A stretch of DNA of 58,393 nt, taken from assembly GCA_002709695.1 (NCBI GenBank), contig PAQF01000039.1, forward strand, positions 1-58,393, read 5' to 3'. The notes beneath the pieces were generated by a model. The model made no database searches, was not told the DNA's origin, and was given only the letters and a program-made list of their open reading frames with translations. Source of the stretch: Candidatus Poribacteria bacterium. GTDB taxonomy: Bacteria > Poribacteria > WGA-4E > UBA9662. This document shows, one piece after another, positions 1 to 58,393 of the stretch (its first letter is position 1; every line of letters starts with the position of its first letter). Position numbers and translations under genes: made by a program.

Positions 1-2
1 GT

Positions 3-2621
3 GGTGGTTTTGGCGGAGGATTCGGTGGAGATTTCAACAGCAACCTGGTCCTGAGCCAGATTCAACCGGAACAATTGTGGCAGGCAGTGTCCAAAGTGGC
101 AGAAGTTGAGGCTGGTATAGATCCTTTCAAACTGGTCAAACTGGACCTGGAGTTGGTTAGTCCCATGCCTTACGATGTATCCTTTGGTTCCTCACGTTAC
201 CAGGCCACGGTGCCGGTCAGCAGTGATACCACGGTGCAGGACGGCAGGAAGTCGGTACGATTGATCCTGCTGAAAACAGCTGAAGATAACAGCCAGGATA
301 TTGTGTTCGATCTACAGGAAACCAGCCTGAGCTTCAGTAACCCGTTCAGTGAAAGCCGCTATAGTTATAGTTGGTGGGCTAACCGTCTGCAGACGGATGC
401 TGCGCCGGTAGAACAAGCTAGAGCAGTGGTTATTACCCAATATAATGGTAACCTGTACACCAATTCAGCCCAAATACCTATTAGCGGTGTGATTGCCAAA
501 TATGATCCAGCCAGGAAACTGGAAGTAGAAATCTTTGCTAACGACAATTCCATGGGTGTGGTACCAGTAGAGAAAGACGGCTCGTTCAGACTGGAGCCAG
601 TGCTGCTGCGTCCAGGCTTAAACAATGTGACCTCCTTTACCCGAAGTGCCTCCAAACTGCAGAGTGCCATTTCCAAACCGCAGCGTGTGTACTTTGACCA
701 GGTTAAGCCGACGGTAGAATTTGTTGATCTTTCCACTCATGTCAGCCAGTCACCGGCTAAGGTACAGATTAAATACAATGATGATAGCGGTGGTTCAGCG
801 GGTTCAGTAACGCTGTTTGTTAACGGTAAAGCGCAGGCGGTATCGACAGAAACGGCGTTGGTCACGGTAGAAGTTACCCTGGAAGCGGGAGCTAACCTGC
901 TGGTGGTGTCAGCGGTGGATTTAGCTGGTAATGTCAGTCAGCCGTTACAGCAGCAGTTGGTACTGGATGATAAGGCGCCGGAAACAGCGCCGACCAATCT
1001 GTCAGCCAGCTTAAGTTTCTCCGGTAGAGAAGTCAGTTTCAGCTGGTTAGTTGATGTCAATGCCGGGAGTTATAATCTCTATCGTTCGGAAACACCGATA
1101 GCAGAGGTAGATCCCAAGCAGCGCTTGGCAGAGAATTTGGTTGTACCAGAGTACCAAGATGCCGATATTAATGTGGGTAGTACCTATTACTATGGTGTAA
1201 CTTCAGTCAGTTCGGCTGGTTTAGAGTCACAAAAGGTATCGGTTAACCTGAACCTGACAGTGCTGCTGGCCTCGGCTGGAGGAACCACGGTGTTGGCAGA
1301 TGGCGGTCGTCTGACGGCGGGAGCGGGTGCCTTGACGCTGGATCCGACACTGTACACGGTCATTTCCATTCAGAGGCCAGCGGAGGCGGATTTACCAGAT
1401 TTGTCTGGTGCTATAGAAGGAACAGGGCGTGTTTTTTCGGCCGTGATGCAGAATGGATTGCCGTTTACAGCTGAGTTTCTGAGTGCGGTAGATATCTCCA
1501 TTCCTTATCCTGCCTCAGAGGTACCGGAATCGTTGAAGGTGTTCAGGCTGGAAGGAGATGTGTGGAAACTGTTGGAGTCAGGGGTAACAATTAACGCTGA
1601 TAGCAAGACGCTGGACCTGAAGGCCAATAAGTTTGGTACTTACCGTTTGATGCTGCCAGAATCTAAACCTTGGGATCTGAATGGAGATGGCAAGATAGAT
1701 ATCTTTGACTTGGTGATGGTGGGTCGTTATTTTGGTCAGTCGGGAGAGAAGATAAAGGGAGAGAAGATAAAGGGAGATGCGGATCAAAACGGCCTGGTGG
1801 ATCTGTATGATCTGATAACAGTTGTAACCCACTTTGGTCAGAGTTATGATCTGCTGGCGGCAGCACCGATGGCTTTGATGGGCCAATCAAGGGGTAAGGT
1901 GTCGATGCATGTCAGTCACTCAACGGATCATAGAGGTGGTCTGCAAACTCAGCAGCTGGAGCTAGAAATCAAGGCGGATATCCCAGAATCGATAGCTGGT
2001 TATCAGCTGGAGTTGGTCTATAGTCCGCGTTTATTGACCGTAGTGGGTTTTGAAAAAGGGAATCTTTTAGGCGGTGAAAGTTATCATCTGCAGCCAGAAC
2101 TGACGTTGGGTAGAATAGGCAGGATTGCGGCCACACAACTGGGAGAATCTACTGATTTAGGTTCAGCCGAATCGACTATGGCCAATGTAAGTTTCCGTTT
2201 AAAGGGAGATTTGGATTTAGCCTTGAAATCGATAGGTATTCGTCAGCTGGTGATAGCGGATCAAGAGTCACAACAAATACCGGTTGAGTTGGAACGGATG
2301 ACCACGAATCGGGAGCCGGTTCCAGAGGTTCGTTTCAGCCTGGGTCAGAATTATCCTAATCCGTTTAATCCTGAGACCTGGATACCGTATCAGCTGGGTA
2401 GTTCATCCCAGGTATTGATAAAGATCTATGATGTTTCAGGACACTTGGTACGGCGGATTGATGTCGGTTTACAGGGTGCGGGAGATTACACTTCCCGAGG
2501 GAAGTCAGTCTACTGGGATGGTAGAAACGAGTTTGGAGAGCAGGTGGCCAGTGGGACTTACTTCTATACGCTGAAGACAGCAGACTATGTGTCCACACAG
2601 AAGATGATTATCTTGAAGTAG
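3..2621 (+). CDS. Secreted multidomain surface protein, cohesin/dockerin with C-terminal sorting domain (5' truncated)
   Basis: The reading frame is open from base 3, so the gene starts before the window; TTG at 75 is only an internal codon. The visible N-terminus is glycine-rich. A fibronectin III-like module lies near 970-1250 (SWLVDVNAGSYNLYRS), a dockerin-like pair of calcium-binding loops near 1669-1850 (DLNGDGKIDIFDL and DADQNGLVDLYDL), a cohesin-like beta domain near 1930-2260 (ELVYSPRLLTVVGF), and a C-terminal FlgD/Por-type sorting domain near 2340-2621 (NYPNPFNPETWIPYQL, then IYDVSGHLVR and SGTYFYTLK). Such tails direct proteins to the cell surface in Bacteroidetes-like and poribacterial lineages. 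A perfect 15-base tandem duplication at 1742-1771 adds GEKIK between the two dockerin loops. Likely a secreted scaffold or adhesin; substrate unknown. Confidence 0.85.
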   Translation, partial: GGFGGGFGGDFNSNLVLSQIQPEQLWQAVSKVAEVEAGIDPFKLVKLDLELVSPMPYDVSFGSSRYQATVPVSSDTTVQDGRKSVRLILLKTAEDNSQDIVFDLQETSLSFSNPFSESRYSYSWWANRLQTDAAPVEQARAVVITQYNGNLYTNSAQIPISGVIAKYDPARKLEVEIFANDNSMGVVPVEKDGSFRLEPVLLRPGLNNVTSFTRSASKLQSAISKPQRVYFDQVKPTVEFVDLSTHVSQSPAKVQIKYNDDSGGSAGSVTLFVNGKAQAVSTETALVTVEVTLEAGANLLVVSAVDLAGNVSQPLQQQLVLDDKAPETAPTNLSASLSFSGREVSFSWLVDVNAGSYNLYRSETPIAEVDPKQRLAENLVVPEYQDADINVGSTYYYGVTSVSSAGLESQKVSVNLNLTVLLASAGGTTVLADGGRLTAGAGALTLDPTLYTVISIQRPAEADLPDLSGAIEGTGRVFSAVMQNGLPFTAEFLSAVDISIPYPASEVPESLKVFRLEGDVWKLLESGVTINADSKTLDLKANKFGTYRLMLPESKPWDLNGDGKIDIFDLVMVGRYFGQSGEKIKGEKIKGDADQNGLVDLYDLITVVTHFGQSYDLLAAAPMALMGQSRGKVSMHVSHSTDHRGGLQTQQLELEIKADIPESIAGYQLELVYSPRLLTVVGFEKGNLLGGESYHLQPELTLGRIGRIAATQLGESTDLGSAESTMANVSFRLKGDLDLALKSIGIRQLVIADQESQQIPVELERMTTNREPVPEVRFSLGQNYPNPFNPETWIPYQLGSSSQVLIKIYDVSGHLVRRIDVGLQGAGDYTSRGKSVYWDGRNEFGEQVASGTYFYTLKTADYVSTQKMIILK
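1742..1771 (+). repeat. Perfect 15-bp tandem duplication inside the dockerin region
   Basis: Two identical 15-base units (1742-1756 and 1757-1771) followed by six bases of a third. The duplication keeps the frame and lengthens the linker between the two calcium loops by five residues. Confidence 0.9.
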
Positions 2622-2946
2622 CTAGCCCGTATTATACCCACAATAACCCCCGCAGCACTGTTGCGCTCTTCCTTCATTGCTCTTTACTGTATTATCTCAA
2701 GGTAGTATAGATAAGTAGATTGGAGATAATAATGGGTTTGTTGTATTTAAGTTAGTATGTTTAATACATATAGACTTAAGTCGCAGTAAGAATGCAGCTA
2801 TAGCTAGATCGTGTTGTACAAAAGCCTAGACTTTTGTACATGTATTTAAGTTTTAACTTATGTACAAGGGGATAATGATCAGACTTCCGTCAACCCAAAT
2901 TGCAATTGGTAGATATTAACAATTTAAGGTTAAGCGGACTGTGAAA
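2622..2946. other. Intergenic region with palindromic repeats
   Basis: No credible gene. It holds two copies of the 12-mer TGTATTTAAGTT (2741 and 2841) and two overlapping inverted repeats at 2814-2866. No clear terminator with a T run follows the surface protein gene. Confidence 0.6.
2815..2866. repeat. Double inverted repeat (TGTACA-based hairpins)
   Basis: TGTACAAAAG (2815-2824) is a perfect inverted repeat of CTTTTGTACA (2831-2840) around a six-base loop. The second arm then starts another dyad running from TGTACA at 2835 to TGTACA at 2861, with TGTATTTAAGTT inside. The two hairpins share an arm and are mutually exclusive. Could be a small mobile palindromic element or a binding site. 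Confidence 0.7.
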
Positions 2947-3231
2947 TTAGCCTTCCCCCATCTCGGAAAAGCTGTGTATTCTTTTGGTGTCCGAAATTTC
3001 GCCTAGTTCTTCAGCCAGCGCTTGAAATTCTGGACTACTTATCATTTTTTGCAGAGCTTCCATATCAACATCGTAAAGAGTAATACTGATGTCATTATGA
3101 TCTTCTGGTGTTTGATAGACTTTGGTTCTGGACTCATCACACCATTGGCTTCTAACGTCAACATGTCCTTTAAAACCTTGATACCAATAATCAAAGTCCT
3201 TTACCTTCATGGTTACAAAAAGATTAGCCAT
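2947..3231 (-). CDS. Small dimeric alpha-beta barrel-like protein, hypothetical
   Basis: A 94-residue protein starting MANLFVTMKVKDFDYW. The ATG at 3231 is preferred over the upstream one because GCGAGG lies nine bases before it. The beta strand-helix-helix pattern (residues 3-10, 45-52 ITLYDVDM, then helix ALQKMISSPEFQALAEELG) resembles short antibiotic-monooxygenase/EthD-like or DUF3764-type ferredoxin folds, usually dimers of unknown or cyclase-like role. I cannot name a substrate. It is a single gene, convergent to the surface protein and divergent from the MotA-like pair, with palindromic repeats on both sides. Confidence 0.6.
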   Translation of the reverse strand: MANLFVTMKVKDFDYWYQGFKGHVDVRSQWCDESRTKVYQTPEDHNDISITLYDVDMEALQKMISSPEFQALAEELGEISDTKRIHSFSEMGEG

Positions 3232-3384
3232 CTGAATTAACCTCGCTTTTTTATATATATAATGTAAGATATTAAATCTTATCACACAAACACTTGTGAT
3301 AGTTGCCTTATGGATAAAAACATCTGTATTTAAGTTAAAATTTAAGTATAAGTTCAGCGAACATTTAAAAAGAGGGAAAAAATC

Positions 3385-3846
3385 ATGAAACTAATCATCT
3401 TGGGCCTGCTTCTAGGTGTTTTTGCCCTTGTTTTTGGCATGTCAGCCAACCTTACAAACTTGGGTAATCTAAAATTCTTTCTCGAGCCAACCTCCTTTAC
3501 GCTAGTTTTCGTTCCTATTGTTGGAACTCTACTAATAGGTTGTCGAGGATCCTTCATATCATCCGTCACCTCGATTTGGAAAAGGGATGTGGATAACCAA
3601 ACTTTAGATAGAAGTATCCAATTTTGGAAAGCAGCTAAAAGATATGCTATAGCTTACGGTTTTATTGGATCTTTAATAGGCATGGTTTTTACACTTCATG
3701 CGTTTGGTGACGACGATCTTGGAGGTGTCGGTCCTGCAATAGCTATTGTCGTAATGACTGTTTACTACGGGCTTATTTCGGGATATTTGGTTTTCGACCC
3801 CATAGCATGTTTATTAGAAGCTAGAAAAGGCGTTGCTGAACCTTAA
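3385..3846 (+). CDS. Short MotA/ExbB-like membrane protein, copy 1
   Basis: A 153-residue protein with about four hydrophobic segments (1-18, 38-54, 88-106, 115-138). The order resembles MotA/TolQ/ExbB proton-channel proteins: two N-terminal segments, a short basic cytoplasmic stretch (SIWKRDVDNQ...FWKAAKRYAIA), then GFIGSLIGMVF and VMTVYYGLISGYLVFDPIA, like the GLIGTLxG and TxYGxxxAxxxFxPIA blocks of MotA. It is far shorter than MotA (about 250-290), mainly because the cytoplasmic domain is missing, and no MotB/TolR/ExbD partner is nearby. GAGGG precedes the ATG. Family placement comes from motif reading. Confidence 0.7.
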   Translation: MKLIILGLLLGVFALVFGMSANLTNLGNLKFFLEPTSFTLVFVPIVGTLLIGCRGSFISSVTSIWKRDVDNQTLDRSIQFWKAAKRYAIAYGFIGSLIGMVFTLHAFGDDDLGGVGPAIAIVVMTVYYGLISGYLVFDPIACLLEARKGVAEP

Positions 3847-3922
3847 TTAAAGTGTAGGTGTTAATCAAAAGTTAAAATTTAAGTATAAGTTCAGCGAACA
3901 TTTAAAAAAGAGGGAAAAAATC

Positions 3923-4381
3923 ATGAAACTAATCATCTTGGGCCTGCTTCTAGGTGTTTTTGCTCTTGTTTTCGGTATGTCAGCCAACCTTACAAACTTC
4001 GATACTCTAAAATTCTTTCTTGATCCGGCCTCTTTTGCAGTGGTTTTCGTTCTTACTGTTGGAACTCTACTAATGGGTTTTCAAGGATCCTTCATATCAT
4101 CCGTCACCTCAATTTGGAAAAGGGATATAGATGACCAAACTTTAGATAGAAGTATCCAATTTTGGAAAGCAGCTAAAAGGTATGCTATAGCTTCCGGTTT
4201 TATTGGAACTGTGATGGGCATCGTCTTGATACTTAATGCGATGGGTGACGATCTTGGAAGACAGATCCTTCCCCTGTCTATTGCCGTACTTACTGTTTAC
4301 TACGGGCTTATTTTGGGCTATTTGGTTTTCGACCCCATAGCCTGTTTATTAGAAGCTAGAAAAGGAGTTGCTGAACCTTAA
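3923..4381 (+). CDS. Short MotA/ExbB-like membrane protein, copy 2
   Basis: A 152-residue tandem paralogue of the preceding gene, about 78% identical by eye, with the same leader and Shine-Dalgarno. The first 25 residues, the loop SFISSVTSIWKRD, the stretch QTLDRSIQFWKAAKRYAIA and the tail LVFDPIACLLEARKGVAEP are nearly unchanged. Differences cluster in the second and third membrane segments and the loop after GDD. This copy keeps the more MotA-like GFIGTVMGIV. Such a pattern would suit two subunits of one hetero-oligomeric channel, but it is equally what a recent duplication with relaxed constraint would show. Confidence 0.7.
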   Translation: MKLIILGLLLGVFALVFGMSANLTNFDTLKFFLDPASFAVVFVLTVGTLLMGFQGSFISSVTSIWKRDIDDQTLDRSIQFWKAAKRYAIASGFIGTVMGIVLILNAMGDDLGRQILPLSIAVLTVYYGLILGYLVFDPIACLLEARKGVAEP

Positions 4382-4400
4382 TTAAAGTGTAGGTATCAAC

Positions 4401-4428
4401 TTGTATTTAAGTTAAAACTAAAATACAA
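4401..4428. repeat. TGTATTTAAGTT palindromic repeat, copy 4
   Basis: TTGTATTTAAGTT and the facing arm AACTAAAATACAA pair over 12 of 14 positions, the best dyad of the family. It lies just after the second MotA-like gene. Confidence 0.75.
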
Positions 4429-4461
4429 TCTTTAATAAGATGGTAGCCCATTTGGCAAGTT

Positions 4462-4746
4462 ATGAGTGGTTTAAAACAGAAGGTGCAAAGTCTCATTGGA
4501 ACATTGTAGGACGAGGATTTTAATGTTCGTTTAAATGCGACATTGGCATTAGGAGAGATGGGAAAGGATGCTGTTCCTGGCCTGATCCAAGCACTGCAGG
4601 ATGAGAATTTGGGTGTTTGTCGTAGTTCGGAAAGAGCACTAAGGAAAATAGATACATCAGAAGCACTAAAAGCAGTTGAGGAATATCAGCGAAATAAGGC
4701 ACTTATTAGGTACACCCGAAGCACTAAAAGGACTCGAGGGATATAA
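4462..4746 (+). pseudogene. HEAT-repeat protein interrupted by an in-frame TAG
   Basis: From ATG 4462 the frame reads MSGLKQKVQSLIGTL, then TAG at 4507-4509, then DEDFNVRLNATLALGEMG and the rest of a HEAT/PBS-lyase-type repeat (AVPGLIQALQDENLGV..ALRKID) to a stop at 4744. The repeat consensus LQDEN seen later implies that the TAG replaced a CAG (Gln). Whether this is a nonsense mutation, a sequencing error or readthrough cannot be told here. Without the stop the product is about 94 residues, two HEAT units. A start at TTG 4543 would give only the second unit. Confidence 0.65.
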
Positions 4747-5238
4747 TCACGAACGGTAAAATTTTGCTAAATTTAGTAAGTCATTAGGTGTCGAATAAGG
4801 TACGCATATTGGTAGATTGGCATCGGTCGTGCCAGTGGGAACTTCAGCCTCAAAACTAAATCTGAACTGGTGAGAAGCAATTACAAGCACTACTAGGTTA
4901 TCCAACATGCCGACGGTTATAACTACACGATTGGTGATGCTGTTAGCTTAGGGGTACCCCCCCCGATTTTTCAGCGATGGCAAACGGTCAAATCAAAGGT
5001 GTATTAGCTAAAATTCTTGATGAATAAGGGGAAGGAATTCAGTTCTCATGATTGTGGATACTGAAAACGTTTTTGGTATGTGCTCGGTTTTGCTACTATG
5101 TATATACTTAGCATGAATTTTGATTATATGACACTAGGTTTGATACTTGGGATTATGCCTTTTCCGTTCGAGTTCAATGGTACTGGAGATAATTTAACAA
5201 TCTATGCTAAGGTTACTTGGCTAGTCAAGGGAAGATAA
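4747..5238. other. Decayed intergenic stretch
   Basis: No intact gene. It holds a 28-base sequence (about 4803-4830) that recurs near 6556-6583, an eight-C run near 4960, and a short open fragment at 5065-5238 described separately. It looks like degraded coding DNA. Confidence 0.4.
5065..5238 (+). pseudogene. Possible remnant of a PH-like membrane protein
   Basis: After a TGA at 5062 the frame encodes two hydrophobic runs and LGIMPFPFEFNGTGDNLTIY, ending at TAA 5236. This resembles YGGLPFPFHYEMEKENLLIRF of the gene at 11712, where the membrane segments lead into the PH-like domain. No start with a ribosome site is visible and the PH domain is missing. The similarity is short, so this is a weak call. 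Confidence 0.25.
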
Positions 5239-6428
5239 ATGAAAATTACAGATTTGAAATGTGCGGTTATTGGCAACAATCCGGTAGTGCGAATTGTGAC
5301 AGACGATGGCATTGATGGGTTTGGAGAGATCGAGTCTTTCAAGCAGTATCTGAAGCCTCATGTGATCTTTTATAAGGATTATATTCTGGGCCAAGATCCA
5401 ACAAATGTTGAGCGGGTGATGATGCAGATCCGACGACTGGGGGGGACAAGCCATGGGGCAGTGCGGTTAGTGCTATCGAAATGGCGCTGTGGGATATTGC
5501 CGGCAAGGCGGCTAATCTGCCTGTCTATAAGCTGTTGGGCGGAAAAGTTCGTGATCAGGTTAGAGTTTATAATGGTGCGATACGCTTCCCTTCAAGAGGT
5601 ACTGAACCCAAGCACTATGCCGAAAATATGGCTGCGATGAAGGCTTCACCGGAAGGGTTCACCATTATTAAGCAAGGTGTGGCCTTTCATGGACCCATGG
5701 CACAACAAGTACCTAATTTTTATTATGGCGAAGTGTTACCAACAGGGCATCGTGCCAATCGAGGATTGATAACCGAGTCAGGCATGAAACACTTAATCAC
5801 CTGTATTGAAGCGATGAAAGCAGTATTAGGTGATGAAGTTGGATTGGCACTTGACTGTGGACCTGGATTTACGGTGCCCGATGCGATTCGGCTAGCGCAA
5901 GCAGTCGAGCACTTGAATTTGGTGTGGTTGGAAGATATGCTGATGGGGGATTATGTTCCATGGGTGGCTCCCGATTCCTATCGAGAAGTAACACGGGCGA
6001 CATCAACCCCTATTCATACCGGCGAACAGATTTATTTGCGTCAGAATTTCAAGGATCTAATTGAACAGAAAGCGGTTAATATTATCGGTCCGGATCCGTG
6101 TGATATTGGAGGAATCGCAGAGTTGAAGTGGGTCGCTGAATATGCGGATTTACACGGGATTTTGATAGCCCCACATGGAATTGGTGATGGCTTACTTGGT
6201 TTAGCTGCCCTGGTACAGGTGTGTGCCACCTTGCCACAGAATTATATTGCTTTTGAATATCCGATAGGCGAACCGGAATGGTGGTATGATATTGTAGAAT
6301 GGTTGCCAAACCCAATTGTGAAAGATGGCTTTATTGAAGTTTGGGATCGACCTGGTATGGGGATAAATTTGCTTCCGGAAGCAAATAAGCCGTTTTTGAA
6401 AGAAGAGGATCAATCGTTTTTTGATTGA
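5239..6428 (+). pseudogene. Mandelate racemase/muconate lactonizing enzyme family, frameshifted at a G run
   Basis: An enolase-superfamily sugar-acid dehydratase or racemase of about 396 residues split into two frames. Part 1 (from ATG 5239, after AAGGGAAG) gives the N-terminal capping domain; part 2 continues from the GGDKPWGSAVSAIEMALWDIAGKAA block to the stop at 6426. The frames meet at a run of seven G (5439-5445); eight G would restore LGGDKPWGS. The barrel shows metal-ligand positions LALDCGP, WLEDM and HTGEQI, the Asp-His dyad DPCDIGG and IAPHG, and FEYP. Function would be acid-sugar catabolism. A homopolymer sequencing error is as likely as real inactivation, so the gene may be intact in the organism. 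Confidence 0.8.
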
Positions 6429-6672
6429 TATTCTACTGCTAAGAGGAGGGATTGATGTGTTTTTGTATTAGTCGGAAGTAGTTTTTATAAAGCCACTCGA
6501 AAGGTGGATATGGTGGTTCAAAGATCTGTTTTCTTTTCGCTGGTGCTGATGGGAGTACGCATATTAGTTAATTGGCATCGGTTAGGGATAATATGTTATT
6601 TTGATGAACTTGGGAAGTGTCGAATTGGGTTCTATCTGCTAAAATTGTGAAGCGTGGTAAATTGCTCCAGTA
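6429..6672. other. Intergenic, contains copy 2 of a 28-base repeat
   Basis: Between convergent genes. Bases about 6556-6583 repeat 4803-4830 with three or four changes. A peptide GADGSTHIS followed by a stop can be read here, suggesting a degraded LamG-like or similar coding fragment; not provable. Confidence 0.3.
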
Positions 6673-7743
6673 TTATAACCGTAGGTTTATCTCTGTTCTT
6701 GCTTCGGTGGATTGATACATCGCCTCAGTGATGCGAGCGACGGTAAGACCAATTGCTCCGGTATCGATCATTTCAAGGCGGTTCAAAACACCCCAAACAA
6801 AGTGTTTCTGCGAGCTCTCATAACCTTCAATGGCATACCCGAGAGATTGCATCCGTCTTTCATAGGCTTCGACATTGAAGTTAACTTCGGCATCCATGCC
6901 ATACATATCTGTATAGAAGGTAAATGGCTCTAGCCTGATACCTCCCTTCGACCCCATAATGCGATCACCTTCACCTCCATCAATATGGGCGGCCCAAGCC
7001 TCTTCAACAAACATCGTGATATCTCCTTCAAATCGCACAAATCCGGTGCCTAACTCCTCGACGTTATAGCCGCTCTCCTGCCGGCGTTTCTCGTCCATAT
7101 CGAGTTCCTGAAATGTTGAAGCCGTTACGGTTTCAAGCTCTGGATTATCCAGCAGATAGAGCATCCGTGCTAAGTGGTATACTGCCATATCTACTAGCGT
7201 CCCACCTCCAGATTTCTCCTTTTGCACAAAGTGTGGGGTGGCGTAACCATCTACATATACTCGTCCGCGACGACGGTAGTGGCTTGTTTTAACATAGTAA
7301 ACCCGACCCAGCGCACCTTGCTCGATTAAGGCTTTTGCGGTTCGTGATTCTCTGGAGAAAACGGTTCCCATCTGTACCGACAGCTTTTTCCCCGTCCGCT
7401 GTGCAGTGTCATACATCGCCTGTGCTTCCGTACCAGTCTTTGCCATCGGTTTTTCGCAGTACACATGTTTGCCGGCTTCAAGTGCGTCAATCGTGACAGG
7501 TGCGTGCAGGAAGTTAGGCAGACAAACATCAACACTGTCAATTTCGTCGATCCTCAGTAGGTCGTGGTAATCAGAAAACACGTGTGGGATATCGTTTTCC
7601 TGTGCGACCTTTTGTGCCTCATTTTGATTGATATCTGCAATCGCAACAATTTCAACATCATTTCTCATCGATTGATAACCGCGAATGTGGCTTTTGCCGA
7701 TGATACCAGTTCCAATAACACCAACCTTGAGTTTACCTGACAT
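6673..7743 (-). CDS. Gfo/Idh/MocA family NAD(P)-dependent oxidoreductase
   Basis: A 356-residue cytoplasmic enzyme of usual length. The N-terminal Rossmann fold has GVIGTGIIG (residues 8-16) and the acidic end of strand 2 (ADIN, 37-40). The EKP signature lies at 97-99, with the lysine that acts in hydride transfer or substrate binding. The C-terminal half is the beta-sheet substrate domain (GGGTLVDMAVYHLARML). The family oxidises or reduces sugars, inositols and related polyols; the substrate cannot be read. The 5' end is TAATTTAATTAGAGGGAAACC before the ATG, so the ribosome site AGAGGGAAA is good. It is convergent with the mandelate racemase-like gene, which suggests a shared sugar-acid context. 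Confidence 0.88.
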   Translation of the reverse strand: MSGKLKVGVIGTGIIGKSHIRGYQSMRNDVEIVAIADINQNEAQKVAQENDIPHVFSDYHDLLRIDEIDSVDVCLPNFLHAPVTIDALEAGKHVYCEKPMAKTGTEAQAMYDTAQRTGKKLSVQMGTVFSRESRTAKALIEQGALGRVYYVKTSHYRRRGRVYVDGYATPHFVQKEKSGGGTLVDMAVYHLARMLYLLDNPELETVTASTFQELDMDEKRRQESGYNVEELGTGFVRFEGDITMFVEEAWAAHIDGGEGDRIMGSKGGIRLEPFTFYTDMYGMDAEVNFNVEAYERRMQSLGYAIEGYESSQKHFVWGVLNRLEMIDTGAIGLTVARITEAMYQSTEARTEINLRL

Positions 7744-8417
7744 GGTTTCCCTCTAATTTAATTTTCTTTCTTAATGATAATGATTGGCCTGAAATTTAAT
7801 AATGCTTCCAGAGGTTAAATTTCCGTTTAGAGATGATTGTATAAGACCCTCTTACTGCTACTATTATAAGAGGCCTGAACTGAATTGGTCAACGGCTAAA
7901 ATAGTGAAGAGATGGGCGGGTGGAATTCCACGAAGAACCAAAAAAGCTTTTTTAAAAGAATTACCAGATACTTCGTCGGCAGAACAATCTAATGGAAATT
8001 TTCCCTTGTCTTTACTTGTCATGATATATCATACATTCCGTCTGATAATTTTCCGGCGTAAAAAGACCAGCTTCAAAATCAGCGTAGCACAGCATTCCTG
8101 CTAACTGAGAACCTAAGCTACCACTTTACCTTAAACAATAGTCGTGATAGAATGACTTATCTGAATTTTTAGTATAGCTTAAGAGCGATATGATAAACCG
8201 GTATCTGATCCTGATTTCGACATTATGTCTATTTACCGCTAGTTAATCGAATAGGCAGTGGCTTTTATCAAAGATCGGTTGATGCTGGGTTCTTTTTTTG
8301 AAACGACATCGATCAAGACTACTGGACGTTGGCGGTGTAGTCAATGCTTCCCCTGAAGTTGGTGATACCAACAAAACGGTCCAATCAACTGGTAGTGATT
8401 GAGATTAGGAATAGTAT
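7744..8417. other. 674-base stretch without a convincing gene
   Basis: A 100-codon frame at 7802-8104 lacks a ribosome site and any recognisable domain. The segment before the dioxygenase gene reads like worn coding DNA in changing frames. The last bases before the ATG carry GATTAGGAAT, a weak ribosome site. Confidence 0.3.
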
Positions 8418-9248
8418 ATGATTACCAGTGAAAAAGCACATGGACTTACTGGTGAGGAGATCGCATTCTACGATCAGAATGGATATGTACTTGCTAAAGG
8501 TGTATTTACCCGCGAGGAAGCGGCTTTGTTCCGAGAGGAAACGCACGCGCTAGCGCACCGGTTGATGTCGGTATCGGATCCGAGCGTCCGCAGCGAGGGA
8601 TGGACTAGCGGAGCCAAGGTAACTGACCTTCGCAGGGAATTAGTGCACTGCCACAATGTGCAATTCCATAGTGCGGCCCTCGCTCGGCTTATCATTGATC
8701 CCAGACTGACCGACCGAGCCGCAGATATTATCGGACCCAACGTGCAGTTGCACCACACGAAGATGTTCATCAAGCCACCTGAACGGGGCGCCCCATTCCC
8801 GATGCACCAGGACTATTCGTATTTCCCTCACGAAAACCATACTATGATTGCCGCTACCATCCACTTCGATGATGCTCCGATCGAAAAGGGGTGCATCCGA
8901 GTGGTTCCAGGAAGTTTTAAAAACGGGCTGTATGATCACATCCATGAGGGCGGTTCCCATTTGCCTACGGAACAATATCCCGTAGAGGAGGCCACCCCCT
9001 GCCCAGCCGAAACAGGGGATGTGTTGTTCTTCAGCTACCTCACTATCCATGGATCGGGACTGAATATAACCGACCAACCCCGTACGACGCTGCTGGTCCA
9101 GATGCGCGATCCTTCGGACAGGCCAATGGGCCTCCAGCATCTGTCGCGTGGACAGGGCGTGATGCTACGTGGCATAGATCCTGAAGCGGATGCGGGCTCG
9201 CACGTAGCATCCAAGTCGAGATATCTATCGCAGTTGAGTGAGGAGTAA
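8418..9248 (+). CDS. Phytanoyl-CoA dioxygenase (PhyH) family Fe(II)/2-oxoglutarate oxygenase
   Basis: A 276-residue non-haem iron oxygenase. The double-stranded beta-helix shows the iron facial triad: H130 and D132 in PMHQDYSY, and H211 in LTIHGSGLN. R222 in QPRTTLLVQ is the expected 2-oxoglutarate anchor. The N-terminus FYDQNGYVLAKGVFTREEAALF is the usual PhyH start. Members hydroxylate diverse small molecules, so the substrate is open. Local GC is visibly higher than around it (a sampled 60-base line at 8581 is about 62% GC against roughly 37-40% in neighbours), with GC-ending codons, which suggests recent acquisition from a different background. Stand-alone gene. Confidence 0.88.
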   Translation: MITSEKAHGLTGEEIAFYDQNGYVLAKGVFTREEAALFREETHALAHRLMSVSDPSVRSEGWTSGAKVTDLRRELVHCHNVQFHSAALARLIIDPRLTDRAADIIGPNVQLHHTKMFIKPPERGAPFPMHQDYSYFPHENHTMIAATIHFDDAPIEKGCIRVVPGSFKNGLYDHIHEGGSHLPTEQYPVEEATPCPAETGDVLFFSYLTIHGSGLNITDQPRTTLLVQMRDPSDRPMGLQHLSRGQGVMLRGIDPEADAGSHVASKSRYLSQLSEE

Positions 9249-9307
9249 TGGAGGACTTAGTGTCTGAGGACTTAATTGCCGAGTAATAGGCAACTATGTA
9301 CTACTAG

Positions 9308-9786
9308 ATGCCTCAGACATGGTTCGTATGGCCCATTGTTGCTGTTATCGTTGTGATTTTTTCATGTGATAATCAGTGGAGGTGGTTGTTTTAAAGCTTC
9401 CTGCCTCCTATTTTGATTCTTTCCTTCTTAGCTTACTGCTACTGTGTTTATTTCGTATCTGTTGATCACGATGAATTGAGATTCGGATATGCGTTATGGA
9501 GTGTCAGGCTAAACGTGACGGATATTGCCCAAATCGAAGAGACCAATTCAGGTGGATTGAGTGGAGAGGTCATGTCAGGTGCCTAAAATCTCTCAAACCT
9601 ATAGGTTACATCATAGGTAATGGATCTGGCATTCATCTGGTTCTAAGCACGGATCGTGAGTATACTTTTAACTGCGACGATCCAATGGCCTGCCTTACAG
9701 TCTTTGATGAGATAACGACGGCAGATGATCTTGAAACACTAGAGACAGTCGTAGTAGATGGCCAACCAGTGTCATCAAAACTGTGA
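9308..9786 (+). pseudogene. Decayed two-TM protein with bacterial PH-like domain
   Basis: From ATG 9308 one frame reads MPQTWFVWPIVAVIVVIFSC..WRWLF, a TAA at 9392, then SFLPPILILSFLAYCYCVYF and VDHDELRFGYALWSVRLNVTDIAQIEE up to a TAA after 9570. A second frame then continues with GYIIGNGSGIHLVLSTDREYTFNCDDPMACL to the stop at 9784. The parts join into a membrane hairpin followed by a PH-like beta domain (DELRF..VTDIAQIEE..GIHLVL..YTFNCDDP, compare the GTDDPE motif of such proteins). One nonsense and one frameshift separate them, so the gene is broken or the assembly is wrong at two points. Function of the family is unknown. Confidence 0.55.
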
Positions 9787-10257
9787 TTATGTATGGGGGT
9801 ATTAAATTCTGGTATTTTGAAAATTCAATCAATTACAAACGCAGTCCGCAGTCGTTGGAAAGAGGATCGGTTTTCAATCTTATTCAGTTCGGACGGTTGT
9901 ATTTAAGTTGCAAACTAGAATACAGAATAAATGGAAAATAAATTATTTGATGGGTTCTTTGCCAAATTACTAGCAATAAGTTCTCGCTTTTTCTTGTCCG
10001 AAATTGGGAATAATGAGGGCTGAATATTGGAATTAAAATCAAGAACAAAGAAGAGTGTGTCTGTGTTGATGAAAGCCTTGTGGGTATGAAGTATTTGAAT
10101 TGAGGGCGGTTACGTATACCAAATTTTTGGAAGCAGTTGAGTGATATCGATCCCAGCTGGCAGGTATAGAATGCAATTGTTTTTTCACATTACTGCATCT
10201 TTTAATGTTTTTCAAGGGTTTTCGGTTGCTTTAAGAAGTTTTAAATGGATGAAATAA
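9787..10257. other. 471-base intergenic stretch
   Basis: No gene seen. It contains the fifth copy of the TGTATTTAAGTT repeat at 9898 with a dyad partner (CTAGAATACAG). The sulfatase ATG at 10258 has no clear purine-rich ribosome site. Confidence 0.5.
9897..9925. repeat. TGTATTTAAGTT palindromic repeat, copy 5
   Basis: TTGTATTTAAGTT is followed by an imperfect inverted arm ending in AGAATACAG. It matches the copies at 2741, 2841, 3325 and 4402. Confidence 0.7.
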
Positions 10258-11640
10258 ATGGATAATTGTCGACCCAACATTTTGTTTATTATGTCTGACG
10301 ATCATGCTGCTCCGGCTATCAGTTGTTATGGAAGCCAAATTAATAGAACACCTAATATTGATCGAATCGGTAATGAAGGAATACGGTTTAATAATTTTTT
10401 CTGCACAAATGCAATCTGTACGCCTGCTCGAGCTTCTGTCTTAACCGGAAAATACGGGCATAAAACGGGAGTTAAGACGTTAGATGATACCATTGATCAA
10501 AGCAAGCACAGGACGTTTGCCCAAATTCTAAATCAGGATAATTACCAAACGGCAATTATTGGGAAATGGCACTTGGGTCAGGATGACGTGAGTAGACCAT
10601 GGGGATTTGATTATTGGAGTATCTTGGAGGGACAAGGAAGTCATTCTGATCCAAGAATGAATCTAATGGGAGAAACTCGAGAATTCACCGGCTATACCGC
10701 GGATGTAATCACAGACTTATCGCTGGATTGGCTGAATCGAAGATCTGCTGATCAACCCTTTCTGTTGATGTGTACCTATAAAGCTACTCATGATCCGTTT
10801 GTGCCAAATCCCAAATACTTAGATTTATATAGGGATCAGGAGATTCCTGAACCAGAGAATTTTGAGGACAATTATGAAAACCGAGCTAAAGCCGCAGAAA
10901 TGTCGACCCAGCGTGTCTCAATTATGCACCAGAAACATCACCTGCCGGAATTTCCACCAGATGGATTGTTGCCGTCTGAAACTAAAAGATGGAACTACCA
11001 ATGTTATATCAAGAACTATCTACGGTGCGTAACATCAATCGACGAGAACGTTGGTCGTTTATTGGATTGGCTTGATAGAAGAGATTTGAGCCAGAATACG
11101 ATTGTAATTTATACTGCTGATCACGGTTTTTTTCTGGGAGATCATGGTTGGTATGACAAACGATTTATGTATGAGGAGTCACTGCGAATTCCCTGTTTAA
11201 TTCGTTATCCTAACAAAGTTCAAGTTGGAACGAGTGATCTAATTGGTCTGAATATTGATTATGCTTCAACATTTCTGGATTATGCTGGCATAACAATACC
11301 GTCTGATATGCAGGGGCATAGTCTAAGAAGCATTTTAAGTGGGACGAGACCAACAAATTGGAGAACATCAATGTACTATCGTTACTGGATGCACCTAGCT
11401 CACTTTAATGTTCCAGCGCATTATGGTATTAGGACTGCGAGGTATAAACTGATTCATTATTATGGAGAGCCAGATGGAGCAACTGGTGCGATCGACCAAG
11501 AAACACCGCCTGAATGGGAACTATTCGATTTGAATAAAGACCCAAAGGAAATGGAAAATGTCTATTACAGTTTGGAATACGCAGGAATTATTCCAGAACT
11601 GAAAGCTGAATTAAAAAAGCTTCAAACGGAATTGTACTAA
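10258..11640 (+). CDS. Type I sulfatase (formylglycine-dependent arylsulfatase family)
   Basis: A 460-residue alkaline-phosphatase-superfamily hydrolase. The sulfatase signature is C54-T-P-A-R58 in NAICTPARASVLTGKYGH, the cysteine being the residue converted to formylglycine. Metal-binding blocks are SDDH (13-16) and YTADHGFFLGDHGWYDKR. KWHLG supplies further active-site residues. The C-terminus WELFDLNKDPKEMENVY is typical. No signal peptide is visible, so it is cytoplasmic or exported by other means. Members remove sulfate from sulfated glycans or other esters; poribacterial genomes are known to be rich in them. A maturase is not in the window. Monocistronic as far as seen. Confidence 0.92.
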   Translation: MDNCRPNILFIMSDDHAAPAISCYGSQINRTPNIDRIGNEGIRFNNFFCTNAICTPARASVLTGKYGHKTGVKTLDDTIDQSKHRTFAQILNQDNYQTAIIGKWHLGQDDVSRPWGFDYWSILEGQGSHSDPRMNLMGETREFTGYTADVITDLSLDWLNRRSADQPFLLMCTYKATHDPFVPNPKYLDLYRDQEIPEPENFEDNYENRAKAAEMSTQRVSIMHQKHHLPEFPPDGLLPSETKRWNYQCYIKNYLRCVTSIDENVGRLLDWLDRRDLSQNTIVIYTADHGFFLGDHGWYDKRFMYEESLRIPCLIRYPNKVQVGTSDLIGLNIDYASTFLDYAGITIPSDMQGHSLRSILSGTRPTNWRTSMYYRYWMHLAHFNVPAHYGIRTARYKLIHYYGEPDGATGAIDQETPPEWELFDLNKDPKEMENVYYSLEYAGIIPELKAELKKLQTELY

Positions 11641-11711
11641 TAACTCAATAAGCAGGGAAAATTCTAATCCTATCAATTACTTGTGTATGAAGAGAGCCAA
11701 GTAATTTAATT

Positions 11712-12162
11712 ATGACTAAACGCTTCAAAAGTAAAGTTGATTGGTGGCTAGCTGTTTTGTTGTGCATATCACCAATTATCTCTCTATTTGTATTGGTAAA
11801 ACTCTATGTGGGTGGTGACCCGAATGCATGGTTAGGTTGGTTTGGTATTCTTATTGTTGGTATAGTTTACGGTGGTTTACCATTCCCATTTCATTATGAG
11901 ATGGAAAAAGAAAATCTATTAATCCGATTTGGGTGTGTTCGTGGTCGAATTCCTTATAAACGCATCAAGCAAGTTGTTCCGACCCGTAGTCCTGTTTCCA
12001 GCCCGGCACTATCCTTAAGATTGTCTTCATATCGATACTGGTAATACGTTAGGTCTTAATATCTCTCCAGCAGATAAAAGTAACTTCCTAAAATATCTAG
12101 CAGAACAAGTGGATCATCTAGTGTTAGTAGATGATTGTTTATTGCTGAAAGAAGAATTGTAA
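11712..12162 (+). pseudogene. Membrane protein with bacterial PH-like (DUF1200-type) domain, frameshifted
   Basis: The first frame encodes two membrane segments (residues 12-30 and 39-60) and the start of a PH-like domain: YEMEKENLLIRFGCVRGRIPYKRIKQVVPTRS, ending SSPALSLRL.. at a TAA (12042). In the family this block is followed by a strand and ISPxDxxxFL. Exactly that appears one frame over: LHIDTGNTLGLNISPADKSNFLKYL, to the stop at 12160. The shift lies near 12017, where one extra A in TTAAGA would explain it. The full product would be about 150 residues. It may be a sequencing error. Role unknown, usually described as a membrane PH domain protein. Confidence 0.7.
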
Positions 12163-12316
12163 GAGTTTTAAAGTTCTGCTAATTTTGGCCGAGTTTAGCC
12201 AACTATGCTGAGATTGGAGAGGACGAATGTGTGTACTATTCATGGCTTTTCCTGCTTAACTAATGGTTTTTTGTGTTACATTTAATTTAGGATTAATATA
12301 CAAGGAGTATGTGTTG

Positions 12317-12460
12317 GTGAAGAGATTAGTTATTATGCTTCCAGTGATGTTTGTTGCTACAGTAGTTTATGCCGAAGATGAGAGGGAGGTAATGGTGGAA
12401 ATCTTTCGGTCTGAAAGAAACATAAAAAATCAAATGAGGATACCAGATGAGTCTTTCTGA
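12317..12460 (+). CDS. Small secreted peptide, hypothetical
   Basis: About 47 residues. A strong AAGGAG at 12302-12307 stands before a cluster of possible starts (GTG 12311, TTG 12314, GTG 12317). The product opens with KRLVIMLPVMFVATVVYA, a clean signal peptide with an A-x-A-like cleavage site, and leaves a short charged mature peptide (EDEREVMVEIFRSERNIKN). It overlaps the next gene by 14 bases, so translation may be coupled. Nothing in it identifies a function. It could also be an upstream regulatory ORF. Confidence 0.4.
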   Translation: MKRLVIMLPVMFVATVVYAEDEREVMVEIFRSERNIKNQMRIPDESF

Positions 12461-12896
12461 GGAACTTATAACTATGATGCAGGATAATCTCGAAGGAGTT
12501 GAACATCACGTTCAGATACCACCTCCTGCATTTGATGATATGGAGGGTGAGATTGTCAAATTTGATCAGGAAGATAGTCTGTTGACAGTTAGGTTTCCAA
12601 TTCTGCAAAAATACTTAAATCCATTTGGTAATATGCAGGGGGGGATGATTGCAGCCGCTGTTGATAATGCTGTAGGACCTCTTAGCATGTTGATGGCTCC
12701 TCCTAATTTTACTCGCAACTTGGAGATGAAATATAAAAAAGCAATTAATTTAGGCCTTGGTCATATTACGGTTATTGCGAAGTTCGTTCAACGAAAGAAA
12801 CGATTCCTTTACTTTGAAGCAACTGTTCTTGATAATTTAGGTGACAAATTGGCTACGGCAAAAGCAGTAAACTGGATTATCGAAAAGAATAAATGA
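12447..12896 (+). CDS. Hotdog-fold thioesterase (PaaI-like)
   Basis: A 149-residue protein with the hotdog pattern: a strand region, then NPFGNMQGGMIAAAVDNAVGPLSM as the central helix (residues about 56-79), then strands NLEMKYKKAI, GHITVIAKFVQRKKRFLYFEATV and DKLATAKAVNWII. The G-N-x-Q-G-G motif preceding the helix matches PaaI/acyl-CoA thioesterase relatives, where an acidic or polar residue on the helix acts in hydrolysis. Substrate unknown, presumably an acyl-CoA. It follows the small secreted ORF with a 14-base overlap. Confidence 0.8.
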   Translation: MSLSEELITMMQDNLEGVEHHVQIPPPAFDDMEGEIVKFDQEDSLLTVRFPILQKYLNPFGNMQGGMIAAAVDNAVGPLSMLMAPPNFTRNLEMKYKKAINLGLGHITVIAKFVQRKKRFLYFEATVLDNLGDKLATAKAVNWIIEKNK

Positions 12897-13944
12897 AGGA
12901 TAGGGGAACTTTGCTGTTTTTCCGAAAGAATTGTTGAGGTGGGTCGCAAGGGTTGGTTAGTCGGCTGCCGATGACTGGATATAAGCTTCCAACAAGCAGG
13001 GTTACTATCATAAAGAACTGAAATTTGGGTGAACGTTTCGTCAATTGATGGTCAATGGACTCGATGGGAGTTTTGGGTTTCGCTTGCTGTAGCGGAAAAG
13101 TCGTGACTGCTCCGCACAAAAACTTATATTTTTTTACACAGGTAATCGACATATAAGATAAGTTGGTATCAAGCCATTAACAGCGAGCCTTGGGGGTTGC
13201 TTGTGTTAGAACCTCCCTAGGATCGGCGTTAGCGAATGGGTTTGAATTTGTATAGATAAAGCCCTAATCCATTGGAAGGAGTTGTGGATGTGAATTAGGG
13301 CTTATTCCAATAAGGAACATTGCATCAAAGATGTCCAGTTCGTTGATGCACCTATTACTTACCACATGGAAATCGTGGAGTCAAAAAAAAAGCCTTTGAA
13401 TTTCAAATTCTGGGACTGGTATTTCTTTGTTGTTTATAATTATTGTGAACCTATTTTGTCTGTAAGTGAAAGACTTTTGTGTAGGCTGAGTAAGTTTTCT
13501 GTTATAGACTTTATGGTGGGGCTGTTACTGTTTTGGCCTTGGCTTCTAAGAGAAATATAGGAGTTTCATAGTTTAAGCACTGATTGGAAAGATTGAGGTA
13601 AGTTTTTTTTCGTATCTTTCGTAAGCTTATTTTTGTATCTGTTGATTATAGATTTGTGTGAGTTCTTTGCTTGCCGTGTGATTTGTTGTCCTTTATCTAC
13701 TCTTCCTTACTATTTTCTTGGAACGCCCTTAAAGTTTTTGCAACAAACTACAAAATATCAACATGTGGCTTTCTTGATGGGAGACTGGAAGGTTCACTTT
13801 TTATTTTGAGTCTAATTAATTATTAAGCAATAGGTTTATACATACCAGACGCGAGTGTAATGAGCAAACTGATGTAGAGACTTAACGGTATTTCTATCTG
13901 GAAATGCAAATCGAAATTCCCTTGATCCAAGAAGCTAGCGTTGA
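12897..13944. other. About 1 kb without a credible gene
   Basis: Short frames at 12877-13152 (minus) and 13366-13560 (plus) lack ribosome sites and known domains. At 13259-13307 the arms AAGCCCTAAT and ATTAGGGCTT form a 10-base perfect inverted repeat around a loop of about 28 bases, without a T run. The rest appears to be neutral or decayed DNA. Confidence 0.4.
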
Positions 13945-14784
13945 TTATCCTCGTGATGGTTCTGACATAGTCTTGCGTGCTTGGCGGGAAAGTTCGGCGA
14001 GATGTCCGTCGTTAGCTAGTTTCTGTTCCAAATGTTTCATACGCTCTGGTCCTGCTGTCCGAATTATCGCCTCGCCATACCCTCGCTTGACCCAGAATCG
14101 AGCGCCACCACTCATGTAGTTACGCAAATCTTCCAGTTTATCTTCTGGATAGCGCTGACAAAAGTTCATGGTGAACATCCGTCGCCGGGAACTGCCACCA
14201 AAAGCAGCATGTTTGGTGTTGTGGTTGAAGCAAACGATGTCACCTGGCTGTGTTTCAAAAGCGACAGCGGGTATCTGTTGCCCACTGATTCCCCATACTT
14301 CTTGACTTTTGTTGGTTTGTTGGGAAAGCAAATCAGCATATCCGTCGCCTGGAAGGTGGCTGCCGGGGATTACACGGAGAGAACCAGTACTGCGAGTCAA
14401 TGAATCAAGGTAGAAAGCGATCTTGATGTGCAATATCTCATCGTGCCAACCGTCGGAGTGCCATTTAGTATCACCAACATAGTAATTACCGTCACTACCC
14501 ATGTAATTGAAGTCATCGCCTAGGAGCGTTTTAGTGATACGAAGAATACGTGGGTCGTCCAGTAGTGCGCTTAGTTGTTCACTTCGGTCAACAAACTGCG
14601 CGATACAGGATCTAGCTTTGCCATCATGTGGTTGGCCGTTGTGTCCACCACCATTTTCTCCCCATAGTGCTTCAAAGGCTGATTCGATTTCATCAATACA
14701 ATTCGCCATCAAACTAGGAAAACTAAGATAACCAAAGGTATGGAAAAAACTGACTTGCTGATCTGTGAGATGAAATGTACTCAT
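13945..14784 (-). CDS. Phytanoyl-CoA dioxygenase (PhyH) family oxygenase, second copy
   Basis: A 279-residue Fe(II)/2-oxoglutarate oxygenase, only distantly similar to the one at 8418. Iron ligands are H109 and D111 in KWHSDGWH and H192 in NHNTKHAAFGG; an arginine in SSRRRMFTMNF about nine residues later is the co-substrate anchor. SLRVIPGSHLPGD (136-148) is the typical family block. The ATG at 14784 follows GAGGAAAAT. Composition is closer to the surrounding DNA than that of the first copy. Substrate unknown; the D-G-W-H spacing resembles oxygenases acting on small polar metabolites. Confidence 0.88.
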   Translation of the reverse strand: MSTFHLTDQQVSFFHTFGYLSFPSLMANCIDEIESAFEALWGENGGGHNGQPHDGKARSCIAQFVDRSEQLSALLDDPRILRITKTLLGDDFNYMGSDGNYYVGDTKWHSDGWHDEILHIKIAFYLDSLTRSTGSLRVIPGSHLPGDGYADLLSQQTNKSQEVWGISGQQIPAVAFETQPGDIVCFNHNTKHAAFGGSSRRRMFTMNFCQRYPEDKLEDLRNYMSGGARFWVKRGYGEAIIRTAGPERMKHLEQKLANDGHLAELSRQARKTMSEPSRG

Positions 14785-15451
14785 ACAATATTTTCCTCAT
14801 CCAATGCAAACGCCTTTGCATAGTATATTCAGTTGCTACCAGTATACATCCCAAGTTTCATAAATCAATAAGAAAATTTATGCCATTGCTTTGGACACTT
14901 CTTTGTCGATAGTAGAGGATCGGATGGGTGCTATTTCTGAGTGGTTCCGACTTTTGCTTTAGTGGTGTGGTGTGTCGAAAGCTCTGTGCCATGTGCTTGT
15001 GGAATAATTTACAGGCATTTATTTTTCGTGCTTGCTTCTGCAATAGGAATCCGGTTTGTTATGATAAAGTTATCATAAATTATAACAGTAGCTGAGCATC
15101 CTGTTCAGTGGAAGTCTTGCAAATCAAAGTATATGTTGCTTTTTGTTTCAGGTTTTATTACTTTTGACGGGTGTTTTTTAATTTTTTCTGGTGTCTGCAA
15201 TCAATCTCAGAGGAAACATATTTATTCTGATCCTGTAACGCTATTACTTAGGACGATATGGTATTTATTGTCCTTTCTTTTGTGAAAACTTTTGCTTGTA
15301 GCAAGCATGTTTAGGAGACAATCGTTGTGGATACACACGCTAGCGAGTTCAATATGGATTTTCTGTCATTATGTTTCCGACTAGGAGTATCTTTTTCTGT
15401 CTATGAAATAACTAGGAGAAATCTATATGCATATCTATTGTGAATTTGGGA
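14785..15451. other. 667-base intergenic stretch with a 9-bp perfect dyad
   Basis: No gene is seen. TTATGATAA and TTATCATAA (15059-15067 and 15070-15078) form a perfect inverted repeat with a two-base centre, the shape of an operator. The nearest start codon is that of the dioxygenase at 14784, which is transcribed away from it, about 275 bases off. Confidence 0.4.
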
Positions 15452-16225
15452 TTAGTGTATTACGCCAAGATTTTTCAAATATTGAAACGAATCTTCTACT
15501 CTGTTTAAAATTCCAACTCGATCAATATTTTCTCCTTCAATTCCTTCCAATTCCATAGTGAATGGTCCTTCGAATCCTCTGCTATTCAGTAGTTCAAAAA
15601 CTGCCTTAAAGTTAACAATTCCTTCACCTAAGGCAGGGAAATTCCAAGCATGATATCCACCCATTGTGTCCTTCAGGTGTACAGCCCTAATATAATCTAA
15701 AATCTTTTGGATTTCGTCAACGGTATCAATTTTACGATTGGTATGATAGTGTACATTAGCGGTATCAAAATTGATGCCTACACAAGGATGATTGATATTG
15801 TTCATTGTTTCAAGTGCAATATCACCATTGTGTGCTAAATTGGGATGTGTTTCTAGGCAGATGGTGATTCCTAATTTTTGTGCGTTTCCACCGAGTGCCC
15901 TCAACCGGTTAAAAACCACGTCTTTCGGTAAATCGCCTCCGTGTGCACTAAGAAATATTCGGTCTACACCCATTTTATGCGTCGTTTCTAGCGTTTGCTG
16001 GAAATCTGAGACGAAGTTTTGATTCTTAACATCATGTGATGCCAAGATTGTTGTGGCTGTCAATCCATATGTCTCTAATTCTTCTTGCACAGTATCTATT
16101 TCTTGTGTCTTAGGTGTACTGATTTCAACATTGGTCAAACCGATTTTATTAAGATGCTCATAAATTTCCTGCTTACTGAATTTTCCGCGATAACTTCCTA
16201 AGTTACATGCAATAATATTGGCCAT
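15452..16225 (-). CDS. Sugar phosphate isomerase/epimerase-like TIM barrel (AP endonuclease 2 family)
   Basis: A 257-residue protein from ATG 16225, chosen because GAGGAAA lies seven bases upstream; the longer frame overlaps the upstream gene. The barrel reads NIIACNLGSYRGKF at strand 1, then metal-site blocks FLSAHGGDLP, ICLETHPNLAHNGD, VGINFDTANVHYHTN, VHLKDTMGGYHAWNFPALGEG and FTMELEG. Conserved Glu, Asp, His and Glu supply the divalent metal site of xylose isomerase-like enzymes. Members isomerise or epimerise sugars or inosose derivatives; here the substrate is open. The upstream gene ends 24 bases before this start, so both are probably one transcript. Confidence 0.85.
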   Translation of the reverse strand: MANIIACNLGSYRGKFSKQEIYEHLNKIGLTNVEISTPKTQEIDTVQEELETYGLTATTILASHDVKNQNFVSDFQQTLETTHKMGVDRIFLSAHGGDLPKDVVFNRLRALGGNAQKLGITICLETHPNLAHNGDIALETMNNINHPCVGINFDTANVHYHTNRKIDTVDEIQKILDYIRAVHLKDTMGGYHAWNFPALGEGIVNFKAVFELLNSRGFEGPFTMELEGIEGENIDRVGILNRVEDSFQYLKNLGVIH

Positions 16226-16248
16226 TTCTAGTTTCCTCGAAAACACAA

Positions 16249-17211
16249 TTACAGTTCGTCTTTTGCTTGTTGCTGATGCTGTTGATTCCAAATATAAATC
16301 ATTTCTCCATCATCGTCCGTTTTAGAAAAAATTTGGGGCAAATTACCTCGTTCAACTTTTACCATTAAGCTAGTCATTACTGATATCGGATTCTCGATTT
16401 TACATTGAGTTTGCAAGATAGATTCGGATGCCACTTGGTGTTCAGATAAATATTTTAAGATAAAACTTTCCTCATGACTCAATTGAATTCCTGCTGGATT
16501 ACTCGTGGCAGGGGGTATCTTTGAACTATGTAGTTCGGAATCGATTAGTACTTCTGATTTAAATGACCTGTTCGAGCTAGGCAGCGGAACGTGATTTTCA
16601 ATTGTCTCTATGTTTTCTAATGGTATGGAGTTCCGTTTTGCTATTTGTTGTTTTAGGTCTTCCAAATCTGCTCGGAGTTCAGTGAAATCTCGGGATAATT
16701 GCATTAATACGCTGGCATAATCATTTTCAGGTTGGGGTGAGGAATTGGAAGTTAATAGATCTTTTGTGGTTTTTTCCTGCTCAAGAATTATTGCTTGTTT
16801 TGCTTCTGTTTCGTTGTTGAATGTTTCCAATTCATAGGGGTCTTTGGAAACATCATTAAGGAGATCTATATTGTAGTTATAAGAAGCTATGCCACCGCCA
16901 CAGTCTATATATACGACTTTTACTTGGCATGATTGACCAATTTCAAGCTGATTTAGGTTATTACGTATTCGATCGATGGTTCGAGATCTATAACTGCGTA
17001 ACATCTCAGGCATATCGCGAAAAATGCGGCGAAAGTAATCGACTGGATTCAGGTCTAGCTTGTGAAACGATGCTGAGGTTAAAGGGTGAGACAGATTGGG
17101 TAACTGCAGAATTTCTGCTGGGACGGAGTTGCCTAAAGATTTGAAACTGACTGACCAACGACTTTTCGATTCTTTCCGACAAATCGCTACATACGCGTAA
17201 CGCCTAGACAT
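16249..17211 (-). CDS. Unknown protein with coiled coil and possible C-terminal winged helix
   Basis: About 320 residues from ATG 17211 (MSRRYAYVAICRKESKSRW), chosen for GAGGTG upstream rather than the longer frame from 17268. I do not recognise it. The N-terminal 130 residues are mixed alpha/beta with basic helices (RSYRSRTIDRIRNNLNQ) and a strand pair CQVKVVYIDCGGGIASYNYNIDL. A predicted coiled coil follows (SRDFTELRADLEDLKQQIAKR), then a low-complexity linker and a C-terminal segment HEESFILKYLSEHQVASESILQTQ that looks like a winged-helix DNA-binding or protein-binding unit. No membrane segment or signal. The reading frame is uninterrupted and codon use is ordinary, so it is real. Confidence 0.65.
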   Translation of the reverse strand: MSRRYAYVAICRKESKSRWSVSFKSLGNSVPAEILQLPNLSHPLTSASFHKLDLNPVDYFRRIFRDMPEMLRSYRSRTIDRIRNNLNQLEIGQSCQVKVVYIDCGGGIASYNYNIDLLNDVSKDPYELETFNNETEAKQAIILEQEKTTKDLLTSNSSPQPENDYASVLMQLSRDFTELRADLEDLKQQIAKRNSIPLENIETIENHVPLPSSNRSFKSEVLIDSELHSSKIPPATSNPAGIQLSHEESFILKYLSEHQVASESILQTQCKIENPISVMTSLMVKVERGNLPQIFSKTDDDGEMIYIWNQQHQQQAKDEL

Positions 17212-17376
17212 GTAAAACACCTCAAGATCCTGTTTAGTTAGGTGGATTACCCTAATTGGATAATTCACAAAAACAAACGCATATTGTCTAGTGTCTGTTC
17301 CAAAAAAGTGAAGAAATCGATTTTGGCTGTTCCCATATGTCCGATTTTAGATGGGAATAATACCAGTCGTGAAACC

Positions 17377-18402
17377 CTATTTAAAGATGTAGCTAAATGT
17401 CGTTACGATGATATAAGCCGAAAGCAGAACAAATCCAAAAGGGCGTTTGAAAGCTGCCCCAGAGAAGAAGATGCCGATTCGAAAAACTAGTAATATGAAC
17501 AACATAGCTGGGAACAAAAGTTTGAAAAATTGTGGCGGGGCCATTAATCCTCCGCTTGTGATGGCTGCAGCTGCGCCGGCAACAAACAAAACATTTAGAA
17601 TGTCTGCTCCTATAACATTACCAATAGCTAATTCTCCATGTCCTTTTCTCGCTGCCGTTATTGCTGTGACTAGCTCAGGCAGTGAAGTTCCAAATGCGAC
17701 AAGGGTAGCCGCGATGATGCTTTGAGGAACATTAATTCGTTCTGCTGCTTCACGTACAGCAGGGATTAGTATCCATGATGAAACTACAACCAAAGCGATG
17801 CCAAACACCAATTTTATAAGTGCAAGTATTGTGCTGGAATCATTATCGGTTTCCTGTTCGTTAGTTTCTATTTCTGAGCTTTTAGACCAACGAATTGTGA
17901 ACCACAAGTAGCAAGCAAGTAAAATCAAGAAGATAAAGCCAAAAGACCTTGGTAGTTGTCCACCTTCTTCAAAAATGGTTTTTAGTGAAAGAGAACTGAA
18001 TGGTAGACAGCTGATTATTAGTAAACAGCCTGCGCCGAATTGAAGCCAGCCTTGACGGTTTACCATTTCTCTATTTAGAGGTAGGGGGGCGATGATGGCT
18101 GCTAGACCTAGTATTAAACCTGTATCACAGATAATTGAACCAACGGCATTCCCAAGGGCAAGATCTGGCATTCCTTTAGCTGCTGCTAGGACTGAGACTA
18201 CTGCTTCAGGCAATGTCGTTCCAAGACTCACGATGGTCGCACCTATTAATACCTTGGGGATTCCCCATTTTTTTGATAGGTCTACGGCCTCTTCAACAAG
18301 TATATCTGCCCCTTTCCCGACTGTGAAAAGCGTTCCTGCAATCATCAAAAATAATAAGAGGTTAGGAAGGTCCTTGATAAAATGTTCTAGCGCTTGTTCC
18401 AT
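17377..18402 (-). CDS. Calcium/sodium antiporter, CaCA family (YrbG-like)
   Basis: A 341-residue inner-membrane exchanger with about ten hydrophobic segments in two inverted halves. Each half carries the alpha-repeat: GATIVSLGTTLPEAVVSVLAA near residues 53-73 and AATLVAFGTSLPELVTAITAA near 228-248, with the ion-coordinating G-T-[TS]-L-P-E. Each repeat is followed by the second part, DLALGNAVGSIICDTGLIL and ELAIGNVIGADILNVLFV. A loop rich in acid residues (EIETNEQETDNDS) lies between. Family members exchange Na+ (or H+) for Ca2+. The ATG follows the gltX stop directly (TAA then ATG), so it is the second gene of a gltX operon. Confidence 0.92.
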   Translation of the reverse strand: MEQALEHFIKDLPNLLLFLMIAGTLFTVGKGADILVEEAVDLSKKWGIPKVLIGATIVSLGTTLPEAVVSVLAAAKGMPDLALGNAVGSIICDTGLILGLAAIIAPLPLNREMVNRQGWLQFGAGCLLIISCLPFSSLSLKTIFEEGGQLPRSFGFIFLILLACYLWFTIRWSKSSEIETNEQETDNDSSTILALIKLVFGIALVVVSSWILIPAVREAAERINVPQSIIAATLVAFGTSLPELVTAITAARKGHGELAIGNVIGADILNVLFVAGAAAAITSGGLMAPPQFFKLLFPAMLFILLVFRIGIFFSGAAFKRPFGFVLLSAYIIVTTFSYIFK

Positions 18403-19896
18403 TTAGTTTGCACTCCTTTTGTTGATAGTAGGGATATAGTCAATTAATCGATTGATTCGAGAAATCGTTTTTTCCTGGCCCAGTAGAATTATAATGGTAA
18501 ATAAATCAGGGCCAAACGTTTGGCCGGAAAGTGCAAGTCGCAAAGGTTGCATTACTTGTATTCTTTTTATCTCTAGCTTATTCAAATAATCTTTAATTTT
18601 GCTTTCGACTGTGTCGAGGTCAAAATTCTCAATGGCCAACAGTGTATCACGTGCTCCTGAGAGGACAGCAACAGGGTCACCCTTTGTTAACCATTTTTTT
18701 ACGTCTTTTGGATGGTAGTCAAAATCATCGGTAAAGAAAAACTTGGTGTAGGTAGTTATGTCAGCCAATGTTGTAAGCCTATCTCCAACAGATTCTACAA
18801 TTTTTTCAAGCCAAGGTCGTTCTTCATTAGAAAAATTGTCCTCGAGCAAGCCATCCCGTTGCAGAAATGGAATTACGGCAGAAGTTCTTTTAGCTAAATT
18901 GAGCTTCAATATGTAATGGTTGTTGAGCCATTCTAATCTTTTAACATCAAAGACGCTCCCGCTCTTGCCAATTCGACTGAGGCTGAAATTATCAATCATA
19001 TCATTGATGGATAAGATCTCAGTCTTGTCATCGAGTGACCAACCAAGTCGAACCAAAAAGTTGATCAGTGCCTCGGGTATAAATCCATCTTTTCTATATT
19101 GGTCAACAGAAGTAGCTCCGTGTCGTTTACTAAGTTTTTCTCCTTTGCTACTGCCGAGTACCATGGGTAGGTGAGCAAATTGTGGTATTTTGGCACTAAG
19201 TGCATTAGCAATCATTATTTGTTTTGATGTGTTGTTTAGATGATCTGCCCCACGAATAACATGAGTAACTTGCATTTCAATATCATCGGCAATTGAAGTT
19301 AGATTATAAAGTGGTGCTCCGTTTGACTTGACGATTACTTCATCTTGTAAAGACGAAGGTGCAATTTGGGTCTCGCCTAGTATTAGATCTTGTACCAAAA
19401 TTGGCTGATTTGGCACTTTGATGCGTACAGTTGGTTTACGTCCTTCTGCCTCAAATTTCCGATGATCTTTCTCCGTTAAATTGCGACATTTTCCGTTGTA
19501 TGATTGGTTGCGGTTTTCTGCGCGTGCATGTTCACGTATTTGTGATAGCTCTTCTGGCGTGCAGTAGCAATAGTACGCGTTGTCATTCTCGAGCAAATTC
19601 TGGATATATTTTTGATAGATTTTTCTTCGTTGAGACTGTACATACGGTTGATAGTCTCCGCCAACAGTTTCTCCCTCGTCCCAGTCCAAACCTAACCATT
19701 TTAGCGAATCATAAATCTGTTGCATTGATTCCTGGGTCGATCTTTGTTCATCGGTGTCATCGATTCTAAGAATGTAAGTGCCCCCATGGTGTTTTGCAAA
19801 GAGCCAATTAAACAACGCTGTGCGTGCACCGCCGATGTGCAAAAACCCTGTTGGTGAAGGTGCAAAGCGCACCCGAACTGACGAATTCGTTTCCAT
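18403..19896 (-). CDS. gltX: Glutamyl-tRNA synthetase
   Basis: A 497-residue class I aminoacyl-tRNA synthetase of usual length. It attaches glutamate to tRNA-Glu in the cytoplasm. The HIGH motif is FAPSPTGFLHIGGARTALFNW (residues about 11-31), the KMSKS motif is KGEKLSKRHGA, and WLGLDWDEG and RGADHLNNTSKQ are typical. The C-terminal helical anticodon-binding domain is present. It is upstream of the Na/Ca exchanger with zero spacing. A separate glnS is nearby, so misacylating GltX activity toward tRNA-Gln need not be assumed. Confidence 0.97.
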   Translation of the reverse strand: METNSSVRVRFAPSPTGFLHIGGARTALFNWLFAKHHGGTYILRIDDTDEQRSTQESMQQIYDSLKWLGLDWDEGETVGGDYQPYVQSQRRKIYQKYIQNLLENDNAYYCYCTPEELSQIREHARAENRNQSYNGKCRNLTEKDHRKFEAEGRKPTVRIKVPNQPILVQDLILGETQIAPSSLQDEVIVKSNGAPLYNLTSIADDIEMQVTHVIRGADHLNNTSKQIMIANALSAKIPQFAHLPMVLGSSKGEKLSKRHGATSVDQYRKDGFIPEALINFLVRLGWSLDDKTEILSINDMIDNFSLSRIGKSGSVFDVKRLEWLNNHYILKLNLAKRTSAVIPFLQRDGLLEDNFSNEERPWLEKIVESVGDRLTTLADITTYTKFFFTDDFDYHPKDVKKWLTKGDPVAVLSGARDTLLAIENFDLDTVESKIKDYLNKLEIKRIQVMQPLRLALSGQTFGPDLFTIIILLGQEKTISRINRLIDYIPTINKRSAN

Positions 19897-19934
19897 GTGT
19901 TATGTCCTTTATGTCAAATACACAATATTATCGT

Positions 19935-20381
19935 CTAATTTTGAAGTGACAATGATATAATTCCCCCTGTTCGGCCCGATTGGTATGCTGCTTCAATTAC
20001 TTCGACAACACGCAGACTGTCATCTCCTGTTGCTAGGGGTTGGGCGTGGCCAAGAATAGCGTCAATGAAATTGTTCATTGGTTGCTGTGATGTTGTCATC
20101 CGGTTCTCTTCATATACTGATAATTCCCTGTTAGGTTTCTTTTGGGTAACTGTAAGTGGCGTGGCGTCCACAATCAGTGCGCCTTTTGATCCAAAGTATG
20201 TACTTTGAAACCGTCGCTTGATTCCACTATCACCAACTAGAGAGATGGTACAAAAGACCCCATTTTCTAGCCTGAGGCTGACGACGCATCTTAGGTCGGT
20301 GTCGGTTGTCCGTAATAGCGAAAATTGTAGTTGGTCACAATTGGGTTGCCCACAAGATTTCGCATACTCAGTGCGAATCAC
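19935..20381 (-). pseudogene. C-terminal fragment of a Gfo/Idh/MocA oxidoreductase
   Basis: A 148-codon frame from GTG 20381 has only the substrate-domain half: strands CVVSLRLENGVFCTISLVGDS, then STYFGSKGALIVDA, and the family ending NFIDAILGHAQPLATGDDSLRVVEVIEAAYQSGRTG. The nucleotide-binding half with its GxGxxG and EKP motifs is missing, and a stop stands just upstream in frame. The upstream 130 bases show no coding for it. Probably a remnant after deletion between gltX and glnS; a short functional protein is unlikely but not excluded. Confidence 0.75.
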
Positions 20382-20514
20382 TGTCTAACAGATGTCCCTC
20401 AACTGCTATTTTGGCAAGCATTTCCTGATTTTGTTGGTACAGAGCAACGACCTCAGCATAACCTGATTTTACTATTTATTGGAGTCATTCAACTTTGATT
20501 TGCCTGACCTGAGA

Positions 20515-22248
20515 CTATCTGTTCTTTTGGATTTTTGCCCATGTGTCACGTAATGAGACTGTTCGGTTAAAAACGGGTTTTTCAGAAGATGAATCAGGGT
20601 CGGTACAGAAATAGCCTTGTCTTAGAAATTGATAGCGGGTACCAGGGTTCGCATCTATTAAACTTGGTTCAACCTGACATTTGGTTAAGATTTCCAAAGA
20701 ATTTGGGTTCAAGTTTGATTTAAAATCCTCATTATCTCCTACATCATCTGGGTTCTCCTTTAAGAAGAGATGATTGTACAAGCGGACCTCAGCTTCAAGT
20801 GAGTGGTTAGCAGATACCCAATGCAACGTTCCTTTAACTTTTCGACCATTTTCGGACCAACCACCCCGAGTTTCAGGGTCGTAGGTACAATGAACTTGAA
20901 GCACTTCACCCGTTTCGTCTTTAATGACGCGTTCACATTTGACGTAATATGCGTGCATCAGCCGAACTTCTCGGCCTGGGGCCAAGCGGAAATACTTTTT
21001 GGAAGGATTTTCCATGAAATCTTCTTGCTCGATATAAAGCTCCCGAGAAAAGGGGATTTTCCGCGAGCCCATGTCCGGATTTTCCGGGTTGTTGGTTGCT
21101 TCTAACTCTTCCGTTTGTTCTTCTGGGTAATTATCGATTACAACCTTAAGTGGACGCAACACTGCCATTACACGCAATGCATGTTTATTCAGATCTTGGC
21201 GGATACAATGTTCAAGCATAGCTACATCGACGAGATTGTCACTTTTAGCAACCCCTATGCGGCCGCAAAAATCTCGAATGGCCTCTGGGGTGTAACCACG
21301 TTTACGTAACCCTGAAAGCGTTGGCATTCTGGGGTCATCCCAACCACTGACATGTCCTTCCTCAACCAATTGAATTAACTTTCGCTTGCTCATTATAGTA
21401 TAGCTAAGGTTCCGCCGGGCAAACTCTATTTGCTGTGGATGATACATTTCTAATTCATTGAGATACCAGTTATATAGTGGGCGGTGATCTTCAAATTCTT
21501 GTGAGCATAGCGAGTGGGTTACGCCTTCAATAGAATCTGATTGACCATGTGTGAAGTCATACATTGGATAGATACACCATTTATTTCCTTGTCTGAAGTG
21601 AGTGGCTCGTAGAATTCGGTACATGACCGGATCTCGCATGTTCAAATTTGGAGATGCCATATCAATCTTGGCACGGAGTGTACGTGAACCATCGGGGAAT
21701 TTCCCTTCCTGCATGCGTTCGAATAAATCCAAGTTTTCTTCAGCAGAGCGGCCACGATATGGGCTATTCATACCGGGTTTAGTTAGGGTGCCACGATATT
21801 CTCTCATTTTCTCTGGACTTAGATCGCATACATACGCGACTCCCTTTTTTATTAGCTGTGTTGCGTATTCGTAGAGTTGTTCAAAGTAGTCCGAGGCGTA
21901 GAATTCACGATTCTGCCAATCAAATCCGAGCCATCGAATGTCCTCTTTTATTGATTCCACATATTCTATAGTTTCTCCTATAGGGTTAGTGTCATCGAAT
22001 CGCAAATTGCAGAATCCACCAAAATCCTTTGCAATGCCGAAATTAAGGCAAATAGAGGTAGCATGTCCAATATGCAGATAGCCATTTGGCTCCGGTGGAA
22101 ACCGGGTATGGACCCGCCCTTCATATCTATTAGTTTCTTTATCTTTCTTAATGATCTGTCTGATAAAATCGGTATGGATGTTAGGTGGTTCTACCGATAA
22201 TCTTTCGGTGTGCGTGTCGATCTCCTTCTTAGCAACTTTACTCTCCAC
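20515..22248 (-). CDS. glnS: Glutaminyl-tRNA synthetase
   Basis: A 577-residue class I synthetase, full length for the bacterial GlnS family. It charges tRNA-Gln directly. HIGH is in [15 protein letters not shown]; the KMSKS equivalent is [29 protein letters not shown] and [20 protein letters not shown] are diagnostic of GlnS. The C-terminal beta-barrel anticodon-binding domains follow. The start is GTG 22248 behind a strong AGAGGAGG. Its presence suggests that the organism makes Gln-tRNA directly and may not need the GatCAB route for glutamine. The frame is intact. Confidence 0.97.
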
Positions 22249-22559
22249 GCTTTGCCTCCTCTTCTATTTCTGTGTATGTAACTCCTGAGAACGTTTTGTG
22301 CCATTCACAAATTTAGGCAAACGTAACTGTTATCTCTATCTCGTTAGTTTCTTAGACTAAAAAGTGTTACCTTTTGATCAATTTTGTAGTTAGTTATTGT
22401 GTAGAGATTGCAATTGCAAAGCATATCAAACCTTTAAGGGTTGTGTCAATTAGAAAGCAAGGTTTCAAGTCTGAGAATTTAGTATTAACATTGCTGGAAT
22501 TTTAGCTTGTATTGATTCAAAATAGTTGGCACATTGTAAACAGTTGAGGAAGCTTACAT
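22249..22559. other. Divergent intergenic region glnS / small ORF
   Basis: A 311-base spacer between divergently transcribed genes. It must carry both promoters, but I see no close match to the TTGACA-17-TAGAAT pattern used elsewhere in the window. Confidence 0.4.
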
Positions 22560-22775
22560 ATGTCAATCAAAAACCAAAGATATCGAGCTAATCTTTATGA
22601 GCAGGCTCTTCTGCTAGCTGATGCGCATTCTCGTCAGTGTAATGTTGGTGACCAGTGGTCGAATTTCGTTGATAACCTCGCACGCATCTGTGATGAATTT
22701 GCAAATAATACTTGCAAGCAAAGAGATTTGTTCAGCTTAATTTCAACACCAATAAGACCTTATAAATCAAATTAA
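22560..22775 (+). CDS. Small hypothetical protein upstream of pncB
   Basis: A 71-residue protein starting at an ATG that has GAGGAAG nine bases before it. It is mostly helical and charged in the first 60 residues (RANLYEQALLLADAHSRQ and WSNFVDNLARICDEFANN), with no signal, membrane segment or known motif. It ends 36 bases before the GTG of pncB and is probably co-transcribed. The good ribosome site and regular composition argue that it is real; the function is unknown. Confidence 0.5.
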   Translation: MSIKNQRYRANLYEQALLLADAHSRQCNVGDQWSNFVDNLARICDEFANNTCKQRDLFSLISTPIRPYKSN

Positions 22776-22811
22776 GATTCATAATATTGGACTGTTTGTT
22801 AGGTTGTAGGC

Positions 22812-24245
22812 GTGCCTAATTTACCTGAATCTGCATTGTTGACACAAGAGCATATGGCGTTGTTCGTTGACTATTATGAGTTAACGATGGGTCAGGCTGA
22901 TCTTGATAGTAATAATAACTCTATATGCACTGAAAATTATTTTGCCCGTGCTATCCCACAGGGGGAGTACTTAATTTCTGCAGGCCTTGAGCAGGTTATT
23001 CACTATATTCTAAATCTGCGTTTTTCTGAAGATAATTTGCAATGGCTTCAAAGTAGTAAGTCCATTCCCGAGATAAGTCCTCGTTTCATTGATTACTTGC
23101 GTAATTTTAAGTTCGATGGTGATGTATACGCTGTACCGGAAGGAACCGTTGTTTTTCCAAACGAGCCTATTATCAACATTACCGGTAGGTCAATTGATAT
23201 ACAACTTTTCGAGACTTATTTGTTGAGCATCATGAATTTCCAAACACTAATAGCTACGAAAGCATCCCGTATTGTGAATGTCTCTGAAGGTCGAACTTGT
23301 TTTGACTTTGGTGCTAGGCGTGCTCACGGACGTGATGCGGCGGTTTTGTCTGCAAGGGCAAGTTTTATTGGGGGGATATCAGCTACTTCTTTGATGATTG
23401 CAAGTCGATACTTTGGTATTCCTTACGTTGGGACACTTGCGCACAAATTTATTCAGGATCGGGGGGGAGAACTTGAGGCTTTTCGCGATTATGCAATGTC
23501 TTTCCCCCATAATACCATACTTTTAATCGACACGTATGATACGATTCAGGGTGCTAAATATGCTGTAACTATTGGTCAGGAAATGAAAGCTGATGGCCAG
23601 AAATTAGTGGGGGTTCGATTGGATAGCGGAAATTTGCTAGAGCTTAGTAAACAGGTGAGATCAATTCTAGACAGTGGAGGTCTACAGGAAACCAAGATTT
23701 TTGCTAGTAATGATCTAGATGAATTTGAAATAGATCGTTTACTGAAATCGAATGCCCCCCTAGATGGATTTGGAATTGGAACGCGTTTAGCAACTGGTGC
23801 AACCTTAGATCCTGTTTCTGGTAATAGTGGAGTTTCAGCATTGCCAGGTGTGTATAAGCATGTCGAAAAAATTGAAGGGGGTAAGACCATATTTACTTTT
23901 AAGAAGAGTAACGATATGGCAAAATCAACCTTACCTGCCAAGAAGCAGGTTCAACGGTTCACCGACCCAAATCAATATTGTATTAAGGATAGGATATGTT
24001 TATGGAATGAAATTGATCGGGGCGGCTTGTTAATTCCAATTATCAAAAAGGGCAAGCTTGTTTACGATTTTCCGACTTTACAGGAGATTCAAGTGAAAAC
24101 TCAAAGTAACCTCTCACGTTTACCAAATAAACACAAAACTTTGTATCAACCTGCTGTGTATCCTGTTGTTCTGAGTGAAAAACTAAAGGGACTTCAACAG
24201 AAATTGATAAAGGAAAAGAATCAAATGTATTGTAGTGATTTATAG
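22812..24245 (+). CDS. pncB: Nicotinate phosphoribosyltransferase
   Basis: A 477-residue enzyme of the NAPRTase family. It joins nicotinate to PRPP in the Preiss-Handler salvage route to NAD. Diagnostic blocks are FVDYYELTMGQA (N-terminal, residues 18-29), ENYFARAIP, FDFGARRAHGRDAAVLSARASFIGG near 160-184, VGTLAHKFIQ with the catalytic histidine, LLIDTYDT, GVRLDSGNL and FASNDLDE. The last 100 residues are the usual C-terminal domain. GTG start. It overlaps the convergent thiD gene by six bases at the stop codons. Confidence 0.95.
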   Translation: MPNLPESALLTQEHMALFVDYYELTMGQADLDSNNNSICTENYFARAIPQGEYLISAGLEQVIHYILNLRFSEDNLQWLQSSKSIPEISPRFIDYLRNFKFDGDVYAVPEGTVVFPNEPIINITGRSIDIQLFETYLLSIMNFQTLIATKASRIVNVSEGRTCFDFGARRAHGRDAAVLSARASFIGGISATSLMIASRYFGIPYVGTLAHKFIQDRGGELEAFRDYAMSFPHNTILLIDTYDTIQGAKYAVTIGQEMKADGQKLVGVRLDSGNLLELSKQVRSILDSGGLQETKIFASNDLDEFEIDRLLKSNAPLDGFGIGTRLATGATLDPVSGNSGVSALPGVYKHVEKIEGGKTIFTFKKSNDMAKSTLPAKKQVQRFTDPNQYCIKDRICLWNEIDRGGLLIPIIKKGKLVYDFPTLQEIQVKTQSNLSRLPNKHKTLYQPAVYPVVLSEKLKGLQQKLIKEKNQMYCSDL

Positions 24246-25022
24246 AAAGTAGAAATGATTTGTTGGTCCGTGACCGTGGCCTATCTCGAGTGAATGGCGA
24301 ATTGCGTTTGTAATGTAATCTTTCGCTGATTCAATACTAGAGGAGAGGCTTTTCCCCAAACCAAGTTGTGTTGCGATTGCTGCTGAGTAGGTACATCCAG
24401 TACCGTGTGTGTTCTTGGTGTTTATTCGTTCTGACTCGAAAAACTGAAACTTGTTTTCTGAGAACAGTACATCGACTGATGTTTCGTCTTCCATATGCCC
24501 GCCTTTTATTAGAACACCATGACAACCAATTTGATGGATTTTTTTCGCTGCAGCTTTTGCTTCTGTCACATTCTGAATTGTCATATTAGAAAGAAGTTGA
24601 GCTTCGTGGACATTGGGAGTTAAAATCGTTGCTAATGGAATAAGACTAGAAATTATTGTCTCGATTGCGGGTTCCTGCAAAAGGGGAAATCCACTTTTCG
24701 AAATCATCACGGGATCAACAACTATATTTGGGGGGGCATACTGACCTAGTTTTTTGGCGACAGCCTGTACAATCTCAGCATTCGATAACATACCAGTCTT
24801 TACGGCTGAAATTTCGAAGTCTGCGAAGACCGTATCAATTTGTGCTTCAATTATCTCGATCGGCAAATCAAAAGCACTGGTTACTTCACACGTGTTTTGT
24901 GCGGTTACAGAGGTGATTGCGGATATCGCAAACCCCCCGTTGGCGTGGATTGATTTGATATCTGCTTGAATTCCTGCTCCTCCACCGGAGTCAGATCCCG
25001 CAATAGTCAGGATTTGCTTCAT
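24240..25022 (-). CDS. thiD: Hydroxymethylpyrimidine/phosphomethylpyrimidine kinase
   Basis: A 260-residue ribokinase-fold kinase, standard ThiD length. It phosphorylates HMP and then HMP-P in thiamine biosynthesis. Motifs: ITIAGSDSGGGAGIQADIKSI-like N-terminus (residues 4-24), AVKTGMLSN, VVDPVMISKSG, TPNVHEAQLL, GVLIKGGHM and the anion-hole/catalytic NTHGTGCTYSAAIA. The upstream gene on the same strand ends three bases before this ATG, so the two are one transcription unit. No other thi gene or TPP riboswitch is seen in the window. Confidence 0.95.
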   Translation of the reverse strand: MKQILTIAGSDSGGGAGIQADIKSIHANGGFAISAITSVTAQNTCEVTSAFDLPIEIIEAQIDTVFADFEISAVKTGMLSNAEIVQAVAKKLGQYAPPNIVVDPVMISKSGFPLLQEPAIETIISSLIPLATILTPNVHEAQLLSNMTIQNVTEAKAAAKKIHQIGCHGVLIKGGHMEDETSVDVLFSENKFQFFESERINTKNTHGTGCTYSAAIATQLGLGKSLSSSIESAKDYITNAIRHSLEIGHGHGPTNHFYFL

Positions 25023-25025
25023 ATT

Positions 25026-25658
25026 TTAATTTTGATCTAAAGTATCTAGTTGGCCAGTTCTCGAGTGATTAGGAAATTCTGATCGAAGTTCTTCAAGCAA
25101 TAGCTTAACTTGGTCTCGTTCGAGATCCTCGTGGGCTGGGATGTTGCTCGTCTCCCAGTCTTCCCCTAACTCACTATAATGAATATCATCAAAATCAAAT
25201 TCAGTATCATACCATTCAGTTTCTGGAAAAAGATCGGTCACTGGATCTTCTAACCCGATGATGTTACTTAGAACTTTGAAGGTTTCTTCATCTTCATTAG
25301 ATGTTGCAGAATGTGTTGGTTCAGACCCAAATGCCTTAAATAAGGACTCGAAGTTGGTGCTTTTTTCGCTAAGACTAGGTTCATGTGCTTGATCTGGTTT
25401 GTGCTTATATTTAGGTTGTGATGTTGTGGGCGGAGCAACCTTGGTTTCGTCGGTTGAATTTAGAAATTGATGTTGACTCTTGAGGACAATTTGATTCTCA
25501 GGTTCCGCTGGAAGTTGCAATACCCACTTTACCAAGTATCGAACTGAGGTAGCCATCGAGTGGAATATTGGGTTAAGGCTTGCGACTGATTGAATTTGTA
25601 TCAAAGCGAAACAGAAAAACAATACCAATAGCACTATAGAAAACAGTTTAATATTCAT
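25026..25658 (-). CDS. Anchored acidic protein of unknown function
   Basis: A 210-residue protein that I do not recognise. One hydrophobic segment (residues 4-27, LFSIVLLVLFFCFALIQIQSV) forms an uncleaved anchor or signal peptide. The rest is polar and strongly acidic towards the C-terminus (ETEWYDTEFDFDDIHYSELGEDWE), low in structure and rich in Ser, Pro, Thr and Glu. It is directly upstream of thiD and shares its transcript. No clear ribosome site precedes the ATG. It may be an envelope-associated disordered protein. Confidence 0.55.
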   Translation of the reverse strand: MNIKLFSIVLLVLFFCFALIQIQSVASLNPIFHSMATSVRYLVKWVLQLPAEPENQIVLKSQHQFLNSTDETKVAPPTTSQPKYKHKPDQAHEPSLSEKSTNFESLFKAFGSEPTHSATSNEDEETFKVLSNIIGLEDPVTDLFPETEWYDTEFDFDDIHYSELGEDWETSNIPAHEDLERDQVKLLLEELRSEFPNHSRTGQLDTLDQN

Positions 25659-26158
25659 TATTATTTTGGTTCGATATTTCTTGGTGATTTAGAGTAGGAA
25701 TTTATAGTTAGAAGATCCTTCTTGTCTTCAGTATAACCACGAAAGATTAAGAGTAATTGTTACTTTGAGCCGATTCTAAGTATAACTCCAATTTAACCAT
25801 ATTTGCCAATTATTAAATTTTACTCAACACATGACAATATATTAAGCAAATTTTTTTAACAATGGTTAACTGTATACTTTAAGGTCCGTGCTAGAAGTAG
25901 CGTCAATTTCTGCTTGACATTTTACGTGTCGTAAAATATGATTGTCTAGATAATCTGTTTTTAGGGTTTAATTACATTTAATTGGTTCGTTTTTCTGTCT
26001 CCGTTCATGGGAATCAGCTTGCTTCTCACTTTTGTGCTTTCTGAAACATGATGCCAAAAGATTCAGCATTTTGATTTTCCAGCTTATAAAGAGGTCACAG
26101 CAATTTTTTGATTGATAGAGAGAGAAGAATCTCTAGTGCAGTGGGTAGGAAAAATTAA
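25659..26158. other. Divergent regulatory region of the BlaI-type operon
   Basis: A 500-base spacer holding the promoter/operator described at 25914-25942 and a leader of about 210 bases before the repressor gene. No other gene is seen. Confidence 0.6.
25914..25942 (+). promoter_or_regulatory. Sigma70-type promoter with dyad operator in the spacer
   Basis: TTGACA (25914-25919), a 17-base spacer and TATGAT (25937-25942). The perfect inverted repeat ATTTTACG-TGT-CGTAAAAT (25919-25937) spans the whole spacer and touches both elements. BlaI/MecI/CopY repressors bind such dyads and block RNA polymerase, so autoregulation of the downstream repressor gene is the natural reading. Confidence 0.8.
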
Positions 26159-26623
26159 TTGTTAAAGTGCTTGGTTCGAGGTAAAGTAACGTTGATCAAT
26201 AGATTTACAACGCGGGATAAAGGGCTCCAGCAAGTACTTGGTCATTTAGAGAAAGACTTGCTTAACTATCTATGGAAAAATGGTGAAGCTACTGGACGTC
26301 AAATATTCGATGCAATCTCCATGAAACGCAAGAATGCTTATCATACCATTTTGACTGTTTTGAACCGTATGGTTAAAAAAGGGCTTTTAAGTAAGGAAAA
26401 AAAAATGGGAGTTTTCCATTTTTCTGCTGCTCTTGGTCATGAAGAGTTCGAGTATCTTGCTTGTCAGCAGGCTATCAAAAGCGCATTGTCTATTTCCCAT
26501 TCGAATTCGATTTCGGCTATTGTGAATCTTCTTAGCCAAGATGATCCGAAATTGATTGATGAACTTGAGTGTGTTATTGAGCAAAAACGTCGTCAACTAC
26601 AGGAAGAAGATTCGGAGGTCTAA
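26159..26623 (+). CDS. BlaI/MecI/CopY family transcriptional repressor
   Basis: A 154-residue (from TTG 26159, after TAGGA) or 143-residue (from TTG 26192, after GAGG) DNA-binding protein. The winged-helix core runs EKDLLNYLWKNGEATGRQIFDAISMKRKNAYHTILTVLNRMVKKGLL and ends in the wing SKEKKMGVFHFSAA, matching BlaI/Penicillinase_R. The C-terminal helix is the dimerisation region that BlaR1-type proteases cleave. It is followed by a BlaR1-like gene five to eight bases downstream and preceded by a promoter with a dyad operator. Targets beyond its own operon are unknown; there is no beta-lactamase here. Confidence 0.88.
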   Translation: MLKCLVRGKVTLINRFTTRDKGLQQVLGHLEKDLLNYLWKNGEATGRQIFDAISMKRKNAYHTILTVLNRMVKKGLLSKEKKMGVFHFSAALGHEEFEYLACQQAIKSALSISHSNSISAIVNLLSQDDPKLIDELECVIEQKRRQLQEEDSEV

Positions 26624-26630
26624 GGTCTTG

Positions 26631-27572
26631 GTGCACCATATAAAAAAAAATAATGCTGGTTTGTTGTGTGTTCTGATCTTCATCTTGTTTTGTGGGTTGT
26701 TGCTGTTAACTGTAGCAACAACTAAAACGCTGCATTCGTGTGGTGGTTCGATTGTTTGCTTTCAAGTTTGTAATTTCTCAGTATATAAAATTCCAATTTG
26801 GATGAGCCTTTTGATAGTGGCTTCTGGAATAATTTTTGCTTCTATTCGAGTGCTAGTAGATCTCTTTAAGACTCAAAGATTTTTGAAACAACTATCAATT
26901 TTAGGTTCGTTGCCCGTTTGTTTTTCAGCTAGTTTTCCAACTAACCGAATCCTTGTCTTTCAAAATGATGTTGTCTGTTGGGCGTTCTCTGCTGGAGTCT
27001 TCCGGCCCAAAATTTATCTGTCAACTGGATTGATTCAGCTTATGACGGTGAAAGAAATTCAGGCTATTCTTAAGCATGAGGAATACCACTGTCGTCAGTT
27101 TGATCCTCTAAGGAATCTAATAATCAATTTTTTAAGCGATTCTATGTTTTTCTTTCCTGTTTTTCGAAGACTCCAAAGAAGTTTTCAGGTGTCAAGTGAG
27201 AAAGCAGCGGATCAATTTGCTATATGTTGTGGGAGTTCGCCACTAGAATTATCGGAGGCTTTAATAAAACTTTTCCGAGCAAGAAACCAAGTTCAAAAAT
27301 TCATTTTTGTTTCTTTCAGTCAGTGTAACTTGGTTGATAGGATTCAAACCTTAATTAATAATGACACAGAAATAAAATCAAATACAAATAATAGTACAGA
27401 CACAAAATCAAAATTTACATTTTCTTTAGCTTTATCTTTCGTTTTTGCGGTTTCAATATCTGTTGGTATTCTATTTTGGCAGGAGGATCTGAGTCTGAGT
27501 GAAAAGGAATGTGAAATACGATTTTGTAACCTTAATTATCAACTATGCCATAGTAAAGGGGATCATCATTAA
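26631..27572 (+). CDS. BlaR1/MecR1-like M56 membrane metallopeptidase
   Basis: About 313 residues from GTG 26631 (or TTG 26628), behind GGAGG and AAGG; the longer frame runs back into the repressor gene. Three membrane segments lie in the first half (10-29, 53-74, and near 290 at the end), and the zinc-binding HEEYH is at 149-153 in ILKHEEYHCRQFDPLRNLI, followed by KAADQFAI. M56 proteases of this kind sense a signal and cleave the BlaI repressor. The usual C-terminal penicillin-binding sensor domain is absent: only a short periplasmic tail with several Cys and His remains (KECEIRFCNLNYQLCHSKGDHH), so a metal or other signal is possible. It overlaps the next gene by one base. Confidence 0.82.
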   Translation: MHHIKKNNAGLLCVLIFILFCGLLLLTVATTKTLHSCGGSIVCFQVCNFSVYKIPIWMSLLIVASGIIFASIRVLVDLFKTQRFLKQLSILGSLPVCFSASFPTNRILVFQNDVVCWAFSAGVFRPKIYLSTGLIQLMTVKEIQAILKHEEYHCRQFDPLRNLIINFLSDSMFFFPVFRRLQRSFQVSSEKAADQFAICCGSSPLELSEALIKLFRARNQVQKFIFVSFSQCNLVDRIQTLINNDTEIKSNTNNSTDTKSKFTFSLALSFVFAVSISVGILFWQEDLSLSEKECEIRFCNLNYQLCHSKGDHH

Positions 27573-28627
27573 TGAAAAACAATTTCGTTTTTATGTTTAT
27601 AGTTATTCTTTGGTTTTGCCAGGTTTTTGTGAGGGCGCAGGATAGCTGAGGCGCTTGAAGCAACCCCGTCTTCCCACGTGTGGAGGTGGGTGAGGTCAGT
27701 TTGGCCTCGAAAATTGAACGTCTGAGTTTTTCTCTGAATTTTTTGAGTAGTCCTGATTCTCAGGGAGGGCATTTCGAAGATCGAGGTCTAGGCCCAAATG
27801 GTCAAATTAGGCATATTAGTCCCCCGCATAGGCACGAAGTATCTCTCGATTTTACCCGAATCCAGCTTGGAATTCGGTACTTCATGTGGGACACTTTGTC
27901 CATGTCATTGGATTTACCATATGATATTAAGAACCAAAAAGCAGAGGTTGATTTTCTGGGGGGAAACCAAACGCCAGAAGATCGAGAGTCCATTTTAGCA
28001 AATCGTGATATCCACCATAGAACTGAGATCTACACTGGATTAAGTGACTTTGAGTTTAGTGTTGATTCCTATCTAGAGAATTTCTTTCGTTTGGGAGGGA
28101 AATCGGTTTTTTCCCTAGGTTTGAGCTTGCCAATTGGCAAGATAGAAGAGGATCCATACAGACTTGGTGATGTAGGTAAAACGCATCTTCATATTCAGTT
28201 TGGCGCGGGTACATTCGTTCCGATAATAAAGTTGCAGCATAGCCTGAAATTTCCTAATAATTTTACTTTACATGGTTCTTTTACGGGGCGTCTTCCATTC
28301 TACGAAAATGGAAATGCGTATCGTGCACCAAACGAACTTAACTATAATTTTGGTGTTCGATATCGTATTTCGAATTTCTTGGCGTTGAATGCACACTATG
28401 CTGGTTCATACCAACATTATGGCTATTGGGATGGAGAGAGGGATCCCAACACAGGATTGATAGTAAATTCACTACTCTTTGGCACAAGTGTTAGATTTGG
28501 GGGTGGATACGTTGCCCAATTTAACTTGATTCAACCCCTTGGACAGAAAATGCTTTCTAAAGATAGCGATACTTTTAAAAATGGACTCACTTTCCTATCA
28601 ACATTGTCCTTCCCTTTTATGATTTAG
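27572..28627 (+). pseudogene. Outer-membrane beta-barrel protein with two in-frame TGA codons
   Basis: ATG 27572 overlaps the BlaR1-like stop (TAATG) and encodes MKNNFVFMFIVILWFCQVFVRAQDS, a clean signal peptide. Then come TGA at codon 26 (27647), GA, and TGA at codon 29 (27656), after which the same frame continues without a stop for 323 codons. The body has the alternating pattern of a beta-barrel: SLDFTRIQLGIRYFMW, LSMSLDLPYDI, GTFVPIIKLQHSLKF, LNYNFGVRYRISNFLALNAHYAGSY and a C-terminus ending FLSTLSFPFMI. It resembles poorly described phenol-degradation or DUF3187-type transporters. A start at GTG 27680 would lose the signal peptide. Nonsense mutations, an assembly error or recoding of UGA are the options. 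Confidence 0.6.
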
Positions 28628-28717
28628 TGTCCTTATTCTTTACGTATAAGTTCCACTATAAATCTGAATTAGTTATGGTAAAATAGCACAATATATATTT
28701 GTCATTTGAGGGTTTAT

Positions 28718-29911
28718 ATGAAACAAATTCATGGGGGTATTACGGCCGCATCGGGTTTTAAAGCTGTTGGTGTCCATGCGGGTCTCAAAGATAACTATCA
28801 GAAGGATTTTGCTATTATACTCTCGGATTCACCGTCGACAGCTGCTGGTGTCTTTACACAAAATCGTGTTTGTGCTGCACCTGTTATACTTTGCCGAGAT
28901 CACATAAGGAATCAGGTTGCAAATGCGATTGTTATTAACAGCAAGAATGCCAATGCTTGTACTGGCCCGCAGGGTTTGGAAGATGCTTACCACACAGCCC
29001 GGTTAGCTGGTGAGGCTCTCGGAGTTAATGCCAATTCTGTCCTAATTTGTTCGACAGGTGTCATTGGTCAACGATTGCCAATGGACTCAATTGAAAGTGG
29101 AATTTCCCTTGCTGTTCAGGGCTTGAATGAGACTGGTGGTCATGATGCGGCCCAAGCGATTATGACCACGGACATTGTTTCGAAAGAAGTCGCAGTCGAA
29201 ACCAACATCGATGGGCATTCTATTGTTATAGGTGGCATGGCCAAAGGTTCTGGGATGATTGCGCCTAACATGGCTACCATGCTTAGCTTTTTAACTACCA
29301 ATGTGAGTATATTGCCCGAAATTCTGCAAACTGCTTTGCAAACGGCTACTAATAAATCGTTTAATCGTGTAACGGTTGATTCCGATACCAGTACAAACGA
29401 TACTGTATTGATTTTAGCCAATGGTGTTGCTGGCAATCCTCAAATTACAGAACATCATCAAGTGTTTCAAGATGCTCTCGATTTTGTCTGTATCGAATTG
29501 GCAAAGATGATTGCTCGTGATGGTGAAGGTGCGACAAAATTGTTGGAGATTGTCGTCAAAAACGCTAGAAATGAAAATGATGGGACACTCGCAGCACGAG
29601 CGGTTGCGGAATCACCTCTTGTCAAAACGGCGGCTTTTGCCAATGATGCCAATTGGGGGCGAATTATGATGGCGATTGGTAAGTCTGGGGCAGAATTTGA
29701 TCAGTCACGTGTCGAAGTGTGGATTGGTAACTGTCAGATTGTGAAGAATGGGGTTGATGCCGGATTTGATGAGCAAAAAGCTACAGAACAGCTGAGTAAG
29801 GATACTGTTAATATTACTGCTGATCTTCACTCCGGTCATACTGATGTGACATTTTGGACATGTGATTATTCATACGATTATGTCAAGATAAACGCAGAAT
29901 ACCGTACTTGA
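28718..29911 (+). CDS. argJ: Bifunctional ornithine acetyltransferase / N-acetylglutamate synthase
   Basis: A 397-residue ArgJ from ATG 28718, which has GAGGG five bases upstream; the TTG at 28706 is less likely. It moves acetyl from N-acetylornithine to glutamate in the arginine pathway. The self-cleavage and nucleophile site is in KGSGMIAPNMATMLSF, where the threonine of ATML becomes the new N-terminus of the beta subunit. Other blocks are FTQNRVCAAPV, VINSKNANACTG, CSTGVIGQRL, SDTSTNDT and the C-terminal ANDANWGRIMMAIG. The last residues DLHSGHTDVTFWTCDYSYDYVKINAEYRT are typical. Single gene with rsmD about 100 bases downstream. Confidence 0.95.
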   Translation: MKQIHGGITAASGFKAVGVHAGLKDNYQKDFAIILSDSPSTAAGVFTQNRVCAAPVILCRDHIRNQVANAIVINSKNANACTGPQGLEDAYHTARLAGEALGVNANSVLICSTGVIGQRLPMDSIESGISLAVQGLNETGGHDAAQAIMTTDIVSKEVAVETNIDGHSIVIGGMAKGSGMIAPNMATMLSFLTTNVSILPEILQTALQTATNKSFNRVTVDSDTSTNDTVLILANGVAGNPQITEHHQVFQDALDFVCIELAKMIARDGEGATKLLEIVVKNARNENDGTLAARAVAESPLVKTAAFANDANWGRIMMAIGKSGAEFDQSRVEVWIGNCQIVKNGVDAGFDEQKATEQLSKDTVNITADLHSGHTDVTFWTCDYSYDYVKINAEYRT

Positions 29912-30009
29912 TCGTGATTTGATATCGGATTCGTAGCGTTCACACATACGTCTTGGAGAATTCGCCAAAATAGTTGACCAAGAAAAGCGTTGTAGTATAA
30001 TTGAAGCCT

Positions 30010-30594
30010 ATGAGGATTATTGCTGGTGAATTCAAAGGGCGTCGCCTGAAGGCACCAAAGACTAGTGCTATTCGGCCTACAATTGATCGTGTTAAGGAGT
30101 CTGTGTTTAGTATTTTGAAGAACGAGATCGCTAATGCCAGATTTTTAGACTTATGTGCTGGTTCAGGTAGCATTGGTCTTGAAGCGATAAGTCGTGGGGC
30201 CGCGTCAGTGACTTTTGTCGATCGGGATCCCGATTCTATTCAGTTAATACGCTCCAATTTGCATCTTTGTGGTTTGGACTCAAAGGTTCATAAGATACAA
30301 TTGAGGAAATCGTCGGTCCAAAAAGCAATCAGAGCACTTGGTAAAAAATTGGAATCGTATGATCTGATTTATTTTGACCCGCCGTATGGTTCAAACATAT
30401 ATGAAGGGTGTCTTAGGCTGATTTCCGAAAATCAGTTGCTTAACAGATCGGGATTGATTTGTGTAGAGTGCAGTCAAATTAATGGAAGAATGGTAGAGAT
30501 TCTCCAACTGGGAGTTGGGGATTTGCGTCCATATAATAAAAAATGTTATGGTGATACAATGCTTTTTTTTTATAAACTGGAGAGTGAATTTTGA
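30010..30594 (+). CDS. rsmD: 16S rRNA (guanine966-N2)-methyltransferase
   Basis: A 194-residue SAM-dependent methyltransferase of usual length; it methylates G966 of 16S rRNA. MRIIAGEFKGRRLKAP (residues 1-16) is the family N-terminus, which fixes the ATG at 30010. FLDLCAGSGSIGLEAISRGA is the SAM loop, FVDRDPDS the acidic SAM site, and YFDPPYG the DPPY catalytic motif. No strong ribosome site is visible. Its stop overlaps the TTG of the following oxidoreductase by four bases, so the two are coupled. Confidence 0.93.
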   Translation: MRIIAGEFKGRRLKAPKTSAIRPTIDRVKESVFSILKNEIANARFLDLCAGSGSIGLEAISRGAASVTFVDRDPDSIQLIRSNLHLCGLDSKVHKIQLRKSSVQKAIRALGKKLESYDLIYFDPPYGSNIYEGCLRLISENQLLNRSGLICVECSQINGRMVEILQLGVGDLRPYNKKCYGDTMLFFYKLESEF

Positions 30595-31559
30595 AAGTGA
30601 AGGTCGGTGCTATCGGGGCCGGCGGTATGGCAGGGGGACATTTTAATAATTTAAATGAGTTTGAAGATGTTGAGTTTTCGGCATTCTGTGATATTTCTGA
30701 GGATCGTGCTAGGCAGAGGTGCCAAGAATTTGGGGGGAATGCTTATACCGATTTTACAGAGATGTACGAGAAAGAAAAACTCGATGCTGTTTATATCTGT
30801 ACCCCACCGTTTGCGCATGGACAACCAGAGTTAATGGCAATAGAGAGAGAAATACCAGTTTTTGTTGAAAAACCGATAGCAACAACAATGGAAGTTGCAC
30901 ACCAAATAAGCAAAGCTATCGAAACTAGGAATTTGATCAGTAGTGTTGGTTACCATTGGCGTTATCAGAGTAATGTTGACAAAGCAATTGAAGCCTTGGA
31001 TGGTGTTCAGATTATCGGCGCGATAGGTTACTGGATGGGAGGTATGCCAGGTGTAGGCTGGTGGCGAACTCGTGAAGGTTCTGGGGGGCAGCATGTTGAA
31101 CAAACGACCCATATTTTTGATCTTTGTCGTTATCTTGTTGGAAGCAATGTGGTTGCTGTTCACGGTTTTGCTGCAGCTGGGTCAATGAATGATATTCCTA
31201 ATTATAATATTGATGATATGAGCACTGTTAATATTCAATTTGCTAGCGGTACCATTGCTAATATCACTTCAGCATGCATGCTCAAGGGGTTTGGTCGTGT
31301 TAAACTGGAGGTTTTCTCCAATGGTCTTGTCGTTGACGTCAGTGGTGGCTCGGTACAAATTAACCGTGAAGGTGAAACGGAAACATATGGGAATGAAGTA
31401 AACGGTTATCAACACGAAGATAGAGTTTTCATCGATGCAGTGAAAATCGGGGATGGTTCAAAGATTCGTTCATCATACAGGGATGCGTTGGAAACACTGA
31501 AACTTACGTTGGCTGCGAGCCAATCTTTCGTAACGGGAAAACAGGTGAACCTGACTTGA
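30591..31559 (+). CDS. Gfo/Idh/MocA family oxidoreductase
   Basis: A 322-residue enzyme. TTG start four bases inside rsmD, with GGAGAG upstream. KVGAIGAGGMAGGHF (4-18) is the Rossmann loop, CDIS (34-37) the end of strand 2, FVEKPIA the EKP motif near residue 95, and GYHWRYQSN the loop before the substrate domain. GSGGQHVEQTTHIFDLCRYLVG carries the usual histidine dyad. It is distinct from the gene at 6673 and from the fragment at 19935. The pairing with rsmD is probably not functional; substrate unknown. Confidence 0.9.
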   Translation: MKVKVGAIGAGGMAGGHFNNLNEFEDVEFSAFCDISEDRARQRCQEFGGNAYTDFTEMYEKEKLDAVYICTPPFAHGQPELMAIEREIPVFVEKPIATTMEVAHQISKAIETRNLISSVGYHWRYQSNVDKAIEALDGVQIIGAIGYWMGGMPGVGWWRTREGSGGQHVEQTTHIFDLCRYLVGSNVVAVHGFAAAGSMNDIPNYNIDDMSTVNIQFASGTIANITSACMLKGFGRVKLEVFSNGLVVDVSGGSVQINREGETETYGNEVNGYQHEDRVFIDAVKIGDGSKIRSSYRDALETLKLTLAASQSFVTGKQVNLT

Positions 31560-31623
31560 GGAAGGTAGGGAAAGTCAATTTTTTACAAGCTTAAGCTATC
31601 TGCTTGGTTGATAAGGGGGAAGT

Positions 31624-33114
31624 TTGGACATTAACGTGAAAGTTGGAGATTTTCAAACAGAAGAAACCGATGTGATCGCTTTGGGGATCTATGAGGTGGA
31701 TAATGGTCTCGCTCCTCTGGTTGAATCTGTTGACAAAGTTCTTGGTGGTATTATCAGCAATTTAATGCAGCTGGGTGATTTTAAAGGCAAGTTAAAACAG
31801 GTAGCAACTCTGTATACTAATGGTAGAATCTATTCACCAAGGGTTTCTCTTATTGGATATGGAAAAGTGGAAAAGCTTAGCCAAGAAAATATCCGGCAAG
31901 TATCAGCGAAGCATATGCAAAGTCTTAGAGATTTGGGTGTTAAAAGGGTAACCATACCAATTTCTGATGATATCTCTGGGTTTCATATTGAAGCTATAGT
32001 TGAAGGTGCAAAGTTGGGGTTGTACACGTTTGACCAGCACAAAACTGAAGGTCTTGGTGAAAAAGAAGAGTTAGAGGAGCTAACGTTCCTTTTGGTTGAT
32101 GAATCTAGGATGTCAGTAATAGAGCAGAGTATTAGATTGGCAACTACCATTGTGGATGGAACAGCCTTGGCGCGCGATTTAGTTAATCAACCAGCGAATT
32201 ATCTTACTCCTGCTATTTTGGCAGAAAAGGCTCAATTAGTTGCCAAGGAGAAAAAACTAAAGTGTGAGATTTTTGATTTGGCAAGGTTGCAGGAAGAAAA
32301 GTTCGGTGCCATGCTTGGTGTTTCACAGGGAAGCCTTGAGGAACCACGGTTTGTAATCCTTGAATATGGTTTTGAAGAAGCTGATAAGAAAGATACCCTT
32401 GTTTTAGTGGGTAAAGGTATCACATTTGACAGTGGAGGTTTATCTCTGAAAAGTAGTAGTGGCATGGAAACGATGAAAGATGATATGGCGGGTGCTGCAG
32501 CTGTACTGGGTGTTATGCAGGCAATTGGAGAATTCAAACCTGATTTGCATGTGGTAGGTCTTATTGCGGCTAGCGAGAATATGCCGAGTGGGACAGCACA
32601 ACGTCCAGGTGATGTCGTTACCTCGTATGGAGGGAAAACGATTGAGATACTAAATACTGATGCTGAAGGGCGCCTAGTACTTGCCGACGCACTTGGATAC
32701 GCCAAGAACTTTGAGCCTAAAGCTGTAATAGATCTCGCCACGTTGACGGGGGCGGTTGTGACTTCACTTGGTCGATATGCTGCAGGTGCAATGGGAACAA
32801 ATCAGGAACTTATGGATCAGCTTATTTTGGCTGCTGAAAAAACTCATGAGCGCGTTTGGCAATTACCGCTTTGGGATGATTATGAGGAAGCACTTGAGAG
32901 CGAAGTAGCAGATATAAAAAATACGGGCGACGGGACAGCGGGTGCTATTGCTGGCGGTATATTTCTGAAAAAATTCACTGAGGATTATCCATGGGTTCAT
33001 ATTGATATTGGTGGTACTGCTTTTGATATTAAGGGATCTTCATATATTTCTAAAGGCGGGTCTGGTTACGGTGTACGATTGTTGATCCAATTTGTTCGTA
33101 ATTGGTGTTGTTGA
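31624..33114 (+). CDS. pepA: Leucyl aminopeptidase (cytosol aminopeptidase, M17)
   Basis: A 496-residue M17 peptidase of standard length that releases N-terminal amino acids. The start is TTG 31624 behind AAGGGGGAAG. The catalytic domain begins near residue 180 (DGTALARDLVNQPANYLTP). Metal and active-site blocks are LVGKGITFDSGGLSLKSSSGMETMKDDMAGAAAVLG (two zinc ligands and the catalytic lysine) and NTDAEGRLVLADAL, the M17 signature. The C-terminal GSSYISKGGSGYGVRLLIQF is typical. Hexameric and cytoplasmic in known members; PepA of E. coli also binds DNA, which cannot be judged here. Confidence 0.95.
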   Translation: MDINVKVGDFQTEETDVIALGIYEVDNGLAPLVESVDKVLGGIISNLMQLGDFKGKLKQVATLYTNGRIYSPRVSLIGYGKVEKLSQENIRQVSAKHMQSLRDLGVKRVTIPISDDISGFHIEAIVEGAKLGLYTFDQHKTEGLGEKEELEELTFLLVDESRMSVIEQSIRLATTIVDGTALARDLVNQPANYLTPAILAEKAQLVAKEKKLKCEIFDLARLQEEKFGAMLGVSQGSLEEPRFVILEYGFEEADKKDTLVLVGKGITFDSGGLSLKSSSGMETMKDDMAGAAAVLGVMQAIGEFKPDLHVVGLIAASENMPSGTAQRPGDVVTSYGGKTIEILNTDAEGRLVLADALGYAKNFEPKAVIDLATLTGAVVTSLGRYAAGAMGTNQELMDQLILAAEKTHERVWQLPLWDDYEEALESEVADIKNTGDGTAGAIAGGIFLKKFTEDYPWVHIDIGGTAFDIKGSSYISKGGSGYGVRLLIQFVRNWCC

Positions 33115-33407
33115 ATTCCGGTTTTTTCCCGTGGGCGCATTTGGTCGCGATAAGATGTTGATGTTTTTGCTATCATGTGACGATAACATCGGAATCTCTA
33201 ACGATCCTAGCTTTTAAAATCTTCTTTATCTATCCTACTAGATTATTAGCAAAAATTTGGGCTATTTTGAACACCCTTAGGTAAATAAATATCGATCGAA
33301 AGTCATCTGGCATTTTAAACGAATCAGAAACACACATTCAAGATCTACAAACACAGATTGGGTGTCTTTGGGACCAAATTCAGGAGAAAGATGCGCAGAT
33401 CAAACAG
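33115..33407. other. Intergenic region with an open coiled-coil extension
   Basis: From 33285 the frame of the next gene is open (after TAA 33282) and reads a coiled-coil segment (HIQDLQTQIGCLWDQIQEKDAQIKQLQ) with no ATG, GTG or TTG. Either translation begins at a rare ATT or ATA, or the true start lies upstream in a shifted frame. Confidence 0.5.
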
Positions 33408-34469
33408 TTGCAGTGCATCTATACCATCGCTCAGAAGTCCATCAAAAAACTTATCAAGCAAAATCAGTTGCTTCTTAGATTCCGTCAGCAGAAAGGGAGA
33501 CGAGATTCTCATACCAGTAGTAGCTCAAATCGACATAGTAGTCGTGAACCAACGTATAAAAGAGCGGCAGTCTATAGTTTAATCAACGAGCATTTCCCCG
33601 AATGGTCAATTCGAGAGTTGCGATTTTGTGGTCAAGGATCTAGTTTTTGTACTTATACACTAAATCAGAACTACATTATTCGTTGTGCTAGGCATCAAGA
33701 TTCCATCAGACGGTTGCGTTGGGAAGAACGGTTATTGCCAAAATTACAACCACAGTTGCAAATTGCTATTCCACAGTTTCAACATGTTGGGTATATGAGT
33801 AACGGACTGCCTTTTTGTGTTTATCCAATGATTTCAGGCGAACCTTTTGAAGAGAAGTATTATCACCGACTTTCGGAGGTTCAGCGAGAAAAGGTGGTGC
33901 AACAGGTGGCTGACTTTTTAAAGGTTCTACACAATTTTCCGGTTGAGGAAGCTATAACTTATTCCATACCATTCAGAGAAATCACAGAGTATCCAGTGCG
34001 GGATATGCTACAGTTTGTTCGGCAAAAATTGCATCCCAAACTGAGCTTGGTTGAACAGCAACAGTGTCAAAGATGGTTTGATATTTATATTAACAATGAA
34101 AGTGATTTTTCTTATCAACCTTCATTGGTTCATGGAGATCTCCAGCCAAGGCACATTTTGTTTAATGAAGAGAAGGGAGAAATTGTAGGTATCATAGATT
34201 TTGAGGATATTCGTGTCAGTGACCCCGCTCACGATTTATATTATATGCATCGGAACTACGGAGACGATTTTTGGCACCGGCTTCTCCAGCATTATAGCCC
34301 GCACAGCCTAAAGCATTCCCAATGGAAATTCTATTTTTCCCGGTTGGCTGACATTATCCAGCGTATTCTGGAGGAGATTGACGACCGTAAGCCCCATTAC
34401 ATTGAAAGGCGCTTAGAGGAGTTGAAAGAATTTTTGAATGGGTACAATTCAGATCAGATTGAACTATAA
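33408..34469 (+). CDS. Aminoglycoside phosphotransferase (APH)-family kinase-like protein
   Basis: A 353-residue protein from TTG 33408, but the coding frame reaches back to 33285 without a regular start. The first 45 residues and the upstream extension form a coiled coil, then a basic Ser-rich linker, then the kinase-like fold. GYMSNGLPFCVYPMISGEPF is the hinge region, LVHGDLQPRHILFNEEKGEIVGIIDFEDI (HGD..N and IDFED, near residues 242-270) is the catalytic loop and metal site, with H-G-D-L-Q in place of the frequent H-G-D-L. Members phosphorylate antibiotics, choline, homoserine and other small molecules; no resistance role is implied. Convergent with leuA. Confidence 0.8.
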   Translation: MQCIYTIAQKSIKKLIKQNQLLLRFRQQKGRRDSHTSSSSNRHSSREPTYKRAAVYSLINEHFPEWSIRELRFCGQGSSFCTYTLNQNYIIRCARHQDSIRRLRWEERLLPKLQPQLQIAIPQFQHVGYMSNGLPFCVYPMISGEPFEEKYYHRLSEVQREKVVQQVADFLKVLHNFPVEEAITYSIPFREITEYPVRDMLQFVRQKLHPKLSLVEQQQCQRWFDIYINNESDFSYQPSLVHGDLQPRHILFNEEKGEIVGIIDFEDIRVSDPAHDLYYMHRNYGDDFWHRLLQHYSPHSLKHSQWKFYFSRLADIIQRILEEIDDRKPHYIERRLEELKEFLNGYNSDQIEL

Positions 34470-34507
34470 CCAATGAAATCAAGCCGATAATTTTAACGAG
34501 CTGAGAA

Positions 34508-36025
34508 TCACCTGCTATTTTGGTAAATGACTTTGTTGACAACGTCGACATAGGCTCTTGCACTTGCCTCAATTACGTCCGTACTTGCACCATAACCAGT
34601 GACAAGATGAGCGCCATTTTGTACCTTAATTGTAACCTCGCCGATTGCATCTTTGCCTTCGGTAACTGATTTAATGTTGTAATCAACTAGTTTAAGTGGT
34701 AAGTTCGTGATGAGATCAATTGCTTTGTAAGCAGTATCAACTGGACCTTCACCTGCCGTGGATTTTTCGATAATTTTACCTTGGTTCTGAAGCCCAACCG
34801 TTGTTGTGGCCGAGATCCGAGTCCCACTCAAAACCTGAATATATTCAAAAATATATGTTTCTGGAATTGATCTCACTTCATCACTCATAATTGCGTCAAG
34901 GTCAGCGTCGTGGACCTCCTTTTTCTTCTCTGCTACGACTAGGAAACGGTCATAAATTTTGTCGAGTTGTTCTCCCTCGATTTGATATCCTAGTACGTCT
35001 AATCGGTGACGTAACGCATTACGTCCGGAACGGGGACTTAGGATGATTTGGCTTTCTTTTAAACCAACATCTTCCGGGTCAATAATCTCAAAGGTGTCAC
35101 GTTGCTTGATTACGCCGTCCTGATGAATTCCGGAACTGTGTGCAAAAGCGTTTGAACCAACAATGGCTTTATTTGGAGCGACGGATATGCCCATTAACCG
35201 GCTAACTAAGCGGCTAATCGGGACAATTTCTTTTGTGTTTATTTCGGTATAAACTTGGTCAAAGTGACCTCCGCGTGTCTTTATAGCCATTACAATTTCT
35301 TCCATTGATGTATTTCCCGCACGCTCTCCTAACCCATTTACGGTGCATTCAATTTGTCTAGCGCCATTCTTGACGGCTTCGAGGCTATTAGCTACGGCAA
35401 GGCCAAGATCATTATGGCAGTGAACACTAATGGTAGCTTGGTCTATGTTCGTAACATTTTTTAAAATACCTGTAATTAGTTGGCCGAATTCTGAGGGGAT
35501 AGCGTAGCCAACTGTATCGGGAATGTTAATTATCATTGCACCAGCTTCGATCGTTGCTTCAACAACTTCGTATAGATATTGAGGCTCAGTTCGTGCTGCG
35601 TCCATTGGTGAGAATTCTACAGTTTGACATAAACTTCTCGCGTATTGAACGGCTGCGATGGCTTTTTTCAGTACTGTATCTTGATCAGATCGCATAATTC
35701 CTTTAATGTGAATTTCCGAAGTGCCGACGAAGGTGTGGATTCTAGGTTTGGGAGAACCTTTGATAGCATTCCATGCGTCGGTTATATCCTGATCAATTAC
35801 CCTTGACAGTGCACAGATTTCTGGGCCTTCGATCTCGTTGGAAATTCGCTGAACGGCTTCAAAATCGCTGGGGGAGGATCTAGGGAAGCCTGCTTCGATC
35901 ACATCAACATTTAACTGGGCGAGATGTTTGGCTATTTCAAACTTTTCGGTGCCATTTAATGCCGCTCCTGGTGTTTGCTCTGCATCCCGAAGTGTGGTGT
36001 CGAAGATAATTATTTTATCTGGCAT
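34508..36025 (-). CDS. leuA: 2-isopropylmalate synthase
   Basis: A 505-residue LeuA. It condenses 2-oxoisovalerate with acetyl-CoA, the first step of leucine synthesis. The TIM barrel opens with FDTTLRDAEQTPGAAL (residues 8-23), metal ligands are in VHCHNDLGLAVANS (HxH), and VNGLGERAGNTSMEEIVMAI is diagnostic. The C-terminal LeuA_dimer regulatory domain (YIFEYIQVLSGTRISATTTVG to the end) is present, so leucine feedback is likely. The ATG follows a modest AAAGG. leuA lies downstream of aroF on the same strand, 175 bases away, while leuCD are on the other strand at 42868. Confidence 0.96.
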   Translation of the reverse strand: MPDKIIIFDTTLRDAEQTPGAALNGTEKFEIAKHLAQLNVDVIEAGFPRSSPSDFEAVQRISNEIEGPEICALSRVIDQDITDAWNAIKGSPKPRIHTFVGTSEIHIKGIMRSDQDTVLKKAIAAVQYARSLCQTVEFSPMDAARTEPQYLYEVVEATIEAGAMIINIPDTVGYAIPSEFGQLITGILKNVTNIDQATISVHCHNDLGLAVANSLEAVKNGARQIECTVNGLGERAGNTSMEEIVMAIKTRGGHFDQVYTEINTKEIVPISRLVSRLMGISVAPNKAIVGSNAFAHSSGIHQDGVIKQRDTFEIIDPEDVGLKESQIILSPRSGRNALRHRLDVLGYQIEGEQLDKIYDRFLVVAEKKKEVHDADLDAIMSDEVRSIPETYIFEYIQVLSGTRISATTTVGLQNQGKIIEKSTAGEGPVDTAYKAIDLITNLPLKLVDYNIKSVTEGKDAIGEVTIKVQNGAHLVTGYGASTDVIEASARAYVDVVNKVIYQNSR

Positions 36026-36200
36026 CCTTTGATTTCCATTTAAATCTCATTTTTCTAGGACAAGTCATGTGTGCTTCTTTAGTTACAGCCGTTAATATAT
36101 TTAACTTTTGAAATGGAAGTGTATACGAACAAAAATACATATCGATATCTGAATATTCTCCAGTTTTGAAGATAAGATTACCAAGGATTTGATGTAGGGG

Positions 36201-37217
36201 TTAAATTTCCCTCCCAACAGCAATAGCAATCTGCTTTAAATCGTGTAATAGCTGATTGAATTGATCTGGGAAAAGGGATTGCACACCGTCACCTGTCATC
36301 GAGTTGTCAGGATCATGATGGACTTCAACGATCAGCCCGTCGGCTCCAGCGGCAATTGCAGCTTTGGCCATGGATGGAACGTAGCTTCGAATACCAGTGC
36401 CGTGACTTGGGTCCACGATAATCGGTAAATGGCTTAGTTCTTTGATAGCTGGAACAGCATTTAAATCAAGTGTATTTCGCGTGTGGGTTTCGTAGGTACG
36501 AATTCCACGTTCACAAAGAATGACGTTTGGATTTCCTTCGGCAAGAACATATTCGGCGGCAAGTAACCATTCTTCGATAGTTGAAGAGAGACCCCGCTTT
36601 AAAATAACAGGTTTTCCGTGTCTGCCAATTTCACGCAACAAGGAAAAGTTCTGCATATTGCGTGTGCCGAGTTGAAAGACGTCAGTGTATCTACCAACGA
36701 GACCAACTTCGTGTGGTGTCATTACCTCTGTTACAACACGTAGGTTTGTTTCTTCTCGGGCTGTAGCTAGCATTTTCAGAGCCGATTCACCATAACCTTG
36801 AAAACTATAGGGTCCTGTGCGTGGTTTGAAGGCTCCACCGCGAATGAATTGGGCCCCCGACGCCTCGACATACTTGGCAATTTTAACGATTTGCTCTGTA
36901 GTTTCAACTGCGCATGGCCCTGCCATCATCGCTAATTGTTTGCCACCTATTTTTACTCCATCAACGCTGATTACGGTGTCCTCTTCATGAAATTGTCGGC
37001 TTGCAAGCTTATAGGGAGCGCTGATTGGCATGATGCGTGACACTCCAGACATAGACTCTATTGGAGTATCACTCAGTGCTGTTTTATCGCCAATTACCGC
37101 GATTACAGTACACTGTTCTCCGACGTTCATTTGAGTTTTTAATCCTGCGTCATGTGTGCGTCGCACCACTTGTTCTATTTGTTCTTTGGTGGCACCATTT
37201 TCCATTATGATAACCAT
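36201..37217 (-). CDS. aroF: 3-deoxy-7-phosphoheptulonate synthase, type I-beta with N-terminal regulatory domain
   Basis: A 338-residue DAHP synthase, the first enzyme of the shikimate pathway. Residues 1-67 form the ferredoxin-like (FL) regulatory domain (MVIIMENGATKEQIEQVV.. TVIAVIGD), the feedback site in Thermotoga-type enzymes. The barrel has AGPCAVET, GGAFKPRTGPYSFQG, TEVM, LGTRNMQNFSLL, LKRGLSSTIEEWL, CERGIRTYE and VDPSHGTGIR, the last with the metal-binding histidine. AAGGAGGTGGG is a strong ribosome site six bases before the ATG. Upstream is an attenuator-like leader with a Phe/Tyr-rich leader peptide, so aromatic amino-acid control is expected both at RNA and protein level. Confidence 0.95.
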   Translation of the reverse strand: MVIIMENGATKEQIEQVVRRTHDAGLKTQMNVGEQCTVIAVIGDKTALSDTPIESMSGVSRIMPISAPYKLASRQFHEEDTVISVDGVKIGGKQLAMMAGPCAVETTEQIVKIAKYVEASGAQFIRGGAFKPRTGPYSFQGYGESALKMLATAREETNLRVVTEVMTPHEVGLVGRYTDVFQLGTRNMQNFSLLREIGRHGKPVILKRGLSSTIEEWLLAAEYVLAEGNPNVILCERGIRTYETHTRNTLDLNAVPAIKELSHLPIIVDPSHGTGIRSYVPSMAKAAIAAGADGLIVEVHHDPDNSMTGDGVQSLFPDQFNQLLHDLKQIAIAVGREI

Positions 37218-37255
37218 CTTTTATGTCCCACCTCCTTGAAAAAAACCTTGAAATT

Positions 37256-37294
37256 AAAAACGCCCGTCATCGACTTTCTGTTTCGATGATGGGC
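37256..37294 (-). terminator. Intrinsic terminator in the aroF leader (attenuator)
   Basis: On the minus strand GCCCATCATCGA (37294-37283) pairs with TCGATGACGGGC (37273-37262), 11 of 12 base pairs, around a nine-base loop, followed by GTTTTTAAT. It ends about 45 bases before the aroF start, so it can stop transcription ahead of the gene. Confidence 0.85.
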
Positions 37295-37320
37295 ATTTCT
37301 GGTAGAGCTGCCAGTATGTC

Positions 37321-37422
37321 CTAAGGTTCGTTTCCAAATTGCCTGCCATCGACTTCAGAATAGATGTTAAACGTATAATAAAGGCAAAAGATACTTGAAA
37401 GTTCGATCCGGATTCGTGACAT
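37321..37422 (-). CDS. Putative aroF leader peptide, Phe/Tyr-rich
   Basis: A 33-codon frame from ATG 37422 to TAG 37321. GAGGAG lies 12 bases before the ATG, and the start is about 30 bases after the predicted transcription start. Residues 11-21 read IFCLYYTFNIY, so two Phe and three Tyr codons (TTT, TAT TAT, TTT, TAT) stand together; a further Phe is residue 29. In classical attenuation, ribosomes stalled at scarce Phe-tRNA or Tyr-tRNA let an antiterminator form. Bases 37340-37352 (TCGATGGCAGGCA) can pair 10 of 13 with the 5' arm of the terminator (37283-37295) and lie within the last codons, as the model demands. Inference from sequence only. Confidence 0.6.
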   Translation of the reverse strand: MSRIRIELSSIFCLYYTFNIYSEVDGRQFGNEP

Positions 37423-37457
37423 TGGAAATGAATTCTCCTCAGAAAATTGCGTCGTAT

Positions 37458-37486
37458 ATTCTAACAAGATAACCACATGGTGTCAA
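37458..37486 (-). promoter_or_regulatory. Promoter of aroF
   Basis: On the minus strand TTGACA (37486-37481), a 17-base spacer and TAGAAT (37463-37458). The expected start point is near 37451, which puts the whole leader peptide and terminator into the transcript. Confidence 0.85.
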
Positions 37487-37535
37487 GAAAATCCTTATTT
37501 AATAGTTTTTAATATAAAACTTAAGTTGATTCTTG

Positions 37536-38849
37536 TTAAATTTTAGACAAAATTGCTTGTATATTATCAATAAAACAATCAATAGAGCAAACCTCCTGTT
37601 CCCGTGTTCTCATATTGCGGATTGCCAGCTGCCCATTTGATAATTCATCAGGAGCAATTACTAAGGCCAGTGGAATTCCCTTTCGATTTGCATAACCGAA
37701 AGTTTGGCGGAATGATTTCGGTTCCCCATAAATTTCAGAGTTAACACCCGCAGATCTCAGTTGAGCTAGAAACCTCAAACTCTGGGGGATTAATTCTGTG
37801 TTAAATGGAACGACAAGTACTTGAGTCTTTGTTGTAATCTGTGGTAAAAGGTTCAGCTTTTCCATTGAATCAATCAAACGTTCTAACCCGAAGGAAGTTC
37901 CGACTGCTGGGATATGCTTGCCTGTATATTGACCAATTAATGTATCCCACCGTCCCCCTCCGACGACACTGCCAATACTTGCATCCTTGATGACTACTTC
38001 GAATACTGGACCAGTGTAGTAATCCAATCCTCTAGCTAGTGCTGGGTCAAATCGATAATAGCCCTCATCGATTCCGAGTTCTGATAAATATGATCGAATT
38101 TCACGTAATTCGTTGACACCTTCTTGGGCGATACCACCAATGGCCTTTTCTAAATCGCTCAAGACTGCTTCGTGATGTCCCTCAATTTCGACTATAGAGA
38201 ATATCTTTTTGATAGCTTGGTCAGAGATGTCAGATTTAGCTAGTTCTTGTCTGACTTTTTCTTGTCCAATTTTTTCTAGCTTGTCAATTGAACGGCAGAT
38301 TTCTTTTAGTTTGTCGCCAACTTCCGCATATTTAACCATTCCATCAAGTATCTTGCGATTGTTGATTAGAATTTCGAACTGATGGAACCCAAAACTAATC
38401 ATCATCTCGTAAATTGCTGCAATGATCTCAGCATCTTGTAGCATTGACTTACTACCAATGGCATCGATATCACATTGTGTGAATTCGCGATAACGACCTC
38501 TCTGTGGGCGTTCACCACGCCAAACTTGTTGGATTTGGTAACGTTTGAAAATTGGTCGAACAAGTTCCGAATTCATGGCAATTACCCGGGAAAGCGGGAC
38601 TGTTAGATCATATCGTAAGGCAAGCGTTTTCCCATCTTTGTAGTCAAGTCGATAGATTAGATTTTCCGCTTCTTCTCCATACTTTCCTGTCAAGATATCG
38701 TAAAATTCCATAGCTGGTGTCTCAAGGGGTTCGAAACCGTATCTCTCGAATAGGGCTTGAAGCTTTGAAACGACAAGTCCGCGATAGTTCATCTGTTCCG
38801 GCAGTCGATCTCGAAGGCCAGAATAAATTCGAGGTTTAATGAATTCCAT
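37536..38849 (-). CDS. hisS: Histidyl-tRNA synthetase
   Basis: A 437-residue class II synthetase; it charges tRNA-His. Motif 2 is in IQQVWRGERPQRGRYREFTQCDIDAIG, the histidine-specific block LARGLDYYTGPVFEVV follows, and motif 3 is in TSFGLERLIDSM. The N-terminus IYSGLRDRLPEQMNYR and the C-terminal alpha/beta anticodon-binding domain (TKTQVLVVPFNTELIPQSLRFLAQLRSAGV) are complete. AAGGAG stands 11 bases before the ATG, just behind a strong terminator, so expression is probably controlled by attenuation in the leader. Confidence 0.96.
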   Translation of the reverse strand: MEFIKPRIYSGLRDRLPEQMNYRGLVVSKLQALFERYGFEPLETPAMEFYDILTGKYGEEAENLIYRLDYKDGKTLALRYDLTVPLSRVIAMNSELVRPIFKRYQIQQVWRGERPQRGRYREFTQCDIDAIGSKSMLQDAEIIAAIYEMMISFGFHQFEILINNRKILDGMVKYAEVGDKLKEICRSIDKLEKIGQEKVRQELAKSDISDQAIKKIFSIVEIEGHHEAVLSDLEKAIGGIAQEGVNELREIRSYLSELGIDEGYYRFDPALARGLDYYTGPVFEVVIKDASIGSVVGGGRWDTLIGQYTGKHIPAVGTSFGLERLIDSMEKLNLLPQITTKTQVLVVPFNTELIPQSLRFLAQLRSAGVNSEIYGEPKSFRQTFGYANRKGIPLALVIAPDELSNGQLAIRNMRTREQEVCSIDCFIDNIQAILSKI

Positions 38850-38875
38850 GTTAGGAAGAGCTCCTTACTTACGAT

Positions 38876-38928
38876 GCCAAAACAAAGTGCCCATCACTAA
38901 TTTTAATTCTGATGATGGGCACTTTGTT
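38876..38928 (-). terminator. Intrinsic terminator in the hisS leader (attenuator)
   Basis: Two perfect 16-base arms (38913-38928 and 38881-38896) around a 16-base loop; the GC-rich core GTGCCCATCA/TGATGGGCAC is followed on the minus strand by CTTTGTTTTGG. It lies between the hisS promoter (39095-39123) and the hisS ribosome site, so it must be bypassed for expression. Confidence 0.85.
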
Positions 38929-39094
38929 TCGACGGTTTCTATATGAGATTAGCGGGATCCTGATCTTGAATCGTCCAAACATTAAATCTTGAGAGAACGG
39001 GGGAATTGAGGGTGAGGTTTTAACCACTACAACGAAAAATCCAATCTTAAAGATTGAGATATTAAGAATATCCTCCGCAAAACCTAACCATCCC

Positions 39095-39123
39095 ATTCTA
39101 GCAAAGTAGCCGTATTATGTCAA
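39095..39123 (-). promoter_or_regulatory. Promoter of hisS
   Basis: On the minus strand TTGACA (39123-39118), a 17-base spacer and TAGAAT (39100-39095). Start point near 39088 gives a leader of about 240 bases with no His-codon cluster and no T-box motif. The sensing element is therefore unidentified. Confidence 0.85.
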
Positions 39124-39140
39124 GCAGATCCCTCTCAACT

Positions 39141-39935
39141 TCAAATCGGATAAACAATGTATGAGTTTCGATCCATGATTATCGGTTGTGGGCCGGTAGC
39201 TGAAAAGTTTGCAGCCCATTCTTCTGGGTTATAATCGCGTTTGACAAAACAGGCACGGTGAGTTGGAGCAGCATGTTTAAGACCGATCCTTTGTGCCATC
39301 TTTACGCTTCCGTTGAAAAAGGGAAATTCGCCTTCTGTTGGGTGATTTGTTAGAAAACCGATATCAGGGTTTAGTTCTGCAATAGGTGTGACGAGGTCAT
39401 CATGATCAGCAAAATTGTTGATTGGATCTCCAGAAAAGTATACTTTTACGCCATCCGCATCAATTACGTAGCCTAGATGAGTGACGTCTGGTGGTGCTAT
39501 GTCTGCTTCTGGATCTCCCGCGGGTGGTTTGGCATAAACTGCATGAGCTATCATCGATCCTAATTCGATTGTGTTGCCAGCATCAATTACATGAGTTTGC
39601 TCCGCTGGAATGTTTGTTTCGGTCAGGATTTGCCGGATACTTTCATGTGGTCCTACGTATTTTACTTTTTTGAAGTTCTCGTGGATACGTAGGATGGACT
39701 CGGTACATGTGTGGTCACCATGAGCATGTGTTAGAAGTACTACGTCTGTGGGCAAATGAGATTCATCCAGTGGTGCTTCAGTATGGATAAACTGCTCAGG
39801 AGATCGTTCACGTGGGAAGTATGGATCTATCTGTACAACGGTACCACTTGAGTCTTTCAAAGCAAAGGTGCTCTGTTCGAACCAGTGGATAGTAATAGTG
39901 TCTTTCACAACGTTAAGGTTTGTAAGTGGATGCAC
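39141..39935 (-). CDS. Metallo-beta-lactamase-fold hydrolase (UlaG-like)
   Basis: A 264-residue cytoplasmic hydrolase. The zinc site is in LLTHAHGDHTCTESI (HxHxDH near residue 74), further ligands in YFSGDPINNFADHDD and KHAAPTHRACF. IHWFEQSTFALKD at the start is the UlaG/L-ascorbate-6-phosphate lactonase-like opening. UlaG-like enzymes hydrolyse lactones or phosphodiesters; the exact substrate is unknown. Its ATG directly follows the stop of the TPR-transglutaminase lipoprotein gene, so both are one operon. The gene ends just upstream of the hisS promoter. Confidence 0.85.
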   Translation of the reverse strand: MHPLTNLNVVKDTITIHWFEQSTFALKDSSGTVVQIDPYFPRERSPEQFIHTEAPLDESHLPTDVVLLTHAHGDHTCTESILRIHENFKKVKYVGPHESIRQILTETNIPAEQTHVIDAGNTIELGSMIAHAVYAKPPAGDPEADIAPPDVTHLGYVIDADGVKVYFSGDPINNFADHDDLVTPIAELNPDIGFLTNHPTEGEFPFFNGSVKMAQRIGLKHAAPTHRACFVKRDYNPEEWAANFSATGPQPIIMDRNSYIVYPI

Positions 39936-42647
39936 TTAGGTTCCTCCAATTTTCTTTTGTAAAATTAAATGTTTCTGATCCTCACGAATCAGTTGACCAA
40001 AAAGCTCTTTTGCCGTTGGATAGTCATTTGGGGCGATAATGGGGTTTTTAACCATTAGATGTAACTGGGCGTAGACTGTACTTTTTTCGTGACTATATTT
40101 ACTGCTGAAACTGGCGAAATACGAATCCTCACTAATGTTCGGTGGAAGTATAACGTCCCAATTCTTGGGAATCTGGACTTCGGTTGACCTTACTACTTGT
40201 ATTGGGTGACTCAAACTTAGTGAATATTGACGTTTATGTGGCGCAAAAATCCGGGCATAATCCTCAAAATCACCACTAGGGAGTGATAGCAGAAACCGTT
40301 CCTCAGTTACTGACGTCGTGTTTAGCTCGAAATGAAATTTGATTCTGAATCGTGTTGGTGAACTCAAATCTTGCAGGTCTGACATTTGGACTTGGTCAAC
40401 TTGTAAATTTGTAAACTGATTATTCAATTCAGCCGCGAAAGTTTGCTTGATATTGATTGGGTTAACCTGTTTATAGGCGAATCGATAATCGATATCGTAT
40501 TGTCCTGTAGGTAGAATCTCCATTTCACCACGAACTACATCTACATCATTTGAGTTGATGATAATCTTTGTGTTAATAATCAGCTGATTAGATTTTGATG
40601 GTGCTGTAGGGGTTTCAAGAAACTCGGCTGTCTTTTTTCTCACTACAAGAGCTTGACGTCCTTGGTCAGTTGCTGGGAGGTTTCCAAAAGGGCAGGTCTC
40701 GGATGTAGGATCCAACCATATGATTCTACCATTTTGCTGGGGAATCATTGTGATTAAATGACTGAATTGGCCTGTCGATGGCATATCTAGGTCAATGTGT
40801 GCAAAAGGTGATGGATTGATTAAAGCAGGGAATGCTGGTACATCAATTTGGTCAAGCATTGAAATCATCAAAGTTGTTTTGTCCTTACAATCGCCATAGC
40901 GTTTATGTAACACTTGGCTTGCTAAAGAAGGTTGATATGCAGCTGTTCCTAGCTCAATTCCGACATACCGAATTTCGCTTGTAACAAAATTGTAGATGGT
41001 ACGAATTTTTTCGTACTGTGTTTCTAGGCCTGCAGTTAAATTGTTGACTGTTTGTTTCATGTTCGCATCGAAGTCGTACCGGTCTTTAGCTAACTCTCTA
41101 TACCAACTTGAGACTTCATTCCACGAATCAAAAGAGGAAAAACTGAATCGTGGTACGATCTCGTTAATATTGGGCATTCCGATTTCTTCGTGTATTGCTG
41201 GAGTTTTACCGTAGTGCCAAAGATAAGTTACAATTCCATCTTCTGATACAACCTGTGGTTCGATCACACAATTTACCGCCTTCCATCGGAAAACACGATC
41301 CTTCGGCAACCGAAGTGCATAGTTTGTCTGCAAGGTTGGATTGGTTGACTGAAAATGAAATCCTCCCGAGAAACGGTTCTCACCACTGGATACGGCGGCA
41401 TCTTCAATTGAAACTTGGTATTCAATTGTGCAACCTGGTTCAAGGGCTGGCATCGAAATCACGTGCCAGATGGTATCAGAATACAAATTATACTCGAGGA
41501 GCCCTGGGGGAGTTACTCTGTTAAATGCTTCCGACTGGAATATTGATCCATCAGGCAAGATAGTGCGAGCTTGATTGACGGTAAGGTACTGAGCTTTTGG
41601 ATTATAAGGAATAGCAATGTCGTCGTATTGTTTAATGCCGCGATGTGTTAATAATTTAATGATTTGATGTGTGGTGTAACGAGTTTGGCCATTGGGCAGG
41701 ATTTCATGAGAGAACTGATTTAGCAAAATGACAGCATCTGCGTTCGGATATGTGGTTTCCGTCAGATGTCCATCTTTGATGATTTGCTCATTATCGATCT
41801 CAATGATATCAACGGGACTGATCTCAACGATATTTGGGGGCGATATTTGATTTAAGGCTTGCAACCTGTCTTTAGCAAGTAGGTTTTCTGGATCTATCTC
41901 CAATATTTTGCTATATTGGATTTGTGCTTCGAAATGTCGGTCTACATCCTCAAAGATGGCACCGAGTTGTTGCCGTGCCCAAATGTCATTATGAAAAAGC
42001 CGTATAGATTCTCGGTACTCCGCAATAGCTTCACCTATGTCTCCACGCTCTTGAAAAATGAGTGCCAAATAATTGTGTAAATTCTTGCTTTCCGTTCTTT
42101 TGCATGTTGGATCGATAGTTAAGGCTTTCCGTAAGGTCATTTCCGCATCATCGAGTTTACCTGTTTGTTTGTATGCCAAACCGAGATGGTTTAATGCATA
42201 CAAATTACGAGAATTGATGCGTAGTGAATTCTCGAATTGTTCTGTAGCTGCTTCGTAATTCCCGAGTTTTTCATGAATATAACCAAGATAATTTCGTGCA
42301 TTTTGATCTTTAGGTTCCAACTCTACGTAATTGGAAAAGGCATCTCGTGCTTTTTCATAGTCCTGCGTCTGAAAATATATCTTTGCTATCTCGATATGGG
42401 GAAGACTGTGTTTGGGCTTTATCAACAGGGCATTTTGGAAAGCCTCAAGTGCTAGTAGGAAATTCCCATTTAGTAATGCTTGATCAGCTATGCTAATTTG
42501 TTCTTTCCATTGTTGATTTCGTTGTATTAATGGGTCAACAGGTTTTTGTTTTGGTAATAGGTGACCTTGGTGAATTAACGTGCACCCGTTTAGTAGAAAA
42601 ACAAAAGAGAATAGGGCCAATTTACGTTTCAAGTGATGTGCAAGCAT
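39936..42647 (-). CDS. TPR lipoprotein with DUF3857 and transglutaminase-like domains
   Basis: A 903-residue envelope protein. The N-terminus LALFSFVFLLNGC is a lipoprotein signal with Cys as residue 22. TPR repeats run from about 50 to 270 (ALLNGNFLLALEAFQNALLI, YEKARDAFSNYVELEPKDQNARNYLGYI and others). A DUF3857 domain follows (ANAVILLNQFSHEIL..TTHQIIKLLTHRG, roughly 305-480), then a transglutaminase-like core near 540-640 with YGDCKDKTTLMISML supplying the catalytic Cys; a His is expected in the HIDLDMPSTGQFSHLI segment. The C-terminus is a DUF-type beta domain. Such proteins occur in Bacteroidetes, Acidobacteria and related groups, function undefined. Followed at once by the UlaG-like gene. 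Confidence 0.85.
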   Translation of the reverse strand: MLAHHLKRKLALFSFVFLLNGCTLIHQGHLLPKQKPVDPLIQRNQQWKEQISIADQALLNGNFLLALEAFQNALLIKPKHSLPHIEIAKIYFQTQDYEKARDAFSNYVELEPKDQNARNYLGYIHEKLGNYEAATEQFENSLRINSRNLYALNHLGLAYKQTGKLDDAEMTLRKALTIDPTCKRTESKNLHNYLALIFQERGDIGEAIAEYRESIRLFHNDIWARQQLGAIFEDVDRHFEAQIQYSKILEIDPENLLAKDRLQALNQISPPNIVEISPVDIIEIDNEQIIKDGHLTETTYPNADAVILLNQFSHEILPNGQTRYTTHQIIKLLTHRGIKQYDDIAIPYNPKAQYLTVNQARTILPDGSIFQSEAFNRVTPPGLLEYNLYSDTIWHVISMPALEPGCTIEYQVSIEDAAVSSGENRFSGGFHFQSTNPTLQTNYALRLPKDRVFRWKAVNCVIEPQVVSEDGIVTYLWHYGKTPAIHEEIGMPNINEIVPRFSFSSFDSWNEVSSWYRELAKDRYDFDANMKQTVNNLTAGLETQYEKIRTIYNFVTSEIRYVGIELGTAAYQPSLASQVLHKRYGDCKDKTTLMISMLDQIDVPAFPALINPSPFAHIDLDMPSTGQFSHLITMIPQQNGRIIWLDPTSETCPFGNLPATDQGRQALVVRKKTAEFLETPTAPSKSNQLIINTKIIINSNDVDVVRGEMEILPTGQYDIDYRFAYKQVNPINIKQTFAAELNNQFTNLQVDQVQMSDLQDLSSPTRFRIKFHFELNTTSVTEERFLLSLPSGDFEDYARIFAPHKRQYSLSLSHPIQVVRSTEVQIPKNWDVILPPNISEDSYFASFSSKYSHEKSTVYAQLHLMVKNPIIAPNDYPTAKELFGQLIREDQKHLILQKKIGGT

Positions 42648-42867
42648 AGTTCGAATTGGAAATGAGTAGTTGAAATAAAGTGCTTATTAATTTGCTGAGT
42701 TGAACATTATGAGCATAATGGTATCAGATAACGTTATCAGTTTAACAAATTTGTGTTCCAGACTGCAAACAGAAGCTAGTAACATAGGAACATTGACAGA
42801 AGAACGGAAGATTTGATAGAATAGGCATCTGGGAAGAAGTGACAATATAATTTTAGGAAAAATTAAA
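42648..42867. promoter_or_regulatory. Divergent control region upstream of leuC
   Basis: On the plus strand TTGACA (42793-42798), 18 bases and TAGAAT (42817-42822) form a promoter for leuCD-pth. Farther up are a perfect 12-base palindrome GATAACGTTATC (42727-42738) and CATTAT-GAGC-ATAATG (42705-42720), candidate operators lying 55-90 bases upstream of the -35. No leader peptide or T-box is seen in the short leader. Confidence 0.7.
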
Positions 42868-44274
42868 ATGTCCTCTAAGACAATGTTTAAAAAAATCTGG
42901 GATAATCACGTCGTCCGAGAATTGCAAGGTGAGGCCACGATTTTATATATTGATACACATTTAATTCATGAAGTGACTTCCCCTCAGGCTTTTGAAGGAC
43001 TTCGCTTGGCAAACCGGGGAGTCCGTCGGCCAAGTCAAACGTTTGCTACTATGGATCACAACGTTCCAACAACAGACCGGTCGTTGCCAATTACTGATTT
43101 GATATCGAAAAAGCAAATGGAGACGTTGACAGAAAACTGCGAGGAATTTGGGATTAGGCTGTATGATTTGCATCATTCGGATCAAGGAATTGTCCACGTC
43201 CTTGGCCCTGAGCTTGGGCTCACACAGCCCGGTATGACAATTGTTTGTGGTGACAGTCATACCTCGACGCATGGGGCATTTGGCGCTCTTGCATTTGGTA
43301 TTGGTACTAGCGAAATTGAGCATGTTCTCGCTACACAATGTTTGCTTCAATATCAACCTGAGACTTTTGAGATTCGAATAGATGGACAACTTCAGTTTGG
43401 TGTGACAGCTAAAGACATTATCCTTTCAGTTATCGGTAAGATTGGTATAGACGGTGGTACGGGGACAGTAGTCGAATACACAGGGTCAGCAATAAAGTCA
43501 TTAGATGTTGAGGAACGGATGACAATTTGCAACATGTCAATTGAAGCAGGTGCTCGTGCAGGTATGATCGCTCCCGATGATAAAACGTATGAGTATGTTG
43601 CAGGACGTGAGTTTTCACCAAAAGGTGAAGAATTTGACAAAGCTGTTGCGACATGGAAAAAGTTGCCGACTGATTCTGGGGCAACATATGATCATTCGAT
43701 TACGCTATCAGCTGAGGACTTAGTACCACAGGTTACTTGGGGTACTAATCCTGAGATGGTTGTTAATGTTACAGAAACTGTTCCTGATCCAGACAAAATG
43801 CCAACTCAACATCAGAAAAAAGCTGCAGAAAACGCTTTGGTATACATGGGGCTGAGGCCAAATACTCCAATCACCCAGATTGCAATCGATAAGGTTTTTA
43901 TCGGCAGTTGTACGAACTCACGTATCACAGATCTGCGGGTAGCTGCGGAAGTTGCCAAGGACCGGAAAGTATCTTCCGGCGTCAATGCGATCGTTGTTCC
44001 TGGCTCACAAGCGGTTAAGCGTCAAGCAGAAGCTGAAGGGTTGGATAAAGTTTTTCGAGCAGCAGGCTTTGAATGGAGAGAGGCTGGTTGTAGCATGTGT
44101 CTAGCTATGAACGATGATGTACTTCAGCCTGGTGAACGATGTGCAAGCACATCCAACCGGAATTTCGAAGGTAGGCAAGGCAAAGATGGTCGAACCCATT
44201 TGGTTAGTCCCCAAATGGCTGCTGCGGCTGCTATCGAAGGGAAGTTTGTTGATGTCCGTGCTTGGGGAAACTAA
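42868..44274 (+). CDS. leuC: 3-isopropylmalate dehydratase, large subunit
   Basis: A 468-residue aconitase-family subunit. With LeuD it isomerises 2- to 3-isopropylmalate. The 4Fe-4S cluster cysteines are in [15 protein letters not shown] and [33 protein letters not shown] and [13 protein letters not shown] are signature blocks. AGGAAAA is a weak ribosome site. Translationally close to leuD (11 bases gap). leuB is not in the window. Confidence 0.97.
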
Positions 44275-44285
44275 AGGGAATTAAT

Positions 44286-44876
44286 ATGGAACCATTCCGA
44301 GAGCACATTGGTTTATGTGTCCCATTAGATCGGGTTAACATCGATACAGATCAAATTATTCCTAAGCAATTTTTGAAACGGATTGAACGAACAGGGTTTG
44401 GAGAATTTCTTTTTAATGATTGGCGTTACTATGATGATGGTAGTATTAACCCAGATTTTATACTTAATCGAGATCTGTATAAGGGTGGTACTATACTAAT
44501 CACTGGTGCAAATTTTGGGTGTGGCAGTTCACGAGAACATGCTCCTTGGGCATTACTTGATTATGGCTTTCGTGTGATCATCGCACCTTCATTTGCAGAC
44601 ATCTTCAAAAACAATTGTTGTAAAAATGGAATTCTGCCCGTGATTTTATCCACTGAATCTGTGGAAGAGTTGATGTTGGCGTCAACCTCTGAAGACGGTT
44701 ATCGGCTTAAGATTGACCTTGAAGCACAGCTCGTAATTCGGCCAGATAATGTCTCCTATTCTTTTGAGATCGATAATTTTCAGAAGAATTGTATGTTGAA
44801 AGGTATTGATGAGATTGGTTGGACCTTGCAATTTGAGTCACAGATTGCTGATTATGAGGCAAAATCCGGAATCTGA
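44286..44876 (+). CDS. leuD: 3-isopropylmalate dehydratase, small subunit
   Basis: A 196-residue swivelling-domain subunit from ATG 44286, which has AAAGGGA upstream; the longer frame overlaps leu[23 protein letters not shown] (about 19-40) and [28 protein letters not shown] are diagnostic. The stop TGA is followed directly by the ATG of pth, so leuC-leuD-pth are one operon. Confidence 0.96.
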
Positions 44877-45461
44877 ATGAGTAAACTAATTGTGGGGCTT
44901 GGGAATCCAGGGTCACAATACGAAAACACCCGCCACAACGTTGGTTTTTGTGTTATAGATCAACTCCTTTACCAGCGAAGTCCTAACCGATTCAAAAGTG
45001 TCTGTCAATCAATAGTTATCGAACAACCTAATCCAGAAAAGACAGGCCACAAGCTGATTTTTGCTAAGCCGATGACCTATATGAATCATAGTGGGGTTGC
45101 TGTATCCATGTTGGTTGAAAAATATGGGGTTGATCTTGAAGATTTGTGCGTGCTTTATGATGACTTGAATCTAGATTTAGGGGTCTTACGATGTCGACGG
45201 TCGGGAACTCATGGAGGACAGAAGGGGATGCAATCTATTATAAAACATTTGAATAGCGACGCATTCTCACGGATCCGAATTGGAATTGGAAAACCAAACG
45301 GCAAGTTCACCGACCATGTTTTGACCAAATTTTCAGACCAAGAGACCGACAAGATCAAAACTGTAATATCGCGTGCAACAGAAGCGGTCGAAGTTTTTAT
45401 TGAAGATGGTATTGATGTTACTATGAATCAATTCAATGGCAAGGCTAACCCAACAGGCTGA
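44877..45461 (+). CDS. pth: Peptidyl-tRNA hydrolase
   Basis: A 194-residue Pth that recycles peptidyl-tRNA. IVGLGNPGSQYENTRHNVGF carries the catalytic histidine near residue 21, FAKPMTYMNHSGVAV the conserved Asn, and VLYDDLNLDLGVLRCRRSGTHGGQKGMQSI the second His/Asp region. Third gene of the leuCD operon, with no spacer to leuD. A convergent terminator follows downstream. Its presence in a leucine operon is unusual and may just reflect genome compaction. Confidence 0.95.
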   Translation: MSKLIVGLGNPGSQYENTRHNVGFCVIDQLLYQRSPNRFKSVCQSIVIEQPNPEKTGHKLIFAKPMTYMNHSGVAVSMLVEKYGVDLEDLCVLYDDLNLDLGVLRCRRSGTHGGQKGMQSIIKHLNSDAFSRIRIGIGKPNGKFTDHVLTKFSDQETDKIKTVISRATEAVEVFIEDGIDVTMNQFNGKANPTG

Positions 45462-45466
45462 TCTCT

Positions 45467-45513
45467 AAAAAAAATGCAGGCTATGTGTGATCAACTAACT
45501 ACAAAGCCCGCAT
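45467..45513 (-). terminator. Intrinsic terminator of the minus-strand envelope cluster
   Basis: Minus strand: ATGCGGGCT and AGCCTGCAT (45513-45505 and 45482-45474, one mismatch) form a stem, followed by a run of T (45473-45467). It serves the minus-strand gene ending at 45538 and lies between the convergent pth and that gene. Confidence 0.8.
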
Positions 45514-45537
45514 CTCTATCCAAATCAATAAGGCTAC

Positions 45538-46830
45538 TTAAAAACTGACTTCCATTGATCCTATTAGCCAATCTGCTTCCAAGTCGCCGTACCAGGCAAC
45601 ATCTAGGTTCAATAGCTTAAATATTCTGATACCAGTTCCCACAGTTGGAAATCCTTGGTTGTTACCTGCTCTCAATGCGACTTCGACCAGTTGTCCCGGC
45701 AACAATCGTGCTTCAATGCCTAGATGAATGTGGTCAGTATACTGGTCGAGGGCAAAACCGCCTAGGTTATCATCACCATTAGGATCATCCCAGGAAGCCG
45801 CGAGTGTTAGATCTAGTAAGCTGTTATTAACATTAAGTAGTTTAAAGGGTTTAGCTGCGATTGCTACCGTGACGTTAGTAGGGAATGACTGATCAGATAT
45901 GCCACTTATTAGGTTTCTGCATGCAAGTCCAAGATTTAGACCAGTCATAGGTGTTAACAGTGAACCGATATCAACACTATAACCTGTTGATGTCTCAAAA
46001 TTATCGCGTGCGTAACTGCTAAATCCTTCATCACCCACATTGAAGTATTTCTTTTTAAATTCAGCTGGGTTTAAAACATCCGCAATCATGAACGGATTGT
46101 CTTCGTCAGTAAAAATACTACGACGAATTAACCTTAGTCCGGCACCGACCTTCACTGACTTTAAAAAAGATGTATTCAAGTCATGATTATAGGATATTGC
46201 GGTTGCCAATGATCCTTGCAGTGCTACACGATAGATCACTTGATTATCAAACATCTCCATTACAGGGTCTGGCCATGGCAAACCACGTTCAACAATACGG
46301 AAACTTGTATTTGTTTGGGTCATAGGTATAAAAGAAATACCTAGAGCTAATTTCTTATTGGCTATTGGTAGTACTAAACCGAACGCGGGCAGGTCCAAAC
46401 CAAAACCGATACGTCTTTTCAGAATTTCTTCAGCTCTTGTCACAAGAGCTTCCCTTTGTGCTGAAAGGGTTGGGTCCATTAACGGGTTATTCGAGTTGGT
46501 CAAAGGTGTAATCGTTTCGTTGACGAAATCTGGCATTGTTGAAGCCTCTTCAACCACATCAGAAGTAAAACGTCCTCGTGCAGCCATGAGTTGGAAAACA
46601 GTTCCACCGATGTTGGTTAAACCAGCTGGATTATAATGTATAGCGTAAATATCATCGGCAATTGCTTCATAAGCATTGCCTAAGGCAGAGACTCGGGCAC
46701 TCCTGAAAAGATAAAGTGGTTTTTGGTCTTCTTCTGCAACCACATCGGTGTGCAAAAAACTGACAGCAATAATCAACAATGTGAACGTAGTAATTTTTTT
46801 CACAATGTTATTGGTATAGCTCAATTTCAT
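45538..46830 (-). CDS. Outer-membrane beta-barrel protein, FadL/OmpP1-like
   Basis: About 430 residues from ATG 46830, chosen because GGAGG lies upstream; the longer frame overlaps the preceding gene. Signal peptide residues 1-33 (KITTFTLLIIAVSFLHTDVVA). The mature N-terminus LYLFRSARVSALGNAYEAIADDIYAIHYNPAGL matches the conserved start of FadL/TodX-like and PorV/UPF0164-type barrels. Repeated amphipathic strands (LALGISFIPMTQTN, KVGAGLRLIRRS, GLNLGLACRNLI, LDLTLAASWDD, HLGIEARLL, EVALRAGNNQGFPTVGTGIRIF) follow and it ends in WLIGSMEVSF with a terminal Phe. It may be a transport or assembly barrel. It is translated downstream of the lipoprotein gene, with a 14-base gap. Confidence 0.75.
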   Translation of the reverse strand: MKLSYTNNIVKKITTFTLLIIAVSFLHTDVVAEEDQKPLYLFRSARVSALGNAYEAIADDIYAIHYNPAGLTNIGGTVFQLMAARGRFTSDVVEEASTMPDFVNETITPLTNSNNPLMDPTLSAQREALVTRAEEILKRRIGFGLDLPAFGLVLPIANKKLALGISFIPMTQTNTSFRIVERGLPWPDPVMEMFDNQVIYRVALQGSLATAISYNHDLNTSFLKSVKVGAGLRLIRRSIFTDEDNPFMIADVLNPAEFKKKYFNVGDEGFSSYARDNFETSTGYSVDIGSLLTPMTGLNLGLACRNLISGISDQSFPTNVTVAIAAKPFKLLNVNNSLLDLTLAASWDDPNGDDNLGGFALDQYTDHIHLGIEARLLPGQLVEVALRAGNNQGFPTVGTGIRIFKLLNLDVAWYGDLEADWLIGSMEVSF

Positions 46831-46843
46831 TTCTATTTTCCTC

Positions 46844-47752
46844 CTAACTGCTAGTCTGCTTCTGAGCTTCATCTGAAACTAAATTTTTGATCTTATTTAT
46901 TACTTCATCGTAGTTTTCGATCTCGAATCCCCATTTTGTTACTTGATCAATTACACCCTTTGAAAGTGTGTCAGCAATAATGTCATTAAAATCAATCATG
47001 GCAACACCTAGGTCCGGAGCTATCTCTTTAGCTAAATTTAGCATCTTATCCAAATGATGAATAGCATTTTGCCAATCCATACGTTTAATTGTTTTCACCA
47101 TACCTGGTAAGTCACTTGCTTTTACTTTGGCACCAGTCAGCATAAATAGCGAATCGACAATTGCTTGGCGCTGGTCTTCACTGAGGTCACGGATAAACTC
47201 ACCAGGTTTTGCCTGATCCAGTTTAGTTTTACCTAACTTAGTTAGTTTAAATGTATATCCAGCTTTTTGTGAGTATTCAATTTTATAGATATCTTCTCCG
47301 GTAGCCGAAAGGAGTCTAACAGCTTCAAGCACATTCAGGTATGATAAATTCAAGTTTACCAGAAGAAGATCGGCATTAGATAGAATCGGTTGAGTATCTT
47401 TGGCTGGATTTAGTGGTGCGCTAGGGACAGTGCCAGATTCTCCAACGACTTCCAAAATTTTATACATTTCATCAGTTGCGGTTTGCATTTGGCCAACTTG
47501 TTGGTCATTCAAGCTGGTTAATTTTTCCGGTGTTGGAAGAACTGAAGATAGCTCGGCAAGGTCACCTAAGTCATTGAATTCAATGTCAATTCCAGCGGCT
47601 TTCATTGCCTCTTGGGCTAGATTAAGAGCTTCAGCTGCTTGGGCTTCAGGTGATTCGGGGGCTGGTGCTTCATACCGATCTGGCCGATCAGCACAGCTTA
47701 GAACACAGCTGATTACAACGATAATTGCGATCCTGAAAGCATAATTTTTCAT
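46844..47752 (-). CDS. Lipoprotein of unknown function
   Basis: About 302 residues from ATG 47752. The signal FRIAIIVVISCVLSC ends in Cys19, a lipobox. The mature protein is helical and acidic: AEALNLAQEAMKAAGIDI, SLNDQQVGQMQTATDEMYKILEVVG, DLLLVNLNLSYLNVLEAVRLLSATGEDIYKIEY, RDLSEDQRQAIVDSLFMLTGAKV. I recognise no domain; the repeated helices resemble a periplasmic helical bundle. It lies between a LysM-M23 peptidase gene and the barrel gene on the same strand, so an envelope assembly role is plausible but unproven. Confidence 0.7.
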   Translation of the reverse strand: MKNYAFRIAIIVVISCVLSCADRPDRYEAPAPESPEAQAAEALNLAQEAMKAAGIDIEFNDLGDLAELSSVLPTPEKLTSLNDQQVGQMQTATDEMYKILEVVGESGTVPSAPLNPAKDTQPILSNADLLLVNLNLSYLNVLEAVRLLSATGEDIYKIEYSQKAGYTFKLTKLGKTKLDQAKPGEFIRDLSEDQRQAIVDSLFMLTGAKVKASDLPGMVKTIKRMDWQNAIHHLDKMLNLAKEIAPDLGVAMIDFNDIIADTLSKGVIDQVTKWGFEIENYDEVINKIKNLVSDEAQKQTSS

Positions 47753-47772
47753 GATAATCCAATCTCCTAACG

Positions 47773-48789
47773 TTACTTTAGATAATGAATGGGGTCTATA
47801 GCTTCTCCATTTTTCCAAATTTCGAAGTGTAGATGAGTTCCGCTTGAGCGTCCTGTGTTGCCAACAAGAGCAACAGTTTGTCCTTGACGGACTCTTTCCC
47901 CTTTTTTGACTTTTAAGGCAGAATTATGAGCATAGCGTGTTTCGAAACCATTTTGATGGTTAATAACTACGAGATTTCCATAACTTCCCATGTAGCCGCT
48001 GTAGGTTACAGTTCCACCTGATGCTGCTTTGACTTTAGAACCATATCCAGAGGCAATGTCAATTCCTTTGTGCATACGTCTCTTTTTTAGAATCGGATGG
48101 ATTCGGTATCCGAATCCGCTTGTTAATTGCCCCGAGGTGGGTCTTACAAATTTTGGTTTGTAAGGTGGTGGAATAAGTTCCTTTCGGAAAGATTCATTTA
48201 GCTTGGCATCTGGAATAAAGAGGTCGGTTCCAGCATATATTGTGTCTGGATCAAGCATCCCATTAGACTCAATAATTTTTTCCAAGCTTGCTTGGTAACG
48301 GATTGCTATTTCTTCTAACGATTCATCCTTTGCTACTTTATGAAGAATTCCACGTTGATTTGGAACCTTGATTGATTGGCCTGGTCGAATTAGATTCCCA
48401 TTTCTCAATTTGTTTATACTTAGTAAAGTAAATGCATCTAGGCCACTTTTCTGTGCAATTTTCCACAGGTTTTCATTCTTTTTGACTCGATAAGTTTCTA
48501 TAGCGAGAGTTGGTTTTTTGATAGGAAGATTGAATTTGGCGGAGTTAACTTCGTTGAACCTGTTTTCTAGCTTCTTTTGTGTCGAGTCTTCGACCAAATT
48601 TTGGTTGGATGTGAACTGGTTTTCATCAGAGTTAATTGGTTCTGCTAGAATTTCTCTGAAGCTAAGTGGAGTTTCATTCGGTAACGATTCTTCAGCAGTT
48701 GCAGAGACCTCTTTTAATTTGCTGAATAAAATGAAACTTAATGTAAGTATTATAGACATCCACAAAATGAGCTGTCGACCGACGGGCAT
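47773..48789 (-). CDS. LysM and M23 peptidase domain protein (murein endopeptidase/activator-like)
   Basis: A 338-residue protein with an N-terminal membrane segment (7-24, LILWMSIILTLSFILFSK). Two LysM units follow: YRVKKNENLWKIAQKSGLDAF..IRPGQSIKVP (about 100-146) and LHKVAKDESLEEIAIRYQASLEK..YAGTDLFIP (about 150-195). The M23 domain (about 225-338) has the zinc motifs RRMHKGIDIASGYG (HxxxD) and GTHLHFEIW (HxH), plus YGNLVVINHQNG. All metal ligands are present, so it is likely an active peptidoglycan endopeptidase rather than a degenerate activator such as EnvC/NlpD. AGGAGA before ATG 48789. Confidence 0.9.
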   Translation of the reverse strand: MPVGRQLILWMSIILTLSFILFSKLKEVSATAEESLPNETPLSFREILAEPINSDENQFTSNQNLVEDSTQKKLENRFNEVNSAKFNLPIKKPTLAIETYRVKKNENLWKIAQKSGLDAFTLLSINKLRNGNLIRPGQSIKVPNQRGILHKVAKDESLEEIAIRYQASLEKIIESNGMLDPDTIYAGTDLFIPDAKLNESFRKELIPPPYKPKFVRPTSGQLTSGFGYRIHPILKKRRMHKGIDIASGYGSKVKAASGGTVTYSGYMGSYGNLVVINHQNGFETRYAHNSALKVKKGERVRQGQTVALVGNTGRSSGTHLHFEIWKNGEAIDPIHYLK

Positions 48790-48884
48790 GCAATTCTCCT
48801 TCGAACATTAATTGTTTCCAACATGAGAACGCACTGAGCACAAATTCCGTTACGCTGAAGTTATTGCAGAGAAAAAACAACATG

Positions 48885-48926
48885 AAAAAAGCTACCTAAC
48901 TAATTTAATTAAATTTCTAGGCAGCT
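48885..48926 (-). terminator. Intrinsic terminator of ilvC
   Basis: Minus strand AGCTGCCTA (48926-48918) pairs with TAGGTAGCT (48898-48890), with one G.T pair, around an inner AATTTAATTAAATT stem, and is followed by TTTTTT (48890-48885). It closes the ilvBNC operon. Confidence 0.85.
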
Positions 48927-48952
48927 CTTCAATGGTTTATATTTGTTTATAT

Positions 48953-49948
48953 TTAATTTTCTTCAATCCAACTCATCATACTACGTAGATCTTTTCCTAC
49001 TTTTTCAATATCATGTTCTGCTTCATTTCGACGAAGAGACTGTAATACTGCTTGATTAGCTTGATTTTCTAATACCCATTCGCGGGCGAATCTACCACTC
49101 TGTACGTCTTCCAACAGAGATTTCATTTTTTCTTTAACATCTTGGTCTATTACTATCGGGCCACGTGTTAGATCACCGTACTCAGCTGTGTTACTAATTG
49201 AGTGACGCATCCAAGACAGCCCACCTTCGTATATCAGATCAACAATTAATTTCAATTCGTGCAAACATTCGAAGTATGCCATCTCTGGTTGATATCCGGC
49301 TTCAACTAGGGTATCAAAAGCCGCTTTTATCAGTGCTGTAGTACCTCCGCAGAGTACAGCTTGTTCCCCGAAAAGATCTGTCTCTGTTTCTTCACGAAAG
49401 GTTGTTTCAATAATTCCTGCACGGGCTCCGCCAATACCTTTCGCATAAGCCAAGGCTAGATCTTTTGCTTGACCAGTTACATCTTGGTGGATCGCAAGAA
49501 GGCAAGGGGTGCCAGCGCCTTCTGTAAAAACGCGTCTAACAAGATGTCCAGGTGCTTTAGGGGCAATCATAGCAACATCTATATTCTGTGACGGCGAAAT
49601 TTGTCCGAAATGAATACTGAAACCATGGGAAAACATTATCATGTTTCCATCTTCCAGATTCGGCTCAATCTGATTTTTATATACAGTTCCTTGTAACTCA
49701 TCTGGGATTAGTATTTGGATGATATCCGCTTCAGCTGTAGCTTCTTCAACACTTTTTACTATTAAACCATTTGATTCAGCTTCGGAAATCGATTGGCTTG
49801 TTGGTCGAAGCCCTACGAGTACATTAGCACCACTATCTTGTAAATTTAGCACTTGTGCATGCCCTTGGCTTCCATAACCGATCACAGCGATTGTGCGTGT
49901 TTTGAGTAAATCAAAGTTTGCGTCACTATCATAATAAATTGTTGCCAT
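48953..49948 (-). CDS. ilvC: Ketol-acid reductoisomerase
   Basis: A 331-residue class I IlvC. It isomerises and reduces acetolactate or acetohydroxybutyrate in valine/isoleucine synthesis. [20 protein letters not shown] (about 22-41) is the NADPH Rossmann loop. [11 protein letters not shown] and the helical C-terminal knotted domain with [43 protein letters not shown] carry the metal ligands (D and E). Third gene of ilvBNC, with a 66-base gap from ilvN and a terminator behind it. Confidence 0.97.
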
Positions 49949-50014
49949 TAGACCTCTCCTAAAGTCAATATCTGCAAATTAAAGAGTTTACATTAGTGTT
50001 AATTTTTCTTCTTC

Positions 50015-50506
50015 TTATTTCCCTGTACTGCGCATAATGGCGACTTTCCCTGTACGTACAAGCTCGCGAATACCGTATGGTCTTAGCATGTCAATGACCG
50101 CTCTCAATTTGTTTTCATCGCCTGTAATTTCGATTGTTAATGATTCTGAAGCTACATCGATTGTCCGAGCGCGAAAGATATCGACGATTTGTAGTACTTC
50201 GCCCCGTTTAGCTGTATCGACTGCTACCTTTACAAGGATCATCTCCCGTTCGACATGATTCTCTTTGGTGATGTCCTTAATTCTGATGACTTCAATCAGT
50301 CTATTCAGTTGTTTCTCAATCTGCTCGATAATGGCTTCATCACCATGTGTAACAATTGTCATTTGGGATGTATTTGGGTCCTCTGTCTCAGAAACTGAAA
50401 GGCTGTCGATATTAAAACCTCGGCCACTAAATAGACCTGCTACTCTGGCTAGAACTCCAAACTTGTTTTCAACTAGGACAGAGAAAATGTGTCTTCCTTG
50501 AGTCAC
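50015..50506 (-). CDS. ilvN: Acetolactate synthase, small (regulatory) subunit
   Basis: A 163-residue IlvH/IlvN protein that stimulates IlvB and confers valine feedback inhibition. The ACT domain is at 7-80 (FSVLVENKFGVLARVAGLFSGRGFNIDSLSVSETEDPNTSQMTI), followed by the second half with EMILVKVAVDTAKRGEVLQIVDIF and IEITGDENKLRAVIDMLRPYGIRELVRTG. GTG start at 50506, sharing one base with the ilvB stop TAG (TAGTG), so the two are translationally coupled. Confidence 0.95.
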   Translation of the reverse strand: MTQGRHIFSVLVENKFGVLARVAGLFSGRGFNIDSLSVSETEDPNTSQMTIVTHGDEAIIEQIEKQLNRLIEVIRIKDITKENHVEREMILVKVAVDTAKRGEVLQIVDIFRARTIDVASESLTIEITGDENKLRAVIDMLRPYGIRELVRTGKVAIMRSTGK

Positions 50507-52227
50507 TAGGCAAGACCTCTAATCCAACCACTCAAACCTTTACGTGCGTCTTCTTCGTTTCGAACCAAGTCTCCCAAGCCCTGTCCCCCTGGAACTATAG
50601 GGTAAACATTTTCTTCTTCCGCAACGATGAAATCAATCACAACTGGACCATCCTCAATTTCTTTTGCTTGCTCAAGCGCGGGACGAACATCTTCGATTTT
50701 TTCAACCCGAATGCCCGTAGCTCCAAAGGCTTCAGCTAGTTTTGCAAAATCAGGATTATCATGGTAGTCTACAGCAGCATATCTTTTGTTAAAGAAGAGT
50801 TCTTGCCACTGGCGTACCATACCAAGATACATGTTGTTGATAATAAATATTTTTAGTGGTAGTTTCATCGATACTGCTGGTACAAGTTCCTGAATTGTCA
50901 TGATAAAAGACCCGTCACCATTGATGTTAACTTGAGTTTTATCTGGCCGGCCAATCTGAGCTCCTATCATCGCTGGCATGCTGAATCCCATTGTACCCAA
51001 ACCACCAGAATTAAGCCATTGACGAGGTTCTGTAAACTTGAAGTATTGAGCAGCCCACATTTGGTGTTGTCCGACATCCGCCGTAATCATTGCGTCCGAA
51101 TACAAGTTATAGATTTCTTCAATAACATACTGTGGCATGATTTGGTCGCCTTTTTGACGGTATTCGAATGGATACTTTGCTTTCCATTCATTGATTTGTC
51201 GTAGCCAAGGTTCGATATCCGTTTTTCTGTCAACTTTCTTGTTAAGTTCACGCAAGACGTTTTTTGCATCCCCAACAATTGGGACATCAACCCAAACATT
51301 TTTTCCAATACAAGATGGATCAATATCAATATGGATCTTTTTTGACTTGGGTGAAAACACCTCTAGCTTTCCCGTTACTCGATCATCAAATCGTGCGCCG
51401 ATTGCTACTACCAGATCGGCATCGGTAAATGCATAGTTGGCGCAACATGATCCGTGCATGCCAGGCATTTCCATGGCCAATTCGTGGGTTTCAGGAAATG
51501 CCCCTAGCCCCATCAAGGTAACAGTAATAGGAATATGTGTGCTGGTTGCCAGTTGGCGTAGTTCTTCAGATGCTTCTGAGAGTACAACACCACCTCCCGC
51601 GTAAATCATTGGTCGTTTAGCATTCTTGATTAATTCAGCGGCTTTTGCAATCTGGCGTGGGTGTCCTTCGGTAGTTGGGTTGTAACTCCGCAGCTCAATT
51701 TGCTCAGGATAATAGAATTCTGATTCAGCAAATTGTGCATCCTTGGCGAAGTCAATAACAACTGGCCCCGGCCGCCCTGTGCTAGCAATATGGAAGGCTT
51801 CTGCTACAACTTCTGGGACCTCGGAACTGTCTTTGATGAGATAGCTATGTTTACAGATTGGACGCGTTACACCGAGGACATCACATTCTTGAAATGCATC
51901 GTTACCTATTAATTGAGTTGGTACCTGTCCGGTAATTGCCACCATAGGGATGGAGTCCATATGAGCTGTTGCAATTCCAGTGACAAGATTTGTTGCTCCA
52001 GGACCAGACGTTGCTAGTGTTACACCGACTTTTCCAGTTGCACGTGCATATCCGTCAGCAGCATGAGCAGCTCCTTGTTCGTGCCGCATTGGGATAAGCT
52101 GAATATCTTCAGCGTCGTAGAGCTCGTCAAAGAGAGGCATGGCGGCTCCTCCTTGAACACCAAAAATGTATTCTACATCCTCGTGCTTCAGGCTCTCAAT
52201 AAGAAGCTTTGCTCCTCGCATTAGCAT
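50506..52227 (-). CDS. ilvB: Acetolactate synthase, large (catalytic) subunit
   Basis: A TPP-dependent enzyme of about 573 residues, complete. Start ATG 52227 is proposed because GGGGT lies upstream; ATG 52221 (MRGAKLLIESLKHEDVEYIFG) matches the family start even better, and ATG 52242 is possible. MRHEQGAAHAADGYARATGKVGV carries the catalytic Glu, VDIDPSCIGK-like middle domain binds FAD, and NINGDGSFIMTIQELVPAVSMKLPLKIFIINN is the TPP motif (GDGSF..NN). It forms acetolactate from pyruvate. Expression is controlled by the T-box leader upstream. Confidence 0.95.
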   Translation of the reverse strand: MLMRGAKLLIESLKHEDVEYIFGVQGGAAMPLFDELYDAEDIQLIPMRHEQGAAHAADGYARATGKVGVTLATSGPGATNLVTGIATAHMDSIPMVAITGQVPTQLIGNDAFQECDVLGVTRPICKHSYLIKDSSEVPEVVAEAFHIASTGRPGPVVIDFAKDAQFAESEFYYPEQIELRSYNPTTEGHPRQIAKAAELIKNAKRPMIYAGGGVVLSEASEELRQLATSTHIPITVTLMGLGAFPETHELAMEMPGMHGSCCANYAFTDADLVVAIGARFDDRVTGKLEVFSPKSKKIHIDIDPSCIGKNVWVDVPIVGDAKNVLRELNKKVDRKTDIEPWLRQINEWKAKYPFEYRQKGDQIMPQYVIEEIYNLYSDAMITADVGQHQMWAAQYFKFTEPRQWLNSGGLGTMGFSMPAMIGAQIGRPDKTQVNINGDGSFIMTIQELVPAVSMKLPLKIFIINNMYLGMVRQWQELFFNKRYAAVDYHDNPDFAKLAEAFGATGIRVEKIEDVRPALEQAKEIEDGPVVIDFIVAEEENVYPIVPGGQGLGDLVRNEEDARKGLSGWIRGLA

Positions 52228-52260
52228 ATTTCTATACCCCATATCGTTGTGAGTAGAATC

Positions 52261-52553
52261 TGAAATAAAAAAGCCCTGCCCGTTCCAAAACTATGGAGAC
52301 GAGAAGGGCAAAACCTTACCGCGGTACCACTCCAATTCCTTAATTGCGTTACAACCCAAAAAGGCTCTTAATTTCAATACGATGACGGGTATGAACCGAC
52401 CAGCCCTACTTTGCACTTTGCTGCAGGTTTCAGGCTAATAGCTCCAGGACGACATTCAATCGGAGTTCTCGAGGAAATGTTCCAGCCTTTGCACTTCCTT
52501 CTCTCTTCAAGACCTTACCGACCTACTTATTCCCTTCAAAGCTTTTGAATGAA
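52261..52553 (-). promoter_or_regulatory. T-box riboswitch leader of ilvBNC
   Basis: On the minus strand, from the predicted start near 52553: AGTA near 52528, a G-A-rich kink-turn sequence AGAGAG, the stem AGGAAGTG/CATTTCCT with a 12-base loop, the core T-box sequence TGGTACCGCGG (52329-52319), and a terminator GCCCT..AGGGC followed by TTTTTT (about 52308-52268). This matches the T-box order: stem I, antiterminator, terminator. The short helix GGTCGG/CCGATT precedes GAATGTCG, where GTC (Val) followed by a purine would be the specifier. That reading suits ilvBNC but is tentative. UGGU pairs with a discriminator A, as in tRNA-Val. Confidence 0.85.
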
Positions 52554-52559
52554 CACGAA

Positions 52560-52588
52560 AGTATACACAAGACAACTAATACTGTCAA
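52560..52588 (-). promoter_or_regulatory. Promoter of ilvBNC
   Basis: Minus strand TTGACA (52588-52583), a 17-base spacer and TATACT (52565-52560). It sits just behind the sodA stop, so ilvBNC has its own promoter although sodA is upstream on the same strand with no visible terminator between. Confidence 0.88.
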
Positions 52589-52600
52589 GATTTTTGTATA

Positions 52601-53218
52601 CTATCCTTTAGCTTCAGCGTAACGTCTGGTAATTTCATCCCAATTAATCAAGTTATCAATAAATGCCTCAATATAATCTGGACGGCGATTCTGATAATTT
52701 AAATAATAAGCGTGCTCCCATACGTCCAGACCAATAATTGGTGTGTCACCGTTCATAAGTGGGCTATCCTGATTGGCTGTTGAATAGATTTTGAGATCCC
52801 CATTTCCGTCAACAACTAGCCAAGCCCAACCAGAACCGAAACGAGTACTGGCTGCAGTTACGAACTCCTCGCGACCTGCTTCAAGAGATCCAAATGCGGT
52901 TTCAATAGCAGCTGCCAATTCACCAGTTGGAGGCCCTCCGCCGTTTGCTGATAGAATCGACCAAAATAGTGAATGATTAGCATGTCCACCACCGTTGTTA
53001 ATTACGGCTTGGCGTATCCCTTCAGGCACACTATCGATTTGTCTTAACAGATCTTCAACTGATAAGCCGGCCAAATCGCTATGTCCTTCAAGGGCATCAT
53101 TCAACTTAGTTACATAACCTTGATGGTGTTTACCATGATGGATTTCCATCGTTTTCGTATCGATATAGGGTTCTAAAGCGTCGTGGCTATAAGGTAAATC
53201 TGGAAGTTCATGTGCCAT
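52601..53218 (-). CDS. sodA: Superoxide dismutase, Fe/Mn family (likely Mn)
   Basis: A 205-residue SOD. Metal ligands: His in [13 protein letters not shown] (near 27), His in [10 protein letters not shown] (near 81), and Asp and His in [17 protein letters not shown] (near 165 and 169). The segment [10 protein letters not shown] with a Gln after the strand fits manganese enzymes, and [11 protein letters not shown] has the usual Gly-rich loop. No signal peptide, so cytoplasmic. AGGAG lies upstream of the ATG (ATAGTATTAAATGG context). A TTGGAT-17-TATAAT promoter with a dyad over its -35 lies about 105 bases upstream. Confidence 0.95.
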
Positions 53219-53825
53219 TTAATACTATCTCCTAAAAATGTGTTAATAGTTTCAATTTTGCAAACGAAACGAATTACATGATTTTCAAAGTCCATTAGGA
53301 AAACTTTTCCATGGTGCCGGTAATTATAGCATACGGCAGGGGCAAATCCAAATGATTTTGGATGTAGTAATATCCCTAAGTTTTAATTGTAAAAAGCTAA
53401 CTCAATTCTAGGTCTGACTCCGATTGGTATCATCAGTTACATACTCAAATGGCATGTAATTTGCTGCTCTGAAATTAGCTGTTGTTAAGATTATTATGAG
53501 TATCCAAGTTTAAATTGGTCTTAAAGAATATTATTATGTATAAAAAAATCAAGTTTGAGTGTTTGATATCGTTTTGCATCTAACGTAGAATGTAATATCC
53601 TTCAATGACTACTTTATAAAGTTTGTAATTTGAAAATTTTTAAAAGTTTCTTGCTAGGTTAGTTTCTGATGCTAGTTCAGTTGTTGTATAGAGATCTATC
53701 GATCATAACCAAATTTCCCGACAATTTATGGAATAATGTAGTCGGTACGTTGGGATTAGCACATCGTAAGTAGGGTTTTGAAACAAGCTGATGTGTCATA
53801 TTACTGATTTCGAGGACACTTGTTT
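53219..53825. other. Divergent spacer sodA / giant surface gene
   Basis: A 607-base spacer with the sodA promoter on the left. No gene is seen. The plus-strand start of the surface gene is preceded by GAGGACAC, a usable ribosome site about 11 bases from the ATG. Confidence 0.45.
53323..53363 (-). promoter_or_regulatory. Probable sodA promoter with inverted repeat over the -35
   Basis: Minus strand TTGGAT (53351-53346), 17 bases and TATAAT (53328-53323). ATCCAAA-TGAT-TTTGGAT (53346-53363) is a perfect 7-base inverted repeat that includes the -35, so a repressor or activator could bind there. The regulator is unknown. Confidence 0.6.
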
Positions 53826-56800
53826 ATGAATGTTTCAATGTTTTTGAAAACGAGCAAACTCAAGGGGATTTTGCTGATTTCTCTGTTTCTGTTTTCAAGT
53901 TTAGTATTTGCGGATGACCAAATATGGACGAATGGCAACAGTCAACCAAATGACTGGGCTGATGGGGATAACTGGCAGGGGGATCCAGCTGATGAGAACG
54001 TACCGAAAGTAGGAAATACTGCTACCTTCAATGCTGGGGTCGTTCCTTCCGCGGGGATAACCTTGGCGAATGTTCCAGATGAAGTGAATATTATAGTGCA
54101 AGCTAGTGATAGTGATGTAAGTGTTACTTTGCCCGCGAGGTCATATGGAACGATAACGGTCAAGGCCATGAACACTGGTAATGTCACACTTATTTTGCTT
54201 GAGGGGACGATATCTGCCCAAGCTGTCATAATTCAATCCTATGGTAGTGGCCAAGCCAAGTTGGTTATAAACAATACTGGTAGTGGTTCCGGATCAACAA
54301 CTTCTATAACAATGGCATCCGTCAAGATCATTAGTCACGAAGGCTCAGCAAAAATGGATGTTAACAATGCACAGTTGACTGTCAATGGGGAGCTCAAGTT
54401 CCAAAAAAACAATACTAATAGTCCTGTAATTGATAATGTCACTGATGTGTGGATTGGAGGTGACCTTAAAGAGGAGGGGGTAACCTCAACAACATTCACG
54501 ATTGCGTCTGGAGCGGAATTCGGTTTGCAAATCGGTGGAACAGTTAACCAAGCAATTGACATAGAACATGCAGTAATTAATGGACCTCTTAGCTTTATTA
54601 ACACGGGTATTGCTACTTTGGCTATGGGTGATGAACTGGCAATTGGAGGGAATCTGACAATTTTCCCTGGTGCTTCAGCGTCAATGATCAGTACTGGTAA
54701 AATTACAATTGGTAGCGGGAAGGTTTTTGATAACAGTGGAGTATTTCAACTGTCGGGTCAGACTGATGATCGTTTGCTTTTTGCTTCAAGTGTTGTTGGA
54801 ACATCATTTGAACTCAAAAATAATTTTGGGGCTATCCTTGACTTTGAGTGGGTTGCCGTCCGGGATTGTCAATATGGGGCCGGGTTGCTTGGAATTGTCG
54901 ATTTTCTTCCGAGTGATGGGGTTGTTAATGCAACTGGAAATTCAGGTTGGCCGATAGGGAAATTTGCTTCGCCTGTTGAGCAAGGAGCTTCTGCCTTTGA
55001 TGCTTTTGTCACCACCGCGATTTTAAACGATGGTCAGTATTATAAACTTTATGCAGATATGAACAGTGGAATCCAGAATCGGGCTGGGCTTGCCAGTCCA
55101 CATGTGTACTTTAATAGTTCAGAAGGAATGACTCTGGGAAAAAACACAGCTTACTGGAACAGTTCGGATGACCCGAAATTGGTTGATTCACCGAGAAATT
55201 ACTACTATGTTTACATGGATCCTCAAAACAAAGACGAAAATGAATACATCATTATTTCAGATAATAAGCTGAATGTCAGTCTAATTGCGTTTCAAACAAC
55301 CGCAGATTTTGGAGATCCCGCAGATGATTTGCCTACTTCAGGCCAAGATCAGGCTTTTACCTCAATCGTCCTGAATTGGACAGATAAAGGTGAGGATGCT
55401 CAGATTGAACTTCGCTACTCACCTGTTGGTACTTACGATGATTTTGCTGATGTGTCCAACAATAGCCTCACCACTCGTATTATTGATACTTTAAACGCTA
55501 AGGATACGGATTCATATATTTGGAACACATCGTCACTAGCGACTTCAGTCGGAACGTATTATTACATCTATGCGCTGTACTACGTAGGTGGTACAGCATA
55601 CACTTCCGTTAGCAAGAAAATTAAGCTTAAATCTCTTGAGTTCACCGATCCACCGATTGCCGATATTATAGTTGATACGGCGAGCACTGATCCCAATATT
55701 ATTTCATCGGATCACCGATCTCATACCCTGATTTGGACTGATTGGGATAGAAGAAACAACAACGAGGATTTGGACATTTATATATCTCAGGCGCCTTTCG
55801 CAACAGTACCACAATTGAAAAATGCGTTGGGTGAAATAGATAGTGCTAAAAGAGCTGTGCTTGTTCAGTCAGATTTGGATCCCGCCAGTGTAAACAGTGT
55901 TGGTTGGGATCTGACAACTGGATTTGGGTTACTTGGAGAGAATCCGGCACCAGAAGGCGATTATTATGTTTACGCAATTGCAGACGATGGAAATGGTGAG
56001 GCATATGATTATTTAACTATTTCTGTTGGCCGGGTTACAGTCAGGCACAGTCCCTTTTTCTACGACGAGCCGGTAACAATCAACCCAAATAAGGCTGATT
56101 CTGGGAATATTGATTCGTCGGATGTTGTCACTGCAGACACAATAACGGTTGATTGGAAGGCTGGCGATTGGGATGATAACCTGACGATTTCCTTCTACTA
56201 CATCCTCAAAACCACCTATGATGCGAATCCAGCATTGTATGCTTTAGCTAAAGATATCCAAAACAATACGTTCGAAGCGTTTGCTATGAATTCTTTTGGT
56301 ACTATCACCCCAATTAGCTCATTTCCAGAATCGGAGCGGCTGGCGAAAGATCCTGGTGATGGTTTCAAACGGTGGGATTATTATTCGTCAGAATCTGTTG
56401 TGCCTGCGGGCAAATATACTGTATGGTTGATTTTGGAAGATACATCGGGTGACTTAGCAGCTAAGAAGGCAGAGATGATCTTTGATGTCACGCATAGTCC
56501 AGCTATCGTGATTGATGATCCTATTTCAAGCATAGCTACTACTTCAACGATACATCCTTATTACACTATTTCTTGGTCTGATGTGGATCGAGATGAACCT
56601 GCTCTAATTGATCTGTTTTACAGTAAAACAGATCTCCGTGGCAATACTACTAATAGTAGTGGAGAACCTGTTGGGGGGTTATTGACTAATTCACTCAATA
56701 CGCCAGCAGGAGTAACAAGTCAGGTGTCTGTTGCCTCAGGCTATGCCAAATTGACGACAACACCAATTGATGAAAATCCGGAAGGAGCATCAGACCGTTT

Positions 56801-58393
56801 TCTCTTTGATTTTACTAGTGGTAATGTGTCAAATCCTATTGATGACAATGTTCCATATTACATCTATGCGTTAATAGATTCGGAGGGTGATGGTGCTTAT
56901 GATGCGGGTTACCAATCTAGTGGTCTGATCCGAGAACAAGGTTCGGCTTTGCGAATATTGACCCCGGCAATTCAGGAACAAACGACCCTTGATTATAAAG
57001 TTAGATGGGAGGAATCTTGGACAGACTTTAATGTTCCTGTCAACATCGATCTATATTTTGACAAGAGCAGAACCAAAACGATTGGGGAACTCTCAAGAGC
57101 ACTGGATGTGAATGACGAAAAAGCACCGTTTGGCATTGTTCAGAAGGATATAGAATTGTCTGTTGATGCTGATGGTAGACGAACTGGTGCCAACGAAATG
57201 ATATGGGATGATCTGGTAATATTGAAAACGTCTCCAACCAATACCGCCACCTCAAATAACACGCTCGTTGATACAAGTTTGGGGTCAGATCACGACTATT
57301 ATATAGGCCGAAAATTGATTTTCACCAGCGGGATTTTTGACTCCACGCATATTATTACTGACTATGATGGTAATACGGGAACGTTAACTTTCACTCCAGC
57401 TGTTGAAGCTATTGTTACGCCTAGTAATGTTAAAAGTTATAAAGTCGTTGTTCCAGATGGTACTTACTACATTTATGGTGTTATGGATATTACGGCAAGT
57501 GATGGTTTGCTTAATGATGAATATAATACAGGGATTGCAGCTGATCCCGACTGCGTTTTAGTAGGCCGAGCAACTGGAGGAACACAAACTACGGTAATTG
57601 ATAATTCAGAGGATGGTTTGACTACCACTGAGGGTAATTCCTTGTATCGAGGTTCCAGAATCGTTGTTGTTAAAGGTAAAGCTAAGGGGGAAAGTCGAAC
57701 TGTGACGGCATATGATGCTACCACTCAAACACTAACTGTTGACAAGGCGTTTTCAGAATCGATTGACAGTTCTAGTGAGTATCGGATCGATTTGCCTGAA
57801 ACGCTGAGTGTAAGTGCTGCTGCTGTTACTATTAGTAATCATAGCATTATGATTCAATCCCCGATTAAAACAGGTGATGTTGGCGATTATTTTGCGGTAG
57901 ATATCAAATTGGATACCAATAACCAGCCTGTCAAAGCAGTTGACGTTTACCTTAATTTTGATCCAAATGTTATCGATGTGGCAGATACCACCCAGCCGTT
58001 TGTTCAGTCAACCAAGGCCAACACCTCTGCGGATGGGAAAAAAGATGGGACAACTTTGGTTTCCAGTGGTTTGCCGTATCTTGAGATTGATAATTACTAT
58101 AAGGACTTTTTCGTAGTCATTACTAGTGGTAATGCTAAAGGTCAACGCCGGCAAGTAGTGAATTACGATGGTGTCACTGTGCCTGGCACAATAACAGTTG
58201 ATTCTGCTTTCTCTACTTTAGTTGAATCTAATACGTCATTCCGGATGAATCAACCTTTTAAAAACGGTGTGTTGATTGGTCCAGTTCAAAAGTCGTGGCA
58301 ACAGGTCTCAGATTCGGATCAATGGAATGCAGCTATTCTCAGGAATGGTAGTGCAGTTAAAGGTGCTGCGGATATCGTCTTGGCTTCAACATC
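53826..58393 (+). CDS. Giant secreted multidomain surface protein (3' truncated by the window)
   Basis: The frame from ATG 53826 stays open for 1522 codons to the window edge. Residues 1-31 (MFLKTSKLKGILLISLFLFSSLVFA in part) are a signal peptide. Next comes a beta-helix-like N-terminal region with short repeating strands (VTDVWIGGDL, KITIGSGKVF), then five or so Fn3/Ig-like modules, each with an Asp- and Trp-rich strand: IVLNWTDKGEDAQIEL, LIWTDWDRRNNNEDLDIYI, ITVDWKAGDWDDNLTISF, YTISWSDVDRDEPALIDLF, VRWEESWTDFNVPVNIDLYF. Each is followed by a YYxYAL/YVYAI strand. A cohesin-like domain begins near 57840 (AVDIKLDTNNQPVKAVDVYLNFDPNVIDV). It resembles the dockerin/cohesin protein at the left edge. 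Possibly an adhesin or scaffold for sponge matrix; not proven. Confidence 0.85.
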   Translation, partial: MNVSMFLKTSKLKGILLISLFLFSSLVFADDQIWTNGNSQPNDWADGDNWQGDPADENVPKVGNTATFNAGVVPSAGITLANVPDEVNIIVQASDSDVSVTLPARSYGTITVKAMNTGNVTLILLEGTISAQAVIIQSYGSGQAKLVINNTGSGSGSTTSITMASVKIISHEGSAKMDVNNAQLTVNGELKFQKNNTNSPVIDNVTDVWIGGDLKEEGVTSTTFTIASGAEFGLQIGGTVNQAIDIEHAVINGPLSFINTGIATLAMGDELAIGGNLTIFPGASASMISTGKITIGSGKVFDNSGVFQLSGQTDDRLLFASSVVGTSFELKNNFGAILDFEWVAVRDCQYGAGLLGIVDFLPSDGVVNATGNSGWPIGKFASPVEQGASAFDAFVTTAILNDGQYYKLYADMNSGIQNRAGLASPHVYFNSSEGMTLGKNTAYWNSSDDPKLVDSPRNYYYVYMDPQNKDENEYIIISDNKLNVSLIAFQTTADFGDPADDLPTSGQDQAFTSIVLNWTDKGEDAQIELRYSPVGTYDDFADVSNNSLTTRIIDTLNAKDTDSYIWNTSSLATSVGTYYYIYALYYVGGTAYTSVSKKIKLKSLEFTDPPIADIIVDTASTDPNIISSDHRSHTLIWTDWDRRNNNEDLDIYISQAPFATVPQLKNALGEIDSAKRAVLVQSDLDPASVNSVGWDLTTGFGLLGENPAPEGDYYVYAIADDGNGEAYDYLTISVGRVTVRHSPFFYDEPVTINPNKADSGNIDSSDVVTADTITVDWKAGDWDDNLTISFYYILKTTYDANPALYALAKDIQNNTFEAFAMNSFGTITPISSFPESERLAKDPGDGFKRWDYYSSESVVPAGKYTVWLILEDTSGDLAAKKAEMIFDVTHSPAIVIDDPISSIATTSTIHPYYTISWSDVDRDEPALIDLFYSKTDLRGNTTNSSGEPVGGLLTNSLNTPAGVTSQVSVASGYAKLTTTPIDENPEGASDRFLFDFTSGNVSNPIDDNVPYYIYALIDSEGDGAYDAGYQSSGLIREQGSALRILTPAIQEQTTLDYKVRWEESWTDFNVPVNIDLYFDKSRTKTIGELSRALDVNDEKAPFGIVQKDIELSVDADGRRTGANEMIWDDLVILKTSPTNTATSNNTLVDTSLGSDHDYYIGRKLIFTSGIFDSTHIITDYDGNTGTLTFTPAVEAIVTPSNVKSYKVVVPDGTYYIYGVMDITASDGLLNDEYNTGIAADPDCVLVGRATGGTQTTVIDNSEDGLTTTEGNSLYRGSRIVVVKGKAKGESRTVTAYDATTQTLTVDKAFSESIDSSSEYRIDLPETLSVSAAAVTISNHSIMIQSPIKTGDVGDYFAVDIKLDTNNQPVKAVDVYLNFDPNVIDVADTTQPFVQSTKANTSADGKKDGTTLVSSGLPYLEIDNYYKDFFVVITSGNAKGQRRQVVNYDGVTVPGTITVDSAFSTLVESNTSFRMNQPFKNGVLIGPVQKSWQQVSDSDQWNAAILRNGSAVKGAADIVLAST

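Follow-up and report, generated by a model that had tools for sequence, protein, structure and literature searches.

The question raised by this locus is whether aroF, on a 58,393-nt contig from an uncultured Candidatus Poribacteria bacterium (the whole stretch analyzed, here called the window), is controlled by a leader peptide that senses aromatic amino acids. AroF catalyzes the first, committed step of aromatic amino acid synthesis. Its gene has hisS and leuA as neighbors, one on each side, and its product is the single match to PF00793 in the genome (G000) by profile search; the role of the enzyme at the committed step and its being the sole PF00793 protein were both counted in favor of attenuation at aroF. 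The AroF of another Candidatus Poribacteria locus (L001) is 75% identical to that of the window. In the direction of transcription, the gene and the elements ahead of it were as follows:

37458-37486, minus strand: sigma-70-type promoter TTGACA-17-TAGAAT (-35 at 37486-37481, -10 at 37463-37458, TG before the -10), read from the sequence
37435-37440, minus strand: GAGGAG, probable leader ribosome binding site, 12 nt before the ATG, with the same GAGGAG in the nearest relative (G001)
37321-37422, minus strand: leader peptide frame of 33 codons, MSRIRIELSSIFCLYYTFNIYSEVDGRQFGNEP, with its stop at 37323-37321, supported by frames in relatives and by purifying selection in family f3
37340-37352, minus strand: strand 2, antiterminator 5' arm TCGATGGCAGGCA, within the leader frame and 7 nt past the last Tyr codon of the aromatic tract, pairing with 37295-37283
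37283-37295, minus strand: strand 3, shared arm TGCCCATCATCGA, partner of either strand 2 or strand 4 by pairing and covariation
37262-37273, minus strand: strand 4, terminator 3' arm TCGATGACGGGC, pairing with 37294-37283
37256-37260, minus strand: terminator U-tract TTTTT, read from the sequence, with a T run in relatives also
37215-37237, minus strand: aroF ribosome binding site AAGGAGG (37237-37231) and start codon ATG (37217-37215), read from the sequence
36201-37217, minus strand: aroF, type-I 3-deoxy-7-phosphoheptulonate (DAHP) synthase (NF006421, 487 bits, cut-off 335; TIGR01361, 389 bits, cut-off 267.75)

As in an attenuator, a short open frame (37422-37321) sits between the promoter (37486-37458) and aroF, and codons for the end products are clustered before the antiterminator arm, both in the window (F12, Y15, Y16, F18 and Y21, with a further F29) and in the tracts of relatives. 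The promoter, 33-codon leader, terminator and alternative stem that an earlier note on this DNA had described ahead of aroF were all recovered at these positions, and the alternative stem (37352-37340 with 37295-37283) has 11 of 13 pairs (10 Watson-Crick and 1 G-U), consistent with the 10 of 13 given in that note. The terminator stem (37294-37283 with 37273-37262) has 11 of 12 pairs with one A.C mismatch and is followed by GTTTTT, and a second T run lies at 37239-37245 (minus strand). The distance of 12 nt from GAGGAG to the leader ATG is long and less than ideal. A TTGACA, a spacer of 17-18 nt and a TANNNT -10 also precede the leaders of G001, G002, G003, G006, G019 and G021.

Evidence from this single sequence was suggestive, and the comparison with relatives was decisive. 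When the leader was shuffled by dinucleotides, 0.4% of the shuffles contained an ATG frame with at least five Phe/Tyr codons per 10, as did 3 of 2240 window tiles, and a looser test that allowed any stop-free frame gave p = 0.055 for the aromatic cluster. With six window proteins as the compositional background, the cluster of 10 codons had a binomial P of 0.0003, a value that holds for a chosen span of codons. Overall, the cluster is modestly above chance in the window sequence alone (p about 0.004-0.06). For the terminator arm, the best-scoring alternative pairing had p of about 0.05 (shuffles of the window leader alone), and the minimum free energy of the whole leader was not unusual (z = -1.6), as expected where structures compete. 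T-rich DNA readily encodes Phe and Tyr, which explains why enrichment per single sequence is modest and why the case for an attenuator had to rest on comparison.

We searched 85 poribacterial genomes and read the upstream DNA at 60 loci with AroF identity of at least 70%; one of these was truncated at the edge of its contig and one genome was represented twice, leaving 58 genomes from nine genera and four families. All 58 have a terminator with a T run, and 56 have an antiterminator arm that fits one common register without gaps. The remaining two (G053 and G073; loci L097 and L132 among those read) keep the terminator and have no antiterminator arm in the common register. In the leaders of these two genomes, a G-run, CGGGGGTAGG, may pair with TTCACCCCC in a different register. 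No such leader was seen, by reading or by scan, at the more divergent copies of AroF (g6, the second copies of G003 and G006, and families f5-f8 and f10).

Covariation was scored on an alignment (A1) of 33 distinct leaders, from which the strands had been excised and joined by hand. The antiterminator helix was 83.9% paired, with 8 of its 16 pairs doubly changed, and its covariation score was 0.311 compared to 0.193 when shuffled (reached in 0 of 500 shuffles) and at most 0.161 in slid registers; the position of this helix was set per sequence to maximize pairing, which inflates the paired percentage and affects the covariation score less. The terminator helix was 96.5% paired, with 6 of its 13 pairs doubly changed and a score of 0.268 compared to 0.167 (0 of 500) and at most 0.090 in slid registers. 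Since strand 3 is common to both helices, all three strands (2, 3 and 4) change jointly at the terminator base.

The leader frame has also been kept in relatives. Many poribacterial leaders read, for example, GLYLYLYLYLYSNDRW followed by a stop, and further tracts include FYLYLYLYLYGNDRW (also followed by a stop), YRSFYAWALYAFLLYLR and LYFYTLGLFMRLLYLHNDGG; frames in families other than f3 include YRSYYSWALYALLLYLR, LYFYTLGLFMRLLYLHNDGG, LYDRYLYTFLLYLRGDGG and LYFRYYSDGQQ. In most of the nine genera, the aromatic tract stands immediately ahead of strand 2. It is mostly Tyr with some Phe, and in family f3 also holds many Leu residues. Its sequence differs widely among genera (LYPFLY, YLYFYTLGLF, YRSYYSWALYA, FCLYYTFNIY), with aromatic content alone in common. 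As expected of an attenuator leader, the frame is under coding selection in family f3, where pN/pS was 0.32 compared to 4.0 and 1.3 in the shifted frames (40 distinct sequences), with the caveats that sequence pairs are not independent and that indels in the LY repeats may add noise. Differences in the 16 codons before strand 2 fell 330/235/730 across the three codon positions (162 sequence pairs). The f3 frame usually ends in TGG TGA within strand 2. Among f3 leaders, those of L090, L101, L108 and others are an alternating (Leu-Tyr)n of variable length, with the stop codon within the antiterminator arm GGTGGTGA. We propose that, in this family, a ribosome finishing the leader would itself mask the arm.

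The comparison shows that, across these genomes, the layout and the frame have been kept and both stems covary; from this we infer that the leader is translated in the cell and that the ribosome stalls on it, and likewise which of Phe and Tyr matters more. The aromatic attenuator layout proposed in the earlier note thus gains support from stem covariation and from purifying selection in f3, and the aroF element is very probably a transcription attenuator of the classical ribosome-mediated type, with charged tRNA-Tyr and tRNA-Phe as its signals. RNA polymerase would start near 37450, with the leader peptide translated behind it. When Phe and Tyr are ample, the ribosome would pass codons 12-21 to the stop at 37323-37321 and cover or have passed strand 2, upon which strands 3 and 4 would pair as the terminator and aroF would not be transcribed. 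Under a shortage of Phe or Tyr, the ribosome would stall in the tract and leave strand 2 (37352-37340) free to pair with the emerging strand 3; the terminator would then not form and aroF would be read. Judging from the anatomy, a stall in codons 12-21 would place the ribosome before strand 2, and a ribosome finishing at the stop would have crossed it. The leader sequences also allow a proposal as to which amino acid each lineage may sense.

Covariation and folding both point to an antiterminator and an intrinsic terminator that are mutually exclusive and have one strand in common, as in an attenuator. In folds that ended before strand 4 and left strand 2 free, the antiterminator of the window had a mean pair probability of 0.78 and those of relatives about 0.7-0.99, the exception being one locus (L085) at 0.05 or 0.9 depending on the start chosen. 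The antiterminator could not form when strand 2 was masked, and the terminator dominated at equilibrium in all cases folded once strand 4 was present. In the nascent RNA of the window folded with no ribosome, strand 2 was predicted to take other partners, which left the antiterminator with a mean probability of 0.00. These results suggest a kinetic competition whose outcome hinges on strand 2 being free when strand 3 emerges, as in classical attenuators.

The weak spot of this reading is the window's own genus. Its only other member, the nearest relative (G001), retains the promoter, GAGGAG, frame, stop and both stems, with a perfect terminator. Its aromatic residues are reduced to F12, Y22, F23 and F30, and its leader has no aromatic enrichment over shuffles. 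The two leaders of the genus differ by 3 synonymous compared to 15 nonsynonymous codon changes, giving no purifying signal within the genus. The aromatic tract may be under weaker constraint here, and Y22-F23 of the relative, shortly before strand 2, could stall a ribosome. The earlier note had asked whether relatives keep the terminator while dropping the Phe/Tyr codons or the frame. Across the order as a whole they do not, since 58 terminators and 56 arms come with Phe/Tyr-rich frames, but in G001 the cluster is partly eroded.

This relative, which has both stems and a weaker aromatic tract, together with the modest single-sequence statistics, is what could be said for a plain terminator, or for an attenuator under the control of a protein or small ligand, in which the leader frame would be an accident of T-rich DNA. 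We consider such an origin improbable, given the purifying selection specific to the leader frame, the aromatic tracts right before strand 2 in most of the nine genera and the recurrence of long Y/F runs in two other phyla. Nor did the leader match any riboswitch or T-box in Rfam, where a search (gathering score; E up to 5) returned only sub-threshold chance matches. A nascent-peptide arrest, in which the peptide would respond to a ligand within the exit tunnel and stalling would not come from a lack of charged tRNA, might account for the unusual LYLYLYLY alternation of family f3, which is Leu-rich as well as Tyr-rich, but it is very unlikely to be the mechanism because the tracts vary among genera and have aromatic content as their sole common trait, which tRNA sensing fits better. 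T-box control of aroF can be virtually dismissed: T-boxes exist in the phylum, with one ahead of ilvB in the window, and a Clostridiales aroF locus (L014) has a T-box-like GGTGGTAACGCGGG, but the T-box core (RF00230) had no match at 37200-37500, whether at the gathering score or with E allowed up to 5, in the Rfam search that found the T-box at 52292-52548.

Apart from the putative aroF attenuator, other amino acid leaders were seen in the same genome and its relatives. The T-box leader of the window (RF00230, 106.6 bits, 52292-52548, minus strand) lies ahead of ilvB-ilvH-ilvC, and of 83 poribacterial genomes searched, 77 had T-box matches with E no higher than 0.001, mostly one or two each, and 59 had matches that exceeded the Rfam cut-off. 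A Trp-type attenuator layout stands before trpE in the window's genus, at L156/L157 of the window's own genome (G000:C47) and at L158 of G001. The trpE leaders read MVFRVGIWQSRTEVIVCVSRWRHIDRSGSVPV, ending in CVSRWRHIDRSGSVPV (G000), and MQTRWPRSKVISCVKRWWYTSWGRSVPV, ending in CVKRWWYTSWGRSVPV (G001), each closed by a stop and followed by a terminator. At 28 other poribacterial trpE loci, two of them with <200 bases upstream, the same scan found no terminator, and no attenuator was seen in the DNA read upstream of pheA in the window's genome. With the aroF and trpE leaders and the ilvB T-box, this genome would have at least three amino-acid-sensing leaders, judged by sequence.

The same aroF leader layout was found among 79 AroF loci of other bacteria, in Desulfobacterota, Brocadiaceae, one member of the Phycisphaeraceae and Geosporobacter. 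Among the Brocadiae and Syntrophobacteria loci (L187-L246), 51 had a terminator, preceded in 47 by a Phe/Tyr/Trp-rich frame; examples are RLYYYCFYYYPLGG (Syntrophobacteria) and YWVFYYFKYYYKRGGY (Brocadiae). Leaders in these two groups carry long Tyr/Phe runs such as YYYCFYYYP and FYYFRYYYKRG. By eye, the leader and stem sequences of Poribacteria, Brocadiae and Syntrophobacteria have no mutual resemblance. Taken singly, the antiterminator scores of L015, L036 and L061 were not significant by shuffling, so it is the recurring Y/F tracts together with the terminators that carry the claim for bacteria other than Poribacteria. The Clostridiales locus noted above, which had been picked by the automatic leader scan, was set aside, its T-box-like sequence standing directly before the terminator ahead of aroF. 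On balance, we lean toward the view that Phe/Tyr leader-peptide attenuation of type-I aroF is widespread and largely unreported in non-model bacteria (Poribacteria, Planctomycetota/Brocadiae, Desulfobacterota/Syntrophobacteria and some others), with leaders and stems that differ by group, and in f3 a stop within the antiterminator arm, and that it is either very old with fast turnover or repeatedly invented. With the layout recurring ahead of aroF in three phyla, how old this kind of regulation is can be put to the test.

The earlier note had held that such a layout was not described for this phylum, and our literature search agrees, having returned no relevant paper. Searches for Poribacteria with attenuation, leader peptide or T-box found nothing, and those with riboswitch only a Verrucomicrobia genome report; most subscription journals lay outside the search, so priority is not firm. 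As far as the literature searched, this is the first well-supported leader-peptide attenuator found for Poribacteria, and comparison alone argues for translation-coupled control of aromatic synthesis in this uncultured phylum. It is well supported by these sequence comparisons as a new case of a known type of switch, apparently unreported for Poribacteria, with an aroF attenuator already known from Corynebacterium glutamicum.

Among known systems, the attenuators of proteobacterial pheA, pheST and trp are textbook knowledge. The mechanism proposed here resembles that of trpL in outline, and a Trp-type version occurs before trpE in the window's genus, but trpL senses Trp rather than Phe/Tyr and its target is trpE. 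An upstream 1:2 pause hairpin is present in trpL and is not universal among attenuators. T-boxes (RF00230), which are also present in Poribacteria, likewise sense tRNA charging from within amino acid gene leaders, but they bind tRNA directly, have no leader peptide and are absent at the window's aroF. With pheA (pheL) of Escherichia coli and proteobacterial pheA and pheST, the aroF leader has in common a leader peptide, an exclusive antiterminator and terminator, and aromatic control codons (general background, summarized in PMC11802643); these systems differ in their target genes and in sensing Phe only, and no Rfam leader model matches the window leader. A survey of Actinobacteria reported finding no conserved RNA structure upstream of operons for phenylalanine or tyrosine (PMC1262725), and C. 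glutamicum has an aroF leader with Phe-Tyr-Phe and an attenuator ahead of the gene (PMC4046766). This leader, named aroR, responds to Phe and not to Tyr, according to PMC11802643 (citing Neshat et al. 2014), whereas most poribacterial tracts are mainly Tyr. The two have the same target, aroF, a short aromatic leader and an attenuator before the gene, but aroR is actinobacterial and has three control residues compared to tracts of five or more in Poribacteria, and we liken them by layout, not by sequence homology.
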